Of a stretch of 64,000 nucleotides of DNA, positions 1 through 64,000 are shown piece after piece. Source of the DNA: Epibacterium sp. Ofav1-8 (lineage in GTDB: Bacteria; Pseudomonadota; Alphaproteobacteria; Rhodobacterales; Rhodobacteraceae); assembly GCF_022348185.1 (NCBI RefSeq), contig NZ_JAKRFD010000017.1, forward strand, positions 1 through 64,000, written 5' to 3'. Position numbers and translations under genes: made by a program. The notes below the pieces were generated by a model. It was given only the letters and a program-made list of their open reading frames with translations. It did not search any database and was not told where the DNA came from. Position 1 is the stretch's first letter. The number at the start of each line of letters is the position of its first letter.

Positions 1-421
1 CGCTTGGCAGGGTGCCCGGCGTCTGACCGGCGCCAAAGCCCCAGAGGTCGATCAACGCCCCCACGGTGACGTCAAAGGCACCGTCGCTGGCCATATGCAC
101 ATCCTGCGCGGCCTGCATCACATGGTGCAGCTCGGAGGAAACAGCGACATCCGCGCCCTGGGCCGCCGCATTGAAGCGCGAAATCTCGGAGCCCGCATCC
201 CAGTTCGACATCTGGCGATTGACCTGCGCCAATGCCTGATCGACAGCGCCTTGCAGCTCTGCCTTGTCGATGGATTTGCTGTGATCGACAGCGACGATCG
301 AGTAGCTGGTGCCCATCGTCAGCCCGCTGAGTTCCAGCAGGGACCATCCTTTCTTGCAAGCCATCAGTGCAAGTGGCATGACGATGAAGCTACGGCGAGA
401 AAGGAGAAGAGGGTTCGACAA
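1..421 (-). CDS. apbE: FAD:protein FMN transferase ApbE (partial, C-terminus off the left edge)
   Basis: ApbE covalently attaches FMN from FAD to Thr residues of flavoproteins, here presumably NqrB and NqrC of the divergent operon. The 140 visible residues carry the family pattern: MGTSYSI near residue 36 and an NWDAGSEISRFN block typical of the region after the first helix. I start it at TTG (421-419), eight bases after GGAG, because this gives a twin-arginine lipoprotein leader: SRRSFIV followed by a lipobox LMAC, so the enzyme would be an exported, membrane-anchored lipoprotein. An in-frame TAG lies just upstream. An internal ATG (378-376) would cut the leader in half. The catalytic C-terminal region lies outside the window. 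Periplasmic ApbE fits known NqrB/NqrC topology. Confidence 0.85.
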   Translation of the reverse strand, partial: MSNPLLLSRRSFIVMPLALMACKKGWSLLELSGLTMGTSYSIVAVDHSKSIDKAELQGAVDQALAQVNRQMSNWDAGSEISRFNAAAQGADVAVSSELHHVMQAAQDVHMASDGAFDVTVGALIDLWGFGAGQTPGTLPS

Positions 422-590
422 GGGCCTACTCCGCTAATGCTGCTAGTTGTTGGACGCGTTGTTCCCGAGAGCTTCTGGGGCAGAAAGAACCCGGGTTCAA
501 CAGTAAATTGGAAAATTTCCGTCTAAAGAACTTTCAAACCGCGTCGCAGTAACGCATAAGAGCGCCGGAAAATGGACAGGACATGAAGAC
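422..590. promoter_or_regulatory. Divergent apbE / nqrA intergenic region
   Basis: This gap must hold the promoters of both apbE and the nqr operon. The only structured element I can point to is an 11-bp perfect palindrome, GGAAAATTTCC, at 510-520. No convincing -35/-10 pair was found in either direction, so the palindrome is only a candidate regulator site. Confidence 0.3.
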
Positions 591-1934
591 GTGCAGCAAC
601 ATTCGTTGAAAAAAGGTCTCGATGTTCCGGTGCTGGGGGCACCTGACAACAAGATCGAAGAGGCAGCAGAAGTCCGGACCGTCGCCGTCCTCGGACAGGA
701 TTATATCGGGCTGAAACCCCGGCTTTCGGTTCAGGAAGGCGACGTCATTGCCGCAGGCGCCCCGGTGTTTGCGCATAAGGATACGCCCGAGGTTTTGGTG
801 ACCGCCCCCGCGTCGGGCCGGGTGAAGGCGATCAACCGCGGCGCTCGTCGGGTGCTTGTCAGCGTCGAGATCGAGGTCGACGACGCCGCAGCCGAACCGG
901 TGGATTTCTCTGCCGTCGGTGATGACAGCACGGCGCAGGGGCTGCGGGAAAAACTATGCACGGCCGGTCTCTGGACCGCGTTTCGCACCCGTCCCTATTC
1001 CAAGGTGCCCGCCCCGGACAGCAGCCCGGCGGCGATCTATGTCACCGCCATGGACAGCGAACCGCTGTCGGGGGATGCCGCCACCATCATCAACGACCAG
1101 CCCGAAGCCTTTGCCAAGGGTCTGGCTGCGGTGACCGTGCTCACCGAGGGCAAGACCTACCTCTGCCAGGACAGCGGTGCGACGATCCCCGGCGCCGAAC
1201 TGGCCAGCGTGACCCCGGTGGGCTTTTCCGGCCCCCACCCGGCGGGTCTGGCCGGCACTCACATGCATTTCCTGGAGCCCCCGTCGGCAGAGAAAACCGT
1301 CTGGACCATCGGCTATCACGATGTGATCGCCATTGGCCGTCTGTTGCAGACCGGCCGGCTGGACAGCAGCCGCGTGATCGCGCTCACCGGTCCCGAATGC
1401 AGCCGTCCCCGGCTCATACGCAGCCGCGATGGCGCGTCGATGACCGATCTCTGCGCCAAGGATCTCTCTGGCGGCACGCCGATTCGGGTGATTTCCGGCT
1501 CCATCCTTTCGGGCCGCGCCGGCGACGGTGCCACCGCCTATCTGGGGCGCTACGCCCGTCAGATCACCCTGATCAAGGAAGACCACGACCAGATCCCGAT
1601 GGGCTGGATTCGTCCGATGGCCTCGAAATACGCGGTGCAGCCGGTACTCGGCTCGGCCTTTTCCAAGAAACTCTATGCGCTGACCTCGAACCTCAACGGC
1701 GGCCGCCGCGCCATGGTGCCAATCGGCACCTTTGAACAGCTGATGCCGCAGGATTTCCTGCCCACACAGCTGTTGCGGGCGCTGCTGGTGATGGACACCG
1801 ATCAGGCCCAGGCGCTGGGTGCGCTTGAACTGGACGAAGAAGACCTCGGGCTCTGCGGTTTTGCCTGCCCGGCCAAATATGAATATGGCCTCGCCCTGCG
1901 CGACAGCCTCAGCAAGATCGAAAGAGAGGGATAG
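591..1934 (+). CDS. nqrA: Na+-translocating NADH:quinone reductase subunit A
   Basis: NqrA is the cytoplasmic, cofactor-free subunit of the sodium pump Na+-NQR and contributes to the quinone site. The 447-residue length matches the family (about 445-450) and the N-terminus (KKGLDVPVLGAP) matches the usual KGLDLPIAGAP pattern. The GTG at 591 is the only workable start: two nearby ATGs (572, 583) lead into short dead frames and no in-frame start lies further upstream. It opens a six-gene operon, nqrABCDEF, with gaps or overlaps of a few bases. No membrane segment is seen, as expected for NqrA. Confidence 0.95.
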   Translation: MQQHSLKKGLDVPVLGAPDNKIEEAAEVRTVAVLGQDYIGLKPRLSVQEGDVIAAGAPVFAHKDTPEVLVTAPASGRVKAINRGARRVLVSVEIEVDDAAAEPVDFSAVGDDSTAQGLREKLCTAGLWTAFRTRPYSKVPAPDSSPAAIYVTAMDSEPLSGDAATIINDQPEAFAKGLAAVTVLTEGKTYLCQDSGATIPGAELASVTPVGFSGPHPAGLAGTHMHFLEPPSAEKTVWTIGYHDVIAIGRLLQTGRLDSSRVIALTGPECSRPRLIRSRDGASMTDLCAKDLSGGTPIRVISGSILSGRAGDGATAYLGRYARQITLIKEDHDQIPMGWIRPMASKYAVQPVLGSAFSKKLYALTSNLNGGRRAMVPIGTFEQLMPQDFLPTQLLRALLVMDTDQAQALGALELDEEDLGLCGFACPAKYEYGLALRDSLSKIEREG

Positions 1935-1938
1935 GACT

Positions 1939-3138
1939 TTGGGTCTTCGCAATTTCTTTGATCGCATCGAGCCGCAATTCCTGAAGGGTGGCCGGTACGA
2001 AAAATTCTTCCCCATCTACGAGATGGTGGAGAGCTTCATCTACACGCCCAAGACGGTGACCACCGTCGCGCCGCATGCCCGTTCCTATATCGATATGAAG
2101 CGGATCATGACCTATGTGGTGCTGGCGACCATCCCCTGCATCCTGTTCGGTATGTACAACACCGGTCTGCAGACCAATATGGCGATTGCCGAATACGGTG
2201 CGTCGGGCTGGCGCGCCGCCATCATCGAGACGCTGGGCATCGGCTTTGATCCCAACAACCCCTTTGCCAATATCATGCACGGGTTGCTGTATTTCCTGCC
2301 GATCTACATCGTGACGCTGGTTGCCGGTGGTATTTTCGAGGTGATCTTTGCCGTGGTGCGTGGTCACGAGGTCAACGAGGGCTTCCTCGTCACCTCCATG
2401 CTCTACACGCTGATCCTGCCTGCAACGACGCCCCTGTGGCAGGTGGCGCTTGGCATCATCTTTGGTGTGGTGATCGGCAAGGAGGTCTTTGGCGGCACCG
2501 GCAAGAACTTCCTCAACCCGGCCCTGGTCGGTCGGGCGTTCCTCTACTTTGCCTATCCCGCCTATATGTCCGGTGAATCGGTCTGGACGCCCGTGGACGG
2601 GTTTTCCGGCGCCACCGCATTGGCGATCGGCGCCTCCGAGGGCCACGCGGCCCTGCCAGAGCGCGGGATCGAATGGATGGACGCCTTTGTCGGCACCATT
2701 CAGGGCTCCTTTGGCGAAACCTCGACCCTTGCGATCCTGATCGGTCTCGCCTTCCTGCTGATCGTCAAGATTGCCAACTGGCGGCTGATCGTCGGGTGTC
2801 TCGGAGGCATGATCGCCTTTTCGACACTGCTGAACTGGATCGGTTCCGACACCAACCCGATGTTTGCGATGCCCTGGTACTGGCACCTCGTGATCGGCGG
2901 CTATGCCTTTGGCCTTGCCTTCATGGTGACCGAACCGGTCTCCGCCTCGCACACCAACCTCGGCCGCTACATCTACGGCGCGCTCATCGGGTTCATGGTG
3001 GTGATGATCCGCGTCATCAACCCCGCCTTCCCCGAAGGCATGATGCTGGCGATCCTGTTTGGCAACGTCTTTGCCCCGCTGATCGACTACTTCGTCGTGC
3101 AGGCCAACATCAAACGGAGGGCCAAGCGCAATGTCTGA
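1939..3138 (+). CDS. nqrB: Na+-NQR subunit B, covalent-FMN membrane subunit
   Basis: NqrB is the large polytopic subunit that carries covalent FMN and riboflavin and takes part in Na+ transport. I start it at TTG 1939, not at an upstream in-frame ATG inside nqrA: the TTG follows GAGAGGG and gives MGLRNFFDRIEPQFLKGG, the expected NqrB N-terminus. The protein is then 399 residues with about ten hydrophobic helices. The flavinylation motif DGFSGAT is present, with T226 as the predicted FMN site. It begins four bases after the nqrA stop and overlaps nqrC by 8 bases. Confidence 0.95.
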   Translation: MGLRNFFDRIEPQFLKGGRYEKFFPIYEMVESFIYTPKTVTTVAPHARSYIDMKRIMTYVVLATIPCILFGMYNTGLQTNMAIAEYGASGWRAAIIETLGIGFDPNNPFANIMHGLLYFLPIYIVTLVAGGIFEVIFAVVRGHEVNEGFLVTSMLYTLILPATTPLWQVALGIIFGVVIGKEVFGGTGKNFLNPALVGRAFLYFAYPAYMSGESVWTPVDGFSGATALAIGASEGHAALPERGIEWMDAFVGTIQGSFGETSTLAILIGLAFLLIVKIANWRLIVGCLGGMIAFSTLLNWIGSDTNPMFAMPWYWHLVIGGYAFGLAFMVTEPVSASHTNLGRYIYGALIGFMVVMIRVINPAFPEGMMLAILFGNVFAPLIDYFVVQANIKRRAKRNV

Positions 3139-3943
3139 TGCAAACCAGCAAAAAGGCCTGATCCGCCGCTTCCTCGACGCGCCGCCGGATTCGGTTGGCA
3201 AGACCGTCTTTGTGGCTGTGACCCTCTGCCTTGTGGCCTCCATGATCGTGTCCGCCGCCGCCGTGGCCCTGCGTCCGGTGCAAGAGGAAAACAAGCTGCG
3301 CGACAAGCGCATCAACGTCCTCCAGGTCGCAGGTGTCTATGACGAAAACGTGCCGGTGGCCGAAGCCTTTGCCGCGTTTGAACCGCATGTGCTGGATCTG
3401 TCGACCGGCGAATACACCGACCAGTTCGACATCGAGACCTTCGATGCGCTGGCGGCCTCGGATGACCCGGCCATCGTGCGGGCGCTGGACGAAGACCCCG
3501 CCGGTCTGGGCGGCACCATGCAGGCCTATCGCATGGTCTACGTGCTGCGCGACGATGCGGGCGCGGTCGACAAGGTGGTGCTGCCGATCGAGGGCTATGG
3601 CCTGTGGTCGACGCTCTATGGCTTCATCGCGCTCGAGGAAAACGGCAACGACATCTTCGGCTTGCAGTTCTACCAGCACGGCGAAACGCCGGGCCTCGGC
3701 GCCGAAGTGGACAACCCGCGCTGGAAAGCGCTGTGGAACGGCAAGAAGCTCTTCACCGAGGACGGCCAGCTGGCGATCACCGTGGCCAAGGCCGCACCGC
3801 CCGCTGGTCAGGACTACCACGTCGATGCGCTGGCCGGTGCGACACTGACATCTGTTGGCGTCGACAATCTGGTGAAATTCTGGATGGGCGAAGCCGGCTA
3901 TGGCGCCTTCCTTGAGCGGCTCAAAGCAGGAGAGATCGACTGA
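3131..3943 (+). CDS. nqrC: Na+-NQR subunit C, covalent-FMN periplasmic subunit
   Basis: NqrC holds a covalently bound FMN in a domain facing the periplasm and passes electrons within Na+-NQR. The 270-residue protein has one N-terminal membrane helix at about residues 22-47 followed by a soluble domain. The flavinylation segment reads DALAGAT with T238 as the acceptor. The residue three before the Thr is Ala rather than the Ser or Thr common in ApbE targets; the Asp, Gly, Ala and Thr are kept. It overlaps nqrB by 8 bases and nqrD by one (TGATG), pointing to translational coupling. Confidence 0.95.
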
Positions 3944-4596
3944 TGGCACAAACCTATCGTTCGCAACTTGTCGATCCGCTGGTCGACAACAACCCGATCA
4001 CGCTACAGGTGCTTGGTATCTGTTCGGCGCTGGCCGTGACATCCTCGATGCAGGTGGCCTTTGTGATGGCGCTGGCGGTGACCCTGGTGACGGGTTTTTC
4101 ATCCTTGTTCATCTCGATGCTGCGCAACCAGATCCCCTCCTCGATCCGGATCATCGTGCAGATGGTGATCATTGCGTCCCTGGTGATCCTGGTGGATCAG
4201 CTCCTGAAGGCCTATGCCTATGAAATCTCCAAGACGCTTTCGGTCTTTGTGGGTCTCATCATCACCAACTGTATCGTCATGGGCCGCGCCGAAGCCTTTG
4301 CGATGAAGAACCCGCCAGTGGCGAGCTTCATCGACGGGGTCGGCAACGGTCTGGGCTACGGGCTCCTGCTGATGATCGTCGCCTTCTTCCGCGAGCTGTT
4401 TGGCGCGGGCTCCCTGTTTGGCGTCACCATCCTGGAGACCGTGAACAATGGCGGCTGGTATGTGCCAAACGGTATGTTGCTGCTGCCGCCCTCGGCCTTC
4501 TTCGTCATTGGTCTGCTGATCTGGGGCATCCGCACCTGGAAACCGGCACAGGTCGAAGAGCGCGAATATAAAATTCAGACGGTGGAGGCACACTGA
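3943..4596 (+). CDS. nqrD: Na+-NQR subunit D
   Basis: NqrD is a small integral membrane subunit homologous to RnfE. The 217 residues form about six hydrophobic helices. C27 (GICSAL) and a second Cys in TNCIVMGR match the conserved cysteines which, with those of NqrE, ligate an iron-sulfur centre in the middle of the membrane. The start codon overlaps the nqrC stop by one base and the stop overlaps nqrE in the same way. Confidence 0.95.
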
Positions 4597-5204
4597 TGGA
4601 AGGATTGCTTTCCCTCGCGGTCAAGGCCGTATTTGTTGAGAACCTCGCCCTGTCGTTCTTCCTCGGCATGTGTACCTTTCTCGCCGTGTCGAAAAAGATC
4701 TCGACCGCGATCGGGCTGGGTATCTCGGTCATGTTGGTGCAGGGCATCACCGTGCCTGCCAACAACCTGATCCTGACCTATCTGCTGGCGCCGGGTGCGC
4801 TGGCCTGGGCCGGGTTCCCGGATGTGGATCTGACCTTCCTTGGCCTGATCTCCTATATCGGTGTGATCGCGGCCATGGTGCAGATCCTCGAGATGCTGCT
4901 CGATAAGTATTTCCCGCCGCTCTACAACGCGCTTGGGGTCTTTCTGCCGCTCATCACAGTGAACTGCGCCATCCTGGGTGGCTCGCTCTTCATGGTGGAG
5001 CGCAGCTATGACTTTGCCGAAGCCACCACCTACGGTCTGTCCTCCGGGTTCGGTTGGGCGCTTGCGATCACCGCCATGGCGGGTGTGCGCGAAAAGCTGA
5101 AATACTCCGACATTCCCGACGGGCTTCAGGGTCTCGGAATCACCTTCATCACCGCAGGTCTGATGGCGATGGCCTTCATGTCCTTCAGCGGCGTGAAACT
5201 CTGA
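4596..5204 (+). CDS. nqrE: Na+-NQR subunit E
   Basis: NqrE is the partner of NqrD, homologous to RnfA, with about six membrane helices in 202 residues (family length about 198-202). The conserved cysteines lie in [13 protein letters not shown] and TVNCAILGG; with the NqrD cysteines they hold the intramembrane Fe-S centre. The ATG overlaps the nqrD stop by one base. The gap to nqrF is 13 bases and contains a strong GAGAGGAG ribosome site. Confidence 0.95.
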
Positions 5205-5217
5205 GAGGAGCGCAGAC

Positions 5218-6441
5218 GTGACTACATTCGGACTAGGCGTTCTCCTGTTCACATTGATCGTTGTCGCACTGGTGACGATCATTCTGGCGGCCCGTTCCAA
5301 GCTCGTCAGCTCGGGCGATGTGAACATCACCATCAACGGTGAGAAAACCATCTCCGTTCCGGCGGGCGGCAAACTGCTGCAAACGCTGGCGGCCGAGAAA
5401 ATGTTCGTCCCCTCCGCCTGTGGCGGGGGCGGCACCTGTGCGCAATGCCGCGTGCGTGTGCATTCCGGGGGTGGGTCGATCCTGCCCACCGAAGAAAGCC
5501 ACATCACCAAGCGCGAAGCCTCCTGTGGCGACCGTCTGTCCTGTCAGGTCGCGGTCAAGCAGGACATGGACATCGAAGTGCCCGAAGAGGTGTTCGGCGT
5601 GAAAAAATGGGAGTGCACCGTGCGCTCCAATGAAAACGTCGCCACCTTCATCAAGAACCTGGTGCTGGAACTGCCAGAGGGCGAGGATGTGAACTTCCGC
5701 GCCGGTGGCTATATCCAGATCGAGGCCCCGGCGCACAAGCTGTCCTACAAGGACTTCGACGTCGAGGAAGAATACCGCCCCGATTGGGACAAGTTCAATC
5801 TGTGGCAGTATGAATCAACCGTCGATGAACCGATCGAGCGGGCCTATTCGATGGCCAACTACCCGGACGAAAAGGGCCTCATTATGCTCAACGTCCGCGT
5901 TGCCTCGCCGCCACCGGGTTCCACCGGTATTCCGCCCGGCCAGATGTCCTCGTATATCTTCAACCTGAAACCCGGTGACAAGGTCACTATCTCCGGCCCG
6001 TTTGGCGAATTCTTCGCCCGCGATACGCAAAAAGAGATGGTCTTTATCGGCGGTGGTGCCGGTATGGCGCCGATGCGGTCGCACATCTTTGACCAGCTCA
6101 AGCGTCTGGAAAACCGCGACCGCAAGATCACCTTCTGGTACGGGGCGCGCTCCAAGCGCGAGATGTTCTTTGTCGAGGATTTCGACCAGCTGGCAGAAGA
6201 ATTCGACAATTTCGAGTGGCACGTGGCCCTCTCGGACGCGCTGCCGGAGGACGACTGGAAAGGCTACACCGGCTTCATCCACAACGTGCTCTACGAGGAA
6301 TACCTCAAGAACCACCCGGCGCCCGAGGACTGCGAGTTCTACATGTGTGGCCCGCCGATCATGAACCAGTCGGTGATCAACATGCTGCTGGAACTGGGCG
6401 TGGACCGCGAGGACATCATGCTCGACGATTTCGGCGGCTGA
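5218..6441 (+). CDS. nqrF: Na+-NQR subunit F, NADH-oxidising FAD/[2Fe-2S] subunit
   Basis: NqrF is the electron entry point: it oxidises NADH with FAD and passes electrons to a [2Fe-2S] cluster. In order: an N-terminal membrane anchor (residues 3-25), a ferredoxin domain with cluster ligands C68, C74, C77 and C109, an FAD-binding barrel with RAYSMANYP, and an NADH-binding domain with GGGAGMAP and YMCGPPIM. The length of 407 matches the family. The start is GTG after GAGAGGAG. This is the last gene of the operon; no nqrM (DUF539, a maturation factor in other bacteria) follows it. Confidence 0.96.
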
Positions 6442-6483
6442 CACCACGCGCCGCAATCTGCGGACATGACATACGGATTACAG

Positions 6484-6505
6484 GGGGGCCATCGGCCCCC
6501 TTTTT
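6484..6505 (+). terminator. Rho-independent terminator of the nqr operon
   Basis: A 7-bp stem GGGGGCC/GGCCCCC with a three-base loop is followed directly by five T residues, 42 bases after the nqrF stop. It ends the nqr operon before the next gene. Confidence 0.9.
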
Positions 6506-6567
6506 CGTGGGACGGCCCCATCTGCCATGGCGAACCGTGTCGCAAACAGGCTTGACGGGGGACGTAT

Positions 6568-6623
6568 TTGACGCTGCATTATGTACACTCATAATATTAT
6601 TTGTAATGTACTTAATGTGCAGC
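6568..6623 (+). promoter_or_regulatory. Promoter and large dyad operator of the ammonia-lyase homologue
   Basis: A TTGACG box at 6568-6573 is followed after 16 bases by CATAAT (6590-6595). Overlapping it is a long imperfect dyad: left arm GCTGCATTATGTAC (6573-6586), right arm GTACTTAATGTGCAGC (6608-6623), with the perfect palindrome ATAATATTAT (6591-6600) near its centre. A dimeric repressor bound here would cover the promoter. No candidate regulator gene lies next to it. The start codon at 6661 has only a weak ribosome site. Confidence 0.55.
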
Positions 6624-6660
6624 CGGCGGGACACCCGCCCTCAACCATTGGAACAGCCAG

Positions 6661-8235
6661 ATGTCCGCCCACGCCGCTTTGTCCGCGCAGGACCATGTCC
6701 TGCTCGACCGTCCGCTCAGCCCCTTTGACATCGAACAGATTGCCAAAGGGGCCGATCTGGTGCTTTCGGACGCGGCCATCGCCCGGATCAAGGCGGCCCG
6801 CGACATCGTGGATGCGATCGTCGACCGGGGCATCCGCGGCTACGGCATCAACACCGGCGTCGGCGCGCTCTGCGATGTCATCATCGGACCGGCGGATCAG
6901 TCAGCACTGTCCCATAACATCCTGTTCAGCCACGCCTGCGGTGTTGGCGCGCCCCTGCCCCCGGATGCGGCCCGGGCGATCATGGCGGCTCAGATCAACA
7001 ACTTCTGTCATGGCCGCTCCGGTGTCCGCTGGGAAACGGTGGAGACGCTGCTGGCACTGCTGAATGCCGGGATCACGCCGGTGATGCCGTCGCAGGGGTC
7101 GGTGGGCTATCTGGTGCATTCGGCCTGCATCGGATTGCTGGTGATCGGCGAAGGCGAGGCCATGCTGAACGGGGACCGGATCAGCGGCGCCCAGGCCCTG
7201 CGCCACATCGGGCGGGCACCGCTGAAGCTTGGCGCCAAAGAGGGGCTGAGTCTGGTCAACGGCACCCCCTGCGCAACCGGCCTCGCCGCGCTGGCCTTTG
7301 CCCGCCTGTCGCGCCTGGTCGATTGGGCCGATGCCGCTGCCGCCTTCAGCTATGAGCTGCTGGGGCGGCAAAGCGACCCGTTCGAGGAACAGGGCCTCGG
7401 CCTGCGCATGTCGGAGGGGATGCGCACCTCGGCCAATACGGTGCGGACCTGGCTCAGCGGGCGCGGCCATGTCGCGGCAGATCGCGCCCGCACCCAGGAT
7501 CCGCTCAGCCTGCGCGCGGTGCCGCAGGTACACGGCAGCGTCCGCGACGAGCTGGGCAATATCGCCGAGATCCTGCGCAACGAATTGCACAGCGTCACCG
7601 ACAATCCCGTGGTCTGCGGCAGCCCGGAGGCGCCGGTGGTCTCCAGCCAGGCCAATGCGGTGGGCGCGGCCATCGGTTTTGCGGCGGACCGGCTGGCGAT
7701 GATCGCGGCCCAGCTCGGCGCGATTTCCGAACGCCGCATCGACCGGATGGTCAATCCACTGGTCAGCGACCTGCCGCCGTTCCTCAGCGCCGACGGTGGC
7801 CGCTGCTCCGGCCTGATGATCGCGCAATATTCCGCCTCGGCCCTCTGTGGCGAAAACCGCCGCCTGTCGGTCCCCGCGAGCCTCGACGGCGGCGTCACAT
7901 CCGCCTTGCAGGAGGACATCCTGACCCACGCCACACCTGCTGCGGAAAAGGCCCTGCATGTGATGCAGAACCTGTTTTACATTCTGGCGATCGAATTGCT
8001 GTGCGGGGCGCAGGCGCGTGACCTGCATCCCCTCCGCGGCGGGGCGGAGGCCAATGCCCGACTGTACGCGCGTTTGCGCGGACGGGTGGCTGTCTATCAG
8101 GATGATCGCCCGCTCAACCGCGACATCGAAGATGTGGCGGCGCTGCTGCGCGACGAATGTGCCTGCGCCCCGGATCTTGCAGACCGCAGGCCCCTCAGAT
8201 CCGGTTCAGACGGTCTTCATCATCCACCACTGTAA
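6661..8235 (+). CDS. Histidine ammonia-lyase family protein lacking the MIO-forming Ala-Ser-Gly triad
   Basis: The 524-residue protein is plainly of the HAL/PAL/TAL fold: YGINTGVG (active-site Tyr), SHACGVGAPL, LVNGT (N200), SLR with R285, PQVHG, SERRIDRMVN, LPPFL and QED (E418) are all in place. Yet where family members read GSVG-ASG-DLAPLA, this one reads GSVG-YLVHSA after G149: exactly the three residues that cyclise to the electrophilic MIO cofactor are missing. The second catalytic Tyr (QDPYSLR in HAL) is Leu (L282). It therefore probably does not work as a classical ammonia-lyase; its substrate is unknown. No other hut gene is nearby, and its own promoter has a large dyad. Its last 41 bases overlap the convergent RES toxin gene. 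Confidence 0.8.
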   Translation: MSAHAALSAQDHVLLDRPLSPFDIEQIAKGADLVLSDAAIARIKAARDIVDAIVDRGIRGYGINTGVGALCDVIIGPADQSALSHNILFSHACGVGAPLPPDAARAIMAAQINNFCHGRSGVRWETVETLLALLNAGITPVMPSQGSVGYLVHSACIGLLVIGEGEAMLNGDRISGAQALRHIGRAPLKLGAKEGLSLVNGTPCATGLAALAFARLSRLVDWADAAAAFSYELLGRQSDPFEEQGLGLRMSEGMRTSANTVRTWLSGRGHVAADRARTQDPLSLRAVPQVHGSVRDELGNIAEILRNELHSVTDNPVVCGSPEAPVVSSQANAVGAAIGFAADRLAMIAAQLGAISERRIDRMVNPLVSDLPPFLSADGGRCSGLMIAQYSASALCGENRRLSVPASLDGGVTSALQEDILTHATPAAEKALHVMQNLFYILAIELLCGAQARDLHPLRGGAEANARLYARLRGRVAVYQDDRPLNRDIEDVAALLRDECACAPDLADRRPLRSGSDGLHHPPL

Positions 8236-8701
8236 GGTCCCCCGCATGCCAGCGCCACAGCACCAGGTTCAGACTGCTGTCACCGGTGCCGGGGGCAAAG
8301 CTGCGCACCAAAAGGCCCGCATACCCCGCGCCAATCAGGCTCCGGGCCAGATCCTGTGTCGGGACCTTTCGCCCATCGAGCATGGCCGCACGCCAGCCCG
8401 GGTCCGCCAGCCCGGCCGGTGTCATGCCCTGCCCCGCCAGCGCCTCCGTGTCGCGACTGTCGAATACCGGTCCCAGGTCGGCACGATACGAGACCAGCGT
8501 GGTCGGTTGCAGATCCCCCACCTGATTGGCCTCGCGCAGGGCCGTCGCCGGATCGAGCGCGGTATAGAGCGCGGCGCAGCCCTTCGGGTTGAAGCGGCCG
8601 CCGTAGCGCGCCGCCCCCACACCCGAGAGCGGCTCGCGCGCATAGACCGGGTTCAGCGCGCGATAGAGCGGCCCGTTGTAGTGCCCGTCTGTCAGGGGCA
8701 T
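8195..8701 (-). CDS. RES-domain toxin of a RES/Xre toxin-antitoxin pair
   Basis: RES toxins (MbcT/Res family) degrade cellular NAD+ and stop growth unless neutralised. The 168-residue protein has the family's pattern: YRALNP with R14, GGRFNPKG at about 35-41, ALYTALDPATALREA with Y46 and E57, and a later RSF segment. The ATG overlaps the antitoxin stop by one base (TGATG), so the two are translationally coupled. The 3' end overlaps the convergent ammonia-lyase homologue by 41 bases. On a plasmid such a pair commonly acts as an addiction module. Confidence 0.85.
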   Translation of the reverse strand: MPLTDGHYNGPLYRALNPVYAREPLSGVGAARYGGRFNPKGCAALYTALDPATALREANQVGDLQPTTLVSYRADLGPVFDSRDTEALAGQGMTPAGLADPGWRAAMLDGRKVPTQDLARSLIGAGYAGLLVRSFAPGTGDSSLNLVLWRWHAGDLTVVDDEDRLNRI

Positions 8702-9051
8702 CAGGCGTAGACGCCCGCATCGACCGCGTCGATATACTCCAATACCGCCTGCGCCTTGCCGTCCTGGACCAGCTGCATCGCGGTGCGCCCGTCAAAACCC
8801 GCCAGCGGTTCGGAACGATACCAGGCATAGGCCATCAATTCGGAGCCGAACCGGGGCTGCACCTTGTTCAGCACCTCCACCAGCTCCCGCAGGCGCCGCT
8901 GGGTCTTGGCCGATTGCACCCGCGCCCGGCGCTGCAACGCATCCTTGCCAAGCCCCACGGTCATCGCCACTTCCTCGGAGGAGGTGCGCAGCACGGCTGC
9001 GATCTTGCGCGGGTCGAACAGCCCGCCATCCGCAAATTGCATGATCTGCAT
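8701..9051 (-). CDS. Xre/MbcA/ParS-type antitoxin of the RES toxin
   Basis: This protein carries an N-terminal Xre-like helix-turn-helix (about residues 12-60) and a C-terminal toxin-binding domain of the DUF2384 type (PRFGSELMAYAWYRSEPLAGF). It should bind and neutralise the RES toxin and repress its own promoter. I prefer the ATG at 9051 (116 residues) over the one at 9063 (120 residues). An ideal GGAGG sits five bases before 9051, whereas the predicted transcript starts only about ten bases before 9063. The toxin gene follows with a one-base overlap. Confidence 0.82.
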   Translation of the reverse strand: MQIMQFADGGLFDPRKIAAVLRTSSEEVAMTVGLGKDALQRRARVQSAKTQRRLRELVEVLNKVQPRFGSELMAYAWYRSEPLAGFDGRTAMQLVQDGKAQAVLEYIDAVDAGVYA

Positions 9052-9064
9052 CTCGACCTCCATA

Positions 9065-9108
9065 CAGTAATACTGACGTTATATAGCGTAATTTTTGGCG
9101 GCAATCAA
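9065..9108 (-). promoter_or_regulatory. Promoter and operator of the toxin-antitoxin operon
   Basis: Read on the minus strand, TTGATT (9108-9103) and TATATA (9085-9080) are separated by exactly 17 bases, a good sigma-70 promoter. The expected transcription start falls in the perfect 11-bp palindrome CAGTAATACTG (9065-9075), a likely site for autorepression by the antitoxin. Confidence 0.65.
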
Positions 9109-9195
9109 GGTATCACACCGTGTCAGGCCTCGCACGGCAAGGACCCAGACGGCGCAGCACAGCGACAGGTCGGGCCGCAAGACGCAAACGTAGCC

Positions 9196-9227
9196 TTGCA
9201 ATCCGCCTTTATTTCGATAAAACGAGA
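9196..9227 (+). promoter_or_regulatory. Candidate arsR promoter and operator
   Basis: A weak TTGCAA (9196-9201) and TAAAAC (9218-9223) with a 16-base spacer precede the ars operon. They overlap an imperfect inverted repeat, TTTCG (9212-9216) and CGAGA (9223-9227), just four bases before the start codon. The position suits autorepression by ArsR, but the match is modest. Confidence 0.4.
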
Positions 9228-9230
9228 ATT

Positions 9231-10061
9231 ATGGAAGCACTGATTCCCCTCCGCCTGTCCGTTCTGGGCCATCCGCAACGCCTCTCGGTGTTCCGGCTCC
9301 TGATGCGCCGGTATCCAGACCGCGTGCCCGCCAGCGAGATCGCAGCGGCCCTGGAGGTCAAACCCAGTACACTGTCGTCATATTTGTCTGCTTTGATGCA
9401 GGCCGGATTGGTGACGCAAACCCGCGAGGGCACATGGCTCCACTATCAGGTCGACATGACAGGCATGCGCGAGACACTCGATGCGCTGTTTTTCGACTGC
9501 TGCCGTGGCCGTCCCGAACTCTGCTTGCCTGCACTCCCCGATGAGACCCCGGAGACCCCTGCCATGACCGACTCGAAATATAACGTCCTGTTCATCTGCA
9601 CCGGCAACTCGGCCCGGTCGATCTTTGCCGAATCGATCCTGCTGGCCGAAGGGGGCGACCGGTTCAATGTCTACTCGGCAGGCACCAAACCCTATTCCGC
9701 GCTGAACCCCTTCGCGCTTGAGGTGCTGCGCAACAAGGGACATGACACAGCTACGCTGCGCGCCAAGAACGTCAGTGAGTTCACCACCGACACCGCGCCG
9801 AAGTTCGATTTTGTCTTCACCGTCTGCGACGGTGCCGCCAATGAGGAATGCCCCGCCTGGGAGGGCCAGCCCATTTCCGGCCATTGGGGCATGCCCGACC
9901 CGGTCAAGGCCGAGGGCACCGACGCCGAACGCAGCCTCGCGTTCCAGCAGGCCTATGGCACGCTCAAGAACCGCATCCGCGCCTTTGCCGCCCTGCCCTT
10001 TGCGGAGCTGGACCGGATTTCACTGCAAAAGGCGGTGGATGACATCGCGCGCGACCACTGA
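9231..10061 (+). CDS. ArsR repressor fused to ArsC arsenate reductase
   Basis: This 276-residue fusion joins an ArsR-type winged helix (residues 1 to about 100: LSVLGHPQRLSVFRLL, then ALEVKPSTLSSYLSALMQAGLV) to an arsenate reductase of the low-molecular-weight phosphatase fold starting at M112. The reductase has the P-loop CTGNSAR with C123, then C199 and C207 in VCDGAANEEC, the three-Cys layout of thioredoxin-coupled ArsC. It reduces arsenate to arsenite. The ArsR half lacks the classical ELCVCD arsenite site; DCCRGRPELC near residues 84-93 may serve instead. I start at ATG 9231: the longer frame upstream would add a basic, low-complexity leader and run through the promoter. It heads the ars operon. 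Confidence 0.88.
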   Translation: MEALIPLRLSVLGHPQRLSVFRLLMRRYPDRVPASEIAAALEVKPSTLSSYLSALMQAGLVTQTREGTWLHYQVDMTGMRETLDALFFDCCRGRPELCLPALPDETPETPAMTDSKYNVLFICTGNSARSIFAESILLAEGGDRFNVYSAGTKPYSALNPFALEVLRNKGHDTATLRAKNVSEFTTDTAPKFDFVFTVCDGAANEECPAWEGQPISGHWGMPDPVKAEGTDAERSLAFQQAYGTLKNRIRAFAALPFAELDRISLQKAVDDIARDH

Positions 10062-10103
10062 GGCCGCACCGCCCTGACCCTCACGGAAATATAAGGACAG
10101 CAC

Positions 10104-11102
10104 ATGACCGTCTATGCATTGAACGGCCTTGGCCGGATGGGCAAACTGGCCCTGAAACCGCTGCTGGAACGCGGCGCCCAGATCGCCTGGATCAACGACG
10201 CGGTGGGCGATGCGGCGATGCACGCCCATCTTCTCGAATTCGACACGGTGCATGGCCGCTGGGACGCGGAAATCACAAGCGATGACGACAGCATCACCAT
10301 CGACGGCACCCGCCTGCCCGTCCTGAACCAGACCCGCATCGCGGATCTGCCGCTCGACGGCGTCGATGTGGTGATCGACTGCACCGGGGTATTCAAAACC
10401 GAGGCCAAGCTCGCCCCCTATTTCGAGGCGGGCGTCAAAAAGGTCGTGGTCTCCGCCCCGGTCAAGGATGGCGATGCCGCAAATATCGTCATGGGCGTCA
10501 ATGACGACATCTATGACCCGGCCCGCCACCGCATCGTGACCGCCGCAAGCTGCACCACCAATTGCCTCGCGCCGGTAGTGAAGGTGCTGCACGAGGGGAT
10601 CGGCATCAAACATGGCTCGATCACCACGATCCATGATGTGACCAACACCCAGACCATTGTTGATCGCCCGGCCAAGGATCTGCGGCGGGCGCGCTCTGCG
10701 CTCAACTCCCTGATCCCGACCACCACCGGCAGCGCCACCGCGATCACGCTGATCTACCCGGAACTCAAGGGCAAACTGAACGGCCATGCGGTGCGGGTGC
10801 CGCTGCTGAATGCCTCGATCACCGATTGCGTGTTTGAGGTGGCCCACGAGACCACCGCCGAGGAGGTGAACGCCATGTTCCAGGAGGCGGCGACCGGCGC
10901 GCTCTCCGGTATCCTCGGTTATGAGGAACGCCCGCTGGTGTCGGCGGACTACACCAATGACACGCGCTCCTCCATTGTGGATGCGCCCTCGACCATGGTT
11001 GTGAATGGCACGCAGGTGAAGATCTACGCCTGGTACGACAACGAGATGGGCTATGCGCATCGTCTGGTGGATGTGGCCCTGATGGTGGGTGAGAGCCTGT
11101 GA
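10104..11102 (+). CDS. gap: ArsJ-associated glyceraldehyde-3-phosphate dehydrogenase
   Basis: The 332-residue protein has the NAD-binding start NGLGRMG, the catalytic ASCTTNC with C150, and the C-terminal [11 protein letters not shown]. In ars operons this enzyme uses arsenate in place of phosphate to make 1-arseno-3-phosphoglycerate, which the adjacent ArsJ exports and which then falls apart outside the cell. That role rests on its place between arsRC and arsJ, not on sequence alone. It follows arsRC by 42 bases and overlaps arsJ by four. Confidence 0.92.
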
Positions 11103-12369
11103 CCTCCACGCCCGCGCAGAACGGCCTGGCCGCCTATGTGGCGGTGACGGCGGCCTATTGGGCCTTCATGCTGACCGATGGCGCGCTTCGGATGCTGGTG
11201 CTGTTGCACTTTCATACGCTGGGGTTCAGCCCGGTGCAGCTGGCCTATCTCTTTGTCCTTTACGAGATCGCGGGCATGGTCACCAACCTCTCGGCAGGCT
11301 GGATCGCGGCGCGGTTTGGCCTGACGACGACGCTTTATGCCGGGCTCGGCCTGCAAGTGGTGGCGCTGGTGGCGCTGACGCAGCTTGATCCCACCTGGCA
11401 GATCGCCACCTCGGTGGCATTCGTGATGGCGGTGCAGGGATTGTCGGGCGTGGCCAAGGATCTGGCCAAGATGGCGTCGAAATCTGCCGTCAAACTGCTC
11501 GCCCCGCGCGAGGGCGACGGGCTGTTTCGCTGGGTGGCGGTGCTGACCGGCTCCAAGAACGCGGTCAAGGGGCTGGGCTTCCTGCTGGGCGCAGCCTTGC
11601 TCGCGCTGGCGGGGTTCACATGGGCAACGCTGGGCATGGCGATCATCCTCGGCCTGATCCTGATCGCGGTGCTGATTGCCATGCCCGCAGGCCTGCCCAC
11701 CGGGCGCAAGGGCGCCAAGTTTTCCGAGGTGTTCTCCAAATCCGCCAATATCAACTGGCTGTCGGCAGCGCGGGTGTTCCTGTTTGGCGCGCGCGACGTC
11801 TGGTTCGTGGTCGGCATTCCGGTCTATTTCTACGCGGTGTTGTCGGACGGCACCGAAGAGGGCAACCGTGCGGCGTTTTTCATGATCGGCACGTTCATGG
11901 CGATCTGGATCATCTGCTATGGCGCCGTGCAGGCCGCCGCGCCCCGCATCCTGCGCGCGCCATCGCGCAGTGAGGCTGACCTGATCGCCGCCGCCCGCCG
12001 CTGGGCTGCAATGCTCGCGGTGGTGCCCGCCGTCCTCACAGCAGCTGTATTGATGTCGGGCGGACCTGCGCTCTGGCTCACCGTGACGCTGGTGGCAGGC
12101 CTCTTGCTGTTTGGGGCGCTTTTTGCGGTGAATTCCTCGCTCCACTCCTATCTGATCCTCGCCTTTTCCAAGGATGAACGGGTCACGATGGATGTGGGGT
12201 TTTATTACATGGCCAATGCAGGCGGGCGGCTTTTGGGCACTGTTCTGTCGGGCCTCACCTATCAACTGGGCGGTGTTGCAGCCTGCCTCGGCACGGCCAC
12301 CGTGATGATCGCCCTCAGCGCGCTGATCGCCGGTCGCCTGACCGCCCCAACACCAGAAAGCACCCCGGC

Positions 12370-12373
<4 letters not shown>
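11099..12373 (+). CDS. arsJ: Organoarsenical efflux permease ArsJ (MFS)
   Basis: ArsJ is a major facilitator that exports 1-arseno-3-phosphoglycerate made by the neighbouring GAPDH, giving resistance to arsenate without reducing it. The 424-residue protein has about twelve hydrophobic helices and the conserved opening [19 protein letters not shown]. It starts at GTG inside the end of the GAPDH gene (GTGA overlap of four bases) and its end overlaps acr3 by four bases. Confidence 0.92.
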
Positions 12374-13401
<1,028 letters not shown>

Positions 13402-13413
13402 GCCCGGCCGCGC

Positions 13414-14715
13414 TCAGGCCTCCGCCGCATCCGCTGGGTCGTCAAAGGCGTCGGGTTCCAACTCCTGCCAGAAGGCAATGATGGCACCGGCGTTCAGCGC
13501 CGAGCGCCACCCGTGCTGGCGGAAATGCTCGCGGTCGAGATCACTGTCGAGCCGCGACAGGAACAGGCGCTTGTCGGCATCACGTTGCGTCGGGTTTCGC
13601 CGCGAAACCAGGGTTTCGACAATATCGAGGTGGCGCGCCCTGTCCCGCCGCTCCGCCGCCCGCGCGGCAAAGGCTGCATCCTCCGCCGCCTTTGCCGCCG
13701 CGCGCGCCTCGCGTTCCGCCGCCAGGCGCGCTTCGGCCTCCGGGTCCGGATTGGCCGGGGTCGCGCGCCCCTCTTGCGCCACGGAGTAATCACCGTTGAT
13801 CGCCGCCCGCAAATAGCCGACGCGGGATTTCACCTCGCCCTGCCCCGACACATAGTCGAGCTTTTCCTGAACATAGTCCTGCCCATGTTCGGTGATCCAT
13901 TGCCGCGCCAGCCGGTCCGAGACCCCCTGCCCGCGCAATGCCTTGTAGACCGGCAGATTGCGCAGCCCGTCGCTATCATCGATCTGGAACATCGCCATCT
14001 GCGGATTTTCCTTGATCAGAAAACGGATCTCGCTGACGGCACGCCCTTTCTTGCGGGTCTGCGGCTCGATGATGATGTCGGAGCTTTTGTTGACCTCGGC
14101 CACCGCCGGCTTGATGATCTTGGCGTTGAGGTGCTTGAAACTCTCGTAATAGGCGGACCCGTCCACCCCCATCAGTTTGCGAAAGATGTCGAGACTCCAC
14201 CACCCCGTCGATCCCGTCCGCACGAAGCGATAGCAGTTTTCATACAGGGCCAACCCGTGGCCGGAGGTGAAGTTGCGCTGTATCTTTACATTGATCAGCG
14301 CGTAGATCTTCGGGTCATGCAGCTTCTGCGCCAAGGCCGGGGAATAGGCATATTCACAGACGCCGTTCTTCAGCTTGGCATAGCTCAGCAGCGCCGAGAC
14401 CCCCCATTCCTGGTGGCCCTGCTCATCCAGCATGTCCCATTCCGCAACCGTTTCCGCCAGCGCCCGGAGACTGGCGCGCAGACTGTCCACATCGTTGGAG
14501 TTGTATCCCACCATCATCGCCAGCGTGCGCGCGTCGATGGTGTGGCTGCGGGCCGAGGTCAGCGTGTCGTAGGCATTCAGCAACAGCACATTCGACAGCT
14601 TGCGCTGCAACAGAGTCAGCTTGCCACTGATGTGGATTGCGGCGACATTCTTTTTCACCGTCTCTCGCGTCAACGCGCCGGTCAGCCGTTCCCCGTCGAA
14701 AGCCTGCTCTGCCAT
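13414..14715 (-). CDS. Plasmid replication initiator, Rep_3 family
   Basis: This 433-residue protein matches the Rep_3 initiators of iteron plasmids: an N-terminal winged helix around KLTLLQRKLSNVLLLNAYD, then a second winged helix with WWSLDIFRKLMGV and a basic KKGRAVSEIRFLI stretch. The C-terminus (about 290-360) is Ala/Arg-rich and probably coiled. It should bind the iterons at 15028-15136 to open the origin. I start at ATG 14715 rather than the GTG at 14781, since the longer form runs across an inverted repeat that looks regulatory. It is divergent from parAB, with the origin between, an arrangement known for Rhodobacterales plasmids of the solitary-initiator types; RepB-type is my best guess. 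Confidence 0.85.
   Translation of the reverse strand: MAEQAFDGERLTGALTRETVKKNVAAIHISGKLTLLQRKLSNVLLLNAYDTLTSARSHTIDARTLAMMVGYNSNDVDSLRASLRALAETVAEWDMLDEQGHQEWGVSALLSYAKLKNGVCEYAYSPALAQKLHDPKIYALINVKIQRNFTSGHGLALYENCYRFVRTGSTGWWSLDIFRKLMGVDGSAYYESFKHLNAKIIKPAVAEVNKSSDIIIEPQTRKKGRAVSEIRFLIKENPQMAMFQIDDSDGLRNLPVYKALRGQGVSDRLARQWITEHGQDYVQEKLDYVSGQGEVKSRVGYLRAAINGDYSVAQEGRATPANPDPEAEARLAAEREARAAAKAAEDAAFAARAAERRDRARHLDIVETLVSRRNPTQRDADKRLFLSRLDSDLDREHFRQHGWRSALNAGAIIAFWQELEPDAFDDPADAAEA
13594..13608. repeat. parS-like palindrome 1 (inside the initiator gene)
   Basis: GTTTCGCCGCGAAAC, a perfect palindrome around its central C. It is one of four copies of GTTTCG-N3-CGAAAC clustered in the rep/par block. 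The half-site resembles that of the chromosomal parS (GTTTCAC). Confidence 0.65.
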
Positions 14716-14757
14716 GGAATCATCTGCCTTGATGTTTTTTGCAACTCTGCCACAAAA

Positions 14758-14788
14758 GGAACCCGACAGACAATTACCCACGGGTTCC
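14758..14788. promoter_or_regulatory. Inverted repeat upstream of the replication initiator gene
   Basis: Perfect 8-bp arms GGAACCCG (14758-14765) and CGGGTTCC (14781-14788) are separated by 15 bases, 43 bases upstream of the initiator ATG. Rep_3 initiators commonly repress their own gene through an inverted repeat at this position. In RNA it could also form a hairpin in the leader. Confidence 0.55.
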
Positions 14789-15027
14789 TATCACGCGGCA
14801 CGACAGAGGTCCTCCCTTGGTCCCAAAGGTACCCATCCACGGGATGTCCGAAGCGTTTCTACGAGGAATGCGAATCATGCGCCCTCGCAACTCCACACCT
14901 CAGACCGCCAGAGCGCGGCGGAGGAAACAGGGTCTAACCCGGGCCTTTAGTGTCGAAATTCGAGTCCGAAACCGCTCCACGCGCGGCTCTGGCGCTCTGT
15001 GTCACAGGTTTCGCGCCGGGGGACCCA

Positions 15028-15136
15028 TCCCGAGAATCGGGACCTTTCCTCCCGCTCAAGGGGCCTGTTCATCCTGCATACAGGTCCCTTTCGTCCTGCA
15101 TATAGGTCCCCATCTTCCTGTAAAGTGGCACCTTTG
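15028..15136 (+). repeat. Iteron array of the replication origin (22-bp period)
   Basis: Direct repeats with an exact 22-bp spacing begin at 15028, 15050, 15072, 15094 and 15116. The two best read TCCTGCATACAGGTCCC and TCCTGCATATAGGTCCC; the third (15116) begins TCCTG and ends in GGCACC. The first two are degenerate (about 9-10 of 17 positions). The 22-bp period is two helical turns, typical of iterons bound by Rep_3 initiators. The divergent initiator gene starts 313 bases to the left. Confidence 0.7.
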
Positions 15137-15240
15137 GCCGTTTAAGGCGTTGAGTACAAATGATTTCCCCGACCTAAAGCTTCTAAAGACTCTAAAAAAA
15201 CTAAACGCTTTGTTGTGTTTCTATTTCTGGGTTTTTCGAT
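15137..15240. other. AT-rich segment next to the iterons, probable DNA unwinding region
   Basis: Directly after the iterons the sequence becomes much richer in A and T than its surroundings, with CTAAA repeated three times between 15174 and 15200 and long A and T runs. Together with the iterons it forms a plausible vegetative origin. No ORF of note is present. The remaining part up to parA holds one parS-like palindrome and a TATAAC box at 15368-15373. Confidence 0.5.
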
Positions 15241-15272
15241 GCAATGCCGCCAAGGATGATGCCAACCCCTAC

Positions 15273-15287
15273 GTTTCGCCACGAAAC
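15273..15287. repeat. parS-like palindrome 2 (between origin and parA)
   Basis: GTTTCGCCACGAAAC: 6-bp arms GTTTCG and CGAAAC with a three-base centre. It lies 138 bases upstream of the parA start, where it could serve both as centromere and as parAB autoregulation site. Confidence 0.65.
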
Positions 15288-15410
15288 CGCTGACAGGCAC
15301 CTGAAAAATCTCCGCACCGGGTCCGTATGACCTATGCAGGCGCGGGGATGTTCTCTATTCTTGGGCATATAACAAAAAACCGCAGACATTCATCGAGATC
15401 GAGCAACCTG

Positions 15411-16790
15411 ATGAGTACCCCTCCATTGCCCCCCTATTTCAATCTGGACCCGGAAAAAGCCGCAGGCAAGCTGCCCGATCCGATCCAGACCACCCGCTTT
15501 GCCAAAGCCGCGGCCTTGTGTACCAAGGGACGCGAGGATCTGGCCCGACGCGGCTATGCCCCCGACGGCGAAAAGCGGCTGCGCAAGTTCTCTGTCTGGG
15601 AAATCACCCGCTATCTGATCCCGGTTGCGCCGCAACATCTGCGCCGGGTTTTGAAGGCGCATCCGGATCTGCCCCAGGGCGAAGGCGAAGGTGGCTCCAA
15701 ATGGTTCACCCTCGAAGAAGTGCTCGCTCTGCGTCAGCATTTCGCGAGCGAGGGGATCTCGACCAAGGAATACCTGCCCTACCGGCCGGAAGGTCTGCCG
15801 GCCAAGGTCACCGCGGTTGCCAACTTCAAGGGCGGCGTGGGCAAGACCTCGACGGCTGCGCATCTGGCGATGTCGGCGGCGCTGGACGGTTACAAGGTGC
15901 TGGTGATCGACCTCGACAGCCAGGGCTCCATGACCTCGATCCTCGGCGGCACCGTGGAGGACGAATGGTCGACGGTGTTCCCGCTGGTGGCCAAGGATTA
16001 CGCCAAGGCCGTGCTGGAAGAGAACGCTGTCCGCGCCGCCGCCGGCGAGCCGGAGCTGGCGCTGGATGAAACCCTGAACGAGGCGCTGACGGTTTCGCCG
16101 CGAAACGTCATCCAGAAAACCCATTGGCCCAATATCGACCTGATCGGCGCGCAGCTGAACCTCTATTGGGCGGAGTTCCAGATTCCGGTCTGGCGCATGG
16201 GGTTGCGGAGCTGGCCGCTGTGGGATGCGTTGAGCAACTTTCTTCAGGACGAAGGTATCCTTGACGAGTACGACATCGTCTTTCTCGATACGCCGCCGGC
16301 GCTTGGCTATCTGACCATCAACGCGCTGGCCGCTGCCGATATCCTGCTGGTGCCGCTGGGGGCATCGTTTCTGGAATTCGACAGCACGGGACGGTTCTTT
16401 GACATGCTCTATTCGACCTTTGCGTCGATCGAGGAGGGCGAGAACGTTGCGCAGCGTGCGGCCGGTTTGCCTGAAATTAAGTTCGAATGGGATGTAGTAA
16501 GGGCGCTGATCACGCGCTTCGACGCCAGTCAGCAGACGGATATGGCGAATGTGATCCAGGCTTACTTCGGCGATTTCATGAATGCCTACCGTCAGGATGT
16601 CACGGCCCTCGTGGGCCAGGCGGGAGAGCAGGTAAATGGGATCTATGAAGCGGATTATCGCGACTTCAACCGCGATACCTATGTACGCGGGCGGGAAACC
16701 TTTGATCGCACCTATGCCGAGTTCAAGGAACTCCTCATCGGCAGCTGGTGGCGCGATGCCCGGATGGCAGGGGACCAGCAGGATGGCTAA
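15411..16790 (+). CDS. parA: Plasmid partition ATPase ParA
   Basis: ParA-type ATPase that moves plasmid copies apart together with ParB. The deviant Walker A motif KGGVGKT lies at residues 140-146, followed by VLVIDLDSQGS (A') and DIVFLDTPPALG (Walker B). The long N-terminal part (1 to about 130) carries a helix-turn-helix-like segment (FSVWEITRYLI...LRRVL), as in type Ia ParA proteins that also repress their own operon. I start at ATG 15411 (459 residues); an ATG at 15327 would add a leader that overlaps the promoter region. The end overlaps parB by 8 bases. A parS-like site sits within the gene. Confidence 0.93.
   Translation: MSTPPLPPYFNLDPEKAAGKLPDPIQTTRFAKAAALCTKGREDLARRGYAPDGEKRLRKFSVWEITRYLIPVAPQHLRRVLKAHPDLPQGEGEGGSKWFTLEEVLALRQHFASEGISTKEYLPYRPEGLPAKVTAVANFKGGVGKTSTAAHLAMSAALDGYKVLVIDLDSQGSMTSILGGTVEDEWSTVFPLVAKDYAKAVLEENAVRAAAGEPELALDETLNEALTVSPRNVIQKTHWPNIDLIGAQLNLYWAEFQIPVWRMGLRSWPLWDALSNFLQDEGILDEYDIVFLDTPPALGYLTINALAAADILLVPLGASFLEFDSTGRFFDMLYSTFASIEEGENVAQRAAGLPEIKFEWDVVRALITRFDASQQTDMANVIQAYFGDFMNAYRQDVTALVGQAGEQVNGIYEADYRDFNRDTYVRGRETFDRTYAEFKELLIGSWWRDARMAGDQQDG
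16092..16106. repeat. parS-like palindrome 3 (inside parA)
   Basis: GTTTCGCCGCGAAAC, identical to copy 1 and a perfect palindrome around the central C, within the parA reading frame. Confidence 0.65.
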
Positions 16791-17871
16791 ACGCAGACGA
16801 CTGACCGCACCGGATGCCTCGGAGATCGAGGCGCTGGAAGAGGGTTTCGCGACGAAACCAAGCGTCAACCCGTTCGAAACAGGCACCCAGAGCGCGCCGC
16901 CGATCGCCAAGGTCTCGGCCGAAACCGCCAAGCTACGCGGCATGGCGGCGGTGACCGACCGGGTGGAGATGGCCCGCGACAAGGCCGATGCCGGTCGCTG
17001 GCGCAGCGCGGAGGAAGCGGGGCAGGTGGTGCAACCGGTTCCGCTGGAACAGATCGACCGCGACTACTTGCGGCGGGATCGCATGGCGGTGGACGAGGAG
17101 GAGCTTCAGGAGCTGATTGCCTCGGTGCGCCAGAACGGCTTGCGCAGCCCGGTCGAAGTGGTGGCGCTGGAGGACGGCGGCTATGGTCTGGTGTCCGGGT
17201 TCCGCCGGCTTGAAGCCTATGCGCGTCTGAACCGTGGTCACGAGGGGTTTGCCGAGATCCCCGCCTTTGTGCGTCAGGGCAGCGACAGCGCCGCGGCCTA
17301 TGTCTCCATGGTCGAGGAAAACGAGCTGCGGGCCAATCTGACGCCCTATGAACGGGGCCGCATTGCGGTTCTGGTGACGGGGCAGGGGGTCTTTGCCTCG
17401 GTCGAGGAAGCGGTGGATGTCCTGTTCGCGGCGGCGTCCAAGGCAAAACGCTCCAAGGTGCGCAGCTTTGCCGCCGTGCATGAGGGGCTGGGCGATCTGT
17501 TGCGCTATCCCAGTGCGCTGTCCGAGAAGGCCGGATTGCGGCTGGCGGCGGCGCTGCGGGCCGGGGGGCAGGCGGGTTTGCGGCAGGTCTTGGCCGGCGC
17601 TGCACCGGACAGTGAGCGCGCGGAATGGAAGCTGCTGGAAACAGCGCTGAATGCCCAGGATCAGGGCGGGGCCGCTGCCGTATCCGCCCGCGGTGGGCGC
17701 CCGCGTCAGGTCACCCGGCTGAGCCCGCGCAGCCTGCAAGGGGGCGGAGATCTGAGCGCTGAGGTGTCCCCGAAAGCGGTCCGGATCGACCTCAAGGGGC
17801 GCGGGTTGTCACCGGAGCAGGTCGAAACCTTGCTGACGCTGATCGAAGCCCACGTCAGCGATGCAGAGTGA
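16783..17871 (+). CDS. parB: Plasmid partition protein ParB
   Basis: ParB binds the centromere, spreads on DNA and stimulates ParA. The 362-residue protein begins MAKRRRLTAPD with an arginine-containing tail able to touch ParA. It has the ParB/Srx nuclease-fold core (VPLEQIDRDYLRRDR, ELIASVRQNGLRSPVEVV, GYGLVSGFRRLEAY) and the box VEENELRANLTPYERGRIA, followed by a helix-turn-helix. I start at ATG 16783, which overlaps the parA end by 8 bases and follows an AGGGGA ribosome site. The fourth parS-like palindrome lies in its first 30 codons. The gene is convergent with cobA. Confidence 0.93.
   Translation: MAKRRRLTAPDASEIEALEEGFATKPSVNPFETGTQSAPPIAKVSAETAKLRGMAAVTDRVEMARDKADAGRWRSAEEAGQVVQPVPLEQIDRDYLRRDRMAVDEEELQELIASVRQNGLRSPVEVVALEDGGYGLVSGFRRLEAYARLNRGHEGFAEIPAFVRQGSDSAAAYVSMVEENELRANLTPYERGRIAVLVTGQGVFASVEEAVDVLFAAASKAKRSKVRSFAAVHEGLGDLLRYPSALSEKAGLRLAAALRAGGQAGLRQVLAGAAPDSERAEWKLLETALNAQDQGGAAAVSARGGRPRQVTRLSPRSLQGGGDLSAEVSPKAVRIDLKGRGLSPEQVETLLTLIEAHVSDAE
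16844..16858. repeat. parS-like palindrome 4 (inside parB)
   Basis: GTTTCGCGACGAAAC: 6-bp arms GTTTCG and CGAAAC with a three-base centre, near the start of parB. Confidence 0.6.
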
Positions 17872-17882
17872 GCGTAGCGGGG

Positions 17883-18782
17883 TCACCCCGGCGCCGGTTG
17901 TCCCTGCGCCGGACGTGAGTGTCCCAAGGCCTGGTCTGGCTGCCTGGCGGGTTTCGGCCAGGTCACGATAATCAGGGCGCAGCCGGTGATGGCGGCGGCG
18001 CAGAGTGTGTCCGGCAGCTGGTCGAGGCGGCATGCCAGGTGCTGTTCACCGGGTTTCGCCACATCAGCTGCGATCCGAACCGGCGCCCGGCGCGGCAGAC
18101 CCTGGGAGATGAGCCCGTCCCGGATGCGGCTGGCCTGTCGCACCGACATGTAGAACACAGAAGTGGTTCCGGGGCCGGCATGACGGGTGCTGTCGGGCAG
18201 GGCGCTGCCGTGTCGACAGGTGCCGGTGGTCAGGATCAGCGTATCTGCCACGCCGCGTTCCGTGAGGCTGATCTGCTGATGCGCCGCCGCAGCGCAGGCG
18301 GCGGTGATACCGGGCACGACCTCCACCGGGAGGCCGGCCAGCCGGGCGGCGGTGAGCTCTTCGGTCAGCCGTCCAAAAATGCCCGGATCGCCGGATTTGA
18401 GCCGCACCACGCGCTGGCCCTTCAGGGCTTCGGCAACGATGCAGGCGTCGATCCGGTGTTGCGGCCAGGCATGTGCGCCCACCTCCTTGCCCACGTAGAT
18501 CCTGCGACAGCCGCGCCGGGCGAGGGCGATCACCTCCGGATCGACCAGCCGATCATAGAGCAGCACATCGGCGGCGCGAATGCGCGCCAGGGCCCGCAGG
18601 CTCAGCAGGTCGGCAGCGCCGGGTCCCGCGCCCACCAGGGCGACATGGGATCGCGCCCGGCGCCGGGCCAGGTCACGGGAGGGGCGCACCGTAAGAGGGA
18701 CCTGGAGCAAGCTGGCGGTCTGACGACACAGGCGCAGCCCCCAGTCGAGGGCGCGGGTGGCGGGTGCGGGCAGGGCGGTCAT
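17883..18782 (-). CDS. cobA: Uroporphyrinogen-III C-methyltransferase
   Basis: This enzyme makes precorrin-2, the precursor of the siroheme used by nitrite reductase NirB, which explains its place as the last gene of the nitrate operon. The 299-residue protein has the SUMT motifs VGAGPGAADLLSL (about 51-63), LYDRLVDPEV, VRLKSGDPGIFGR and VVPGITAACAAAA. About 46 extra residues precede the methyltransferase domain; I do not recognise them as a CysG dehydrogenase domain. ATG 18782 overlaps the nasA stop by four bases. Confidence 0.92.
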   Translation of the reverse strand: MTALPAPATRALDWGLRLCRQTASLLQVPLTVRPSRDLARRRARSHVALVGAGPGAADLLSLRALARIRAADVLLYDRLVDPEVIALARRGCRRIYVGKEVGAHAWPQHRIDACIVAEALKGQRVVRLKSGDPGIFGRLTEELTAARLAGLPVEVVPGITAACAAAAHQQISLTERGVADTLILTTGTCRHGSALPDSTRHAGPGTTSVFYMSVRQASRIRDGLISQGLPRRAPVRIAADVAKPGEQHLACRLDQLPDTLCAAAITGCALIIVTWPKPARQPDQALGHSRPAQGQPAPG

Positions 18783-21430
18783 TCTGCGGCCTCCTGGACC
18801 TGGATACGCGCCAGAAGCGCGGCGATTTCGGGCTTGCAGGAGCCGCAATTGGTTCCGGCCTGAAGCGCTGCGCCGACGTCATCGACCGTCATCAGGCCGC
18901 CGGTTTCGATGGCGGTGAGGATGCTGTTCACTCCGACCGAGAAACAGGAACACAGGATCGGGCCCGGATCAGGCTGGTCCACCGGCGCACGGCCGGTCAG
19001 GACTGTGGGCGCTGTGGTGCCGGGCACGCCGGTCAGGTAATCGCGCATGACGGCAACGGGCTGCGGGGCGACGAACAGGGCGGCCTGCACGCGCCCGCCG
19101 TGCAGGTAGGCGAGCCGGGTGGTGCCGCGCGCCGGGTCCGATAACAGCTGCACATCCGCCCGTGGCAGGTCGAACAGGTGGCGGGCGGTGGCGTCCCAAT
19201 CGGCAATGGCGCGGCGCCCGGCAAGTTCCAGTCGCCAGCCCCCCGGGGTGCGCGCCCGGGCCCAATAGTCGGCGATCTCCAGCGTGTCGCGATCAAGAGG
19301 CGTGGCAGAGACGGCAAACCCGTACCAGCGGGCCTCGAACCGCGACACGGCAACCACGCTTGCCTTGCTCTCGGGCTGGCCGGAGACCGGATCCACCACC
19401 GGAGCCACCAGATGGTCGATCCGCGCGGCGGGGGCTGTCTCTGCGGTCCAGTGGATCGGGGCAAAAACCGTGCCTGGCTGACCGTCATCGGTGATGCGCG
19501 CCCGCAGGAGGGCGCGGCCGTGGGGGCTGCTGAGTTGCACCAGATCCGCCGGTTTGATCGCCAGCCGGGCGGCGTCCTCGGGGTGAAGATCCACATAGGG
19601 TTCGGCCAGATGCGCCGAGAGCCGTGGGGACAGGCCGGTCCGCGTCATCGTGTGCCATTGGTCGCGAATGCGCCCGGTGTTGAGCCGGAACGGATAGCGC
19701 GGGCTGCGTTTGGCCACCGGCGGGCGGTGCTGAACCGGGATCATCTGCGCCTTGCCATCGGCGTGGTAGAAGCGCCCGTCGGCAAAGAAGCGCCCGCCGG
19801 ACCGCTCCGCAGTCCGGGGCCAGCGCCCGGGAAGGAGCGTGTCATAGGCGTCATCGTCCAGCGCCGACAGGGCCGAGATGTCGAAATCGCGCCCCAGCGC
19901 GGCTGCCTTGCCGGAGAGCGCCGCGTAGTCTCGGAAAATCGCGGCGGGGCTGTCGTAGGCGAAGGCCTGCGGCCAGCCCATACGCCGCCCCACATCGCAG
20001 AGGATCTGCCAGTCGGGGCGGGCCGACCCCGGAGGCGGGCGCAGGGCGCGCTGGCGGCTGATGGTGCGGTCGGAGTTGGTAACGGTGCCGGATTTTTCGC
20101 CCCAGGCGGCGGCGGGCAGCAGCACGTCGGCGAGCCGCGCGGTATCGGTTTCCGCACTGATGTCGCTGACGACGGTAAACGGGCAGCGGGTGATGGCCTG
20201 TGCAACCCGATCCGCATCCGGCATGGAGACAGCCGGGTTGGTGTGAATGATCCAGAGCGCCTTGATCTGCCCGGAATGGATCGCCTCGAACATGTCGACG
20301 GCCTTGAGTCCGGGGGCGGCGGGCAGGGTGGGGGCGGCCCAGTGATCCTGCACGATGGCCCGGTGGTCGGGTGTGTCCAGATCGAGATGGCAGGCAAGCA
20401 TATTGGCCAGCCCGCCGACCTCGCGCCCGCCCATGGCGTTGGGCTGTCCGGTGACGGAGAAGGGGCCGGATCCGGGGAGTCCGATGCGTCCGGTGGCCAG
20501 ATGGCAATTCAGGATCGCGTTCACCTTGTCTGCGCCGGCGGCGGATTGATTGACGCCCTGGCTGTAGAGGGTGACGACGCGCGGGGTTTCGATCCACATC
20601 CGGCAGAAGCGGTCGATCTCTTCGGGCGGCAGGCCGGTTGCGTCCGGATCGTCATCCTGCGCCGCGGCGAGGGTTTTGTCCAATCCATTGACATTGCGCA
20701 GAAAATCAGGATTGAGCGCAGCAGACCGCGCGATCCGGGACAAGAGGTGATTGAACAGGGCGACATCCGACCCGATGCGGAGTTTCAAGTGCAGATCGGC
20801 GGTATCGCAGCTTGCCGTGTGGCGGGGGTCAATCACCACGATGCGGGTGCCGCGTGCCGCCCGGGCCGCCAGCAGTCGCTGGTGCAGCACCGGGTGGCAC
20901 CATGCCAGGTTGGAGCCCACCAGCACCACCAGGTCGGCCTCGTCAATATCCTCATAAGTGCCGGGCACGGTGTCACTGCCAAAGGCGCGTTTGTGGCCGG
21001 CGACCGAGGACGCCATGCAGAGCCGCGAATTGGTGTCGATATTGGCGGAACCGATGAAGCCCTTCATCAGCTTGTTGGCCACATAGTAATCCTCGGTCAG
21101 CAGCTGGCCGGAGACGTAGAAGGCGACGCTGTCGGGACCATGGGCGGCAATCGTCTCGCGGAACCGGGTGGCGACCAGATTGAGGGCGCTGTCCCAATCG
21201 GTGTCGGCGCCGTGAATGCGGGGCGCGCGCAGGCGGCCCTCCAGTCCGGTGGTTTCCGCCAGCGCCGCGCCTTTGGAACACAGCCGCCCCCGGTTGGCGG
21301 GGTGGTCCGGGTCTCCCTTGACCTCCAGCCCGTCCGGGCCACCCCGCCGCATCAGGACTCCACATCCAACGCCGCAATAGGGGCAGGTGGAGCGGGTCCA
21401 GCTCTGTTGATCCTGCGCGGGCGATGTCAT
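18779..21430 (-). CDS. nasA: Assimilatory nitrate reductase catalytic subunit
   Basis: NasA reduces nitrate to nitrite in the cytoplasm with a molybdenum bis-MGD cofactor. The 883-residue protein starts with a [4Fe-4S] site, C16-x2-C19-x3-C23-x27-C51. The molybdopterin oxidoreductase core follows, and a C-terminal BFD-like [2Fe-2S] domain reads LCSCFSVGVNSIL...NCGSC. That extra domain is typical of NADH-linked enzymes of the Klebsiella type. ATG 21430 overlaps the nirD stop by four bases; a longer upstream frame overlapping nirD is rejected. Confidence 0.95.
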   Translation of the reverse strand: MTSPAQDQQSWTRSTCPYCGVGCGVLMRRGGPDGLEVKGDPDHPANRGRLCSKGAALAETTGLEGRLRAPRIHGADTDWDSALNLVATRFRETIAAHGPDSVAFYVSGQLLTEDYYVANKLMKGFIGSANIDTNSRLCMASSVAGHKRAFGSDTVPGTYEDIDEADLVVLVGSNLAWCHPVLHQRLLAARAARGTRIVVIDPRHTASCDTADLHLKLRIGSDVALFNHLLSRIARSAALNPDFLRNVNGLDKTLAAAQDDDPDATGLPPEEIDRFCRMWIETPRVVTLYSQGVNQSAAGADKVNAILNCHLATGRIGLPGSGPFSVTGQPNAMGGREVGGLANMLACHLDLDTPDHRAIVQDHWAAPTLPAAPGLKAVDMFEAIHSGQIKALWIIHTNPAVSMPDADRVAQAITRCPFTVVSDISAETDTARLADVLLPAAAWGEKSGTVTNSDRTISRQRALRPPPGSARPDWQILCDVGRRMGWPQAFAYDSPAAIFRDYAALSGKAAALGRDFDISALSALDDDAYDTLLPGRWPRTAERSGGRFFADGRFYHADGKAQMIPVQHRPPVAKRSPRYPFRLNTGRIRDQWHTMTRTGLSPRLSAHLAEPYVDLHPEDAARLAIKPADLVQLSSPHGRALLRARITDDGQPGTVFAPIHWTAETAPAARIDHLVAPVVDPVSGQPESKASVVAVSRFEARWYGFAVSATPLDRDTLEIADYWARARTPGGWRLELAGRRAIADWDATARHLFDLPRADVQLLSDPARGTTRLAYLHGGRVQAALFVAPQPVAVMRDYLTGVPGTTAPTVLTGRAPVDQPDPGPILCSCFSVGVNSILTAIETGGLMTVDDVGAALQAGTNCGSCKPEIAALLARIQVQEAAE

Positions 21431-21759
21431 GCGGCGTCCCGCTTGCCAAGTTCGGTGGCATCCATCAGCAGGCGCCCGCCTTCGATCCGCACGGAGTAGG
21501 TGGCGACCTGGCCCTGATCCGCGCCCTGTGCGGCGCCGGTTTCGAGGGAAAACACCCAATTGTGCAGCGGGCAGGTCACCTGTTTGCCGTGCACGATCCC
21601 ATCCGACAGCGGCCCGCCCTTGTGTGGACAGCGGTCGGACAGCGCATAGACTTCGTCCTCGGCGGGGCGGAACAGCGCGACGCAGCCCAGCGGGGTCTTG
21701 ACCACCCGCGCACCGCGCAGGGGGATGTCGTCCAGGGTGCCAATATCGATCCAGCTCAT
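21427..21759 (-). CDS. nirD: Nitrite reductase small subunit
   Basis: NirD is the 110-residue Rieske-like partner of NirB in assimilatory nitrite reductase. The Rieske Cys-His pairs are present: CPHKGG and CPLHNW, so it can bind a [2Fe-2S] cluster, unlike some NirD proteins. ATG 21759 overlaps the nirB stop by four bases, and the stop overlaps nasA by four. Confidence 0.93.
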   Translation of the reverse strand: MSWIDIGTLDDIPLRGARVVKTPLGCVALFRPAEDEVYALSDRCPHKGGPLSDGIVHGKQVTCPLHNWVFSLETGAAQGADQGQVATYSVRIEGGRLLMDATELGKRDAA

Positions 21760-24194
21760 TCCGCGGCCTCCAGGGTCAGGTCTGCAAGGGGTTGATAGGT
21801 TTCGGCTTTGTCCTTGGCGTGCTCCGCCCAGGGGTCTTTGCGATAGATGCTCTGCGACAGCTCGAACCGCTCGACCAGGGCGTGGCGCTCTGCGGCATTG
21901 TCGACGATGCGCGCGCGCACCCACTCCAGCCCCACCTTGGCGAGCCATTTATAGGGCCGGTCCAGGTATTTGGCGTGTTCGCGGTAGAGCTGGACAAAGG
22001 CCACGGTCATCTCCATCGCCTCCTCCTCGGTGGCGACATCCGCCAGCCGCTGGGTCTCCTTCAGGTCCATGCCCGCGGCGCCGCCGACGCCGATCTGATA
22101 GCCGCTGTCGACGCAGACGATGCCGACATCCTTGCAGGTGGCCTCGGCGCAGTTGCGGGGACAGCCGGAGACCGCGAGTTTGACCTTATGCGGTGTCCAC
22201 GATCCCCAGAGGGCCTGTTCCAGCTTGACGCCCAGCCCGGTGGAATCCTGGGTGCCAAAGCGGCAGTGATCGGTGCCGACGCAGGTTTTGACGGTCCGGA
22301 GCCCCTTGGAATAGGCGTGGCCCGAGACCAGTCCGGCCTTGTTCAGATCGGCCCAGATCGCGGGCAGGTCCGTGCCCTTGATGCCCAAGAGGTCGATGCG
22401 CTGGCCGCCAGTGACCTTCACCGTCTTGGCGTCGTATTTCTCGGCCGCATCGGCAATGGCCCGCAGCTCGCGCGGGTTGGTGAGGCCCCCCCACATGCGC
22501 GGCACCACCGAAAATGTGCCGTCTTTCTGGATGTTGGCGTGTTTGCGCTCGTTCACGAACCGGCTTTGCGGATCGTCCTGATATTCCACCGGCCAATCGG
22601 CGAGCAGGTAGAAGTTCACCGCCGGGCGGCAGACATGGCAGCCGTTGGGTGTCTTCCAGCCCAGTTCCTGCCAGACGGCGGGCTGGCTTTTCAGCGCCTT
22701 GGCCTTGATCAGGCGGCGGACGTCCTCGTGGGTGTGGTCGGTGCAGGCGCAGATCGGTTGCGCCTGTGGCGCGGCGTAGTCCTCCCCCAGCTTCACCTCC
22801 AGCAGCTGTTCCACCAGCCCGGTGCAGGTGCCGCAGGAGGCCGAGGCCTTGGTGGTTGCCTTCAGGGCGGGCAGGTCGGTTGCGCCGCCTTCGATGGCGT
22901 CGACGATGGTGCCTTTGCAAATGCCGTTGCAGCCGCAGATTTCCGCGTCACGCGGCAATGCTGCAACGGCTGAGAGAGGGTCCGCGGCGGCCCCTCCCTG
23001 ATAGGCGGGGCCAAAGATCAGCGTGTCGCGCATCTCGGACACATCGGTGCCATCCTTGATGAGGCCGAAGAACCAGTTGCCGTCGCTCGTGTCGCCATAC
23101 ATCACCGCCCCGACCAGCCTGTCGCCTTCCAGCACCAGCCGCTTGTAGACGCCCCGTGCGGGGTCGCGAAACACGATATCCTCGCGGGTGTCGCCTGCGG
23201 TGAAATCACCGGCGCTGAACAAGTCGCAGCCGGTGACCTTGAGCTTGGTCGAGAGCGATTTCTGCCGGAACGCGGCGTCCTGGCCGAGCAGGGTTTGCGC
23301 GGCCACCTTGGCCTGATCATAAAGCGGCGCCACAAGGCCGAAGATCGCGCCATCATGTTCGACACATTCGCCCACGGCCAGCACATCGGCGTCCGAGGTC
23401 AGCATCTGGTCGTCCACATGAATGCCCTTGCCCACCGCCAGGCCGGCCTCGGCAGCCAGGGCGGTATTGGGACGGATGCCCACGGCCATCACCAGCAGAT
23501 CGCAGGGCAGCTCGGTCCCGTCATCCAGCACCAGTGCACGCACCTTGCCATCTGCGCCCGCGATCTCCTTGGAGTTCGCAGAGAGCCGCACGGTGATGCC
23601 CTTTTCCTCCAGCGATTTCTTCAGCAGATAGCCTGCGGCCTCGTCCAGCTGGCGCTCCATCAGGTGGCCCATGATGTGCACCACGGTGACATCGGCGCCG
23701 CGCGCCGCCATACCGGCTGCCGCCTCAAGACCGAGGAGACCGCCGCCGATCACCACCACCTTGTTGCCCGCCTGCATCTCCATCATGCGATGGGTGTCCT
23801 CGAGGTCGCGGTAGGCGATGACGCCTTCCAGATCATGACCCGGAAGCGGGATGATGAAAGGGTTGGAGCCGGTGGCGAACAGCAGCTTGTCATAGGCCAG
23901 CACCTCGCCGGCCTCGGAGGTCACGGTCTTGGCGGCGCGGTCGATCCGGGTGATTTTCTGGCCAAACCGTGTGTGCACGCCATTGGCGGCGTACCAGTCA
24001 TCGGAATGGGTGATGATCTCCGCGTAGGTCTTGTCACCCGACAGCACCGGGCTGAGCATGATACGGTTGTAATTACCGCGGGGTTCGGCGTTGAACAGGG
24101 TGATGTCATAGGCGTCGGGGGCAGTCTCCAGCAGATGCTCGATGACCCGGCCCGAGGCCATGCCGGCCCCGATGATGACGAGTTTTTCGGTCAT
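21756..24194 (-). CDS. nirB: NADH-dependent nitrite reductase large subunit
   Basis: NirB reduces nitrite to ammonium using NADH. The 812-residue protein has, in order, an FAD/NAD(P) pyridine nucleotide oxidoreductase domain (VIIGAGMASGR at the N-terminus, VVIGGGLLGLEAA near 150), and a BFD-like segment with CGCNGICKG and SCGTCTG. The C-terminal sirohaem half follows. Its [4Fe-4S]-sirohaem ligands are visible as C-x5-C in TCVGTDHC and C-x3-C in GCPRNC. The gap to the upstream ATPase gene is four bases. CobA downstream supplies the sirohaem precursor. Confidence 0.95.
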   Translation of the reverse strand: MTEKLVIIGAGMASGRVIEHLLETAPDAYDITLFNAEPRGNYNRIMLSPVLSGDKTYAEIITHSDDWYAANGVHTRFGQKITRIDRAAKTVTSEAGEVLAYDKLLFATGSNPFIIPLPGHDLEGVIAYRDLEDTHRMMEMQAGNKVVVIGGGLLGLEAAAGMAARGADVTVVHIMGHLMERQLDEAAGYLLKKSLEEKGITVRLSANSKEIAGADGKVRALVLDDGTELPCDLLVMAVGIRPNTALAAEAGLAVGKGIHVDDQMLTSDADVLAVGECVEHDGAIFGLVAPLYDQAKVAAQTLLGQDAAFRQKSLSTKLKVTGCDLFSAGDFTAGDTREDIVFRDPARGVYKRLVLEGDRLVGAVMYGDTSDGNWFFGLIKDGTDVSEMRDTLIFGPAYQGGAAADPLSAVAALPRDAEICGCNGICKGTIVDAIEGGATDLPALKATTKASASCGTCTGLVEQLLEVKLGEDYAAPQAQPICACTDHTHEDVRRLIKAKALKSQPAVWQELGWKTPNGCHVCRPAVNFYLLADWPVEYQDDPQSRFVNERKHANIQKDGTFSVVPRMWGGLTNPRELRAIADAAEKYDAKTVKVTGGQRIDLLGIKGTDLPAIWADLNKAGLVSGHAYSKGLRTVKTCVGTDHCRFGTQDSTGLGVKLEQALWGSWTPHKVKLAVSGCPRNCAEATCKDVGIVCVDSGYQIGVGGAAGMDLKETQRLADVATEEEAMEMTVAFVQLYREHAKYLDRPYKWLAKVGLEWVRARIVDNAAERHALVERFELSQSIYRKDPWAEHAKDKAETYQPLADLTLEAAE

Positions 24195-24198
24195 GATG

Positions 24199-25890
24199 TC
24201 ACTCCGCCGCGATCTTTTTTGCGGTTGCTGTGGGTTTCGGTTTCGCGCCGTGTTCGTATTCCTCGAGGAAATCGAGCACGTCCTGGCGATAGGCGTAATA
24301 ATCCGGGTGTTCGAGCAGTGCCTTGCGGGTGCGCGGGCGGGGCAGCTTCACATCGGTGATCTTTCCGATCGTGGCCTGCGGCCCGTTGGTCATCATCACT
24401 ACCCGGTCGGCGAGCAGGATCGCCTCGTCCACGTCATGGGTGACACAGATCGCGGTCACCTTGGTGCGCGACCAGACCTCCATCAGCACCTCTTGCAGCT
24501 CCCAGCGGGTGAGGCTGTCGAGCATGCCAAAGGGTTCGTCCAGCAAGAGCAGTTTCGGCGACAGGGCAAAGGCGCGGGCGATGCCGACCCGTTGCTGCAT
24601 CCCGTTGGACATGTCGCAGGCGGGCTTGTCCATCGCCTCGGCGAGGCCGACCCGTTCGAGGTAATAGTCCACCACATCCTGACGTTCCGCCCGGCTGGCC
24701 CTGGGATAGACCTTGTCCACCCCGATGGCGCAGTTTTCCCGTGCCGAGAGCCAGGGAAACAGGTTCGGCGACTGGAACACCACCGCGCGTTCCGGGTCGG
24801 CGCCTTCGACATGTTTGCGGTCGAGTTTGATCGCGCCCTTTGAAATCGGGTTGAGACCGGCGGCCATGGTCAGCACCGTGGATTTACCGCATCCCGAATG
24901 GCCGATCAGCGAGATGAACTCGCCCTTGTTGATCTTGAGGTCGAAATCCTCGACCACTGTCAGCGGTCCCTTGGGCGTGGGGTAGATCTTGTGCAGCTGC
25001 GAAAAGTCGAGATAGCGCTCCTCGGCGAGCGCGGTCCCGGCCTCGGCAAAGGTAACCGGCAGCTGGTGGATCGGCGTCACATCGGGCAGCAGCTTTGTGC
25101 CCTCGACCCGTGATTTGATCCCCACATCCATCAGGTGCCCGGTGACGGCGGCGCGCAGGTGCTTGAAACGATCGTCGGTGTTCATCGCGCTGCGATCCCG
25201 GGGCCGGGGCAACGAGACCGCGAACTCCTCGCCCAGCGTGCCGTCGGGGTTCAGGGCGATGATGCGGTCGGCCAGAAGGATGGCCTCGTCCACGTCGTTG
25301 GTGATAAGCACGCAGGTCTTTTTGTCGGCTTCCCAGATCGCCTCGATCTCCTCGGCGAGATTGGCACGGGTGAGCGCGTCGAGCGCCGAAAGCGGTTCGT
25401 CCAGCAGCAGCACCTCGGGGTCCATCGCCAAGGCGCGGGCGACATTCACCCGCTGGCGCATGCCGCCGGACAGTTCGGCCGGGCGGCGGTGACGGGCATG
25501 GGACAGCCCCACCATCTGCACGTAGTGGTCGACCTTGGCGGTTTTTGCCGCCCGGTCCAGCCCGGGAAAGATCGCATCCACCGCAAGCCCCACATTGCCG
25601 GCCACGGTGAGCCAGGGCATCAGCGCGTAGTTTTGAAAGATCACGCCGCGTTCCGGGCCGGGGCCGGTGATCTCCCGGCCCTTGAAGGTCACGCGCCCGC
25701 TGGTGGGGCGCTCCAGCCCCGCCATCAGGTTAATCAGGGTGGTCTTGCCGGTGCCGGAAAAGCCAAGGAGAACAAGGAACTCGCCTTCTTCGACCCGGAG
25801 GTTGATGGACTTCAGCACATCGGTGGTGGTGGTGCCGGTGCCATAGGATTTGGAGACGTCGGCAAATTCGAGAATGCTCATCACGCTCAC
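24199..25890 (-). CDS. Nitrate ABC transporter ATPase, two ATPase domains fused
   Basis: This 563-residue protein contains two complete ABC ATPase domains: the first with Walker A GFSGTGKTT and signature LSGGMRQR, the second (from about residue 295) with GHSGCGKST and MSNGMQQR. Both belong to the nitrate/taurine (NrtC/NrtD, SsuB) type. In cyanobacteria these are two separate genes, and the NrtC one carries a binding-protein-like domain; here the two ATPases are joined head to tail and that domain is missing. The GTG at 25890 overlaps the nrtB stop by three bases (GTGA); the ATG at 25881 is an alternative start. Confidence 0.92.
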   Translation of the reverse strand: MSVMSILEFADVSKSYGTGTTTTDVLKSINLRVEEGEFLVLLGFSGTGKTTLINLMAGLERPTSGRVTFKGREITGPGPERGVIFQNYALMPWLTVAGNVGLAVDAIFPGLDRAAKTAKVDHYVQMVGLSHARHRRPAELSGGMRQRVNVARALAMDPEVLLLDEPLSALDALTRANLAEEIEAIWEADKKTCVLITNDVDEAILLADRIIALNPDGTLGEEFAVSLPRPRDRSAMNTDDRFKHLRAAVTGHLMDVGIKSRVEGTKLLPDVTPIHQLPVTFAEAGTALAEERYLDFSQLHKIYPTPKGPLTVVEDFDLKINKGEFISLIGHSGCGKSTVLTMAAGLNPISKGAIKLDRKHVEGADPERAVVFQSPNLFPWLSARENCAIGVDKVYPRASRAERQDVVDYYLERVGLAEAMDKPACDMSNGMQQRVGIARAFALSPKLLLLDEPFGMLDSLTRWELQEVLMEVWSRTKVTAICVTHDVDEAILLADRVVMMTNGPQATIGKITDVKLPRPRTRKALLEHPDYYAYRQDVLDFLEEYEHGAKPKPTATAKKIAAE

Positions 25891-26960
25891 CGGTTGTTCG
25901 AGAAGGTGAACAGGGATTGTAGCGCAAACATCACCCGGTCGAGGAGGAAGCCGATCAACCCGATGGTCAGCACCGCGACGATGATCCGGGCAAGCGACTG
26001 GCTGGAGCCGTTCTGGAATTCATCCCAGACGAATTTGCCGAGACCGGGGTTCTGGGCCAGCATCTCGGCGGCGATCAGCACCATCCAGCCAACCCCGAGG
26101 GAGAGCCGCAACCCGGTAAAGATCAGGGGCAGCGCGGAGGGCAGCACCAGTTTGGTGATCTTGGTATAAGTGGTCATTTTCAGGACCTTGGAGACATTGA
26201 CCAGATCCTTGTCGATCGACGCCACCCCAAGCGCCGTATTGATCAGCGTTGGCCAGAGCGAGCACAGCGTGACGGTGATCGCGGAGACCAGAAAGCTCTT
26301 TGCAAAGAGCCCGTCCCCCGAGGCGGCCAGCGCGGACACCACCATGGTGACGATCGGCAGCCAGGCCAGCGGCGAGACCGGTTTGAAGATCTGCACCAGC
26401 GGGTTGATGGCCGCATTGGCCATCGGCGAGAGCCCGGCGAGGATGCCCAGCGGGATCGCCACCACGGAGGCCAGCAGGAAGCCGAAAAACACGGTCTGGA
26501 TCGAGGTCCAGATCTGGTCGTAGTAGCTTGGTGCGCCGGTATAGGCGATGTCTTTGACCTGATCCGCGCGGCCCTGTTCGATCATGCGCTGGTTGCGCTG
26601 TTCCACCCGCTCGCGGAACTGCGCCTCCTTGGCGGCCTTGGCGCGGGCGTCCTGATGCAGGGTCAGGGTTTCCTCCCAGACCTGCACCGGGCCGGGGATG
26701 GCGCCAAGCGAGGTCTGCACCCGCGGGGCAAGCGTGCCCCAGAGCAGCAGGAAGCCGACAATGGCAAGCAGCGGCACCGCCAGAAGGCGCCAGAGCTCTC
26801 GGGCCTGGGTGCGGGGGGTGTCGCCGGCGGCGAGCTTCAGCAGCGGGGTGATCCAGGCCAGGCCGAGAACCTGAAACCAGGAATCGAGTTGGTTGATGCG
26901 TGTGAAGCGCCGGGCGCGCCGGGCTTCGGCGGAGAGGCTGTCGGGGTCGACGGTGGTCAT
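25887..26960 (-). CDS. nrtB: Nitrate ABC transporter permease
   Basis: The 357-residue membrane protein has a BPD_transp_1 domain with the EAA-like loop (VLPSALPLIFTGLRLSLGVGWMVLIAAEML) that contacts the ATPase. It has an N-terminal region with one extra helix (about 62-79) and a charged, helix-forming stretch of about 50 residues (about 95-145). This extended N-terminus is usual for NtrB/NrtB proteins of nitrate importers. It lies between the binding protein gene nrtA and the tandem ATPase gene. Confidence 0.92.
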   Translation of the reverse strand: MTTVDPDSLSAEARRARRFTRINQLDSWFQVLGLAWITPLLKLAAGDTPRTQARELWRLLAVPLLAIVGFLLLWGTLAPRVQTSLGAIPGPVQVWEETLTLHQDARAKAAKEAQFRERVEQRNQRMIEQGRADQVKDIAYTGAPSYYDQIWTSIQTVFFGFLLASVVAIPLGILAGLSPMANAAINPLVQIFKPVSPLAWLPIVTMVVSALAASGDGLFAKSFLVSAITVTLCSLWPTLINTALGVASIDKDLVNVSKVLKMTTYTKITKLVLPSALPLIFTGLRLSLGVGWMVLIAAEMLAQNPGLGKFVWDEFQNGSSQSLARIIVAVLTIGLIGFLLDRVMFALQSLFTFSNNR

Positions 26961-27038
26961 GGCGGGATCCTTCGGATGGGGGTCCTGGCGAGAACGGGCG
27001 AGAAAGAGATATGCGGCGTGCGGAAGGGGACCGGCGCT

Positions 27039-27082
27039 CGCTCCTGAAGGAGCCTCGCCCCGCCCGCCCTCCCGTCGGGGCG
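27039..27082 (-). repeat. Hairpins between nrtA and nrtB
   Basis: On the minus strand, directly after the nrtA stop, a 7-bp stem CGCCCCG/CGGGGCG (27082-27056, 13-base loop) is followed by GCTCC-TTCA-GGAGC (27053-27039). Neither has a T run, so they more likely protect the nrtA message or slow read-through than terminate fully. Confidence 0.5.
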
Positions 27083-27084
27083 GG

Positions 27085-28452
27085 TCAGCCCTGGACGGCC
27101 TCGCCGACGACGGTCTGACTGCCCTTCAGGCCGATGGGCAGGCTGTCGATATAGGCGTTGGGGCTGCGGCCATCGAAGGGGATGCCGTCGATGATGTCGG
27201 TGGCCGGGGTGGGGGCCTTGTAGCCGTCGCTGTCCCAGGGAAAGTCGGCGGCGTCGGCCTTGCCCTCGTCGACCAGCATCCGGGCGGCCTCGAGATAGAT
27301 CTCGGGCTTGTAGACGGAGCGGGCGACCTCATCGAACCAGCTGTCGGGCTTGGCGTCGGCGATCTGGCCCCAGCGCCGCATCTGGGTCAGGTACCAGACC
27401 GCGTCCGAGTAGAACGGATAGGTGGCGTTGTGGCGGAAGAACGTATTGAAATCAGGGACATCCCGCACGTCGCCCTTTTCGTATTCGAAGGTGCCGGTCA
27501 TCGAGTTGGCGATCACCTCGGCATCGGCGCCGACATATTCCGGGCGGCTGAGGATCTCGACCGCCTCGGCGCGGTTTGCGTTGTCGTTCTCGTCGAGCCA
27601 GATCGCCGCCCGGATCAGCGCCTTGACCACGGCGCGGGTGGTGTTGGGGTTCTGTTCGGCGAAGTCGGCCGTGATGCCGAAGACCTTTTCGGGATTGTTC
27701 TTCCACAGTTCGTAGTCGGTGATGACCGGCACGCCGATGCCCTTGAACACCGCCTGCTGGTTCCAGGGCTCGCCGACGCAATAGCCGGAGATGGTGCCGG
27801 CCTCCAGCGTGGCGGGCATCTGCGGCGGTGGTGTCACCGACAGGAAGGCCTCGGCGCCGATCTGGCCGGTGACGTTTTCGGGACTGTAGTAGCCCGGGTG
27901 CACCCCGCCGGCGGCCAGCCAGTAGCGCAATTCGTAGTTATGGGTGGAGACCGGGAAGACCATGCCCATGTTGAAGGGCTTGCCCTCTGTCCTGAAGCGC
28001 TCGATGACCGGTTTCAGATGCGACGCCGAGATCGGATGGGCCACCCGGCCGGTGTCATCCCGCGGCAGGTTCGGTTTCATCATCTCCCAGACCTCGTTGG
28101 AGAGGGTGATGCCATTGCCGTTCAGGTCCATGGAAAACGGGGTGACGATATGGGCTTCGGTGCCGTAGCCGATGGTGGCGGCCAGCGGTTGGCCGGCCAG
28201 CATATGGGCGCCGTCGAGGCTGCCGTCGATCACGCCGTCCAGCAGCACTTTCCAGTTGGCCTGCGCTTCCAGCGTGACAAACAGGCCCTCGTCGTCGAAA
28301 TAGCCCTGTTCATAGGCCACGGCGAGCGGCGCCATGTCTGTCAATTTGATAAAGCCAAAGGTCAGGACGTCTGTTTCCAGCTCCAGCATGTCTGCATGGG
28401 CGGGGCTGACAAGCGCCGCTGTGGCCGCCAGGGTCAACATCAGTTTCTTCAT
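27085..28452 (-). CDS. nrtA: Nitrate-binding protein of the ABC transporter
   Basis: NrtA captures nitrate in the periplasm and delivers it to NrtB. The 455-residue protein opens with a Sec signal peptide ([20 protein letters not shown], cut before DMLELE) and continues with the NMT1-like family fold ([41 protein letters not shown]). No lipobox or twin-arginine is seen. It is the first structural gene after the leader attenuator. A 124-base gap with hairpins separates it from nrtB. Confidence 0.94.
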
Positions 28453-28504
28453 CGGTTCGGTCCCCTCATGGTGTGATGCGGTGGTTCAGCCGGGCGCTGA
28501 AACC

Positions 28505-28560
28505 AAAAAAGCCGCCGACCTTATCCGCCGGAAGGAGAGGCGGAGCGGGTCGAGCGGCTT
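28505..28560 (-). terminator. Leader terminator (attenuator) upstream of nrtA
   Basis: On the minus strand, 5' arm AAGCCGCTCGACC (28560-28548) pairs with GGTCGGCGGCTT (28520-28509) in a 12-bp stem with one bulged C, and six T residues (28510-28505) follow. Inside the loop is a further CCGCC/GGCGG hairpin. It lies about 55 bases before the nrtA ATG and after nasS, so it would stop transcription unless antitermination occurs, as expected for a NasT (ANTAR) target. Confidence 0.75.
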
Positions 28561-28573
28561 TGCTCTTTTGAAA

Positions 28574-28623
28574 GTCCCATTCACTGGGAGAAATTCTGCG
28601 GCTGGCATCGTTGCGAGCCTGGG
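28574..28623 (-). promoter_or_regulatory. Candidate NasT (ANTAR) recognition hairpins
   Basis: Just ahead of the leader terminator, on the minus strand, two short stem-loops can form: GGCTCG/CGATGCC (about 28619-28604) and TCCCA/TGGGA around AGTGAA (28590-28576). ANTAR proteins bind paired hairpins whose six-base loops carry A at position 1 and G at position 4; AGTGAA fits that pattern, while the first hairpin fits poorly. Position is the stronger argument. Confidence 0.4.
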
Positions 28624-28724
28624 ATCAGCATGTCAGAGGGCGGCGGCGGCCTCAAAGCCGAAACTGGCGGGAGGTGCGAAATTCTTCTGCGATGCGGCAT
28701 CGCGCGGCCTGTCTGCCGCTTTTT

Positions 28725-29894
28725 TCATCGCTGGGGCCGCTGCGGGTCGAAGATCTGACCATCGAAGAATCGATTGTCCGGGGCCGGATGGGCGCGAGTG
28801 GCGAGATTGGAGCTGTCACGCCCTTCGACTCGCTGCGGATGCTGGGGGAGCTGCGGGCAGAGGTCGCCGAGTGCACCGCGGTAGAGATCGTCGCGGAACA
28901 CGGGCGCGGCGGCGCGCAGGGCGGCGGCGCGGTCCAGGCCGGTGCGTATCGCCAGTTGATGCGCAATCCATTGGGCCTGGCTGGTCCAGGGGTAGCTGGC
29001 GTCTCCGAGGTGGAACCGCAGAAATCCGGGCACGTCGCGTTGCAGACCCTGTGGCGTCACGGTGAGCCCGCCGGAGAGCGCACGGTCGATGATTTCCGGG
29101 GGCAGGCTCAGATAGGGCTCGCGGGCCAGCAGTTCGGCGGCCAGAAGGCGGCTCTCGGCGCTGGCCAGCCATTTGCCCGCCCGCCACACGGCCCGGATCA
29201 GGCGGTGCGCCAGCGGGGCCTCCTGCGTCAGCCAGGGGGTGCGCACGGCCAGCACCTTTTCCGGGGCGAAGGACCAGATTGCCGCGCCGGGCAACAGCAG
29301 CGCCCCGAGGCCGTGCTCCACCACGATCGAGCCCCAGGGTTCGCCCACGCAGAAGGCGTCCACGTCGCCCGCGCGCAGGGCGTCGGCCATCAACGATGGG
29401 GGCACGGTGCGGATGTCGATGCTCTGCGGTGCGGGAAAGCCAAGCGCGCTGAGCCAGTAGTAGAGCAGTTCCGCATGCATGGAGAAGGGGAAGGGGACCG
29501 CGATCCGCAGCCGGTCCGGTGCGGCTTCGATCAGGGCATGGCCCGCCGCCCGCGCATCGGCAAAGGCAAAGTCGTGGCCCTGGTGACGCATCCGGTCGGC
29601 AAGCGCGGCGCTGATGCCGATCACGGTGCCATTGACCGAGAGCACGGACATCACGCTCAGCGGGCCACCGGTATTGCCCAGCCCCATCGCTGCGGCCACC
29701 GGCACCGGGGCGAGCATATGGGCGGCGTCCACCTGGCCAAAGGCCAGCATGTCACGCAAGGAGGACCACGACGGCGCCCGTTTCAGCAGGAGATCCAGGC
29801 CTTCTTCGGCGGCAAAGCCCATTTCCTGGGCGACGATCAACGGGGCGGCGTCGACCAGAGGGATGAATCCCACGGGGATCTGTGCCCGCTTCAT
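28725..29894 (-). CDS. nasS: Nitrate-responsive regulator NasS
   Basis: NasS is a cytoplasmic relative of NrtA that senses nitrate and nitrite and sequesters NasT in their absence. The 389-residue protein resembles NrtA (VGFIPLVDAAPLIVAQEMGFAAEEGLDLLL, AFGQVDAAHMLAP, CVGEPWG) but has no signal peptide, which marks it as a sensor and not a transporter part. ATG 29894 overlaps the nasT stop by four bases; a much longer upstream frame simply runs antisense-like through nasT and is rejected. Confidence 0.92.
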   Translation of the reverse strand: MKRAQIPVGFIPLVDAAPLIVAQEMGFAAEEGLDLLLKRAPSWSSLRDMLAFGQVDAAHMLAPVPVAAAMGLGNTGGPLSVMSVLSVNGTVIGISAALADRMRHQGHDFAFADARAAGHALIEAAPDRLRIAVPFPFSMHAELLYYWLSALGFPAPQSIDIRTVPPSLMADALRAGDVDAFCVGEPWGSIVVEHGLGALLLPGAAIWSFAPEKVLAVRTPWLTQEAPLAHRLIRAVWRAGKWLASAESRLLAAELLAREPYLSLPPEIIDRALSGGLTVTPQGLQRDVPGFLRFHLGDASYPWTSQAQWIAHQLAIRTGLDRAAALRAAAPVFRDDLYRGALGDLCPQLPQHPQRVEGRDSSNLATRAHPAPDNRFFDGQIFDPQRPQR

Positions 29895-30475
29895 GACAGC
29901 AGTTCCGCAGCGGTGACCAGCGCCTGGGCCACGTCGGCCATGCGCTTGTTCTTGTCCATTGCTGTCTTGCGCATCAGGGCATAGGCCTCTTCTTCGGTGA
30001 TGCCGCGGGCCTTCATGATCATACCCTTGGCCCGGTCGATGACCTTGCGTTCTTCGAGGGCGCGCTTGGTTTCGGCCAGTTCGGTGCGCATCCGGTGCAC
30101 CATGTTGAAACGGGCGATGGTGGCATCGAGGATCGGCTTCAGCCGGGCGGGCTGCATGCCGTCGACCACATAGGCCGAGACCCCGGCTTCGATCGCCGCG
30201 GTGGACAGGCCCTCGCCCGATTGATCGACGAACATGGCGACCGGGCGCTCCAGCGGGCCGGAGGCGAGGGTCAGCTCTTCCATCATGTCGCGCGAGGGGT
30301 TTTCGAGGTCGATCAGCACCACATCGGGATTGAGCGACCGGATCTGCCGGGCCAGCCGGGTCGGATCGGCGATCACATGCAGGCGATAGTCCCCGGCCGC
30401 GCGCAGGCTCTCGCTCACCTGGGCGGCGCGATCCGGGTCGGATTCGACGAGTATGACGGAAAGGGGCTCTGCCAT
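29891..30475 (-). CDS. nasT: ANTAR-domain antiterminator NasT
   Basis: NasT binds RNA hairpins in nitrate operon leaders and prevents termination. The 194-residue protein has a response-regulator-like receiver (SVILVESDPDRAAQ, DVVLIDLENPSRD) and a C-terminal ANTAR domain (RALEERKVIDRAKGMIMKARGITEEEAYALMRKTAMDKNKRMADVAQ). I start at ATG 30475, matching the usual length; an in-frame ATG at 30502 would add nine residues with two Cys. Its likely target is the leader before nrtA. A gap of 152 bases precedes it and should hold its promoter. Confidence 0.92.
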   Translation of the reverse strand: MAEPLSVILVESDPDRAAQVSESLRAAGDYRLHVIADPTRLARQIRSLNPDVVLIDLENPSRDMMEELTLASGPLERPVAMFVDQSGEGLSTAAIEAGVSAYVVDGMQPARLKPILDATIARFNMVHRMRTELAETKRALEERKVIDRAKGMIMKARGITEEEAYALMRKTAMDKNKRMADVAQALVTAAELLS

Positions 30476-30627
30476 GGCTCCACATACGCCGCACCGCAGC
30501 ATGCCTGTAAAGCCGATATGACCACCTGCGGCGCTGTGGGGGCGGCGCTTGCCTGTTTTCTGTGCAATGGGCCGCCTGTGGCGCTCTTTTCAGGGCGCGG
30601 GGTCAGTGGTGCCGCCGAGTGGTCAGG

Positions 30628-31917
30628 TCAGTGTCGTGGACTGTAGCTCGATGGGTCCAGCGTTTCGGGGCGGCCGGGCAGGGCGAGCGTGGCCACCTGT
30701 GGCGCGGTGCGTGAAATCACCCGGCCGCGGCGGATCACCGCCAGCCGGGTGGGTTTCAGCCGCAGCGCCTCGATCGGGTCCCTGGCCTGCAACAGCACCA
30801 TGTCGGCGTGGTTGCCGGGCGCGATGCCGTAGCCGTCCAGCCCGAGGATGCGGGCGGGGATCTCGGTCACCGCATCAAAGCACCAGCGCATGTCCGCCCG
30901 CGACGACAGCTGCCCCACATGCAGGCCCATCGCCGCCACGTCGAGCATGTCCGCCGCGCCCAGCGAATACCACGGATCCATCACGCAATCGGCGCCAAAG
31001 GCCACCGGGATGCCCGCATCGCGCAGCTCTCGTACCCGGGTCAGCCCGCGCCGTTTGGGGTAGCTGTCATGGCGCCCCTGCAACATGATGTTGATGAGCG
31101 GGTTGGCGATCGCCTGCACCCCGGCCTCCTGCATCAGGGGGATGAGCTTGGACACAAAATAATTGTCCATCGAATGCATCGAGGTCAGGTGAGAGCCCGC
31201 CACCCGATCCTGGAGGCCGAGCCGCTGGGTCTCGAAGGCGAGGGTCTCGATATGGCGCGACATCGGGTCGTCGCTCTCGTCGCAGTGCATGTCGACGCGC
31301 AGTCCTCGCTCCGCCGCCACCTCGCAGAGCCAGGTGACCGAGCGCGCGCCTTCCTGCATGGTGCGTTCGAAATGCGGGATGCCGCCCACGACGTCCACCC
31401 CCATATCAAGCGCCCGCAAGAGGGTGTCGGTGGCACCCGGGGCGCGGAACACACCGTCCTGCGGAAAGGCGACCAGTTGCAGGTCGAGGTAGTCGCGGAC
31501 CCGGTCGCGAACCTCCAGCAGCGCCTGCACGGTCTTGAGGTCGGCGTCGCTCACATCCACATGGCTGCGCACGGCCAACAGGCCCTGGCTGACCGCGAGA
31601 TCGCAGTACCGCAGCGCCCGCTCGATGATCTCCTCCACGCTTTGCAGGGGTTTCAGCTCGCCCCAGAGGGCGATGCCCTCCAGCAGGGTGCCGGAGGTGT
31701 TCATGCGAGGGCGTCCCAGCGACAGGGTGGCGTCGAGGTGGAAATGCGCATCCACAAAGGGGGGCGAAACCAGCAGCCCGCCGGCATCGATGACCTGGCC
31801 TGCCGGGGCGCTGATCCCCGGTTCGACCGCCGCGATGCGGCCCTTGTGGCAGGCGATGTCGACGCCCGCGCGCCCGTCGGGCAGCGTGGCGTTGGTGACG
31901 ATCAGATCATAACTCAT
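30628..31917 (-). CDS. Cytosine-deaminase-like amidohydrolase
   Basis: This 429-residue enzyme aligns well with E. coli cytosine deaminase CodA: metal ligands in DAHFHLD, HCDE (catalytic Glu), GSHLTSMHS (metal His) and FGADC (metal Asp), substrate Gln in VAFPQDG, and PLINIMLQGRHDSYPKRRG. The motif FGHDDVFDPWY of CodA reads FGADCVMDPWY here, so the residue after the metal Asp is Cys instead of Asp. That position shapes the base-binding pocket, so the substrate may be a different cyclic amidine. It is on the same strand as the sugar ABC genes, 105 bases after the ATPase gene. Start at ATG 31917 after GGGAG. Confidence 0.85.
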   Translation of the reverse strand: MSYDLIVTNATLPDGRAGVDIACHKGRIAAVEPGISAPAGQVIDAGGLLVSPPFVDAHFHLDATLSLGRPRMNTSGTLLEGIALWGELKPLQSVEEIIERALRYCDLAVSQGLLAVRSHVDVSDADLKTVQALLEVRDRVRDYLDLQLVAFPQDGVFRAPGATDTLLRALDMGVDVVGGIPHFERTMQEGARSVTWLCEVAAERGLRVDMHCDESDDPMSRHIETLAFETQRLGLQDRVAGSHLTSMHSMDNYFVSKLIPLMQEAGVQAIANPLINIMLQGRHDSYPKRRGLTRVRELRDAGIPVAFGADCVMDPWYSLGAADMLDVAAMGLHVGQLSSRADMRWCFDAVTEIPARILGLDGYGIAPGNHADMVLLQARDPIEALRLKPTRLAVIRRGRVISRTAPQVATLALPGRPETLDPSSYSPRH

Positions 31918-32022
31918 GCGAGCGGCTCCCGGTGGCGTTTGCCCGCCCATTCGACAGCCCCGCGCGGCGGGGATCAAGCGCAATCGCCCCGCCCGCCTGC
32001 CGCAATCCGGCGGGGCAGGGGA

Positions 32023-33138
32023 TCAGGCCCCGGGGATACGGGTTTCGCTTTGGGGATCGAAGGCCACCGCCTTTTCCATGTTCACGGCAAAGTCGAACAT
32101 GTCTCCGGCCGTGGCCTCGGCGTCCGCGCGCAGGCGGGCGATCACGTCGCGCCCGCCAAGCGTGGTGGTGACAAAGGTGTCGGAACCGGCGGCCTCGGTC
32201 ACCTCGATGCGGCTGCGCAGCGGGACGATATTGGCGGATTTGCGATCCGCCCCATCCGGGTCGGTCAGCGCCTCGGGGCGCAGGCCCAGCAGAATCTCGC
32301 GACCCTCCCATGCGGTCAGGGTCTGCTGGCTGAACGGCAGCTCCGTCTGCGCCCCGTCGGAGGTGGTCACCTGCGCCATTGCGCGGCCATCGCGCACCAC
32401 CACGCGGGCGGGCAGAATGTTCATCGCCGGGCTGCCCATGAAGGTGGCGACAAAGACATTGGCGGGGGTGTCGTAGATCTCCTTCGGGGTGCCCAGCTGC
32501 TGCACATGGCCCTCATACATCACCGCGATGCGGGTGGAGAGGGTGAGCGCCTCGATCTGGTCATGGGTGACATAGACCATGGTGGTCTTCAGCTTTTCGT
32601 GCAGTTTCTTGATCTCGGTGCGCATGTCGACGCGCAGCTTGGCGTCGAGGTTGGACAGCGGTTCGTCAAAGAGGAACACATCCGGGTTGCGCACCAGGGC
32701 CCGGCCCATGGCCACCCTCTGGCGCTGGCCGCCGGAGAGCTGTCCGGGCTTGCGTTCCAGCAGGGTTTCGATCTGCAGCAGCTTTGCCACATCCGCCAGC
32801 GCCGCAGCGCGCTCGGCCCGGGGAACGCCGTGCATTTCCAGACCGAAGGTGATGTTCTGGCCCACCGTCATGTTCGGATAGAGCGCGTAGCTCTGGAACA
32901 CCATGGCGATGTTGCGCTGTGCGGGATGCACCCCGTTCATCACCCGCCCGTTGATCGAGATGTCGCCGCTGGAGATCTCCTCCAGCCCGGCGATCATGTT
33001 CAGCAGGGTGGATTTGCCGCAGCCGGAGGGGCCGACCAGGACGAGGAATTCGCCTTCTTCAACCGCGATGTCGACGCGGTGCAGCACCTCGGTGCTGCCA
33101 TAGGATTTGGTGACATTGGAGATTTCGAGAAAACCCAT
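32023..33138 (-). CDS. Sugar ABC transporter ATPase (UgpC/MalK type)
   Basis: The 371-residue protein has an ABC ATPase domain with Walker A GPSGCGKST, Q-loop FQSYALYP, signature LSGGQRQR and Walker B VFLFDEPLSNLD. A C-terminal OB-like regulatory domain follows (about 240-371), as in MalK and UgpC. It energises the CUT1 transporter formed with the two permeases and the binding protein encoded just upstream. It begins four bases after the second permease gene. Confidence 0.93.
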   Translation of the reverse strand: MGFLEISNVTKSYGSTEVLHRVDIAVEEGEFLVLVGPSGCGKSTLLNMIAGLEEISSGDISINGRVMNGVHPAQRNIAMVFQSYALYPNMTVGQNITFGLEMHGVPRAERAAALADVAKLLQIETLLERKPGQLSGGQRQRVAMGRALVRNPDVFLFDEPLSNLDAKLRVDMRTEIKKLHEKLKTTMVYVTHDQIEALTLSTRIAVMYEGHVQQLGTPKEIYDTPANVFVATFMGSPAMNILPARVVVRDGRAMAQVTTSDGAQTELPFSQQTLTAWEGREILLGLRPEALTDPDGADRKSANIVPLRSRIEVTEAAGSDTFVTTTLGGRDVIARLRADAEATAGDMFDFAVNMEKAVAFDPQSETRIPGA

Positions 33139-33142
33139 GAAT

Positions 33143-34021
33143 TCAGCCTTTCACGGAGCCCGCCATCAAGCCGCGCACAAAAAAGCGCCCGGCGACGACA
33201 TAGACCAGAAGAGTGGGAAGCGCGGCGAGAATGGCGCCGGCGAAATGGACGTTGTATTCCTTCACCCCGGTGGAGGATTGCACCAGGTTGTTCAGCGCCA
33301 CGGTCATCGGCTGGGCGGTGCCGCCGAAGGACGCGCCAAACAGGAAATCGTTCCAGATGTTGGTGAACTGCCAGATCACCGAAACCACGGTGATCGGCCC
33401 CGACACCGGCAGCAGGATGCGCCAGAAGATGCGGAAGAACCCGGCGCCGTCGATCATCGCGGCGCGGATCAGCTCGGTCGGGAAGGCGGCGTAGTAGTTG
33501 CGGTAATAGAGCGTGGTGAACCCGACGCCATAGACCACATGCACCAGCACCAGTCCGGGGATGGATCCCGCCAGCCCCAGCTTGCCCAGCACCGTGGCCA
33601 TCGGGATCAGCACGATCTGGAACGGGATGAAGCAGGAAAACATCATCAGGCCAAACAGGATGGTATCGCCGCGAAACCGCCATTTGGTCAGCACATAGCC
33701 ATTGAGCGCCCCCAGCACGGTGGAGATCGCCACCGCCGGAACCACCATCAGGATCGAGTTGAGGAAATAGGGGCGCAGGCCCGTAGGCTCGATGCCGATC
33801 TGGGCGCTGGACCAGGCGGTGAGCCATGGCGTGATCGTCCAGTCCCGCGGCAGCGCCAGCATATTGCCGCCGGTGATTTCCGACAGTGGTTTCAGCGAAT
33901 TGGCCAGCATCACGAAGAACGGCAAAAGGTAGAACAGGGCAAACAGCAACAGCACCAGATAGATCAGTACCCGGTTGGCCCGGGAGGTGCGCAGGGTGCT
34001 GTCCTGGGTGACATGGGACAT
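33143..34021 (-). CDS. Sugar ABC transporter permease (MalG type)
   Basis: The 292-residue inner membrane protein has six hydrophobic helices and the EAA motif region typical of the MalG half of CUT1 importers (AAFPTELIRAAMIDGAGFFRIFWRILLPVSGP). The ATG overlaps the stop of the other permease gene by one base. The substrate cannot be read from it; the AGE-family isomerase across the regulator suggests a hexose such as mannose or glucose. Confidence 0.92.
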   Translation of the reverse strand: MSHVTQDSTLRTSRANRVLIYLVLLLFALFYLLPFFVMLANSLKPLSEITGGNMLALPRDWTITPWLTAWSSAQIGIEPTGLRPYFLNSILMVVPAVAISTVLGALNGYVLTKWRFRGDTILFGLMMFSCFIPFQIVLIPMATVLGKLGLAGSIPGLVLVHVVYGVGFTTLYYRNYYAAFPTELIRAAMIDGAGFFRIFWRILLPVSGPITVVSVIWQFTNIWNDFLFGASFGGTAQPMTVALNNLVQSSTGVKEYNVHFAGAILAALPTLLVYVVAGRFFVRGLMAGSVKG

Positions 34022-34917
34022 CAGCGCTTCTCCTTCAGTTCGGCATAGAGATAGGGGGTCATGATCGCGGCGATGGTCATCAGCATGATGACCGCGCTGG
34101 CGGCGCCGACGCCCATCTGGTTGCGGGTGAAGGTGTAGGAATACATGAAGGTGGCGGGCAGCTCGGTGGCGCGCCCCGGCCCGCCGCCGGTGAGGGCGAT
34201 CACCAGATCATAGGATTTCACCGCGAGGTGAGACAGGATCACGAAGGCCGACAGGAAGGCCGGGCGCAGCATCGGGATGACGATGCGCCGGTAGAGGTTC
34301 CAGTTCGACGCGCCGTCAATCTGCGCCGCCTTCAGGATCTCGTTGTCGATGCCGCGCAGACCGGCGAGGAACATCGCCATCACAAAGCCCGAGGTCTGCC
34401 AGACCGCCGCGATCACGATGGTATAGATCGCCATGTCGCGATCCTTGATCCAGCCGAACTCGAAACTCTCCCAGCCCCAGAGATGCATGGTGTTCTCCAG
34501 CCCGATGCCGGGATCCATGAACCATTTCCAGGCGGTGCCGGTGACGATGAAGCTGAGCGCCATCGGGTAGAGGTAGATCGGCCGCAGCAGGCCCTCGCCG
34601 CGGATCTTCTGGTCGAGAAAGATCGCCAGCGCCAGGCCGATGGCAATGCAGAGGCTGATGTAGAGCAGGGCAAACACCGCCAGATTGCCCACCGCCGTCC
34701 ACCAGGCCGACAGGCCCCAGAGCTTTTGATAGTTCTCCAGCCCGATCAGGTCGTATTTCGGCAGCATGCGCGAATTGGTGAAGCTCAGATAGACCGTGTA
34801 GAGGATGAAGCCGTAGACGAAGGCCAGCATCATCGCGATGGTCGGTGACAGCACCAGTTTTGGAATCCAGGCCTGAAGCCGGCTGCGCAGGTCGGGTGCA
34901 GGTGTTCGGGCGGGCAT
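34021..34917 (-). CDS. Sugar ABC transporter permease (MalF type)
   Basis: The 298-residue inner membrane protein has six helices and the EAA loop (EILKAAQIDGASNWNLYRRIVIPMLRPAFLS) of MalF-like CUT1 permeases. I start at ATG 34917, which follows AGAGGAG; a longer in-frame start 60 bases upstream lacks a ribosome site and adds a non-homologous leader. It pairs with the MalG-type permease downstream. Confidence 0.92.
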   Translation of the reverse strand: MPARTPAPDLRSRLQAWIPKLVLSPTIAMMLAFVYGFILYTVYLSFTNSRMLPKYDLIGLENYQKLWGLSAWWTAVGNLAVFALLYISLCIAIGLALAIFLDQKIRGEGLLRPIYLYPMALSFIVTGTAWKWFMDPGIGLENTMHLWGWESFEFGWIKDRDMAIYTIVIAAVWQTSGFVMAMFLAGLRGIDNEILKAAQIDGASNWNLYRRIVIPMLRPAFLSAFVILSHLAVKSYDLVIALTGGGPGRATELPATFMYSYTFTRNQMGVGAASAVIMLMTIAAIMTPYLYAELKEKR

Positions 34918-34999
34918 CTCCGCTCCTCTGTTGGCTGGGGGCTGTGATCGGGAACAGGGGCGACCGGCCGAGGGCAAATCCCGGCCAGCCGCGTGGGGT

Positions 35000-35016
35000 G
35001 GCGGTCGGGGACCGCC
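35000..35016 (-). repeat. Hairpin between binding-protein gene and permease gene
   Basis: A perfect 7-bp stem GGCGGTC/GACCGCC with a three-base loop lies 21 bases after the binding-protein stop. There is no T run. It probably stabilises the upstream message or reduces read-through into the permease genes. Confidence 0.5.
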
Positions 35017-35036
35017 TCCGGGGGAGATCTCTGCGC

Positions 35037-36272
35037 CTATTGGGCGAATTCGACCGCGTTCACCAGTTCCTCGGCGGCGGTGGCGGCGTCATATTCGCCG
35101 TTGAAATGCGCGGTCACCACGTCGTAGATCGCGTTTTTCACCGAGGCCGGCACCGAATGGCCATGCGCCATGGAGCCGAACAACCGGCCATTGCTGCCCG
35201 CCTCGGCCAGATCCGCCATGCCTTTCTTGCCGCAGCCGTCGAAGGCGTCATTGGGCACGTCGGTGCGCGCCGGCACCGAGCCTTTGACCACGTTGAAGGC
35301 GGATTGGAACGCCGGGTCCATCACTGCTTTGGCCATGGCCAGCTGTGCGGCGTCGCCGTCGGCCACGTCGAACATCACGAACTGGTCGGAGTTGAAGGTC
35401 ACCGCGCCCTGGGTGCCGGGAAAGCGGATGCAGACAAAATCCTCGCCCGGGGTCATGTCGGCGCGCAGGAACTCGCCCTTGGCCCAATCCCCCATCATCT
35501 GCATGCCCGCCTCGCCATTGATCACCATGGAGGAGGCCAGGTTCCAGTCCCGCCCGGAGAAATTGTCATCGACGTAGCTGCGCAGTTTGGCCATGCGCTC
35601 GAAGGCCTCGACCATCGTGTCGCCCCCCAGCGCATCGGGGTCGAGGTCGATCATCGAAGCGGTGTAGAAGTCATCGCCCAGGCTCAGAACCACCGCGTCA
35701 AAGATGGTGGCGTCCTGCCAGGCCTGGCCGCCATGGGCCAGCGGGGTGATGCCGTTCGCCTTCATCGCATCGAGCACGGCGATCAGCTCTTCCCAGCTTT
35801 GGGGTGCGTCGAGGCCGGTGGCGTCCAGCGCCGATTTGCTGATCCAGACCCAGTTGGTGGAATGCACGTTCACCGGCGCGGCGATCCAGTTGCCATCGTC
35901 CTTGGAGAAATACTGCAACGCCTCGGGCACCACCTTGTCCCAGCCTTCGGCCTCGGCCACCTCATTGAGATTGCCCAGAACGTCCTCGGCGGCCCAGTCC
36001 TTGATGTCAAAGCCCAGCATCTGCACCGCGGTGGGCGCGTCCCCGGCGGTGACCCTCGCGCGCAGCGTGGTCATCGCCGCCTCGCCACCGCCGCCCGCAA
36101 CCGGCATGTCGACCCAGCCGATGCCCTGGCCCTGCAAATCGTCCTTCAGCACGTTGAGCGCCGCCGCTTCGCCACCGGCAGTCCACCAGTGCAGCACTTC
36201 GACGTCCTCTGCCGCCGCGACAGAGGCCACAAGGGCCAGGCCCGCAACACCCGAATAGAGGTTCTTCAGCAT
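35037..36272 (-). CDS. Sugar ABC transporter substrate-binding protein (CUT1)
   Basis: The 411-residue periplasmic protein opens with a Sec signal peptide (about residues 1-21, cut near VAAAED) followed by [16 protein letters not shown], the standard start of family 1 solute-binding proteins for glucose/mannose-like sugars. WWTAGGE and the later [17 protein letters not shown] segment resemble glucose-binding GtsA-type proteins. It is the first gene of a four-gene transporter operon, divergent from a LacI regulator, with two LacI-type operators in between. Confidence 0.9.
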
Positions 36273-36305
36273 GGTTTTCTCCTCCCTGAGATCTATGCTT
36301 TGCGT

Positions 36306-36319
36306 TTATAACGTTTTAA
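36306..36319. promoter_or_regulatory. LacI-type operator 1
   Basis: TTATAACGTTTTAA is a near-palindrome centred on CG, 34 bases from the binding-protein start codon. The same core appears in reverse orientation at 36437-36450. Such CG-centred sites are typical for LacI-family repressors, and the adjacent gene encodes one. Confidence 0.65.
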
Positions 36320-36436
36320 ATATGTCTGTGAGTCAATCGTGAATTTTTGATTATCCTGTATAGGATCAGCATGTAGTGGCGATAAATCAATGGGATAAGG
36401 AACGTATCTGGGATGGCCCGCCATTTGCGTTGCTTG

Positions 36437-36450
36437 TGAAAACGTTATAA
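36437..36450. promoter_or_regulatory. LacI-type operator 2
   Basis: TGAAAACGTTATAA, centred on CG, is the inverse of operator 1 apart from one end base. It lies 36 bases before the LacI gene, so the repressor can control both itself and the divergent transporter operon. Confidence 0.65.
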
Positions 36451-36485
36451 ATTACCATTCTCGCATCCACACAAGGACCCAGCCG

Positions 36486-37514
36486 GTGCCGAATCGCACG
36501 TCAGATCAGAAGCCAACCCAGAAGATGATCGCCGACCGGGCGGGCATTTCCGTTGGCGCGGTGTCGCGGGCGCTGGCCAATGACCCCAAGATCGCCGCGG
36601 ACACGCGCCGCATGGTGCAGGCGCTGGCGACCGAGATGGGGTATTCGCCGGACCGCGCAGCGCAACGCCTGCGCACCGGGCGCACCCAGGTCATCAACCT
36701 GATCCTGCCGCCGCATGAGGAGATCTTCGGCTTTGGCACCTCGCTGATCCGCGGGATCACGCGGGGGCTGGAGGGATCGTCCTTCCATCTGGTGGTGATG
36801 CCGGACTTTGACGCGGATGCTGCGGGCGAGGACACCCTGCGCCGGATCGTGCGCAACCGGCTGTCGGATGGGGTGCTGTTTTCGCGCACCGAACCCGATG
36901 ACACCCGGGTGCGGTTTCTGGCAGAGGCCGGGTTTCCCTTTGTCTCGCATGGGCGCACAGAGCTGTCGACGCCGCATCCCTATGTCGACTACGACAATTA
37001 TGGCTTTGCCTATGAGGCGGCGCGGCGGTTGATCGCGCGGGGCGCGCGTAGCCTGTCGATCCTGCTGCCGCCGCCGAACCTGAGCTTTCGCCAGCATTTG
37101 CTGCATGGTTTTATGACCGCGGTGCGCGAAAGCGGTGTGCGGCACGAAATCTTTGAGGGCGCGGATCTCGACAGCACGCCGGAACAGGTGCGGGCCGCGG
37201 TGGAGGCCCGGTATCGCGCCCCGGACGCGCCGGAGGGCCTGATCCTGCCCGGTGAAGTATCGGGGCTGGCGGCGCTGGCGGCGGTACAGGACATCGGCCT
37301 GGTGCCGGATCGCGACGTCAGGCTGGTGGTCAAGCAGACAACGGGCCTGTTTGATCTGGTGCGCCCCCGCGTCGACAGCATTTTTGAAGACCTGCCCGAG
37401 GCGGGTGTCCAGATGGCGCAGCTGCTGCTGCGCCGGATTGCGGGCGAGGCGCCGGAGGCCCTGCAATATCTGCAACCGATCAGCGCGCCGGTTGCCTCCG
37501 GCCCGGACCGCTGA
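36486..37514 (+). CDS. LacI-family transcriptional regulator of the CUT1 sugar locus
   Basis: The 342-residue protein has an N-terminal LacI helix-turn-helix (KMIADRAGISVGAVSRALAND, with the hinge helix PDRAAQRLRTGRT) and a periplasmic-binding-protein-like sensor domain. It starts at GTG eight bases after AAGGA. Divergent from the sugar transporter and 29 bases upstream of the AGE-family isomerase, it probably represses both until the sugar binds. Confidence 0.92.
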   Translation: MPNRTSDQKPTQKMIADRAGISVGAVSRALANDPKIAADTRRMVQALATEMGYSPDRAAQRLRTGRTQVINLILPPHEEIFGFGTSLIRGITRGLEGSSFHLVVMPDFDADAAGEDTLRRIVRNRLSDGVLFSRTEPDDTRVRFLAEAGFPFVSHGRTELSTPHPYVDYDNYGFAYEAARRLIARGARSLSILLPPPNLSFRQHLLHGFMTAVRESGVRHEIFEGADLDSTPEQVRAAVEARYRAPDAPEGLILPGEVSGLAALAAVQDIGLVPDRDVRLVVKQTTGLFDLVRPRVDSIFEDLPEAGVQMAQLLLRRIAGEAPEALQYLQPISAPVASGPDR

Positions 37515-37543
37515 GCCGCGGCACAACAACAAAGGTCACACCC

Positions 37544-38767
37544 ATGTCCACAGCCCCAGATGACTGGATGCGCAGCCCCGATCACCGGGCGTTTCTGAGT
37601 GCGGATGCGCGGCGTCAGTTTGATTTCTTCAAGGCCAGCGTGAACCCGGCGGGCGGGTTCTTCACGCTTGGCATCGACGGCGCGGCGCTGCCCTCTCCGG
37701 TGCAGGAGCTGCACAGCACCACGCGGCTGATCCATTCCTATGCCCTGGGGCAGATCGCTGGCCACCCGGGGTGCGAGGCGCTGATCGATCACGGCATGGC
37801 GTATTTGCGAAGCCACCACCTGGATCGCGAGCATGGCGGATTTCTCTGGGCGCTGTCGGGGCAGGATGTGCAGGACGGGCGCAAACTGGCCTACGGGCAT
37901 GTCTTCGTGTTGCTGGCGGCCTCCAGCGCATTGGCGGTTGCGCATCCGGGCGCGCCGGCGCTGCTGGCGCAGATCGATGACATCCTCGATACCCGGTTCT
38001 GGGACGAGGCGCGCGGGTTGTTTGTTGACGAGTGGAATCGCGACTGGACGCCGTTCTCCAGCTATCGCGGCCTCAATGCCAATATGCACGGTGTCGAGGC
38101 GCTGCTGGCGGCGTATGAGGCAACCGGGCGGGCCCGCTATCTGGAGCGCGCCGGGCGCATTCTCGATTTTCTGATCGGACGCATCGCCCCGGCGGAAGGC
38201 TGGCGTCTGCCCGAACATTATACCGAGGACTGGCAGGTGGACCGGAGCTATAGCGGCAATCCGATGTTTCGGCCCGCAGGGACGACGCCGGGGCATTCCT
38301 TTGAACTGGCCCGGTTGCTGCTGCACTATGATGCACTGTGTCCGGCGTCGGAGGAGGCGCGGATCGCCACCGCGCGGACGCTGGCATATCGCGCGCTGGA
38401 GGATGCCTGGGACGCGGAGCGCGGCGGATTTGTTTACACGCTGGATTTCGACGGCAGGCCGGCGATCCGGTATCGCTACTGGTGGCCGGTGACCGAAGCG
38501 ATCGGGGTGGTTGCGGCCTTGTTGAAGGTCGATCCGCAGGCGCAGGACGGGCGCTGGTACAGCCGCCTCTGGAGCTGTGCCGAACGCCTGTTTATTGACA
38601 GCGCCCGCGGCGGCTGGGTGCCGGAGGTGGACGACGCTGGCGTTGCTGTCAGTCGGCAGTTTCAGGGCAAGCCGGATATCTACCATTCGGTTCAGGCCGC
38701 GTTGTTCCCGCTGGCCCCGTCGGTGGCGGGTCACTATCGCGAACTGGCGGGTGTTCTGGCCTGCTGA
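37544..38767 (+). CDS. AGE-family sugar isomerase/epimerase
   Basis: The 407-residue protein belongs to the N-acylglucosamine 2-epimerase superfamily ((alpha/alpha)6 barrel), closest in style to mannose and YihS-type aldose-ketose isomerases. Features are TRLIHSYALGQ, GFLWAL, NANMHGVEALLAAYE, TPGHSFELARLL and WWPVTEAIG, with the catalytic His residues in the MHGVE and PGHSFE segments. It probably converts an imported aldose (such as mannose) to the ketose. The exact substrate is not evident. It is cotranscribed with the LacI gene (29-base gap). Confidence 0.85.
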   Translation: MSTAPDDWMRSPDHRAFLSADARRQFDFFKASVNPAGGFFTLGIDGAALPSPVQELHSTTRLIHSYALGQIAGHPGCEALIDHGMAYLRSHHLDREHGGFLWALSGQDVQDGRKLAYGHVFVLLAASSALAVAHPGAPALLAQIDDILDTRFWDEARGLFVDEWNRDWTPFSSYRGLNANMHGVEALLAAYEATGRARYLERAGRILDFLIGRIAPAEGWRLPEHYTEDWQVDRSYSGNPMFRPAGTTPGHSFELARLLLHYDALCPASEEARIATARTLAYRALEDAWDAERGGFVYTLDFDGRPAIRYRYWWPVTEAIGVVAALLKVDPQAQDGRWYSRLWSCAERLFIDSARGGWVPEVDDAGVAVSRQFQGKPDIYHSVQAALFPLAPSVAGHYRELAGVLAC

Positions 38768-38833
38768 ACCCGCAGGAGCCCGGTCACGCGTTCTCAGGTG
38801 GAAGGCTCTATTGGCAGCGGACCTGTGGTGGCT

Positions 38834-40153
38834 TCACAGCTTTGGTCCTGCGGGTAGATCATAGCGCGCCTCGAAACCGGAGGATCGCCCTGGCTGGGGG
38901 GCGCGCAGCGTCAGATGTCCACCTGCCTGTCGCGCAATCGTCTCCGCAATATGCAGGCCGATCCCAAACCCACCCCGATGCCCTTTGGATGTCTGGTAGC
39001 GCGTTTTGAGGCTGGCGAGCTCCGCATCGGTCATGGGGCTGCACTCATTCCGGACGATGACCCGCGCCGCCGCGTCCACTTCGATGCAGATACGCGAGGC
39101 ATCAGGCGAATGCCTGAGCGCATTGTCGATCAGCACGCTTGTAAGGATGGCAAAGGAATCCGGATCGATGAAGGCCCAGACCGGGCACGGCGGCAGGGTT
39201 ACGTCAATCCGAGATCGGAGGTTCGCATCGGGAACCGCCCCGTCGAGGACATGTGGAATCAACCGGCACACATCGGTTCGTCGCGGGGTTTGCGTCTGAT
39301 CGGCTCTGGCGAGTTGAAGCAGTCGCGTGACCAGCTTGCCCATACGCTGAAGGGCGGTTTCGATCCGTTGCAGGCCGGGGCGGACTTCGTCCGAGGCCGG
39401 GCCCTGCAACTGCTGCGCCTGGGCAAGGGCGATCGCGACCGGGGTGCGCAACTCATGTGCCGCATTGGTGGCAAAGGCCCGTTCCCGCTCCACAGCCTCT
39501 TGCAGCTTCTGCATCAGACTGTTGACGGCACTGGTGATCCCGCGAAGCTCTTTGGGTTGCGCGCTGACGTCGATCGGGTCGAGGTGCTTTTCGTTTCGCC
39601 TGCCCAGGTCCCCCCGCAGGCGGTCAACCGGAGACAGCGAGGCGCGGGCGATCCACCCCGCCGACAGATAAACCAGCGGCAAAAGCGCCAGCATGGGCAG
39701 AGCAAAGGCGATGAAGCCCCGGCGCAATACCCTGGTGCGGTCCTGTCTGCTGTCGCCGAAGGCCACGATCTTGCCGGCGGCATCAGGGGCGGTCACATAA
39801 TAGACGTGGCTGTCGGTGACTTGAAAACCCGGCTGCAAGGGGTTCAGGTCCTGAGCATCCGGGACGTTCCCTGCGCTGTGCAACAGCACGCGTCCCTGGG
39901 GGTCGAACAAGGCATATTGCGGTTGCCTGAGTGATCGCGCGCCTGATCGCGTCGGTGTTGCCCTTGCCGCGGGGGCGGATGCGGGTAGGCGGGTCAGGAC
40001 TGGATGCAGCGTTTCGGCGATCTCGCGCAGCCGCATGTCGCTGAACTGTTTCTGTTCCCTGGTGATGACAAACGCCGCCGTGAGGATCGCCAGAAGCCAG
40101 ATGACCAGGAATCCGAGGCTGGTGGTCAGGGCGACGCGGCGCCACAGGCTCAT
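38834..40153 (-). CDS. Sensor histidine kinase (QseC/PmrB-like)
   Basis: The 439-residue kinase has two membrane helices (about 8-32 and 146-170) around a periplasmic domain of about 110 residues, a HAMP-like linker, the phosphoacceptor box NAAHELRTP with H233, and a HATPase domain (DNALRHS, GGFGIGLHIAE). I start at ATG 40153, whose ATGA overlaps the response regulator stop by four bases; an ATG at 40162 is also possible. It is the last gene of a PAP2-regulator-kinase operon and probably senses an envelope signal. Confidence 0.9.
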   Translation of the reverse strand: MSLWRRVALTTSLGFLVIWLLAILTAAFVITREQKQFSDMRLREIAETLHPVLTRLPASAPAARATPTRSGARSLRQPQYALFDPQGRVLLHSAGNVPDAQDLNPLQPGFQVTDSHVYYVTAPDAAGKIVAFGDSRQDRTRVLRRGFIAFALPMLALLPLVYLSAGWIARASLSPVDRLRGDLGRRNEKHLDPIDVSAQPKELRGITSAVNSLMQKLQEAVERERAFATNAAHELRTPVAIALAQAQQLQGPASDEVRPGLQRIETALQRMGKLVTRLLQLARADQTQTPRRTDVCRLIPHVLDGAVPDANLRSRIDVTLPPCPVWAFIDPDSFAILTSVLIDNALRHSPDASRICIEVDAAARVIVRNECSPMTDAELASLKTRYQTSKGHRGGFGIGLHIAETIARQAGGHLTLRAPQPGRSSGFEARYDLPAGPKL

Positions 40154-40821
40154 TCCACGCATGACGCCTCCCCCATGCGATAGCCAAAACCGCGCTGCGT
40201 GGTAATCGCCCCATGGCCGAGCTTGGCCCGAAGCCGGCTTATGTGGGCTTCGATCGCGTTGCTTTCGATCTCCCGGCCGAATTCATAGAGCGTGTCTTCC
40301 AGGTCAGATTTTGCCACCGCGATCTGCGGGGTGCGGCTCAACCGGTCCAGGATCGCCCATTCCCGGTTGGTGAGCGCAATAACCCGATCCCCCAACAGGA
40401 CGCGCCGTGCTTGGGGAAGGATCCGCAATTGGCCAAAGATACGTTCCGGCGCGTAATCGTCGTCCTGCCGTCTGAGGATGGCATTGATCCGCGCGAGCAC
40501 TTCATGGAGATCATAGGGTTTTATCACGTAGTCATCTGCGCCGGCTTCGAGGCCCTCGATCCGGTCGGAAATGCGATCATGGGCAGAGGCGATCAGGACC
40601 GGTGTAGAGTCCCTGTGATCCCGAATATGCCGCAGAAGTTGCAACCCGTTTCCGTCCGGAAGACGCAAGTCCAGAACGATCAGCGCGTAGGACACGCTGC
40701 GTACCGCAGCCATCGCATCCGCGACACAGGTCACATGGTCCACCGCATGGGCGGCCTGGCGGAAGTGGTCCGTTACCGCCTGTGCCAGATCGGTTTCATC
40801 CTCAACAAGCAAAATGCGCAT
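40150..40821 (-). CDS. OmpR-family response regulator (PmrA/QseB-like)
   Basis: The 223-residue protein has a receiver domain (phosphoacceptor D51 in VLDLRLPDGNG, K in IKPYDLHE) and a winged-helix C-terminus (LTNREWAILDRLSR, SNAIEAHISRLRAKLG, TQRGFGYRMG). ATG 40821 follows GAGGA; a start 24 bases earlier is less likely. It overlaps the kinase gene. A direct repeat of the PmrA-box format lies in front of the operon at 41531-41549 and could be its own binding site. Confidence 0.92.
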   Translation of the reverse strand: MRILLVEDETDLAQAVTDHFRQAAHAVDHVTCVADAMAAVRSVSYALIVLDLRLPDGNGLQLLRHIRDHRDSTPVLIASAHDRISDRIEGLEAGADDYVIKPYDLHEVLARINAILRRQDDDYAPERIFGQLRILPQARRVLLGDRVIALTNREWAILDRLSRTPQIAVAKSDLEDTLYEFGREIESNAIEAHISRLRAKLGHGAITTQRGFGYRMGEASCVE

Positions 40822-40908
40822 GCGGTTTCCTCGCGGATAGGTCAAAGCGGTATGTGACGGCGCTTCGGCCCGCGTTTACGCGTACCACACGGACACCTTG
40901 GCGCGTCA

Positions 40909-41481
40909 TCAGGTCAGAGCCCGTCTGCGGCGCAGACGTCTCCATGTCCGCGTCAGGCCCGACCAGGTCAAGGTCTGGGCGAGAACTCCCCAAAGCCCAC
41001 CGGCAACGCTTTGCCACAGCGTGTGTTTTTCGGCTTCGATCCGGCTGCCGGCGACATATCCTGCGGACAGCACCGCGGTCACCTGTCCCACCCGGCTGCT
41101 GTTGAGGCAGGTTTGCAGCAATCCCGTCGCGCCGAATGCGGCGGCGGCGGTGTGCCCGGAGGGCATGCCTTTCAGGCCACCATTGGGGCGCCGGTTGATA
41201 TTGTGACTGCCGAGCAGATGTTTCGGGGTCTGAATGCCAAAGGTCAGCAGCACAAAGCGGCCGAGGTATTCGGGGCCGCGCCCGCGGGCCACAGTGCATA
41301 CCAGCGCCGCCATCGGCAGCGTCACCTGGAGACTGTCTCCGACTCTTTCGTTGGTGCCGCGTCCGGTCACCACGCACATGAGGAGGAGGACCAGGAGAAT
41401 CTGCGTCATGTATCGCGCTGCCCAAGCGATGATGTGTGTGGCACGTCGGGCCGCCATTGGCCCCCATTGGAATATGCGCAT
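40909..41481 (-). CDS. PAP2-family membrane phosphatase
   Basis: The 190-residue membrane protein carries the PAP2 phosphatase motifs: K87...R98P99, PSGH (107-110), and SR (146-147) with H153. In the third motif, SR-x5-H-x3-D, the closing Asp that assists the His is Gln (Q157). It may remove a phosphate from a lipid such as lipid A, undecaprenyl pyrophosphate or phosphatidate. It lies 87 bases upstream of the two-component genes on the same strand, which suggests envelope modification under their control. Confidence 0.82.
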   Translation of the reverse strand: MRIFQWGPMAARRATHIIAWAARYMTQILLVLLLMCVVTGRGTNERVGDSLQVTLPMAALVCTVARGRGPEYLGRFVLLTFGIQTPKHLLGSHNINRRPNGGLKGMPSGHTAAAAFGATGLLQTCLNSSRVGQVTAVLSAGYVAGSRIEAEKHTLWQSVAGGLWGVLAQTLTWSGLTRTWRRLRRRRALT

Positions 41482-41530
41482 CGTGAGACCCTGATGTCTG
41501 TTGTCGATCTGCGCATCTGTGTCGTGTGAA

Positions 41531-41549
41531 GCTTACGGCGGGCTTACGG
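41531..41549. promoter_or_regulatory. Direct repeat, candidate response-regulator box
   Basis: GCTTACGG occurs at 41531-41538 and again at 41542-41549, an exact 11-bp period, reading CTTACG-N5-CTTACG. It is placed 50 bases upstream of the PAP2 start codon. OmpR-family regulators of the PmrA/QseB group bind direct repeats of CTTAA-type half-sites with this spacing. Confidence 0.5.
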
Positions 41550-41621
41550 GGTGGGTCAGCCTGCCAATAAAGTACACCTGCGGGTGAGCGCGGCAGGGGG
41601 CAGACGTTCTGCGACGCGATG

Positions 41622-41936
41622 TCAGGCGCCGTCTGACCCCACCGAACCCCGGCGTTGCAGGCGGTCCCGGTATTTTGCCAGTGCCCGGTCCAGGGCCGCG
41701 TCCGCATCGATGTCATTCTCTGCGGCAAAGGCGAGAAGGCTGAACAGAAGATCTCCCAGCTCGTCGCGCAGCGCATCGGTTACTGCCATCGGATGCGCGC
41801 CATAGTCGGTTGCCTTGAGGATCTCCTTGCAGACTTCGCCAAGCTCGCTTTGCATATCCAGCAGCCGATGTGCGGCGGGGCAGTGCAGCCCGGCGTCGGC
41901 AATAAACCGGCACACTTTGTCTTGCGATGATGTCAT
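41622..41936 (-). CDS. MazG-like nucleotide pyrophosphohydrolase
   Basis: The 104-residue protein is a short all-alpha NTP pyrophosphatase of the MazG type. It shows the metal-binding pattern E31xxE34 with E38 and, after 21 residues, E59xxD62 (SELGEVCKE and DELGD). Such proteins hydrolyse non-canonical or excess NTPs. It stands alone between the PAP2 operon and the second LacI gene; both neighbours are on the same strand but more than 30 bases away. Confidence 0.8.
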   Translation of the reverse strand: MTSSQDKVCRFIADAGLHCPAAHRLLDMQSELGEVCKEILKATDYGAHPMAVTDALRDELGDLLFSLLAFAAENDIDADAALDRALAKYRDRLQRRGSVGSDGA

Positions 41937-41972
41937 CTTGGGTCTCCTGTGCGGGGAGGGCGCGCCCTTGGC

Positions 41973-43031
41973 CTAGAGCGGCTCGATCAGGGGCAGGTCC
42001 GGCATGGCGGAGGGGCGGGCGCGATAGAGCTCCGGTTGTACGTGTTCGATTACCGGCGGGCTGTCTGCCTCGAGCAGGGCAAAGGCGCGCTGTACCAGCA
42101 TCTTGTGCCGCTGCCGCATCATATGGACCGGAAAGCGCAGCAACTGGCCAAAGGGCTCGTAGTCGAAACAGCCAAAGGCGCAGGCCGACAGTTCGTGTTC
42201 TGGCAGGGTCGCCAGAAACCGGAGCGCGCCCTCGAACACCGAGTCGGAATTGATGAACAATCCCGCCGGCAAGCCGCCAAGGCGGGTGTAAAGCTCGGTG
42301 ATGCTGCGGGTGGCGGCATCCAGATCGTAAGTCGAGGCCAGGATCTGGTCAGGCGCGACCCGACCGACCTGTGCGTACATTTCTTCGCTGAAGCCCGCGA
42401 CCCGGTTCTTGGTCGAAGGCAGGGTCTGATCGCCGCCGAGGAAATAGATCGTATCCCGCGGACCGGGTCCCAACGTCGTGCCACGTGCGGCCATCGAGGC
42501 GATGATCTCGCGCGTCAGGATGCGTGCCCCGGTGCGGCTGTCCGTGACCACCGAAGGGGCGATGTCGCAGGGCTGGTCGACAAACACGTGGGGAATGGCC
42601 GCGGCCCGGCATTGGCGGCTCAGATCATCCGGGGCGACGGAGCCGACAAAGAAGATCGCATCGATCGACCAGGAGGTGAGGTCGGCAACGGTGGAGCGTT
42701 CTTCCTCGGGATCGCGTTCGGTGGAGATGATCACGGGGCACTGATTGCGGGCCCGCACCTCGCGCGAGAAGGTCTGGGCAATGTTTGAGAAGAAGCGATT
42801 GTACTCCGGCATCAACAGCGCCACCAGACCGGAGCGCGACGTGCGCAAGGCCCGGGCTTGAAGGTTTGCGGAATAGCCGTGTTCCCGGGCGATCGCGATA
42901 ATGCGTTCGGCTGTCGCCTGTGCGATGCGACGTTTCTTCCACGTGCCATTCAACGCGGCGCTGACCGTGGAGGGTGAGGCGCCCGCGCGTTTGGCGATAT
43001 CGTAGATCGTCTTTTTCTGCGTGTCCGTCAT
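41973..43031 (-). CDS. LacI-family transcriptional regulator of the pentose-type sugar locus
   Basis: The 352-residue protein starts with a LacI helix-turn-helix (TIYDIAKRAGASPSTVSAALNG) preceded by a short polar leader, then a hinge (SANLQARALRTSRSG) and a sensor domain. I place the start at ATG 43031; ATG 43037 is equally possible, while a much longer frame reaching 43394 would read across the divergent promoter. It is divergent from a ribose-type ABC operon and two 18-bp operators lie in between. Confidence 0.9.
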   Translation of the reverse strand: MTDTQKKTIYDIAKRAGASPSTVSAALNGTWKKRRIAQATAERIIAIAREHGYSANLQARALRTSRSGLVALLMPEYNRFFSNIAQTFSREVRARNQCPVIISTERDPEEERSTVADLTSWSIDAIFFVGSVAPDDLSRQCRAAAIPHVFVDQPCDIAPSVVTDSRTGARILTREIIASMAARGTTLGPGPRDTIYFLGGDQTLPSTKNRVAGFSEEMYAQVGRVAPDQILASTYDLDAATRSITELYTRLGGLPAGLFINSDSVFEGALRFLATLPEHELSACAFGCFDYEPFGQLLRFPVHMMRQRHKMLVQRAFALLEADSPPVIEHVQPELYRARPSAMPDLPLIEPL

Positions 43032-43083
43032 GACCATGACATAGGCGACAAATGCGCCGCTGACTATCGGATGTGAATAGCCG

Positions 43084-43131
43084 TTGACAGTTTGTCCTGT
43101 TTGCGTGTTACTTTGCAACATCGATTGTGCA
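43084..43131 (+). promoter_or_regulatory. Promoter and LacI operator 1 of the pentose-type operon
   Basis: TTGACA (43084-43089) is followed after 18 bases by TTACTT (43108-43113). The near-palindrome TGCAACATCGATTGTGCA (43114-43131), centred on CG, lies directly on the predicted transcription start, an ideal repressor position. Confidence 0.65.
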
Positions 43132-43191
43132 GCCAGGAATCGCTGTTTGCCACGACCGCCGGGGAGGCGCGTGGCTTTTTTAAGCACTCGA

Positions 43192-43209
43192 TGCGCAATC
43201 GGTTGTGCA
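43192..43209. promoter_or_regulatory. LacI operator 2 of the pentose-type operon
   Basis: TGCGCAATCGGTTGTGCA, centred on CG, shares half-sites with the operator at 43114. The two are exactly 78 bp apart centre to centre, about seven helical turns, which suits looping by a LacI tetramer. Confidence 0.6.
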
Positions 43210-43269
43210 ACCTGTAACGGGTGCTGCATCAACAGCGGCACGGGCATGGTCCGTGCAAGGGAGGAAGAC

Positions 43270-44253
43270 ATGAAAACAATGACCGGACTGGTCAGCGCAT
43301 TGGCGTTGACCGTTGGAATGGCGACCACTGCAGTTGCCGAAACATCCATGGGGATCGTCGTCAAGATCGGCGGCATTCCGTGGTTCAACGCCATGGAGGA
43401 CGGGATCGCGCGCCGCGCCGCCGAATTGGGCGTCGATGCGGAAATGATCGGCCCGGTCTCCGCAGATCCCGCCCTTCAGGTGCAGGCGATCGAGGATCTG
43501 ATCGCAAAAGGTGTCGACGTGATTGGCGTGGTCCCGAATGACGAAGCCGCATTGGAACCGGTGCTGAAGAAAGCGCGCGATGCCGGCATCATCGTGATCT
43601 CGCACGAAGGGCCGGGGCTTGAGAATGTCGACTGGAATTTCGAACTCGCCTCGGCCGAGGGGTTTGGCGAGGCGCATGCCAAGCTGCTGTCCGACAAGAC
43701 TGAGGACGGAGGCAGCTATGCGGTCTATGTGGGGTCGCTGACGGTGCCTTTGCACAATGCCTGGGCCGATGCCGCCATCGCGTGGATGGAGGAAAACCGT
43801 CCTGACATCAAAATCGTGGGGGATCGCTATGGCGTCGCGGAGAATGTCGATGACAGCCGGTCGACCGCGCTTGACCTGATTGCCGCAAACCCGGACCTCA
43901 AGGGTTTTCTTGCCTTTGGCAGCCAGGGGCCGATCGGCGCGGGCCGCGCGGTTGAGGAACGCCGCAAGACCGGTGAAATCCAGGTCATGGGTCCGTTCTC
44001 GCCCGGGCAGGGGCGTAAGATGATCCATTCGGGCGTGCTGACCGGCGGCTACATGTGGAACCCGGCACAGGCCGGCGAGGTTTTTGTCACCCTCGGCGAG
44101 ATGCTGGTGGAGGGCGAAAAGATCGAGTCCGGCACCGATATACCGGGTCTCGGCGTGGTCGAACCGGATGTCGCGGGCCGCGATATCATCACCGACAACC
44201 TCTTGGAGATCAACGCCGAGACGGTGGACGATCTGGCCGAAAAAGGGCTCTGA
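43270..44253 (+). CDS. Sugar ABC transporter substrate-binding protein (RbsB/LsrB-like)
   Basis: The 327-residue periplasmic protein has a Sec signal peptide (cut after AVA, before ETSMG) and the Peripla_BP_4 fold of CUT2 sugar importers (KIGGIPWFNAMEDGI, QAIEDLIAKGVDVIGVVPND). It resembles LsrB- and RhaS-type proteins; the ligand is not certain. ATG 43270 follows GGGAGGA. Earlier in-frame starts would include the operator region and are rejected. Confidence 0.9.
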   Translation: MKTMTGLVSALALTVGMATTAVAETSMGIVVKIGGIPWFNAMEDGIARRAAELGVDAEMIGPVSADPALQVQAIEDLIAKGVDVIGVVPNDEAALEPVLKKARDAGIIVISHEGPGLENVDWNFELASAEGFGEAHAKLLSDKTEDGGSYAVYVGSLTVPLHNAWADAAIAWMEENRPDIKIVGDRYGVAENVDDSRSTALDLIAANPDLKGFLAFGSQGPIGAGRAVEERRKTGEIQVMGPFSPGQGRKMIHSGVLTGGYMWNPAQAGEVFVTLGEMLVEGEKIESGTDIPGLGVVEPDVAGRDIITDNLLEINAETVDDLAEKGL

Positions 44254-44288
44254 GCGCCTGACCATCCGGCGGATGAGGGCACAGGCGC
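44254..44288 (+). repeat. Hairpin after the binding-protein gene
   Basis: GCGCCTG (44254-44260) pairs with CAGGCGC (44282-44288); a second inverted repeat, CATCC/GGATG, lies in the loop. It sits right after the binding-protein stop and before the ATPase gene, without a T run. Confidence 0.5.
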
Positions 44289-44328
44289 GGCCTTGCCTTC
44301 ATCTGCCACCAGCAAACAGAGGTGATCC

Positions 44329-45834
44329 ATGACACCTGCTCCGGCAGAACAATTTGCGCTGCGCTTGCACAAGGTCTCCAAGTCCTTTGGCGGGGTGCAG
44401 GCGTTGAAACAGGTCGATTTCGAAGTGCGCGCGGGCGAGGTGCACTGTCTCGCGGGCGAGAACGGCTGCGGAAAATCGACCCTTATCAAAGTGGTAACAG
44501 GGGTGCACCAGCCTGAACAGGCAGGGTTGATCGAACTCTTCGGCGCAGCTGTTGACCGGATCACGCCCGTACAGGCACGGCAGCGCGGCGTGTCGGTGAT
44601 CTGGCAGGATCTTGCGCTGTTTCCACATATGAGCGTGGCGGAGAACATCGCCTTTGACGATCTGGTTGGTCTGCGCCCCCAGTCGGTGCGCTATCGCGAA
44701 ATGGTTGAAAGATCCGGCGAGGTTCTGTCCCGTCTGGGCGTGACCATGGATCTGGCTGCGCCGCTCAACGATCTGCCGATTGCGCAGCGGCAGGTGGTGG
44801 CGATTGCGCGCGCGTTGATGAACGACGCGCGGCTCATTTTCATGGATGAACCAACAGCGTCTTTGACCCAATCCGAAACCGACCGCTTGCTGGACATTGT
44901 GCGCAAACTCTCCGCTGCCGGGGTCGCCATTGTGTTTGTCAGTCACCGTCTGGCGGAGGTGATTGATATTGCAGAGCGGGTCACGGTTGTCCGGGATGGC
45001 AATCTGGTGGGAGTGTACCCGACCGAGGGCATGACGCAGGCCCGATTAGGCGAACTGATGACCGGGCATCTGATCGAACACGAGGTGGTCGCGCGGGATC
45101 TGCCTGACGCAGATGTTGTATTCGAGGCTAGGGGCCTGTCGCGTCAGGGTGAATTTGCCGATGTGTCTTTTGACATTCGCGCGGGCGAGGTCCTGGGGCT
45201 GACCGGGCTGATCGGCGCCGGGCGAACCGAGCTGGCCCATGTGATGATGGGGCTGCGCCCTGCTGATACGGGAGAGATGCGGCTGGAAGGAGCGTCTTAC
45301 CGGCCCGGCAGCATCCGCGACGCAATCAGGCACGGGCTTGCGTATGTTTCCGAAGATCGCCTGTCGCTTGGTCTTCTTCAGAAACAATCAATCGCCGACA
45401 ACACGGTGATTTCTATTTTGCAAAAGCTGACCACGGCAACCGGGCTGATCTCGGATCGCGACAAAGCGGCGACGGTCGGGCACTGGATCCGTGAGCTGGG
45501 CGTGAAAATTGGCGCGCCCGAGGATGCGATCTCGACCCTGTCCGGCGGCAATCAGCAAAAGGTGGTGCTGGCCAAATGGCTGGCCACGGAACCGCGCCTG
45601 TTGATCCTCGACAGCCCCACCGTGGGGGTTGATGTCGGCGCGCGTGCGGGGATTTTCCGCATCGTTCGCGCCTTGGCGGAAGAGGGGCTGGCGATCCTGT
45701 TGATCTCGGATGAGGTCACCGAGGTCATGTATCATTCCGACCGCATCCTGCACATGGCGGATGGCCGCATTCGCCAGACCTATGACCCGCGTGACATCAC
45801 TGTCCCCCAACTTGAGGAGCGGATCTATGCGTGA
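44329..45834 (+). CDS. Sugar ABC transporter ATPase (RbsA type, two domains)
   Basis: The 501-residue protein has two ABC domains as usual in CUT2 systems: the first with Walker A GENGCGKST (about residue 45) and Walker B LIFMDEPTASLT, the second with a degenerate Walker A (GLIGAGRTEL) and signature LSGGNQQK. It energises the two permeases encoded next. Its end overlaps the first permease gene by 8 bases. Confidence 0.93.
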   Translation: MTPAPAEQFALRLHKVSKSFGGVQALKQVDFEVRAGEVHCLAGENGCGKSTLIKVVTGVHQPEQAGLIELFGAAVDRITPVQARQRGVSVIWQDLALFPHMSVAENIAFDDLVGLRPQSVRYREMVERSGEVLSRLGVTMDLAAPLNDLPIAQRQVVAIARALMNDARLIFMDEPTASLTQSETDRLLDIVRKLSAAGVAIVFVSHRLAEVIDIAERVTVVRDGNLVGVYPTEGMTQARLGELMTGHLIEHEVVARDLPDADVVFEARGLSRQGEFADVSFDIRAGEVLGLTGLIGAGRTELAHVMMGLRPADTGEMRLEGASYRPGSIRDAIRHGLAYVSEDRLSLGLLQKQSIADNTVISILQKLTTATGLISDRDKAATVGHWIRELGVKIGAPEDAISTLSGGNQQKVVLAKWLATEPRLLILDSPTVGVDVGARAGIFRIVRALAEEGLAILLISDEVTEVMYHSDRILHMADGRIRQTYDPRDITVPQLEERIYA

Positions 45835-46819
45835 TCTCTTGCGCCCCTATAAGATCGAGTTTCGGCTGGCCGTGGTGCTGGCGCTCATCTGTATTGCGCT
45901 GGCCGTGGCCGCGCCGCAATTTGCCACCTTGCCCAACCTGACCTCGCTCCTGAACAACAGCGCCGTGAACCTGATCTGGGCGGTTGGGCTGCTGGTTGTT
46001 CTGATTGCCGGCGGGATTGATATCTCTTTTGCGGTGGCCTCGTCGGTGGTGCAGTACATCGCCGCCAAACTGTTGATCAGTGTCGGCGGCGGCAACTGGT
46101 TGTTGGGGTTCCTGTTTTGCGGCTCACTCGGCATCCTGCTTGGGCTGCTCAATGCGTGGCTGATCCACGGTTTTCGCATCATCTCGATCGTGGTGACCAT
46201 CGCCACATTCAACGCCTTTTTCGGCCTGCTGATGTTCTTCAGCGGCGGGCGCAACATCTACGATCTGCCCGATTGGTGGACCGCGCGCATTTTCATCTTC
46301 GAGTATGAAAATGCGCAAGGCATTTGGTCGGAGTTGACGCTGTCGGTCGCGGTGATGATCGGCTGCGTGATCGCCACTTGGGCCTTGATCCAGCGCAGCA
46401 ATATTGGCCGCCAGCTTTATGCATTCGGCGACAATCCCGAAGGTGCGCGCCGTGCCGGCGTCAATATCGCCGTGATGCAGGGGGTCGCCTTTGGCTGGAT
46501 GGGATTGATGGCGGGCATCGCCGGTCTCTGTCAGGTCAATATCGTAAAGGAGGTGGTGCCCAATGCGCTCTATGGCCGCGAGCTGGAGGTCCTGGCCGCG
46601 GTTGTTCTGGGGGGTGCCCGGCTGGGCGGCGGCAAGGGGACCATTTTGGGCTGCATCCTCGGCGTCATGTTTGTCGCCATCACGCAGAACGGGCTGAACC
46701 TGCTCGGGGTGTCGCCCTTTGCCTTTCAGATGATTATCGGCGCTGCCATCCTGATCGCCATTTCAACATCCAATATCGATCTGTCGCTGCGGCCACGTCG
46801 CAAGGAGGCCCGCTCATGA
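45827..46819 (+). CDS. Sugar ABC transporter permease 1 (RbsC type)
   Basis: The 330-residue membrane protein has about nine to ten helices and the CUT2 permease signature LVVLIAGGIDISFA, plus VLAAVVLGGARLGGGKGT. ATG 45827 follows TTGAGGAG and overlaps the ATPase gene by 8 bases. It ends in an ATGA overlap with the second permease gene. Two different RbsC-type permeases, as in Lsr and Rha systems, suggest a heterodimeric channel. Confidence 0.92.
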   Translation: MRDLLRPYKIEFRLAVVLALICIALAVAAPQFATLPNLTSLLNNSAVNLIWAVGLLVVLIAGGIDISFAVASSVVQYIAAKLLISVGGGNWLLGFLFCGSLGILLGLLNAWLIHGFRIISIVVTIATFNAFFGLLMFFSGGRNIYDLPDWWTARIFIFEYENAQGIWSELTLSVAVMIGCVIATWALIQRSNIGRQLYAFGDNPEGARRAGVNIAVMQGVAFGWMGLMAGIAGLCQVNIVKEVVPNALYGRELEVLAAVVLGGARLGGGKGTILGCILGVMFVAITQNGLNLLGVSPFAFQMIIGAAILIAISTSNIDLSLRPRRKEARS

Positions 46820-47826
46820 CCGCGCTGTTGTCACGTATGTCCCGGATCAAAACCGGGCCGAATGGAGAAAACCTCGGGTTGTTGGCTCTGCTGGGCCTGC
46901 TGGTGTTGCTCTTCTCGCTGGCCTCGCCGCGGTTCCTGAGCGGTGCCAACCTGGGGTCGATGGGATTTCAGATGCCGCTCTTGGGCCTGCTGACCCTGGC
47001 GATGCTGGCGCCAATCCTGTCGGGGGGCCTGAACCTCGCCATCGTGTTTACCGCCAATATCTGCGGGCTGACGCTGGCATGGACCATCATGCAGTTCGGC
47101 GGCGCCGAAGCAGGCATCGGGGCCTTTATACTCGGCTGCGCGCTGGCCTTGCTGGTCGGCGCACTGGCGGGCGCTGCGATGGGGGCGGTGGTCGCCTATG
47201 TGGGCGCGCATCCGATCCTTGTGTCGCTTGCGATGATGATCTTTCTGCGGGGGCTGGGCGAGTTCCTGACCCGCGGCGGCGACATATCCGGCTTTCCTGA
47301 TTACATGCGTGTTCTGGGTCATGGTTCCCTGATCGGTATTCCCGTGCCGCTGATCCTGTTTGGCCTGATCGCGCTTGGATGGCATGTGTTGCTGCGCCGC
47401 ACGCCTCATGGGTTTTCGGTCTATATGACCGGCTCCAACATGCGTGCAGCGGAATATGCGGGCCTCAATGCCAAGCGCACGCTGGTGCTGATCTACACGC
47501 TGTCCGGGGTGCTATGCGCGATCGCGGGCATCCTGATGGCGGCGCGGTTCAATTCGGTGCGCGTGGGTCACGGTGAGGCCATGCTGCTGATCACGGTGCT
47601 GGCCTGTTTCCTCGGCGGGATCGATCCCTTTGGAGGGCACGGCCGCGTTGCCCCCGTCATCATCGCGCTGGTGATCCTTCAGGTGCTGTCTTCGGGCCTC
47701 AATCTGATCGGCGCCAATCAACATCTCGCAACGGCCGTATGGGGCCTGTTTCTGATCGCCGTCATGGTTCTGCGCTCTGGCCGCCTGCGGCAGTTAATCG
47801 ACGTATTCTCCGGAAAGGACAAATAA
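46816..47826 (+). CDS. Sugar ABC transporter permease 2 (RbsC type)
   Basis: The 336-residue membrane protein is the second CUT2 permease (APILSGGLNLAIVFTANICGL, AYVGAHPILVSLAMMIFLRGLGEFLTRGG). ATG 46816 overlaps the first permease stop by four bases; the stop overlaps the isomerase start by one (TAATG). With permease 1 it should form the membrane channel. Confidence 0.92.
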   Translation: MTALLSRMSRIKTGPNGENLGLLALLGLLVLLFSLASPRFLSGANLGSMGFQMPLLGLLTLAMLAPILSGGLNLAIVFTANICGLTLAWTIMQFGGAEAGIGAFILGCALALLVGALAGAAMGAVVAYVGAHPILVSLAMMIFLRGLGEFLTRGGDISGFPDYMRVLGHGSLIGIPVPLILFGLIALGWHVLLRRTPHGFSVYMTGSNMRAAEYAGLNAKRTLVLIYTLSGVLCAIAGILMAARFNSVRVGHGEAMLLITVLACFLGGIDPFGGHGRVAPVIIALVILQVLSSGLNLIGANQHLATAVWGLFLIAVMVLRSGRLRQLIDVFSGKDK

Positions 47827-48674
47827 TGCAAGGCTTTGGCGTACATACCAGCATGTGGACAATGAATTGGGATCGCGACGGCGCGGAGCGTGCGGTCGCA
47901 GGGGCAGAGGCCTATGGGGTCGATTTCATCGAAATCCCGATGCTGCGCCCCGCAGAGGTCGACACCGCCCATACTGCGGGCCTGCTTGAGCGCAGCGGAT
48001 TGCGGGCGGTTTGCTCTTTGGGGTTGCCAGAACAATACTGGGCATCGGTCAACCCGGAGGGCGCGATCACCTATCTGAAACTCGCGATCGATAAAACCAA
48101 GGCCTGCGGCGCCGAGGCCCTGTCCGGGGTGACGTTTGGCGGGATCGGGCAGCGCACCGGCACCTATCCGACCGAAGGGGAATACGACAACATCGCCCGC
48201 GTGCTGGAGGCCTCGGCGGCTTATGCGAAATCGGTCGGTCTGCTGTTTGGCATCGAGCCGGTGAACCGCTACGAGAACCATCTGATCAACACCGGCTGGC
48301 AGGCGCGCGACCTGATCGAGCGGGTGGGCTCGGACAACATCTTTATTCACCTCGACACCTATCACATGAACATCGAGGAAAAAGGCGCCGCCAACGGCAT
48401 CCTCGATGCGCGCGATTATCTGCGCTACATCCACCTGTCCGAAAGTGATCGTGGCACCCCGGGAGAGGGATGCTGCGACTGGGACGAAGTCTTTGCCACC
48501 CTGAAAGCGATTGACTTCAAAGGCGGGCTGGCGATGGAGAGCTTTATCAACATGCCGCCCGAAGTGGGTTTTGGCCTGGCCGTGTGGCGCCCGGTGGCGC
48601 GTGACCATGACGAGGTGATGTCCAAGGGCCTGCCGTTCCTGCGCAACAAGGCTGCGCAATACCGGCTGATCTGA
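47826..48674 (+). CDS. Sugar isomerase of the D-tagatose/L-ribulose 3-epimerase family
   Basis: The 282-residue protein has the xylose-isomerase-like TIM barrel of ketose 3-epimerases. The four metal ligands and catalytic Glu residues are visible in GIEPVNRYE, HLDTYHMNIEE, RYIHLSESDRG and LAMESF. It probably epimerises an imported ketose at C3 before phosphorylation by a downstream kinase. Coupled on both sides by one-base overlaps, it is clearly part of the same operon. Confidence 0.85.
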   Translation: MQGFGVHTSMWTMNWDRDGAERAVAGAEAYGVDFIEIPMLRPAEVDTAHTAGLLERSGLRAVCSLGLPEQYWASVNPEGAITYLKLAIDKTKACGAEALSGVTFGGIGQRTGTYPTEGEYDNIARVLEASAAYAKSVGLLFGIEPVNRYENHLINTGWQARDLIERVGSDNIFIHLDTYHMNIEEKGAANGILDARDYLRYIHLSESDRGTPGEGCCDWDEVFATLKAIDFKGGLAMESFINMPPEVGFGLAVWRPVARDHDEVMSKGLPFLRNKAAQYRLI

Positions 48675-49327
48675 TGGCGCATGTGGTCGATATGCAGGGG
48701 CTCTGTGCCGAGGCGCTCGCCCTGATGGCGACACCGGGGCGGCGGTTTCTGGCGATCGCCGGGGCGCCGGGTTCTGGCAAGAGCACCACTGCGGCGAGGC
48801 TGCATGCCTGGCTGGAAACCCAGCGCCCCGGCGAAAGCGCGGTGCTGCCGATGGACGGGTTCCATTTTGACGATGCCGTTCTGGAAGCAATGGGGCGGCG
48901 GCCGTGGAAGGGCGCGCCAGATACATTTGATGTGGGCGGGCTGCTTTCGGTCTTACAAAGACTTCAGGACGATCACGAAGATACGGTGGCCGTGCCGGTG
49001 TTCGATCGAGATCTGGAAATTTCACGCGGCTCGGCGCGTCTGATCGATCAAAAGGCCCGGCTGGTGATCGTGGAGGGCAACTACCTGCTTCTCCGCCAAT
49101 CCCCTTGGGATCGGGTGCAGGCCCTCTTTGACAGAACCGTGCTGATCGAGGTGCCAGAGCCTGTGCTGGCGGCAAGACTGCGGCAGCGTTGGCAGAGCTA
49201 TCGGCTGAGCGACACCCAGATCCAACAGAAACTGGAGGCAAACGACTTGCCCAACGGGCGACTGGTGATCGCCCGGAGCGGGGCACCGGATCTGGTGCTC
49301 CGGGAGGAGGAAGAGGAAACCGTATGA
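48674..49327 (+). CDS. P-loop sugar/nucleoside kinase (PRK/PanK/FrcK-like)
   Basis: The 217-residue protein has a P-loop GAPGSGKST near residue 31, the DGFHFDD motif typical of the uridine kinase/phosphoribulokinase/PanK fold, and VIVEGNYLLL. Such proteins in sugar operons are annotated as fructose transport kinases; the true substrate is uncertain. It is coupled to the epimerase gene (TGATG) and to the FGGY kinase gene (ATGA). Confidence 0.82.
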   Translation: MAHVVDMQGLCAEALALMATPGRRFLAIAGAPGSGKSTTAARLHAWLETQRPGESAVLPMDGFHFDDAVLEAMGRRPWKGAPDTFDVGGLLSVLQRLQDDHEDTVAVPVFDRDLEISRGSARLIDQKARLVIVEGNYLLLRQSPWDRVQALFDRTVLIEVPEPVLAARLRQRWQSYRLSDTQIQQKLEANDLPNGRLVIARSGAPDLVLREEEEETV

Positions 49328-50943
49328 CCAAAGGCGACAGGATGCAGTATTTCGTGGGCGTGGATGTGGGCACGGGATCGGCCCGCGCGGGTGTTTTTGA
49401 TGCCCGGGGCCATTTGCTCGGGAGTGCGAAGCGCGAACTCGACATGTATCGCTCCGATGCGGGGCATTTCGAACAATCCAGCGCCCAGGTCTGGCAAGCG
49501 GTCTGTGATAGCGTGCGCGCGGCCGTGGCCGAAGCGGCGGTCGATCCGGATCTGATCTCAGGCATCGGGTTTGACGCCACCTGTTCGCTGGTGGTGCAGG
49601 GGGCGGTGTCCGGGGTCGGCGACCCCCGTCATCCGGAGCGCGACATTATCGTCTGGTCCGATCATCGCGCCCGCGCGCAGGCAGAGCGGATCAATGCCGG
49701 CGGTCATGCCGTGCTGGATTATGTCGGTGGCCGCATTTCCCCGGAGATGCAGACGCCCAAGCTGCTCTGGCTGCGCGAAAACCTGCCGGAGGTCTATGTT
49801 TCTGCGGCGCATTTCTTTGATCTCACGGATTTCCTGACGTGGAAAACCAGCGGCGCAACCGACCGTTCGATCTGCACCGTGACCTGCAAATGGACCTATC
49901 TGGCACATGAGAACCGCTGGGACGCGGCGTATTTCCAAAGCATCGGGCTTGGAGATCTGGCCGATCAGGGGTTTGCCCGGATCGGTACCGAGGTGGTGCC
50001 TGCGGGCACGTCGCTGCGCACCGGTCTGACGCCCGAGGCGGCGCTCGAGATGGGTCTGCGGCCGGGGGTCGCGGTCGCTGCCGGTTTGATCGACGCGCAT
50101 GCAGGGGGGGTGGGCACTGTCGGGGCCAGTGGCACGCCGAATGCCGCGCAGGACACCATGGCTTATGTGTTTGGCACCTCGTCCTGCACCATGACGTCGA
50201 GCGCGACGGCATGTTTTGTGCCCGGGGTCTGGGGGCCCTATCAGTCCGCGATGGTACCGGGGTTGTGGCTCAACGAGGGCGGCCAGTCGGCGGCGGGCGC
50301 GGCGCTGGATCAACTGACAGCCTCGCACCCTGCAAGTGCCGAGGCTGCCCAACGCGCGGCGGAGCGCGGCATGGGGCTGACGCAGTGGCTGGCCGACGCG
50401 GCGCTGAGCAAGGTGGCACATCCCGGCGATGCGGTCTCGCTGGCGCGCGGGCTGCATGTGGTGCCGGAATACCTCGGGAACCGGTCGCCCTTCGCCGATC
50501 CCGGTCGCCGCGCCGTTGTGGCGGGGCTGGGGTTGCAGCGAGGCGTCGATAGTCTTGTTGCGCTTTATGTCGCCGGGCTGTGCGGGTTGGCCTACGGGCT
50601 GCGCCAGATCCTCGATGCCCAGTCCGCCCAGGGCCTGGAGGTCAGCGCGCTGTCGGTGTCGGGCGGTGCGGGCACGCACCCGCTGTCGTGTCAGGTGCTG
50701 GCGGATGCCACCGGGCTGCCGGTGGATGTCACCGAGAGCGCAGAGCCGGTCTTGCTGGGGTCGGCCATGCTGGCGGCGGTTGCGGCAGGACGATATGGCA
50801 CTTTGGCAGATGCGATGCCGCAGATGTCGCGGGTGGCCCGGCGGGCGCTGCCCGATGCCGCGCGCGTCCGGATTCACCAAGACCGCTATGATGCCTTTGC
50901 AAGGCTGCAAGCGACGGCGGCAGAGCTGACACCGCAGAGCTGA
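49324..50943 (+). CDS. FGGY-family pentulose (ribulo)kinase
   Basis: The 539-residue protein has the FGGY kinase pattern: GVDVGTGSARAGVFD at the N-terminus (phosphate loop 1), IVWSDHRARAQAE, GLIDAHAGGVGTVG and a C-terminal SGGAGTHPL. Ribulokinase-type members phosphorylate pentuloses such as ribulose. It ends the operon and is probably the main kinase for the product of the 3-epimerase. The start at ATG 49324 overlaps the previous gene; ATG 49342 is an alternative. Confidence 0.9.
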   Translation: MTKGDRMQYFVGVDVGTGSARAGVFDARGHLLGSAKRELDMYRSDAGHFEQSSAQVWQAVCDSVRAAVAEAAVDPDLISGIGFDATCSLVVQGAVSGVGDPRHPERDIIVWSDHRARAQAERINAGGHAVLDYVGGRISPEMQTPKLLWLRENLPEVYVSAAHFFDLTDFLTWKTSGATDRSICTVTCKWTYLAHENRWDAAYFQSIGLGDLADQGFARIGTEVVPAGTSLRTGLTPEAALEMGLRPGVAVAAGLIDAHAGGVGTVGASGTPNAAQDTMAYVFGTSSCTMTSSATACFVPGVWGPYQSAMVPGLWLNEGGQSAAGAALDQLTASHPASAEAAQRAAERGMGLTQWLADAALSKVAHPGDAVSLARGLHVVPEYLGNRSPFADPGRRAVVAGLGLQRGVDSLVALYVAGLCGLAYGLRQILDAQSAQGLEVSALSVSGGAGTHPLSCQVLADATGLPVDVTESAEPVLLGSAMLAAVAAGRYGTLADAMPQMSRVARRALPDAARVRIHQDRYDAFARLQATAAELTPQS

Positions 50944-50959
50944 CGCCGCCGCCGGGCGG

Positions 50960-51844
50960 TCAGCGGCTTTGCAAAAGGGTGGCGACCGCTTTGGACAGGT
51001 CGATCATCGCCGCGTTGCGGGTTTCAAATGGTGCCTGGGCATCGGCCAGGTAAATGGCGATGAAGTAGGGATCATCCGCCGCGGGGGTGACCATGGCGAT
51101 CAGATTGCGGGTGGTGTCGCCACTGCCGGATTTGTCCGCCACCTGCCACGTACCCGGAACATAGGATCGCAACAGGGCGCCGGTCACGCCGCCATCGCTC
51201 ATCCAGGTCTGGAGCTGCGCCTGCGATGCTCCGGACAACACGTCACCGGTGATCAGGGCCTGCAGCGTTGCGGCCATGGCTGCGGGGGTCGAGGTGTCCT
51301 GCATCCCGTCTTTGGCGGGGGTGTTCAGCTCCGGTTCACGGCGGTCGAGCCGCCCGACAGTGTCGCCGCTGTCGCGCAGGAAGCGCGTCAACGCCGCCGG
51401 CCCGCCGATGCGGTCAAGCAGCAGGTTCGCGGCGGTATTGTCGCTCATGTCCAGCGTCGCCTGGCACAGCTCCGCCAGTGACATCTCCTGGCCGACCCGC
51501 GCCTGGGTGACGGGCGCATAGGAGAGAAGATCCTGTTCCGTAACGGTTAGGGTGTCTTCCAGCCCCATCATTCCGTCATCGACGTCCTTCAGGACCTTGG
51601 CACACAACAGCACCTTGAAGGTACTGTTGAGCAGAACCCGGTCCTCCGCTCGGTGGTGCCAGCGCCAATCCGAGCCGCTGTCCCGGATCACCAGCCCGAT
51701 CTTTGCGTCCAGCTGCTGCTCTATGCGCCGCACGGTGTCGCTCAGTTCCGCCTCGGGGGGCTGTGCCAGGGCGGGCGAGGCCGTCAGAAGAGCAAGGGCC
51801 AGGGCCGGGAGGGCCGGATGTCGCAGGCCTCGTAGAAGATGCAT
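50960..51844 (-). CDS. bla: Class A beta-lactamase
   Basis: A periplasmic serine beta-lactamase that hydrolyses beta-lactam antibiotics. The 294-residue protein has a Sec signal peptide (about 1-27, ASPALA-Q) and all class A motifs: S74-T-F-K77, S134-D-N, E170 in EPELN, and K238-S-G. No Cys precedes the active Ser, so it lacks the C69-C238 bridge of some carbapenemases. ATG 51844 follows AAGGA; a longer frame from 51952 has no ribosome site. It is divergent from an AmpR-like regulator, which implies induction by cell-wall fragments. Confidence 0.92.
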   Translation of the reverse strand: MHLLRGLRHPALPALALALLTASPALAQPPEAELSDTVRRIEQQLDAKIGLVIRDSGSDWRWHHRAEDRVLLNSTFKVLLCAKVLKDVDDGMMGLEDTLTVTEQDLLSYAPVTQARVGQEMSLAELCQATLDMSDNTAANLLLDRIGGPAALTRFLRDSGDTVGRLDRREPELNTPAKDGMQDTSTPAAMAATLQALITGDVLSGASQAQLQTWMSDGGVTGALLRSYVPGTWQVADKSGSGDTTRNLIAMVTPAADDPYFIAIYLADAQAPFETRNAAMIDLSKAVATLLQSR

Positions 51845-51995
51845 GTCTTGGGTTCCTTCGTGTCGCGCGCAGGGCCGCACTCTGGCCGCGACGACGGCCA
51901 GGGGCAGAGACGGATCTGCGGATTTTGTGGGTGCGACATCACTTGATGTCATGGCAATGAGCTATAGAAAGCCGAAATGCATCACAAACGACAAA

Positions 51996-52013
51996 TTATC
52001 ACAGATGCCATAA
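51996..52013. promoter_or_regulatory. Candidate LysR-type operator between bla and ampR-like gene
   Basis: TTAT-N10-ATAA (51996-52013) is the clearest inverted repeat in the 183-base divergent gap and has the interrupted-dyad form bound by LysR proteins. It lies 15 bases from the regulator's start codon. A possible minus-strand -10 (TATAGC, about 51968-51963) follows it in the bla direction. Confidence 0.45.
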
Positions 52014-52027
52014 GCTGAGGTAATGAC

Positions 52028-52897
52028 ATGGACCGTCCGGATCTGCCCTTGAACGCGCTGCGGGTTTTTGAAGTGGCAATGCGGCAGGGCAACTTCACGC
52101 GCGCGGCGATCGAGTTGCGGGTGTCGCAGGCGGCCGTCAGCCATCAGATCGCGCGGCTCGAAGATCGGCTTGGCACCGCGCTGTTCTTGCGCACCTCGGC
52201 GGGGTTGGTGGCCACGGACGAAGGCCGCGCCCTGTTCCCCGTGGTCGAACATGCGCTGGACACCATGGGTCGGGCTTTGGACCGCATCACCGGTCAGCAC
52301 GATGTCGAAGTGCTGAAGCTGGGTGTGGTGACCACCTTTGCCGTTGGCTGGCTGCTGCCGCGGTTGTCCGAGTTTCACCGATGCCATCCGGATATTGAGG
52401 TGCGGGTTTCGACGCATAACAATCGGGTTGAGATCCTGCGCGAGGGACTGGATATGGCGGTCCGGTTTGGCGCGGGGCAGTGGACGGGGCTGGACAGTGT
52501 GCCGCTGTTGCAGACCCCGTTGGCACCGCTTTGTTCCCCCGAGATTGCAGCGCGTCTGCAGAGGCCCGAGGATCTGGGGCGTGCGCCGCTGCTGCGCAGC
52601 TACCGGAGCGATGAGTGGCCGCAGTGGTTTGCCACTGCGGGTCTGGCCTGTCCGGCGCTCACAGGGCCGACGCTGGATTCTTCTGTTGCTCTGGCGGATC
52701 TTGCGGAACGCGGTGACGGTGTCGCGTTGCTGCCTGTCGAAATGTTCCGCCAGCGTATTGACGCCCGGCGCCTGGTCCAGCCCTTCAGTGCGACCGTGTC
52801 GACGGGCCGATACTACCTCAGCTGGCCGAGTGATCGGCCGCTGACCCCGGCGATGAGTGTCTTCACGCGCTGGATCAGACAGATGTGCGAGGCCTGA
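52028..52897 (+). CDS. LysR-family regulator, AmpR-like
   Basis: The 289-residue protein begins LPLNALRVFEVAMRQGNFTRAAIELRVSQAAVSHQI, the AmpR/GcvA-type LysR helix-turn-helix, followed by the LysR substrate domain. Divergence from a class A beta-lactamase gene is the standard ampR-bla layout, where the regulator senses muropeptides. GcvA-like function is possible from sequence alone, but the context favours control of bla. Confidence 0.88.
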   Translation: MDRPDLPLNALRVFEVAMRQGNFTRAAIELRVSQAAVSHQIARLEDRLGTALFLRTSAGLVATDEGRALFPVVEHALDTMGRALDRITGQHDVEVLKLGVVTTFAVGWLLPRLSEFHRCHPDIEVRVSTHNNRVEILREGLDMAVRFGAGQWTGLDSVPLLQTPLAPLCSPEIAARLQRPEDLGRAPLLRSYRSDEWPQWFATAGLACPALTGPTLDSSVALADLAERGDGVALLPVEMFRQRIDARRLVQPFSATVSTGRYYLSWPSDRPLTPAMSVFTRWIRQMCEA

Positions 52898-53073
52898 GAC
52901 GCCTGTCTCCCGCTTTGTGCGCCAATGGCGGAGGGCTGCCGGTCGTAGGCCCTCTGGCGGCACACCGCACCTTAAAGCCTTACCGACAATTGGCGCTACT
53001 GTTTTTTTAACATAACCAAGATTATGTGGGTGCATGCGTCCTGTGCAATTTGCGACCCTCCGGCGGTCTGCGC

Positions 53074-54606
53074 CTAGTCGAACCACTCGCTCCAACCGGC
53101 CAGATAATATTCCAGCAGGCGATGCGTTTGCAGGCTGTTTGCGGCCACGTCAACCGGACCGGTGTCGGCGCCAAAGGTCTGCGCCGCGGTCCAGACCTCT
53201 GGCGTCAGGTAGCCAAGCCCGTCCGGCAAACGGAGTGACCGAGGCCGTAGTGGCTGCGGTGTCGCAAGCACGAAGCCCCAGGCGCCAAAGCTTGGCACAT
53301 AGGTGTGATACGGCAGGACATGAAGCCCGTCGCCGGGAGACTGCGGGTTGCGCGTGGTCCGAAGGGTCTTGACCACCGACCAGAATGCATCGCGTGCAAA
53401 CAGGGGCGAGCCAGCCTGGGTGACCAGAACACCCTGCCCGCTCAGCCGTTCGACCAGAAGACCGTAGAACTGGCGCGAATAGAGACGCGACAAGGCCAGA
53501 GACTTTGGATCCGGAAGGTCGAGGATCACCACATCAAAAATCTGGGTGGTGTCTTCGACAAATTGCCACGCATCCTGATTGACAACCGTCACACGGGGAT
53601 CCGCGAAAGCGTGGCTGTTGAGTGCTGCCAGATGGGGTTGGGTGCTGAAGATCTGGGTGACCCGGGGGTCCAGATCCACCAGGGTGACGGCCTCCACATC
53701 CCGGTGGCGCAGCACCTCGCGCAGGGCCATGCCATCGCCGCCACCAAGAACAAGCACCTGATTGCGGCGCGGCGCCATCCCCATCGCGGGGTGGACCAGC
53801 GGTTCGTGATAGCGATGTTCGTCCATACTGTCGAACTGGATCGAATAATCCAGAAACAGCCGCGTGCGGTCCCGGAAACGGGTGACCGTGATCTGCTGAT
53901 AGGGCGTCGCCTCGGAGAAGATCACGTCATCCTCGAACAGCTCCGCTTCGGTCAGCGTCACCATGCGATCCGCATGAAACAATGCGACCAGGGTCACCGC
54001 GAAGGCCACTACCCAGGCCGCAAGCTGGCCGATGTTGAGATGGGATCGGAACAGCCAGATTGAAAATCCCGCCACCGCCAGATTCAGCGCGCCAAAGGCG
54101 AGGCTGGCCGCCATCAACCCCAGATGCGGAATGACAAAGAACGGAAAGGCCAGAGACGCCACCAGCGCGCCGATATAGTCGACACTCAGAACGTTCTCGA
54201 AGCGGAATTTGGCGGCGCCTGTGTTCTCCAGCACGCGGGCGATCAGCGGAATTTCCATGCCGGAAAACACCCCCGCCAACCCCAGCAGCGTATAGAGCGG
54301 CACCGCCACGTCACCGGACCACGCATAGGTGAAGAACAGAACCGGCGCCATGAAACCGCCGCAGATCCCAAGCAGGATCTGCACCCAGACAAAGGCGCGA
54401 AAGGCGTTGTCAAAGTAGCGCGACATCCACGCGCCCAGACCCATGGCAGACAGGAACAGGCCAATGACGATCGAGAACTGCCGCACGCTGTCGCCCAGCA
54501 GATAGCTCGACAAGGTGGCGGCGATCAGCTCGTAGATCAGGCCGGCGGCCGCGATCAGGAAGGTGGCAACAAGAAGCCAGATCTCGCGCCCGCGGGCCAG
54601 CGTCAT
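53074..54606 (-). CDS. Membrane-bound spermidine-synthase-like protein
   Basis: The 510-residue protein has about six to seven membrane helices (residues 8-210) and then a spermidine synthase-like domain: YQQI (236-239), DEHRYHEPLVHP, the SAM-binding-type GGGDG (288-292), LVDLDP and ILDLPDP. These match aminopropyltransferases, including the YQ.I and YHE segments. It may transfer an aminopropyl group to a membrane-associated substrate; the product is unknown. ATG 54606 overlaps the DUF350 stop by four bases. It is the last gene of a five-gene operon with two DUF4178 proteins. Confidence 0.85.
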   Translation of the reverse strand: MTLARGREIWLLVATFLIAAAGLIYELIAATLSSYLLGDSVRQFSIVIGLFLSAMGLGAWMSRYFDNAFRAFVWVQILLGICGGFMAPVLFFTYAWSGDVAVPLYTLLGLAGVFSGMEIPLIARVLENTGAAKFRFENVLSVDYIGALVASLAFPFFVIPHLGLMAASLAFGALNLAVAGFSIWLFRSHLNIGQLAAWVVAFAVTLVALFHADRMVTLTEAELFEDDVIFSEATPYQQITVTRFRDRTRLFLDYSIQFDSMDEHRYHEPLVHPAMGMAPRRNQVLVLGGGDGMALREVLRHRDVEAVTLVDLDPRVTQIFSTQPHLAALNSHAFADPRVTVVNQDAWQFVEDTTQIFDVVILDLPDPKSLALSRLYSRQFYGLLVERLSGQGVLVTQAGSPLFARDAFWSVVKTLRTTRNPQSPGDGLHVLPYHTYVPSFGAWGFVLATPQPLRPRSLRLPDGLGYLTPEVWTAAQTFGADTGPVDVAANSLQTHRLLEYYLAGWSEWFD

Positions 54607-54827
54607 GAGACCAGCACGGCCGCGATGATGATGGCCACGGCGATGAACAGCAGACCGATCAGGATGGCCAGTGCGATGTTCTGATCCTCCTCGATTTCCT
54701 TGATGATCGGGAAGGGTGTCAGCCAGTCGATGCACTTCCAGACCAGCCCCATCAGCGCGACACCGAGAATGGTGTAGAAGATGGTGCTGATCACTTCGGT
54801 GATCTGGATGGCAGAGAGATAATCCAT
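54603..54827 (-). CDS. DUF350 small membrane protein
   Basis: A 74-residue protein with two hydrophobic helices separated by a short charged loop (PIIKEIEEDQN), as in the DUF350 family. Its function is unknown; family members often occur with DUF4178 and spermidine-synthase-like genes. ATG 54827 has a GAGG site six bases upstream; a longer frame from 54857 adds ten polar residues and has none. Confidence 0.8.
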   Translation of the reverse strand: MDYLSAIQITEVISTIFYTILGVALMGLVWKCIDWLTPFPIIKEIEEDQNIALAILIGLLFIAVAIIIAAVLVS

Positions 54828-54853
54828 GGCGGCCTCGCTGGAGTTACTGGGCG

Positions 54854-55018
54854 TCACTTGACGCGGGAATAGGCAGAATATCCGCCCCCGAAGGAGCCAA
54901 TGCGGACGGAACGGTCGAGATCGCGGCTCTCACCACCGTAGCCCCAGTAGCCGACGTAGGCAGAGGCGGACACGGCGGTGGCCACAAAGAGAAGGGCGAT
55001 CAATCGGATCGGGGTCAT
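54854..55018 (-). CDS. Small secreted protein, 54 residues, unrecognised
   Basis: This frame starts at ATG 55018 and ends at TGA 54854-54856, filling the gap between the second DUF4178 gene (six bases upstream) and DUF350 (26 bases downstream). The translation has a convincing N-terminal signal peptide or anchor (MTPIRLIALLFVATAVSASA), then a Gly/Tyr/Ser-rich, partly charged tail with a YWGYGG and a GSFGGGYSAY segment. I do not recognise a family. Operon position, spacing and the signal peptide argue that it is real; it would be exported or membrane-tethered alongside the other products. Confidence 0.65.
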   Translation of the reverse strand: MTPIRLIALLFVATAVSASAYVGYWGYGGESRDLDRSVRIGSFGGGYSAYSRVK

Positions 55019-55024
55019 GGCAGG

Positions 55025-56311
55025 TCAGTCCTCGTCGGTCCAGTCGCATCCTTGCCAGCGCCGCGCATGGTGCAGAACCTGGCGCGCGATCATCAGCGCA
55101 AACAATGCTACAAAAAACAGTCCGCTCCTCAGCGCCCAACTGCCGCTGGTCAGGCCCTCTCGCACTGTGAGCGACACTTCTCGGATCGGAGTGCCGGGTG
55201 TTGTGGCGGGCCAGTTGCCGGCCTCTGACAGGTCGAGGAACAGCGCATGCGTTCCCGGGGTCTCCGGTCGGAACCGGACGCGGGCGGTCCGGTTGCCCTC
55301 GCTCCATCTGCCGTCCTTGTCGCTGCCGGTGTAGTATTCGATGCCGCGCCCGATCCCGAACAGCGGGTCGTCCTCCGGTCCGGTCACTTCCATGTCGAAA
55401 TCGGCCCAGCTGTTGTTGACGGGGCCGGACAGTTCGATTTCCACCAGCTGGTTGGCGGTCGCAATCGCAAAGGGCACCTCCACGGGCAGGTCATTCACCG
55501 CATAGGTGGTGTTGAGCACGGTGCTGCCGCGCCCCCCGCTGAGGAGCAGGGCCAGCAGCAGGCAGAGGCCGGCGCCACAGAGCCAGAGGCGGCGCAGGAA
55601 GTCGTGGTTGGGTCCCTTGCGCAAGGGCTGCTCCGGGTGCACCCCGGAGGGGCGCAGTCCGAGATCGGTGCCAAAGGCGTCATTGGCCTCGGCCGGGGTC
55701 ACGTAGGTGCTGATTTCGACCTCGTCCTCCTGCCCGGTACGGCTGAAGTGCAATGCAGCCCGCGCGGCCACGACGGTCACGGTGGTCACCCGGTCCGCGA
55801 TTTGGGGCCGGTAGGAGAATTCCCCGGCCACATAGATCGCCTCGCTGGTGGAGGTTTCATAGTATTTGAACCACATGCCGCGAAATTTCAGCCGAGGTTG
55901 CGCAGGCGCCCGCTCCACCTCGGCGGGGGTCAGCATCCGTGATGTGCGCACGCGGCGGCTCAGCGTCAGGTGGTCGTTTTCCAGCGTCAGCCAGACATAG
56001 CCATGGGTCGGCGAATAGAGTTGGAAATCCACCCAGAGCGCGCTTTGACCGGCCCAGCGTTCGTACTGCTCGATCAGGCCGATCACGGTATAGTCGACGC
56101 CGTGGAGGTGGCAGCGCATGCCGATCTCGATCGGCGTTGTGGTCTGGCGTTTGCGATCATGCTGGCCGAGGAGCTTGTAATTGTCCTGCGCGTTCAATGT
56201 GCTGCCGCAATAGGGGCAGATGTGAACCTCCACACGCCCGCCGCCCAACACATCGAGCCCTGCCCCGCAGCAGGTGCAGTTGATCGCCACAAGCGCGGCG
56301 CTGCGAGTCAT
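55025..56311 (-). CDS. DUF4178 protein with zinc ribbon and membrane anchor
   Basis: The 428-residue protein opens with a CxxC...CxxC zinc ribbon (C12, C15 and C32, C35), then a DUF4178 domain (about 50-190, including GMRCHLHGVDYTVIGLIEQY and WVDFQLYSPTHGYVWL). A membrane helix lies near 245-263, then a periplasmic-type beta-rich domain, and a second helix near 395-415. Function is unknown. It overlaps the smaller DUF4178 gene upstream by four bases and is clearly coupled to it. Confidence 0.8.
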   Translation of the reverse strand: MTRSAALVAINCTCCGAGLDVLGGGRVEVHICPYCGSTLNAQDNYKLLGQHDRKRQTTTPIEIGMRCHLHGVDYTVIGLIEQYERWAGQSALWVDFQLYSPTHGYVWLTLENDHLTLSRRVRTSRMLTPAEVERAPAQPRLKFRGMWFKYYETSTSEAIYVAGEFSYRPQIADRVTTVTVVAARAALHFSRTGQEDEVEISTYVTPAEANDAFGTDLGLRPSGVHPEQPLRKGPNHDFLRRLWLCGAGLCLLLALLLSGGRGSTVLNTTYAVNDLPVEVPFAIATANQLVEIELSGPVNNSWADFDMEVTGPEDDPLFGIGRGIEYYTGSDKDGRWSEGNRTARVRFRPETPGTHALFLDLSEAGNWPATTPGTPIREVSLTVREGLTSGSWALRSGLFFVALFALMIARQVLHHARRWQGCDWTDED

Positions 56312-56943
56312 GCGCCGGCCTCCCGGATCTGGAGCTCGAACGGATCAATCCAGCAGCCGACAAACCAGGCTTCTCCGCCGGGCCAGAATTCGGCTGACAG
56401 CAGGTTGCCATCGGGCCCCTGGGCATTCACGAAGTCATGCGCGTCCTGACATCGCAGCGCCTCGTCGAAACTGCCGCGCAGCGCTTCGCAGGTGGCTGTT
56501 TCGGCCTCCACAACGCGATACCGGCTGCCGTCCAGTGTCAGGTGCTCGCCCAGTTGAAACGGCGGGCGGTGCCGGGGGCGTTTCGCCGGCGCCAGCGGCC
56601 ATTGCAGGACCAGATCGCCCTCGTCCACAGACAGCCAGCAGGAGCTGCCCTCCCCGTCCAGGCCCCAGAATTCGTCCCAGAAGCCGCGGCCATAGGAAAA
56701 CCGGGCATGGCCCAAGACCTGCATTCTATAGCTGTGCCCCTGTTCCCAGTTGGGGAGGATCAACTGCGCGCCCAATCCGAACATCATCGGTGCCGCGTGC
56801 ATGTCGCCACCTGTCCCCAAGGGGGTGACGCCCGGCCCATCAAGAACGAGCGTTGTCCCACAGTGGGTACAGTTGGTCATCTTGATGAGCGCCAGTCGCA
56901 CCGCAACCGAAGATCCGCAATTGGGGCAGCTAAACTCTGTCAT
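56308..56943 (-). CDS. DUF4178 protein with zinc ribbon
   Basis: The 211-residue protein carries an N-terminal CxxC...CxxC zinc ribbon (C6, C9, C25, C28) followed by a DUF4178-like beta-rich domain (LGHARFSYGRGFWDEFWGL, SSCWLSVDEGDLVLQWPL). No signal peptide or membrane helix is seen. It is the first gene of the operon DUF4178 - DUF4178/TM - small secreted protein - DUF350 - spermidine-synthase-like. Function is unknown; the set is thought to act at the membrane. Confidence 0.8.
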   Translation of the reverse strand: MTEFSCPNCGSSVAVRLALIKMTNCTHCGTTLVLDGPGVTPLGTGGDMHAAPMMFGLGAQLILPNWEQGHSYRMQVLGHARFSYGRGFWDEFWGLDGEGSSCWLSVDEGDLVLQWPLAPAKRPRHRPPFQLGEHLTLDGSRYRVVEAETATCEALRGSFDEALRCQDAHDFVNAQGPDGNLLSAEFWPGGEAWFVGCWIDPFELQIREAGA

Positions 56944-57269
56944 GGGCGCAACTTGCGCGAATGGTGCTGAATATCAAGTCTCCATTTGGCTGCGCTGGGG
57001 GTGAGATCCGGCCGCGATGGCAAGCGCTGTTCCCCGACCACGACACCGGTCAGAACGCCGGGTTTGGCTGGCCCGGGTTGCTGTATTCGGCAGGGGCGAA
57101 TTATCCCTTCAAGAATGGGCGCATTATCAGATGTGAAGTAATCACCAAATGTCTTCGTGCCGCAGTCTGGCGGACGCGAGCTCCTCCGGAGCGCGTGTTC
57201 CCGTGCCGGGCGTGCTGGCGCTGACCAAGGACGCTTGAACCGGCGTCGCACCAACAAGAGACATATATC
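56944..57269. promoter_or_regulatory. Divergent gap between the DUF4178 operon and the alcohol dehydrogenase gene
   Basis: No gene is supported in these 326 bases. The one structured element is GTGAAGTAATCAC at 57133-57145 (arms GTGA/TCAC), about 125 bases before the dehydrogenase start, a possible site for an unidentified regulator. No clear promoter could be assigned in either direction. Confidence 0.3.
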
Positions 57270-58298
57270 ATGACGCTTATCAAACGCACCAAAGCCGTGG
57301 CTCTGACCCGCTATCTGCCTGCCGATGACCCCGATGCCTTTCTCGATACGGAATTGCCGGTGACGGCGCCGACGGGACGCGAGGTGCTGGTCGAAGTGAA
57401 GGCCATCTCCGTCAACCCGGTGGACACCAAGGTCCGCGCGCCGAAGGACAAGGTGGAAACGACCCCCCGGGTGCTGGGCTGGGATGCCTCCGGTGTGGTC
57501 GTGGCAACCGGCCCGGAGGCGACGCTGTTTCAACCCGGGGATGAGGTCTACTACGCCGGAGACATCACCCGCCCGGGCTGCAACCAGCACTATCATCGCG
57601 TGGACGAGAGAATTGTGGGACACAAGCCCCGAAGCCTGACCCACGCCGAAGCCGCCGCCCTGCCCCTGACCACGATCACCGCCTACGAGGCCCTGTTTGA
57701 CCGGCTGGGGATCGACCGCGACGGTGCGGACGCGGGCCAGTCGGTCCTGCTGATCGGAGGCGCCGGTGGCGTCGGTTCGGTGGCGATCCAGTTGGCGAAA
57801 CGCGCGGGATTGACGGTGATCGCCAGCGCCTCGCGCCCGGAAACCATCGCCTGGGTGCAGGACATGGGAGCCGACCACACGGTCAATCATCACGAAGACA
57901 TGGTGGCGCAGACCCGGGCGCTCGGGTTCCATCACGTCGATCACATCGCGATTTTCAACGATATGCGCCATTGGGACACGGCGGTGGAACTGATCCGCCC
58001 GCAAGGGGGGATCGTGTCGATCGATGACACCGACCTGCCAATGCCGATGGCGGGCCTGAAGACCAAGGCGGCCTCCCTGCACTGGGAGTTCATGTTCGCC
58101 CGCGCCATGCATCAGACCGCGGATATGATCGAACAGCATAGATTGCTGAGTTTCGTCGCTGCCGAGATCGATGCCGGACGCCTGCGCACAACGGTGACGG
58201 AGGTCCTGACACCGATCAATACCGACACCTTGCGGCAGGCGCATCAGGCGATCGAGACCGGTTCTGCCAAAGGCAAGATTGTCCTGAGCGGGTTCTGA
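57270..58298 (+). CDS. Zinc-type alcohol dehydrogenase-like oxidoreductase (MDR family)
   Basis: The 342-residue protein belongs to the medium-chain dehydrogenase/reductase family, quinone-reductase-like branch: SVNPVDTKVRAP, LGWDASGVVVATG, and the NAD(P) site LIGGAGGVGSVAIQLAKRAG. The catalytic zinc Cys of true alcohol dehydrogenases is missing at the usual place (NPVDTK), so it is probably zinc-independent despite the family name. Substrate unknown, likely a reactive carbonyl or quinone. It stands alone, not tied to either neighbour. Confidence 0.85.
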   Translation: MTLIKRTKAVALTRYLPADDPDAFLDTELPVTAPTGREVLVEVKAISVNPVDTKVRAPKDKVETTPRVLGWDASGVVVATGPEATLFQPGDEVYYAGDITRPGCNQHYHRVDERIVGHKPRSLTHAEAAALPLTTITAYEALFDRLGIDRDGADAGQSVLLIGGAGGVGSVAIQLAKRAGLTVIASASRPETIAWVQDMGADHTVNHHEDMVAQTRALGFHHVDHIAIFNDMRHWDTAVELIRPQGGIVSIDDTDLPMPMAGLKTKAASLHWEFMFARAMHQTADMIEQHRLLSFVAAEIDAGRLRTTVTEVLTPINTDTLRQAHQAIETGSAKGKIVLSGF

Positions 58299-58398
58299 TC
58301 CCGACAGAACGTCACCTCAAGCGGGCGGGAGGCGGGGACACCTCTCCCGCCGCCTTCGGGCTGGTGTGGCGCGAGGCGTTGGGCGGCCTTGCGCCGCC

Positions 58399-59124
58399 TC
58401 AGACGGCGAGAAACCCGCCGTCCACCGGCAGGACCGCGCCGGTGATCATGGCAGATCCCTCTGACAGCAGCAAAGCGACGCTGGCTGCGACCTCCTCCAC
58501 TTCGGCAAAGCGACCGACAGGATGGCGGACCATCATGGGCTGGGATTTTTCCGGCGCGGACCATGCCTCCACCGCAAGTTCTGTGAGGGTGATGGTCGGC
58601 GCGATGCAATTGACGCGAATGCCGTGAGGGCCAAATTCCTTGGCCATGACCCGGCTGGCACCTTCCAGCCCGGCCTTTGACGCCGCATAGCACAGGTGTT
58701 CGGCAAACCCCCGATGCCCCGCGATCGAGGTGATATTGACGATCGCGCCGCCCCCACCTGCGGCCACACGCGCGCGCGCAAATGCCTGACAGGTGATCAG
58801 GGCTGCCCGCAGGTTGATGCCCAGCACCGCCTCATAACCCGCATCGGTCATGTCGAAACTGCTCTCCAGCACGTTGATGCCCGCGCTGTTGATCAGGAAA
58901 TCTGCGGGCCCTGCCTCTGCCATTGCATCACGTGCGGACTGCGGGTCAGACAGGTCAGCCTGCACCGTTCGGCAGTCGATTTCGGCGGCGAGGCTCTGAA
59001 GGTCGGCCTGCGTGCGGCTGATCGCGATAACGCGCGCGCCCTGCCCCGCCAGATAGAGGGCGCAGGCCCGGCCGATGCCCTTGCCCGCGCCGGTAATGAT
59101 GACGCTTTTGCCGTCAAAACTCAT
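58399..59124 (-). CDS. SDR-family dehydrogenase (xylulose-reductase-like)
   Basis: The 241-residue classical short-chain dehydrogenase has the cofactor motif TGAGKGIG (12-19), NSAGIN, a catalytic Ser in ITSIAG, and YAASK with the catalytic Tyr and Lys. It resembles carbonyl/L-xylulose reductase-like enzymes. On the same strand, 55 bases after the second SDR gene, it probably belongs to the sugar alcohol uptake locus as a further oxidising enzyme. Confidence 0.85.
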   Translation of the reverse strand: MSFDGKSVIITGAGKGIGRACALYLAGQGARVIAISRTQADLQSLAAEIDCRTVQADLSDPQSARDAMAEAGPADFLINSAGINVLESSFDMTDAGYEAVLGINLRAALITCQAFARARVAAGGGGAIVNITSIAGHRGFAEHLCYAASKAGLEGASRVMAKEFGPHGIRVNCIAPTITLTELAVEAWSAPEKSQPMMVRHPVGRFAEVEEVAASVALLLSEGSAMITGAVLPVDGGFLAV

Positions 59125-59179
59125 GACTCTTCCTCCGCTTGATTGAGGTCACCTTTCCGCATTGTCCGTGGCTTGGGCG

Positions 59180-59911
59180 CTACATGCGCTCAAACGCGGT
59201 CGGCATCACGATCACATCGCGCACCGTGACCTGCCGCTTGCGGGTCAGCATGAATTCCAATGCATCGGCCACCTCTTCGGGGTCCATCAGCGCCCCGGCC
59301 TCTTTGGCCTTGCGCAGGTTTTCCTCGGGCCAATCGGCCAGCAGCGCCGAAACCACAGGGCCGGGCGACACCTGCGCGACCTTCACGCCATAGGGGATCA
59401 TCTGGCGGCGAATGCCCTGCATAAAGCTGGTGATCGCCCATTTAGAGCCTGAATAGACCGGCTCCCAATAGGCCGGGTAATGTCCGGCAATCGAGTTTGT
59501 CACCACGATGTCGCCGCTCTTGCGCTGCATCATATGGGGCAAGACCGCCTGAATGTTCTTCATCACCGCATTGATGTTGAGGTTCAGCATCCGGTCGATG
59601 GCCGCCGGATCGCTCTGCCACAGGTCGCCGCCGATATACGCGCCGGCGTTGCAATACAGGATGTCGATCTGACCCACCTTGGCGAGGATCTCGGGCACCA
59701 TGGCATTGCAGCTGTCCACGTCCAGCAGGTCGGTCACCTGCGCCACGGCGTGATCGCCATATTTTGCAACCAGATCCGCAAGTGCGGCGGCATTCCGGTC
59801 AACCATCACGACCTTGCAGTCATTCCTGAGAAGCATCTCGACGGCGGCCAGACCGATACCGGAGGCCGCACCGGTCACTACGGCGACCTTGCCCTTGAGC
59901 GATTGAGACAT
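59180..59911 (-). CDS. SDR-family dehydrogenase (ribitol-dehydrogenase-like)
   Basis: The 243-residue classical short-chain dehydrogenase has TGAASGIG, YCNAGAYIGG, catalytic Ser in VTNSIAGH and YSGSK. The style (MMQRKSGDIVVTNSIAGHYPAYWEPVYSGSKWA) recalls ribitol 2-dehydrogenases, so a pentitol oxidation is plausible. It lies directly downstream of an RbsC-type permease gene and may oxidise the imported polyol. I start at ATG 59911 after AGGAG; a longer frame to 59998 overlaps the permease end and is rejected. Confidence 0.83.
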   Translation of the reverse strand: MSQSLKGKVAVVTGAASGIGLAAVEMLLRNDCKVVMVDRNAAALADLVAKYGDHAVAQVTDLLDVDSCNAMVPEILAKVGQIDILYCNAGAYIGGDLWQSDPAAIDRMLNLNINAVMKNIQAVLPHMMQRKSGDIVVTNSIAGHYPAYWEPVYSGSKWAITSFMQGIRRQMIPYGVKVAQVSPGPVVSALLADWPEENLRKAKEAGALMDPEEVADALEFMLTRKRQVTVRDVIVMPTAFERM

Positions 59912-59991
59912 TCGCGAATTCTCCTGATTTTTGTTTTGGGGGAGATTTTGTGCAGAGGGAGCGGGCGACCACGCGGGGCCGCCCGAAGGAC

Positions 59992-60969
59992 CTACCATTC
60001 GCGCCCGATGTAGATGGCGAGCAGGATGATAAGGCCCTTGATGACGTCCTGAAGGTAGGGGTTGATGCCCATCAGGTTGAGGCCGTTGTTGAGGATGCCC
60101 AGAAGCACCGCACCGATCAGCGTGCCAAGGATCAGCCCGCGTCCACCGGCAATCGCGGTTCCGCCCAGCACCACAGCCGCAATCGCGTCCAGTTCAAAGC
60201 CAACGCCTGCGTTTGGCTGACCGGACATCAACCGCCCGGTGAGGATGAGCGCCGCAAGCGCCGAGGTCAGCCCGGAAATTCCGTAGACCGTGAGCTTGAT
60301 GAACTGGGTTTTCACGCCAGAGAGCTTGGCCGCGAGCTCATTGCCACCGATGGCATAGACGTGACGCCCAAAGGCCGTGCGCTGCAACAACACCCAAGCC
60401 AAGGCGTAGATCACCACCATGGCGATCACCGGCACGGGCACGATCCCGATGCGACCAATGCCAAACCAAGAAATCCACGATGGGATACCAGAGATGGGAT
60501 AGCCACCCGAATAAAGCAGGCCCAACCCGCGTGCGATGCCCATGGTTGCAAGTGTCACGATGATCGCAGGCATACGCCCCCATGCAACCATGGCACCGTT
60601 GAACAGACCAAGGCCGACACCAACGCCCAGCCCCGCCAGAAGCCCGACCCAACCGGGCATCGCCATATTGACCATCAGCCCAGCTGCAAATGTGCCCGAC
60701 AGCGCCATGACCGCGCCGACGGAGAGGTCGATCCCGCCGGTCAGAATGACAAAGGTCATACCAACCGCGAGGATGCCGACAATCGACACCTGCCTGAGCA
60801 CATTCATGATGTTTGAAACCGAAAAGAAGTTCTCGGAAGCAAATCCCATCAGGATGGACACCACGATCAGCCCGATCAGGGGCAATGCCAGCGGTGAGTG
60901 CAAAATCCGGCGCAGATTGAAGGCGCGACTCGCGCGACCTGACTCGGCCGTAGTGGTGTTATGCGACAT
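59992..60969 (-). CDS. Sugar/polyol ABC transporter permease (RbsC type)
   Basis: The 325-residue membrane protein has the CUT2 permease features [22 protein letters not shown] and [20 protein letters not shown], with about nine to ten helices. ATG 60969 follows GGGGAGGG and overlaps the end of the ATPase gene by 11 bases. With the ATPase and binding protein upstream it forms a ribose-type importer, single permease type. Confidence 0.92.
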
Positions 60970-62461
60970 GTCGAACCCTCCCCGTGGTGGCATGTGTCAT
61001 GATGTCTTCTGAGGTTATGGCCGTGCCCTCGACGGTGGCGACGATGCCGCCCTGCCGGAACACGCAGACCCGGTCGGACATGCCGATCACCTCGGGTAGT
61101 TCCGAAGAGATCATGATGATGGCATAGCCCTGCGCCGTGAACGCCCGCATGAGCTGGTAAATTTCGGCCTTGGCACCGACGTCGATGCCCCGTGTGGGTT
61201 CATCAAAGATCAGCACTTTCATCTGGTGGTTGAGCCAGCGCGCAATCACCACCTTTTGCTGGTTGCCGCCCGACAGGGTGTCGACACGGTCCATGGGGCC
61301 TTGTGCTTTGACACGCACCTGCTGCATCGCCGTTTCGGTGTCGGCGCGTTCCTTTTGCAGATCAAGGAACCAATGCCCGCGGCGGTATTTGCCGTAATTG
61401 TTAATGGAGATGTTTTGCAGGATCGAGAAGCTGGTGATCAGCCCCTGTTCCTTGCGGCTTTCGGGCAAGAGACCGATCCCCCGTGCCAGCGCCTCTGCTG
61501 GTTCGCGAAACCTTATGTCTTCGCCTTCTACCTGAAGCGCGCATTTCGCGGCCGGATAAGCCCCCAGCAATGCCAGCGCGGTTTCCGTGCGCCCTGACCC
61601 GACCAGCCCGGCAAAGCCGAGGATTTCACCTTCGCGCAACACAAAATCCGACACCGGACCACCACGTCGCAGCTGCACCTCCTGGCAGTTCAACAGGACC
61701 GGCGCATCCTGCGGGATGCTGGGTTTTTCCGGAAAGCTGTTTTCGATCCGGCGGCCCACCATCATCTCGACCAGACGGTCATTGTCGGTTTCAGAGACGA
61801 GGCAATCGCCCACATATTCCCCATCGCGCAACACGGTGATGCGGTCGCAGATTTCAAAGATCTCTTCGAGGTGATGCGAGATGAAAATGATCGCAACACC
61901 CTGCCGGCGCAGCTCACGCATCACCTTGAACAGATGTGCCACCTCGGAGGGGGTCAGGGTTGCAGTGGGTTCATCCAACACGAGAATACGGGCGTTGAGC
62001 GAGAGCGCCTTGGCGATTTCGACAAATTGCTGCTCGGCCACCGACAGTTTCCGGATCGGCACATCAAGCGGCACGTCGACCTCAAGCCGGGCCATAATGT
62101 CCTCGGCGCGTTTGCGCATGGCCTTGCGGTCCAGCAGGCCAAACCGCGTGCGCAATTCGCGAGCCAGAAACATATTTTCAACCGCATCCAGATAGGGGAT
62201 GAGGCTGAATTCCTGAAAAACGATGCCGATCCCTGCGGCGATGGCCTCGTCGTAATTGGCGAACTGGCGCTCCTGACCTTCAATGAGGATGGACCCTGCA
62301 CTGGGCTGCAAAATGCCCGTGAGAATCTTCATCAGGGTGGATTTCCCGGCCCCGTTTTCCCCAAGCAGCGCATGAACTTCGCCAGCGTTGACCTGAAGAT
62401 CGACGCCGTGCAGCACCTGAATGGTGCCAAATCTCTTTTTGATTCCGCTCAGTTGCAGCAT
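60959..62461 (-). CDS. Sugar/polyol ABC transporter ATPase (RbsA type)
   Basis: The 500-residue protein has two ABC domains: Walker [10 protein letters not shown] and Walker [12 protein letters not shown] in the first, degenerate GLVGSGRTE and signature LSGGNQQK in the second, as is standard for RbsA. I start at ATG 62461 (AGGTG six to seven bases upstream), which gives the normal family length. ATG 62482 and an even earlier start would add a leader unlike the family. Confidence 0.93.
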
Positions 62462-62493
62462 GACGCACCTGTTGTTGGCCATTGCGGGACAAA

Positions 62494-62520
62494 CCACCCC
62501 CGACACTGAGCCGGGGGTGG
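62494..62520 (-). repeat. Hairpin after the binding-protein gene
   Basis: A perfect 9-bp stem CCACCCCCG (62494-62502) / CGGGGGTGG (62512-62520) with a nine-base loop lies ten bases after the binding-protein stop and before the ATPase gene. No T run follows, so message stabilisation or partial attenuation is more likely than full termination. Confidence 0.55.
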
Positions 62521-62529
62521 CGGGTGGTT

Positions 62530-63441
62530 TTACCAGCTGAAGTCAGCGGCGTTCTCTGCGTCGACGACGCGCACATCGATCGGCACTTCGCTGGGTACAA
62601 CACGCGCGCCCCACTTTTGCGCCAGCGCCATGGCGAGGCCGACGCGCACCTGATCGCGTGGGAACTGAGCTGTGGTCTCGATGAAGGGTCCGCCCGCGGC
62701 AATCGCGGCCACCGCTTCGGGAGCGCCATCAACCGAGGTCAGTTTGATGTCACGACCCGACCCTTGAATTGCAGCCAATGCACCCATCGCGCCGCCATCA
62801 TTCACCGAGAAGATCCCGGCAAGGTTCTGGTGCGACTGGATCATGTTCTCAACCACGCCGAGGGCGACGGACCGGTCCTGACGGCCGTTTTGGGTATCGA
62901 CCAGCGTGATCCCGTCATATTCCGCAAGCGCGGCCTTGCAGCCTTCGACCCGCTGGAGGATCGGCACCACCGGGATACCGTCGAGGATTGCCACCTCGCC
63001 AGACCCACCAAGCGCATCCGCCAGATACTTGCAGGATTGATACCCCGCATCGCGGTTCTTGGAGCCGACAAACGTATCCACCGGGCCATTGGCGTTTGCA
63101 TCAACGGCGACGACGATCACGTCCTGCGCTTTGGCCATATGCACCGCACTCTCGATTCCGGCGCTGTCGGTTGGATTGAGCAGCAGAATGTCGATGCCCT
63201 GGGTCAGCATGTCCTCCACATCCGAGATCTGCTTGGCCACGTCATGACCGGCGTCGGTCACGACAACCTCGGCGCCCAGATCCTTGGCGGCATCGGTCAA
63301 TGCCTCCTGCATCGAGACAAAGTAAGGATTATTCATTTCCTGAAATGTCATGCCGATCTTGAGGCCGTCCTCGGCCATCGCCGGCACCGCCATGGCGACG
63401 GCCATCGCCGCCGCAGATACGGCTCCTATCATCTGTTTCAT
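62530..63441 (-). CDS. Sugar/polyol ABC transporter substrate-binding protein (RbsB type)
   Basis: The 303-residue periplasmic protein has a Sec signal peptide ([20 protein letters not shown], cut at AMA-E) and the ribose-binding-protein fold ([54 protein letters not shown]). ATG 63441 follows GGGAGGA; a start 15 bases earlier is weaker. It is the first gene of the importer operon, and the two SDR genes downstream suggest a polyol such as ribitol or another pentitol as ligand. Confidence 0.92.
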
Positions 63442-63487
63442 TATGGTTCCTCCCAAGTTGTTCCAACAGGCACAGCCTGTCCCTTTC

Positions 63488-63526
63488 CGAATGGCCCCTC
63501 GCCATTCGAATTCACTAAATTCGAAT
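63488..63526. promoter_or_regulatory. Hairpin and repeated palindromes between AraC gene and binding-protein gene
   Basis: An 8-bp stem CGAATGGC (63488-63495) / GCCATTCG (63501-63508) with a five-base loop overlaps two copies of the palindrome ATTCGAAT (63504-63511 and 63519-63526) spaced 15 bp apart. The hairpin may end the AraC transcript; the repeats could be regulator sites ahead of the importer operon. Confidence 0.45.
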
Positions 63527-63537
63527 TTCCGTCTGGT

Positions 63538-64000
63538 TCAGCCCGTTTCCGAGAACACCCCGTTCGCGGCAAAGGTTGCGCGGAACTGCGAGGGCGACAT
63601 GCCCTTCAGCCGCGCAAAATGACGGTTGAAGTTGGAGAGGTTGGAGAAGCCGACATCATAGCAGATCTCGGCCACTTTGGCCTCTGGTCGGGTCAGGAGC
63701 ATCTGGCAGGCCAGATCCACCCTGAGTTGGTTTTTGTATCGCACCAGCGTTGAGCCTGTGTGGCGTTTGAAGGACCGCGAGAAGGCGCTGGGGCTTTGAT
63801 TGACCATCTGCGCGAGGTCTTTTTCGTCGATGTTCTCGGTCAGGTTCTCACGCAGATAGGCAATCGCCTTGTTGACGCCGTTTTCCTGCAAGGACTCTAG
63901 ATCCAGCTCGTAGCTGAGACTGGCCAGCACCTCCGGTTCCGGCGCGCAGGCCAGCACGTCGAGGATCGACCAGAACAGCGCCAGACGGCGCAGGCCGCGG
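63538..64000 (-). CDS. AraC-family transcriptional regulator (partial, N-terminus off the right edge)
   Basis: The visible C-terminal part ends with the two helix-turn-helix motifs of AraC/XylS regulators: DEKDLAQMVNQSPSAFSRSFKRHTG and VAEICYDVGFSNLSNFNRHFARLKGMSPSQFR. The frame stays open through the window edge (RRLALFWSILDVLACAP before a GTG that would otherwise look like a start), so the gene is longer than shown and its sensor domain lies outside. It is upstream of and on the same strand as the ribose-type importer, and probably activates it. Confidence 0.88.
   Translation of the reverse strand, partial: RGLRRLALFWSILDVLACAPEPEVLASLSYELDLESLQENGVNKAIAYLRENLTENIDEKDLAQMVNQSPSAFSRSFKRHTGSTLVRYKNQLRVDLACQMLLTRPEAKVAEICYDVGFSNLSNFNRHFARLKGMSPSQFRATFAANGVFSETG

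Follow-up and report, generated by a model that had tools for sequence, protein, structure and literature searches.

A histidine ammonia-lyase-like protein of Epibacterium lacking the MIO triad belongs to a widespread clade that may act on histidine betaine

Introduction

Histidine ammonia-lyase (HAL, or HutH; EC 4.3.1.3) requires its MIO cofactor, formed at an Ala-Ser-Gly triad, because ammonia leaves poorly, a handicap that a quaternary trimethylammonium does not share. Hercynine (histidine betaine, N,N,N-trimethylhistidine) is made by fungi and actinobacteria. Ergothionase is described as a trimethylamine lyase without MIO (PMC13405746). In Pseudomonas fluorescens, hutH1 has been described as dispensable on histidine, and HutXWV is a histidine transporter according to reviews.

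The gene considered here lies in a stretch of 64,000 nucleotides (the window) from contig NZ_JAKRFD010000017.1 of Epibacterium sp. Ofav1-8. It is annotated as a histidine-degrading enzyme, yet to judge from its sequence and those of many close relatives the product has no built-in MIO cofactor.

Results

Gene and active site

The gene occupies positions 6661-8235 (+) and has 524 codons with no internal stop. Its product, P0001, has the HAL/PAL fold and the PF00221 domain (477.4 bits, cut-off 27.3); it scores 442.2 bits with the NCBIfam hutH model TIGR01225, under the equivalog cut-off of 539.15, and its predicted structure has a mean pLDDT of 83.9. The reading frame, profile scores, clade membership and structure model together identify it as a HAL/PAL-fold protein without MIO and a predicted hercynine trimethylamine-lyase. 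A dN/dS of 0.16 between this gene and the nearest same-genus copy, together with the intact frame, agrees with an earlier note on this DNA that the gene is not decayed; decay is rejected on this value and on the sharing of the gap by homologues.

In alignment with P. putida HAL, G-S-V-G-[A-S-G]-D is represented by G-S-V-G-Y at codons 146-150 (7096..7110, +). The P0001 motif is GSVG-YLVHSACIGLLVIGEGEA, in which GSVG runs directly into YLVHSA and three residues are absent, the placement of this gap being arbitrary by one residue (Ala-Ser-Gly lost and Asp replaced by Tyr, or Ala replaced by Tyr and Ser-Gly-Asp lost). P0001 thus does not have the triad from which MIO is formed. The position of HAL Tyr280 is taken by Leu at codon 282 (QDPLSLR; 7504..7506, +), and that of HAL Phe329 by Ala at codon 333 (7657..7659, +). 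In the same alignment Y61, H91, N200, Q279, R285, M386, and E418 correspond to HAL Y53, H83, N195, Q277, R283, M382, and E414. The earlier note had claimed a deletion of exactly the three residues Ala-Ser-Gly, a second catalytic Tyr changed to Leu282, and the retention of N200, R285, and E418, all of which the alignment bears out, apart from the one-residue ambiguity in placing the gap; both losses that it listed are real, but the list was incomplete, since Phe329 is also replaced throughout the clade.

The three-residue gap is common to 208 unique sequences. For this comparison locus ORFs were taken in if they had G..G with Y or ASG next to it, a filter that excludes one-residue-deletion lyases by design, and at least one of the 208 rows (L206) comes from a divergent lineage outside the main clade. 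Equivalents of HAL Tyr53, His83, Gln277, Arg283, Met382, and Glu414 are kept in 208 of 208 and that of Asn195 in 206, while Tyr280 is replaced by Leu, Met, or Ile and Phe329 by Ala, Pro, or Gly in every one; both Tyr280 and Phe329 are kept in 81 of 81 Ala-Ser-Gly homologues. The pocket has thus changed only around the leaving group, at the place that the amino group and MIO would occupy, and its contacts to imidazole and carboxylate are retained.

Distribution

The earlier note had treated the gene as a possibly singular case and proposed a search for homologues with the same gap. It proves instead to be one member of a large clade that is common among Pseudomonas and rhizobia: the gap is present in all of the best 120 of 7,948 homologues, of which 112 have Leu and 8 have Met in place of Tyr280. 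Given this and the dN/dS value, a local assembly error is excluded. The gene occurs in 3 of 18 genomes of the genus of the window, in none of the 43 other relatives searched outside that genus, in 12 of 387 alphaproteobacterial genomes (rows of at least 559 bits; the next rows, at 401 and 393, have Ala-Ser-Gly), and in 104 of 149 Pseudomonas genomes (106 rows of at least 503 bits; next row 402), where the motif was read in 30 rows and the gap found in all 30.

In a tree made by a quick method, the 34 sampled gap sequences form one clade and nine one-residue-deletion sequences form another, each with an SH-aLRT of 100; common ancestry of the two MIO-less clades is no more than tentative, with a support of 86 and long branches. 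The divergent lineage (L122:5666-7279 and L206) also lacks MIO, has GSVGYLIATSH with QDALSLR, and falls outside the main clade. Two further gap proteins read GSVGYLAPEAH (L137:5167-6927) and GSVGYLGPEG (L271:6855-8429); the former still has the second Tyr (QDTYSLR), and its hutH score is barely at the cut-off.

The locus in Epibacterium

Upstream of the gene, consecutive NqrA, FMN-binding, and NqrF-like genes (591-6441, +) make up a Na+-translocating NADH:quinone reductase operon, and the 219 bases between the NqrF-like gene and the lyase gene (6442..6660) leave the latter alone after that operon, with no transporter or hut gene beside it. Directly downstream (8195-9063, -) are a RES-domain protein and an Xre/MbcA/ParS-type partner, resembling a RES-Xre toxin-antitoxin pair. 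Beyond these, genes for an ArsR-low molecular weight phosphatase fusion, a GAPDH-like protein, an MFS protein, and an SBF/Acr3-like protein follow in a row (9120-13401), presumably a GAPDH-ArsJ-type cluster for arsenic resistance.

Elsewhere in the genome, on contig C33, a canonical HutH (GSVGASGDLAP) is encoded next to hutU, hutG, hutI, hutF, and hutC. ProXWV genes precede one of the three same-genus copies of the MIO-less gene (L169 only), and no close homologue of this sister species' ProX was found in the Epibacterium genome (best 33.5 bits). Four BCCT genes match in the genome, one over the cut-off and none inside the window; they show only that another route of betaine uptake is possible. 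Neither thiourocanate hydratase (665 bits against a cut-off of 930) nor the type III glutamine-synthetase-like gene of methylamine use (TIGR03105, which we take to be a marker of GmaS; 248.7 against 469.6) has a match over cut-off in this genome.

Neighbours in other genomes

Within 10 kb of the gene at 53 loci, hutC is found 38 times, hutF 13, hutU 11, hutI 9, and another HAL-family gene 9. Annotated examples with hut or transporter genes are Sinorhizobium meliloti pSymB, Rhizobium etli p42e, Aureimonas AU20, Burkholderia pyrrocinia, and Roseateles XES5. The operon order is ProX-ProW-ProV-lyase-hutU-hutD at L225 and L231, and hutI-canonical HutH-ProXWV-lyase-hutG-hutU at L226. The hydratase beside the lyase at L034 is HutU: it scores 967 bits as such (cut-off 375), whereas the thiourocanate model gives it 689 (cut-off 930). 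The hydratases beside other members of the three-residue-gap clade are HutU-like, with 69-85% identity to it. At L084, in Rhizobium daejeonense, a desaturase gene precedes the MIO-less gene, and cytochrome c, 2Fe-2S, and molybdopterin subunits of a molybdenum hydroxylase follow it.

Across the 53 loci, HisM-type permeases (26) and ArgT-type binding proteins (25) outnumber ProW-type (6) and ProX-type (5) proteins. HisM and ArgT types are the commoner partners in rhizobia and Burkholderia; they need not carry betaines and have little bearing on methylation. In Pseudomonas, ProX and ProW genes lie upstream at 17 of 21 loci, a BCCT carrier at two, a HisM-type permease at one, and none of these at one; the first eight loci, taken for spread, had ProX and ProW at four and contribute all the exceptions, while the further 13, hand-picked among higher-scoring rows from related genomes and no random draw, had them at 13 of 13. 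At two of these 13 (L293 and L294) the 19 kb read hold the ProXWV-lyase module but no hut gene. Canonical HutH loci of Pseudomonas genomes without the gene had ProXW or BCCT genes at none of seven (six with hutU, one without hut neighbours), these controls coming from related genomes with a single match of listed position and likewise not drawn at random. The neighbours are therefore partitioned: the transporter goes with the MIO-less lyase and not with HutH, since it accompanies 17 of 21 lyase loci and none of the seven canonical ones. At 25 loci the ProX-like protein is related to glycine-betaine binding proteins, and all 25 share the invariant Trp. In both Salinicola and Halomonas the lyase is directly preceded by a BCCT gene, the Salinicola protein scoring below both cut-offs (333 bits with the betaine-BCCT model, cut-off 650; 308 with the BCCT model, cut-off 407.55). 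Linkage to betaine-type transporters is seen in relatives (Pseudomonas, L169, L225, L226, and L231) but not at the locus in the window.

Discussion

P0001 is probably an active enzyme of the HAL fold that works without MIO, with hercynine as its most likely substrate and urocanate as its product. The imidazole and carboxylate would be held by the residues that HAL uses for histidine (His91, Met386, Glu418, Arg285, and Asn200), a conserved base, for which Tyr61 is a candidate, would take the pro-beta proton, and trimethylamine would be expelled, leaving urocanate to enter the Hut pathway. Loss of MIO is understandable because trimethylamine is already a leaving group, for which ergothionase is the precedent, and since hut genes take urocanate onward, hercynine is the simplest substrate. 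The earlier note had proposed that the fold may now serve another reaction or binding; the first is favoured by a remodelled pocket that is strictly conserved, by neighbouring hut and transporter genes, and by the example of ergothionase, and binding without catalysis is disfavoured. Several observations weigh against hercynine: the gene stands alone in Epibacterium, where TIGR03105 has no match over cut-off and no close ProX homologue was found, only one of the three same-genus copies has ProXWV upstream, HisM/ArgT-type transporters prevail at the 53 loci, reviews describe HutXWV as a histidine transporter, and R. daejeonense pairs the gene with a molybdenum hydroxylase.

It is unlikely that P0001 releases trimethylamine from a thiolated or oxidised form of histidine betaine, namely ergothioneine or its sulfonate. 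P0001 resembles ergothionase in fold, in the absence of MIO, and in the change of Tyr280 to Leu, and the reference list of PMC13405746 includes a bacterial pathway for ergothioneine sulfonate in Agrobacterium radiobacter; but the two MIO-less clades are separate in the tree, and P0001 keeps the Met382 and Asn195 equivalents while not having the ergothionase Lys at HAL position 386. Thiourocanate hydratase is over cut-off in 11 of 40 genomes with the three-residue-gap gene, and all 11 of these hydratase genes lie 1.4-4.5 kb from a one-residue-deletion lyase, that is, beside the other clade. Assignment as an ergothionase by default, from the match to PDB 6s7j, is weakened by the same three lines of evidence. 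One-residue-deletion lyases other than those near thiourocanate hydratase (GSIGAAD, GSIGAGD) were also seen at L125, L126, L130, L132, and L133, and the best PDB match of the one at L125 is the Treponema denticola ergothionase 6s7j.

Action on mono- or dimethylated histidine, or on another histidine derivative, is improbable. Without MIO, amines that are not quaternary leave poorly, and carriers of the BCCT and ProX types favour quaternary ammonium, against which must be set the HisM/ArgT-type transporters and a gene resembling SolA (N-methyltryptophan oxidase), which could point to an N-methylhistidine-type substrate. This SolA-like gene is beside 9 of the 53 loci, for example directly after the MIO-less gene at L038:11457-12647, and its product scores 412.8 bits (cut-off 257).

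It is very unlikely that P0001 is a pseudoenzyme, serving as a sensor of histidine or urocanate or as a subunit paired with canonical HutH. Such a role would suit the loss of MIO and the frequent position of the gene beside canonical HutH and hutC, but between 206 and 208 of the 208 sequences retain the catalytic Tyr, Arg, Asn, and Glu, one Phe and one Tyr are replaced uniformly, and the 19 kb read at L293 and L294 contain a ProXWV-lyase module without canonical HutH.

Of 37 genomes carrying the gene, 35 also have a HutH that exceeds the equivalog cut-off, which weakens the idea that the MIO-less gene replaces HutH. Salinicola corii has no HutH over that cut-off; it is no proof of a MIO-free route from histidine, because it has an Ala-Ser-Gly homologue of another subfamily (L121). 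Lysis of histidine itself, without MIO or with a cofactor formed from other residues, fits the histidine-binding residues kept in the clade, the presence of the gene in hut operons, its being the only lyase in the stretch read in Aureimonas AU20, and the Salinicola genome, but it is the least likely reading, given canonical HutH in nearly all hosts, often next door, and the dispensability described for P. fluorescens hutH1.

Hercynine thus remains the preferred substrate for P0001, and it is rather likely that this widespread clade of misannotated "HutH" proteins, with Pseudomonas HutH1 and the rhizobial copy next to HutXWV among them, consists of cofactor-free histidine-betaine trimethylamine-lyases. 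The clade would then join ergothionase as a second HAL-fold enzyme that catalyses an elimination without MIO, opening the Hut pathway to hercynine and making trimethylamine in soil, root, and marine bacteria. A literature search found no paper assigning hercynine lysis to this clade, although prior publication elsewhere is possible. If the proposal is true, many genes named histidase are not histidases, hercynine is a carbon and nitrogen source for bacteria and gives rise to trimethylamine in a way not yet recorded, there is a testable cause for the unexplained dispensability of Pseudomonas hutH1, and the HAL fold shows which residues go once MIO is no longer needed.

Comparison with known systems

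Compared with P. putida HAL (PDB 1b8f), P0001 has no Ala-Ser-Gly and hence no MIO, has Leu for Tyr280 and Ala for Phe329, and scores below the HutH equivalog cut-off. The T. denticola ergothionase shares the fold, the absence of the MIO serine, and the Leu for Tyr280, but it has a one-residue deletion (E-G) in place of three, with Lys at HAL position 386, Gly at 382, Ser at 195, and the Phe kept at 329; P0001 has Tyr390 in place of that Lys. The ergothionase-type clade is linked to thiourocanate hydratase and the three-residue-gap clade stands apart from it. In Pseudomonas, the order hutU-(permease-sized ORF)-hutXWV-lyase-canonical HutH fits the hutXWV-hutH1 insert in the hut operon of P. fluorescens SBW25, as described in PMC8871633, and it is from this gene order and the genus only that SBW25 HutH1 is taken to be a member of the three-residue-gap clade.
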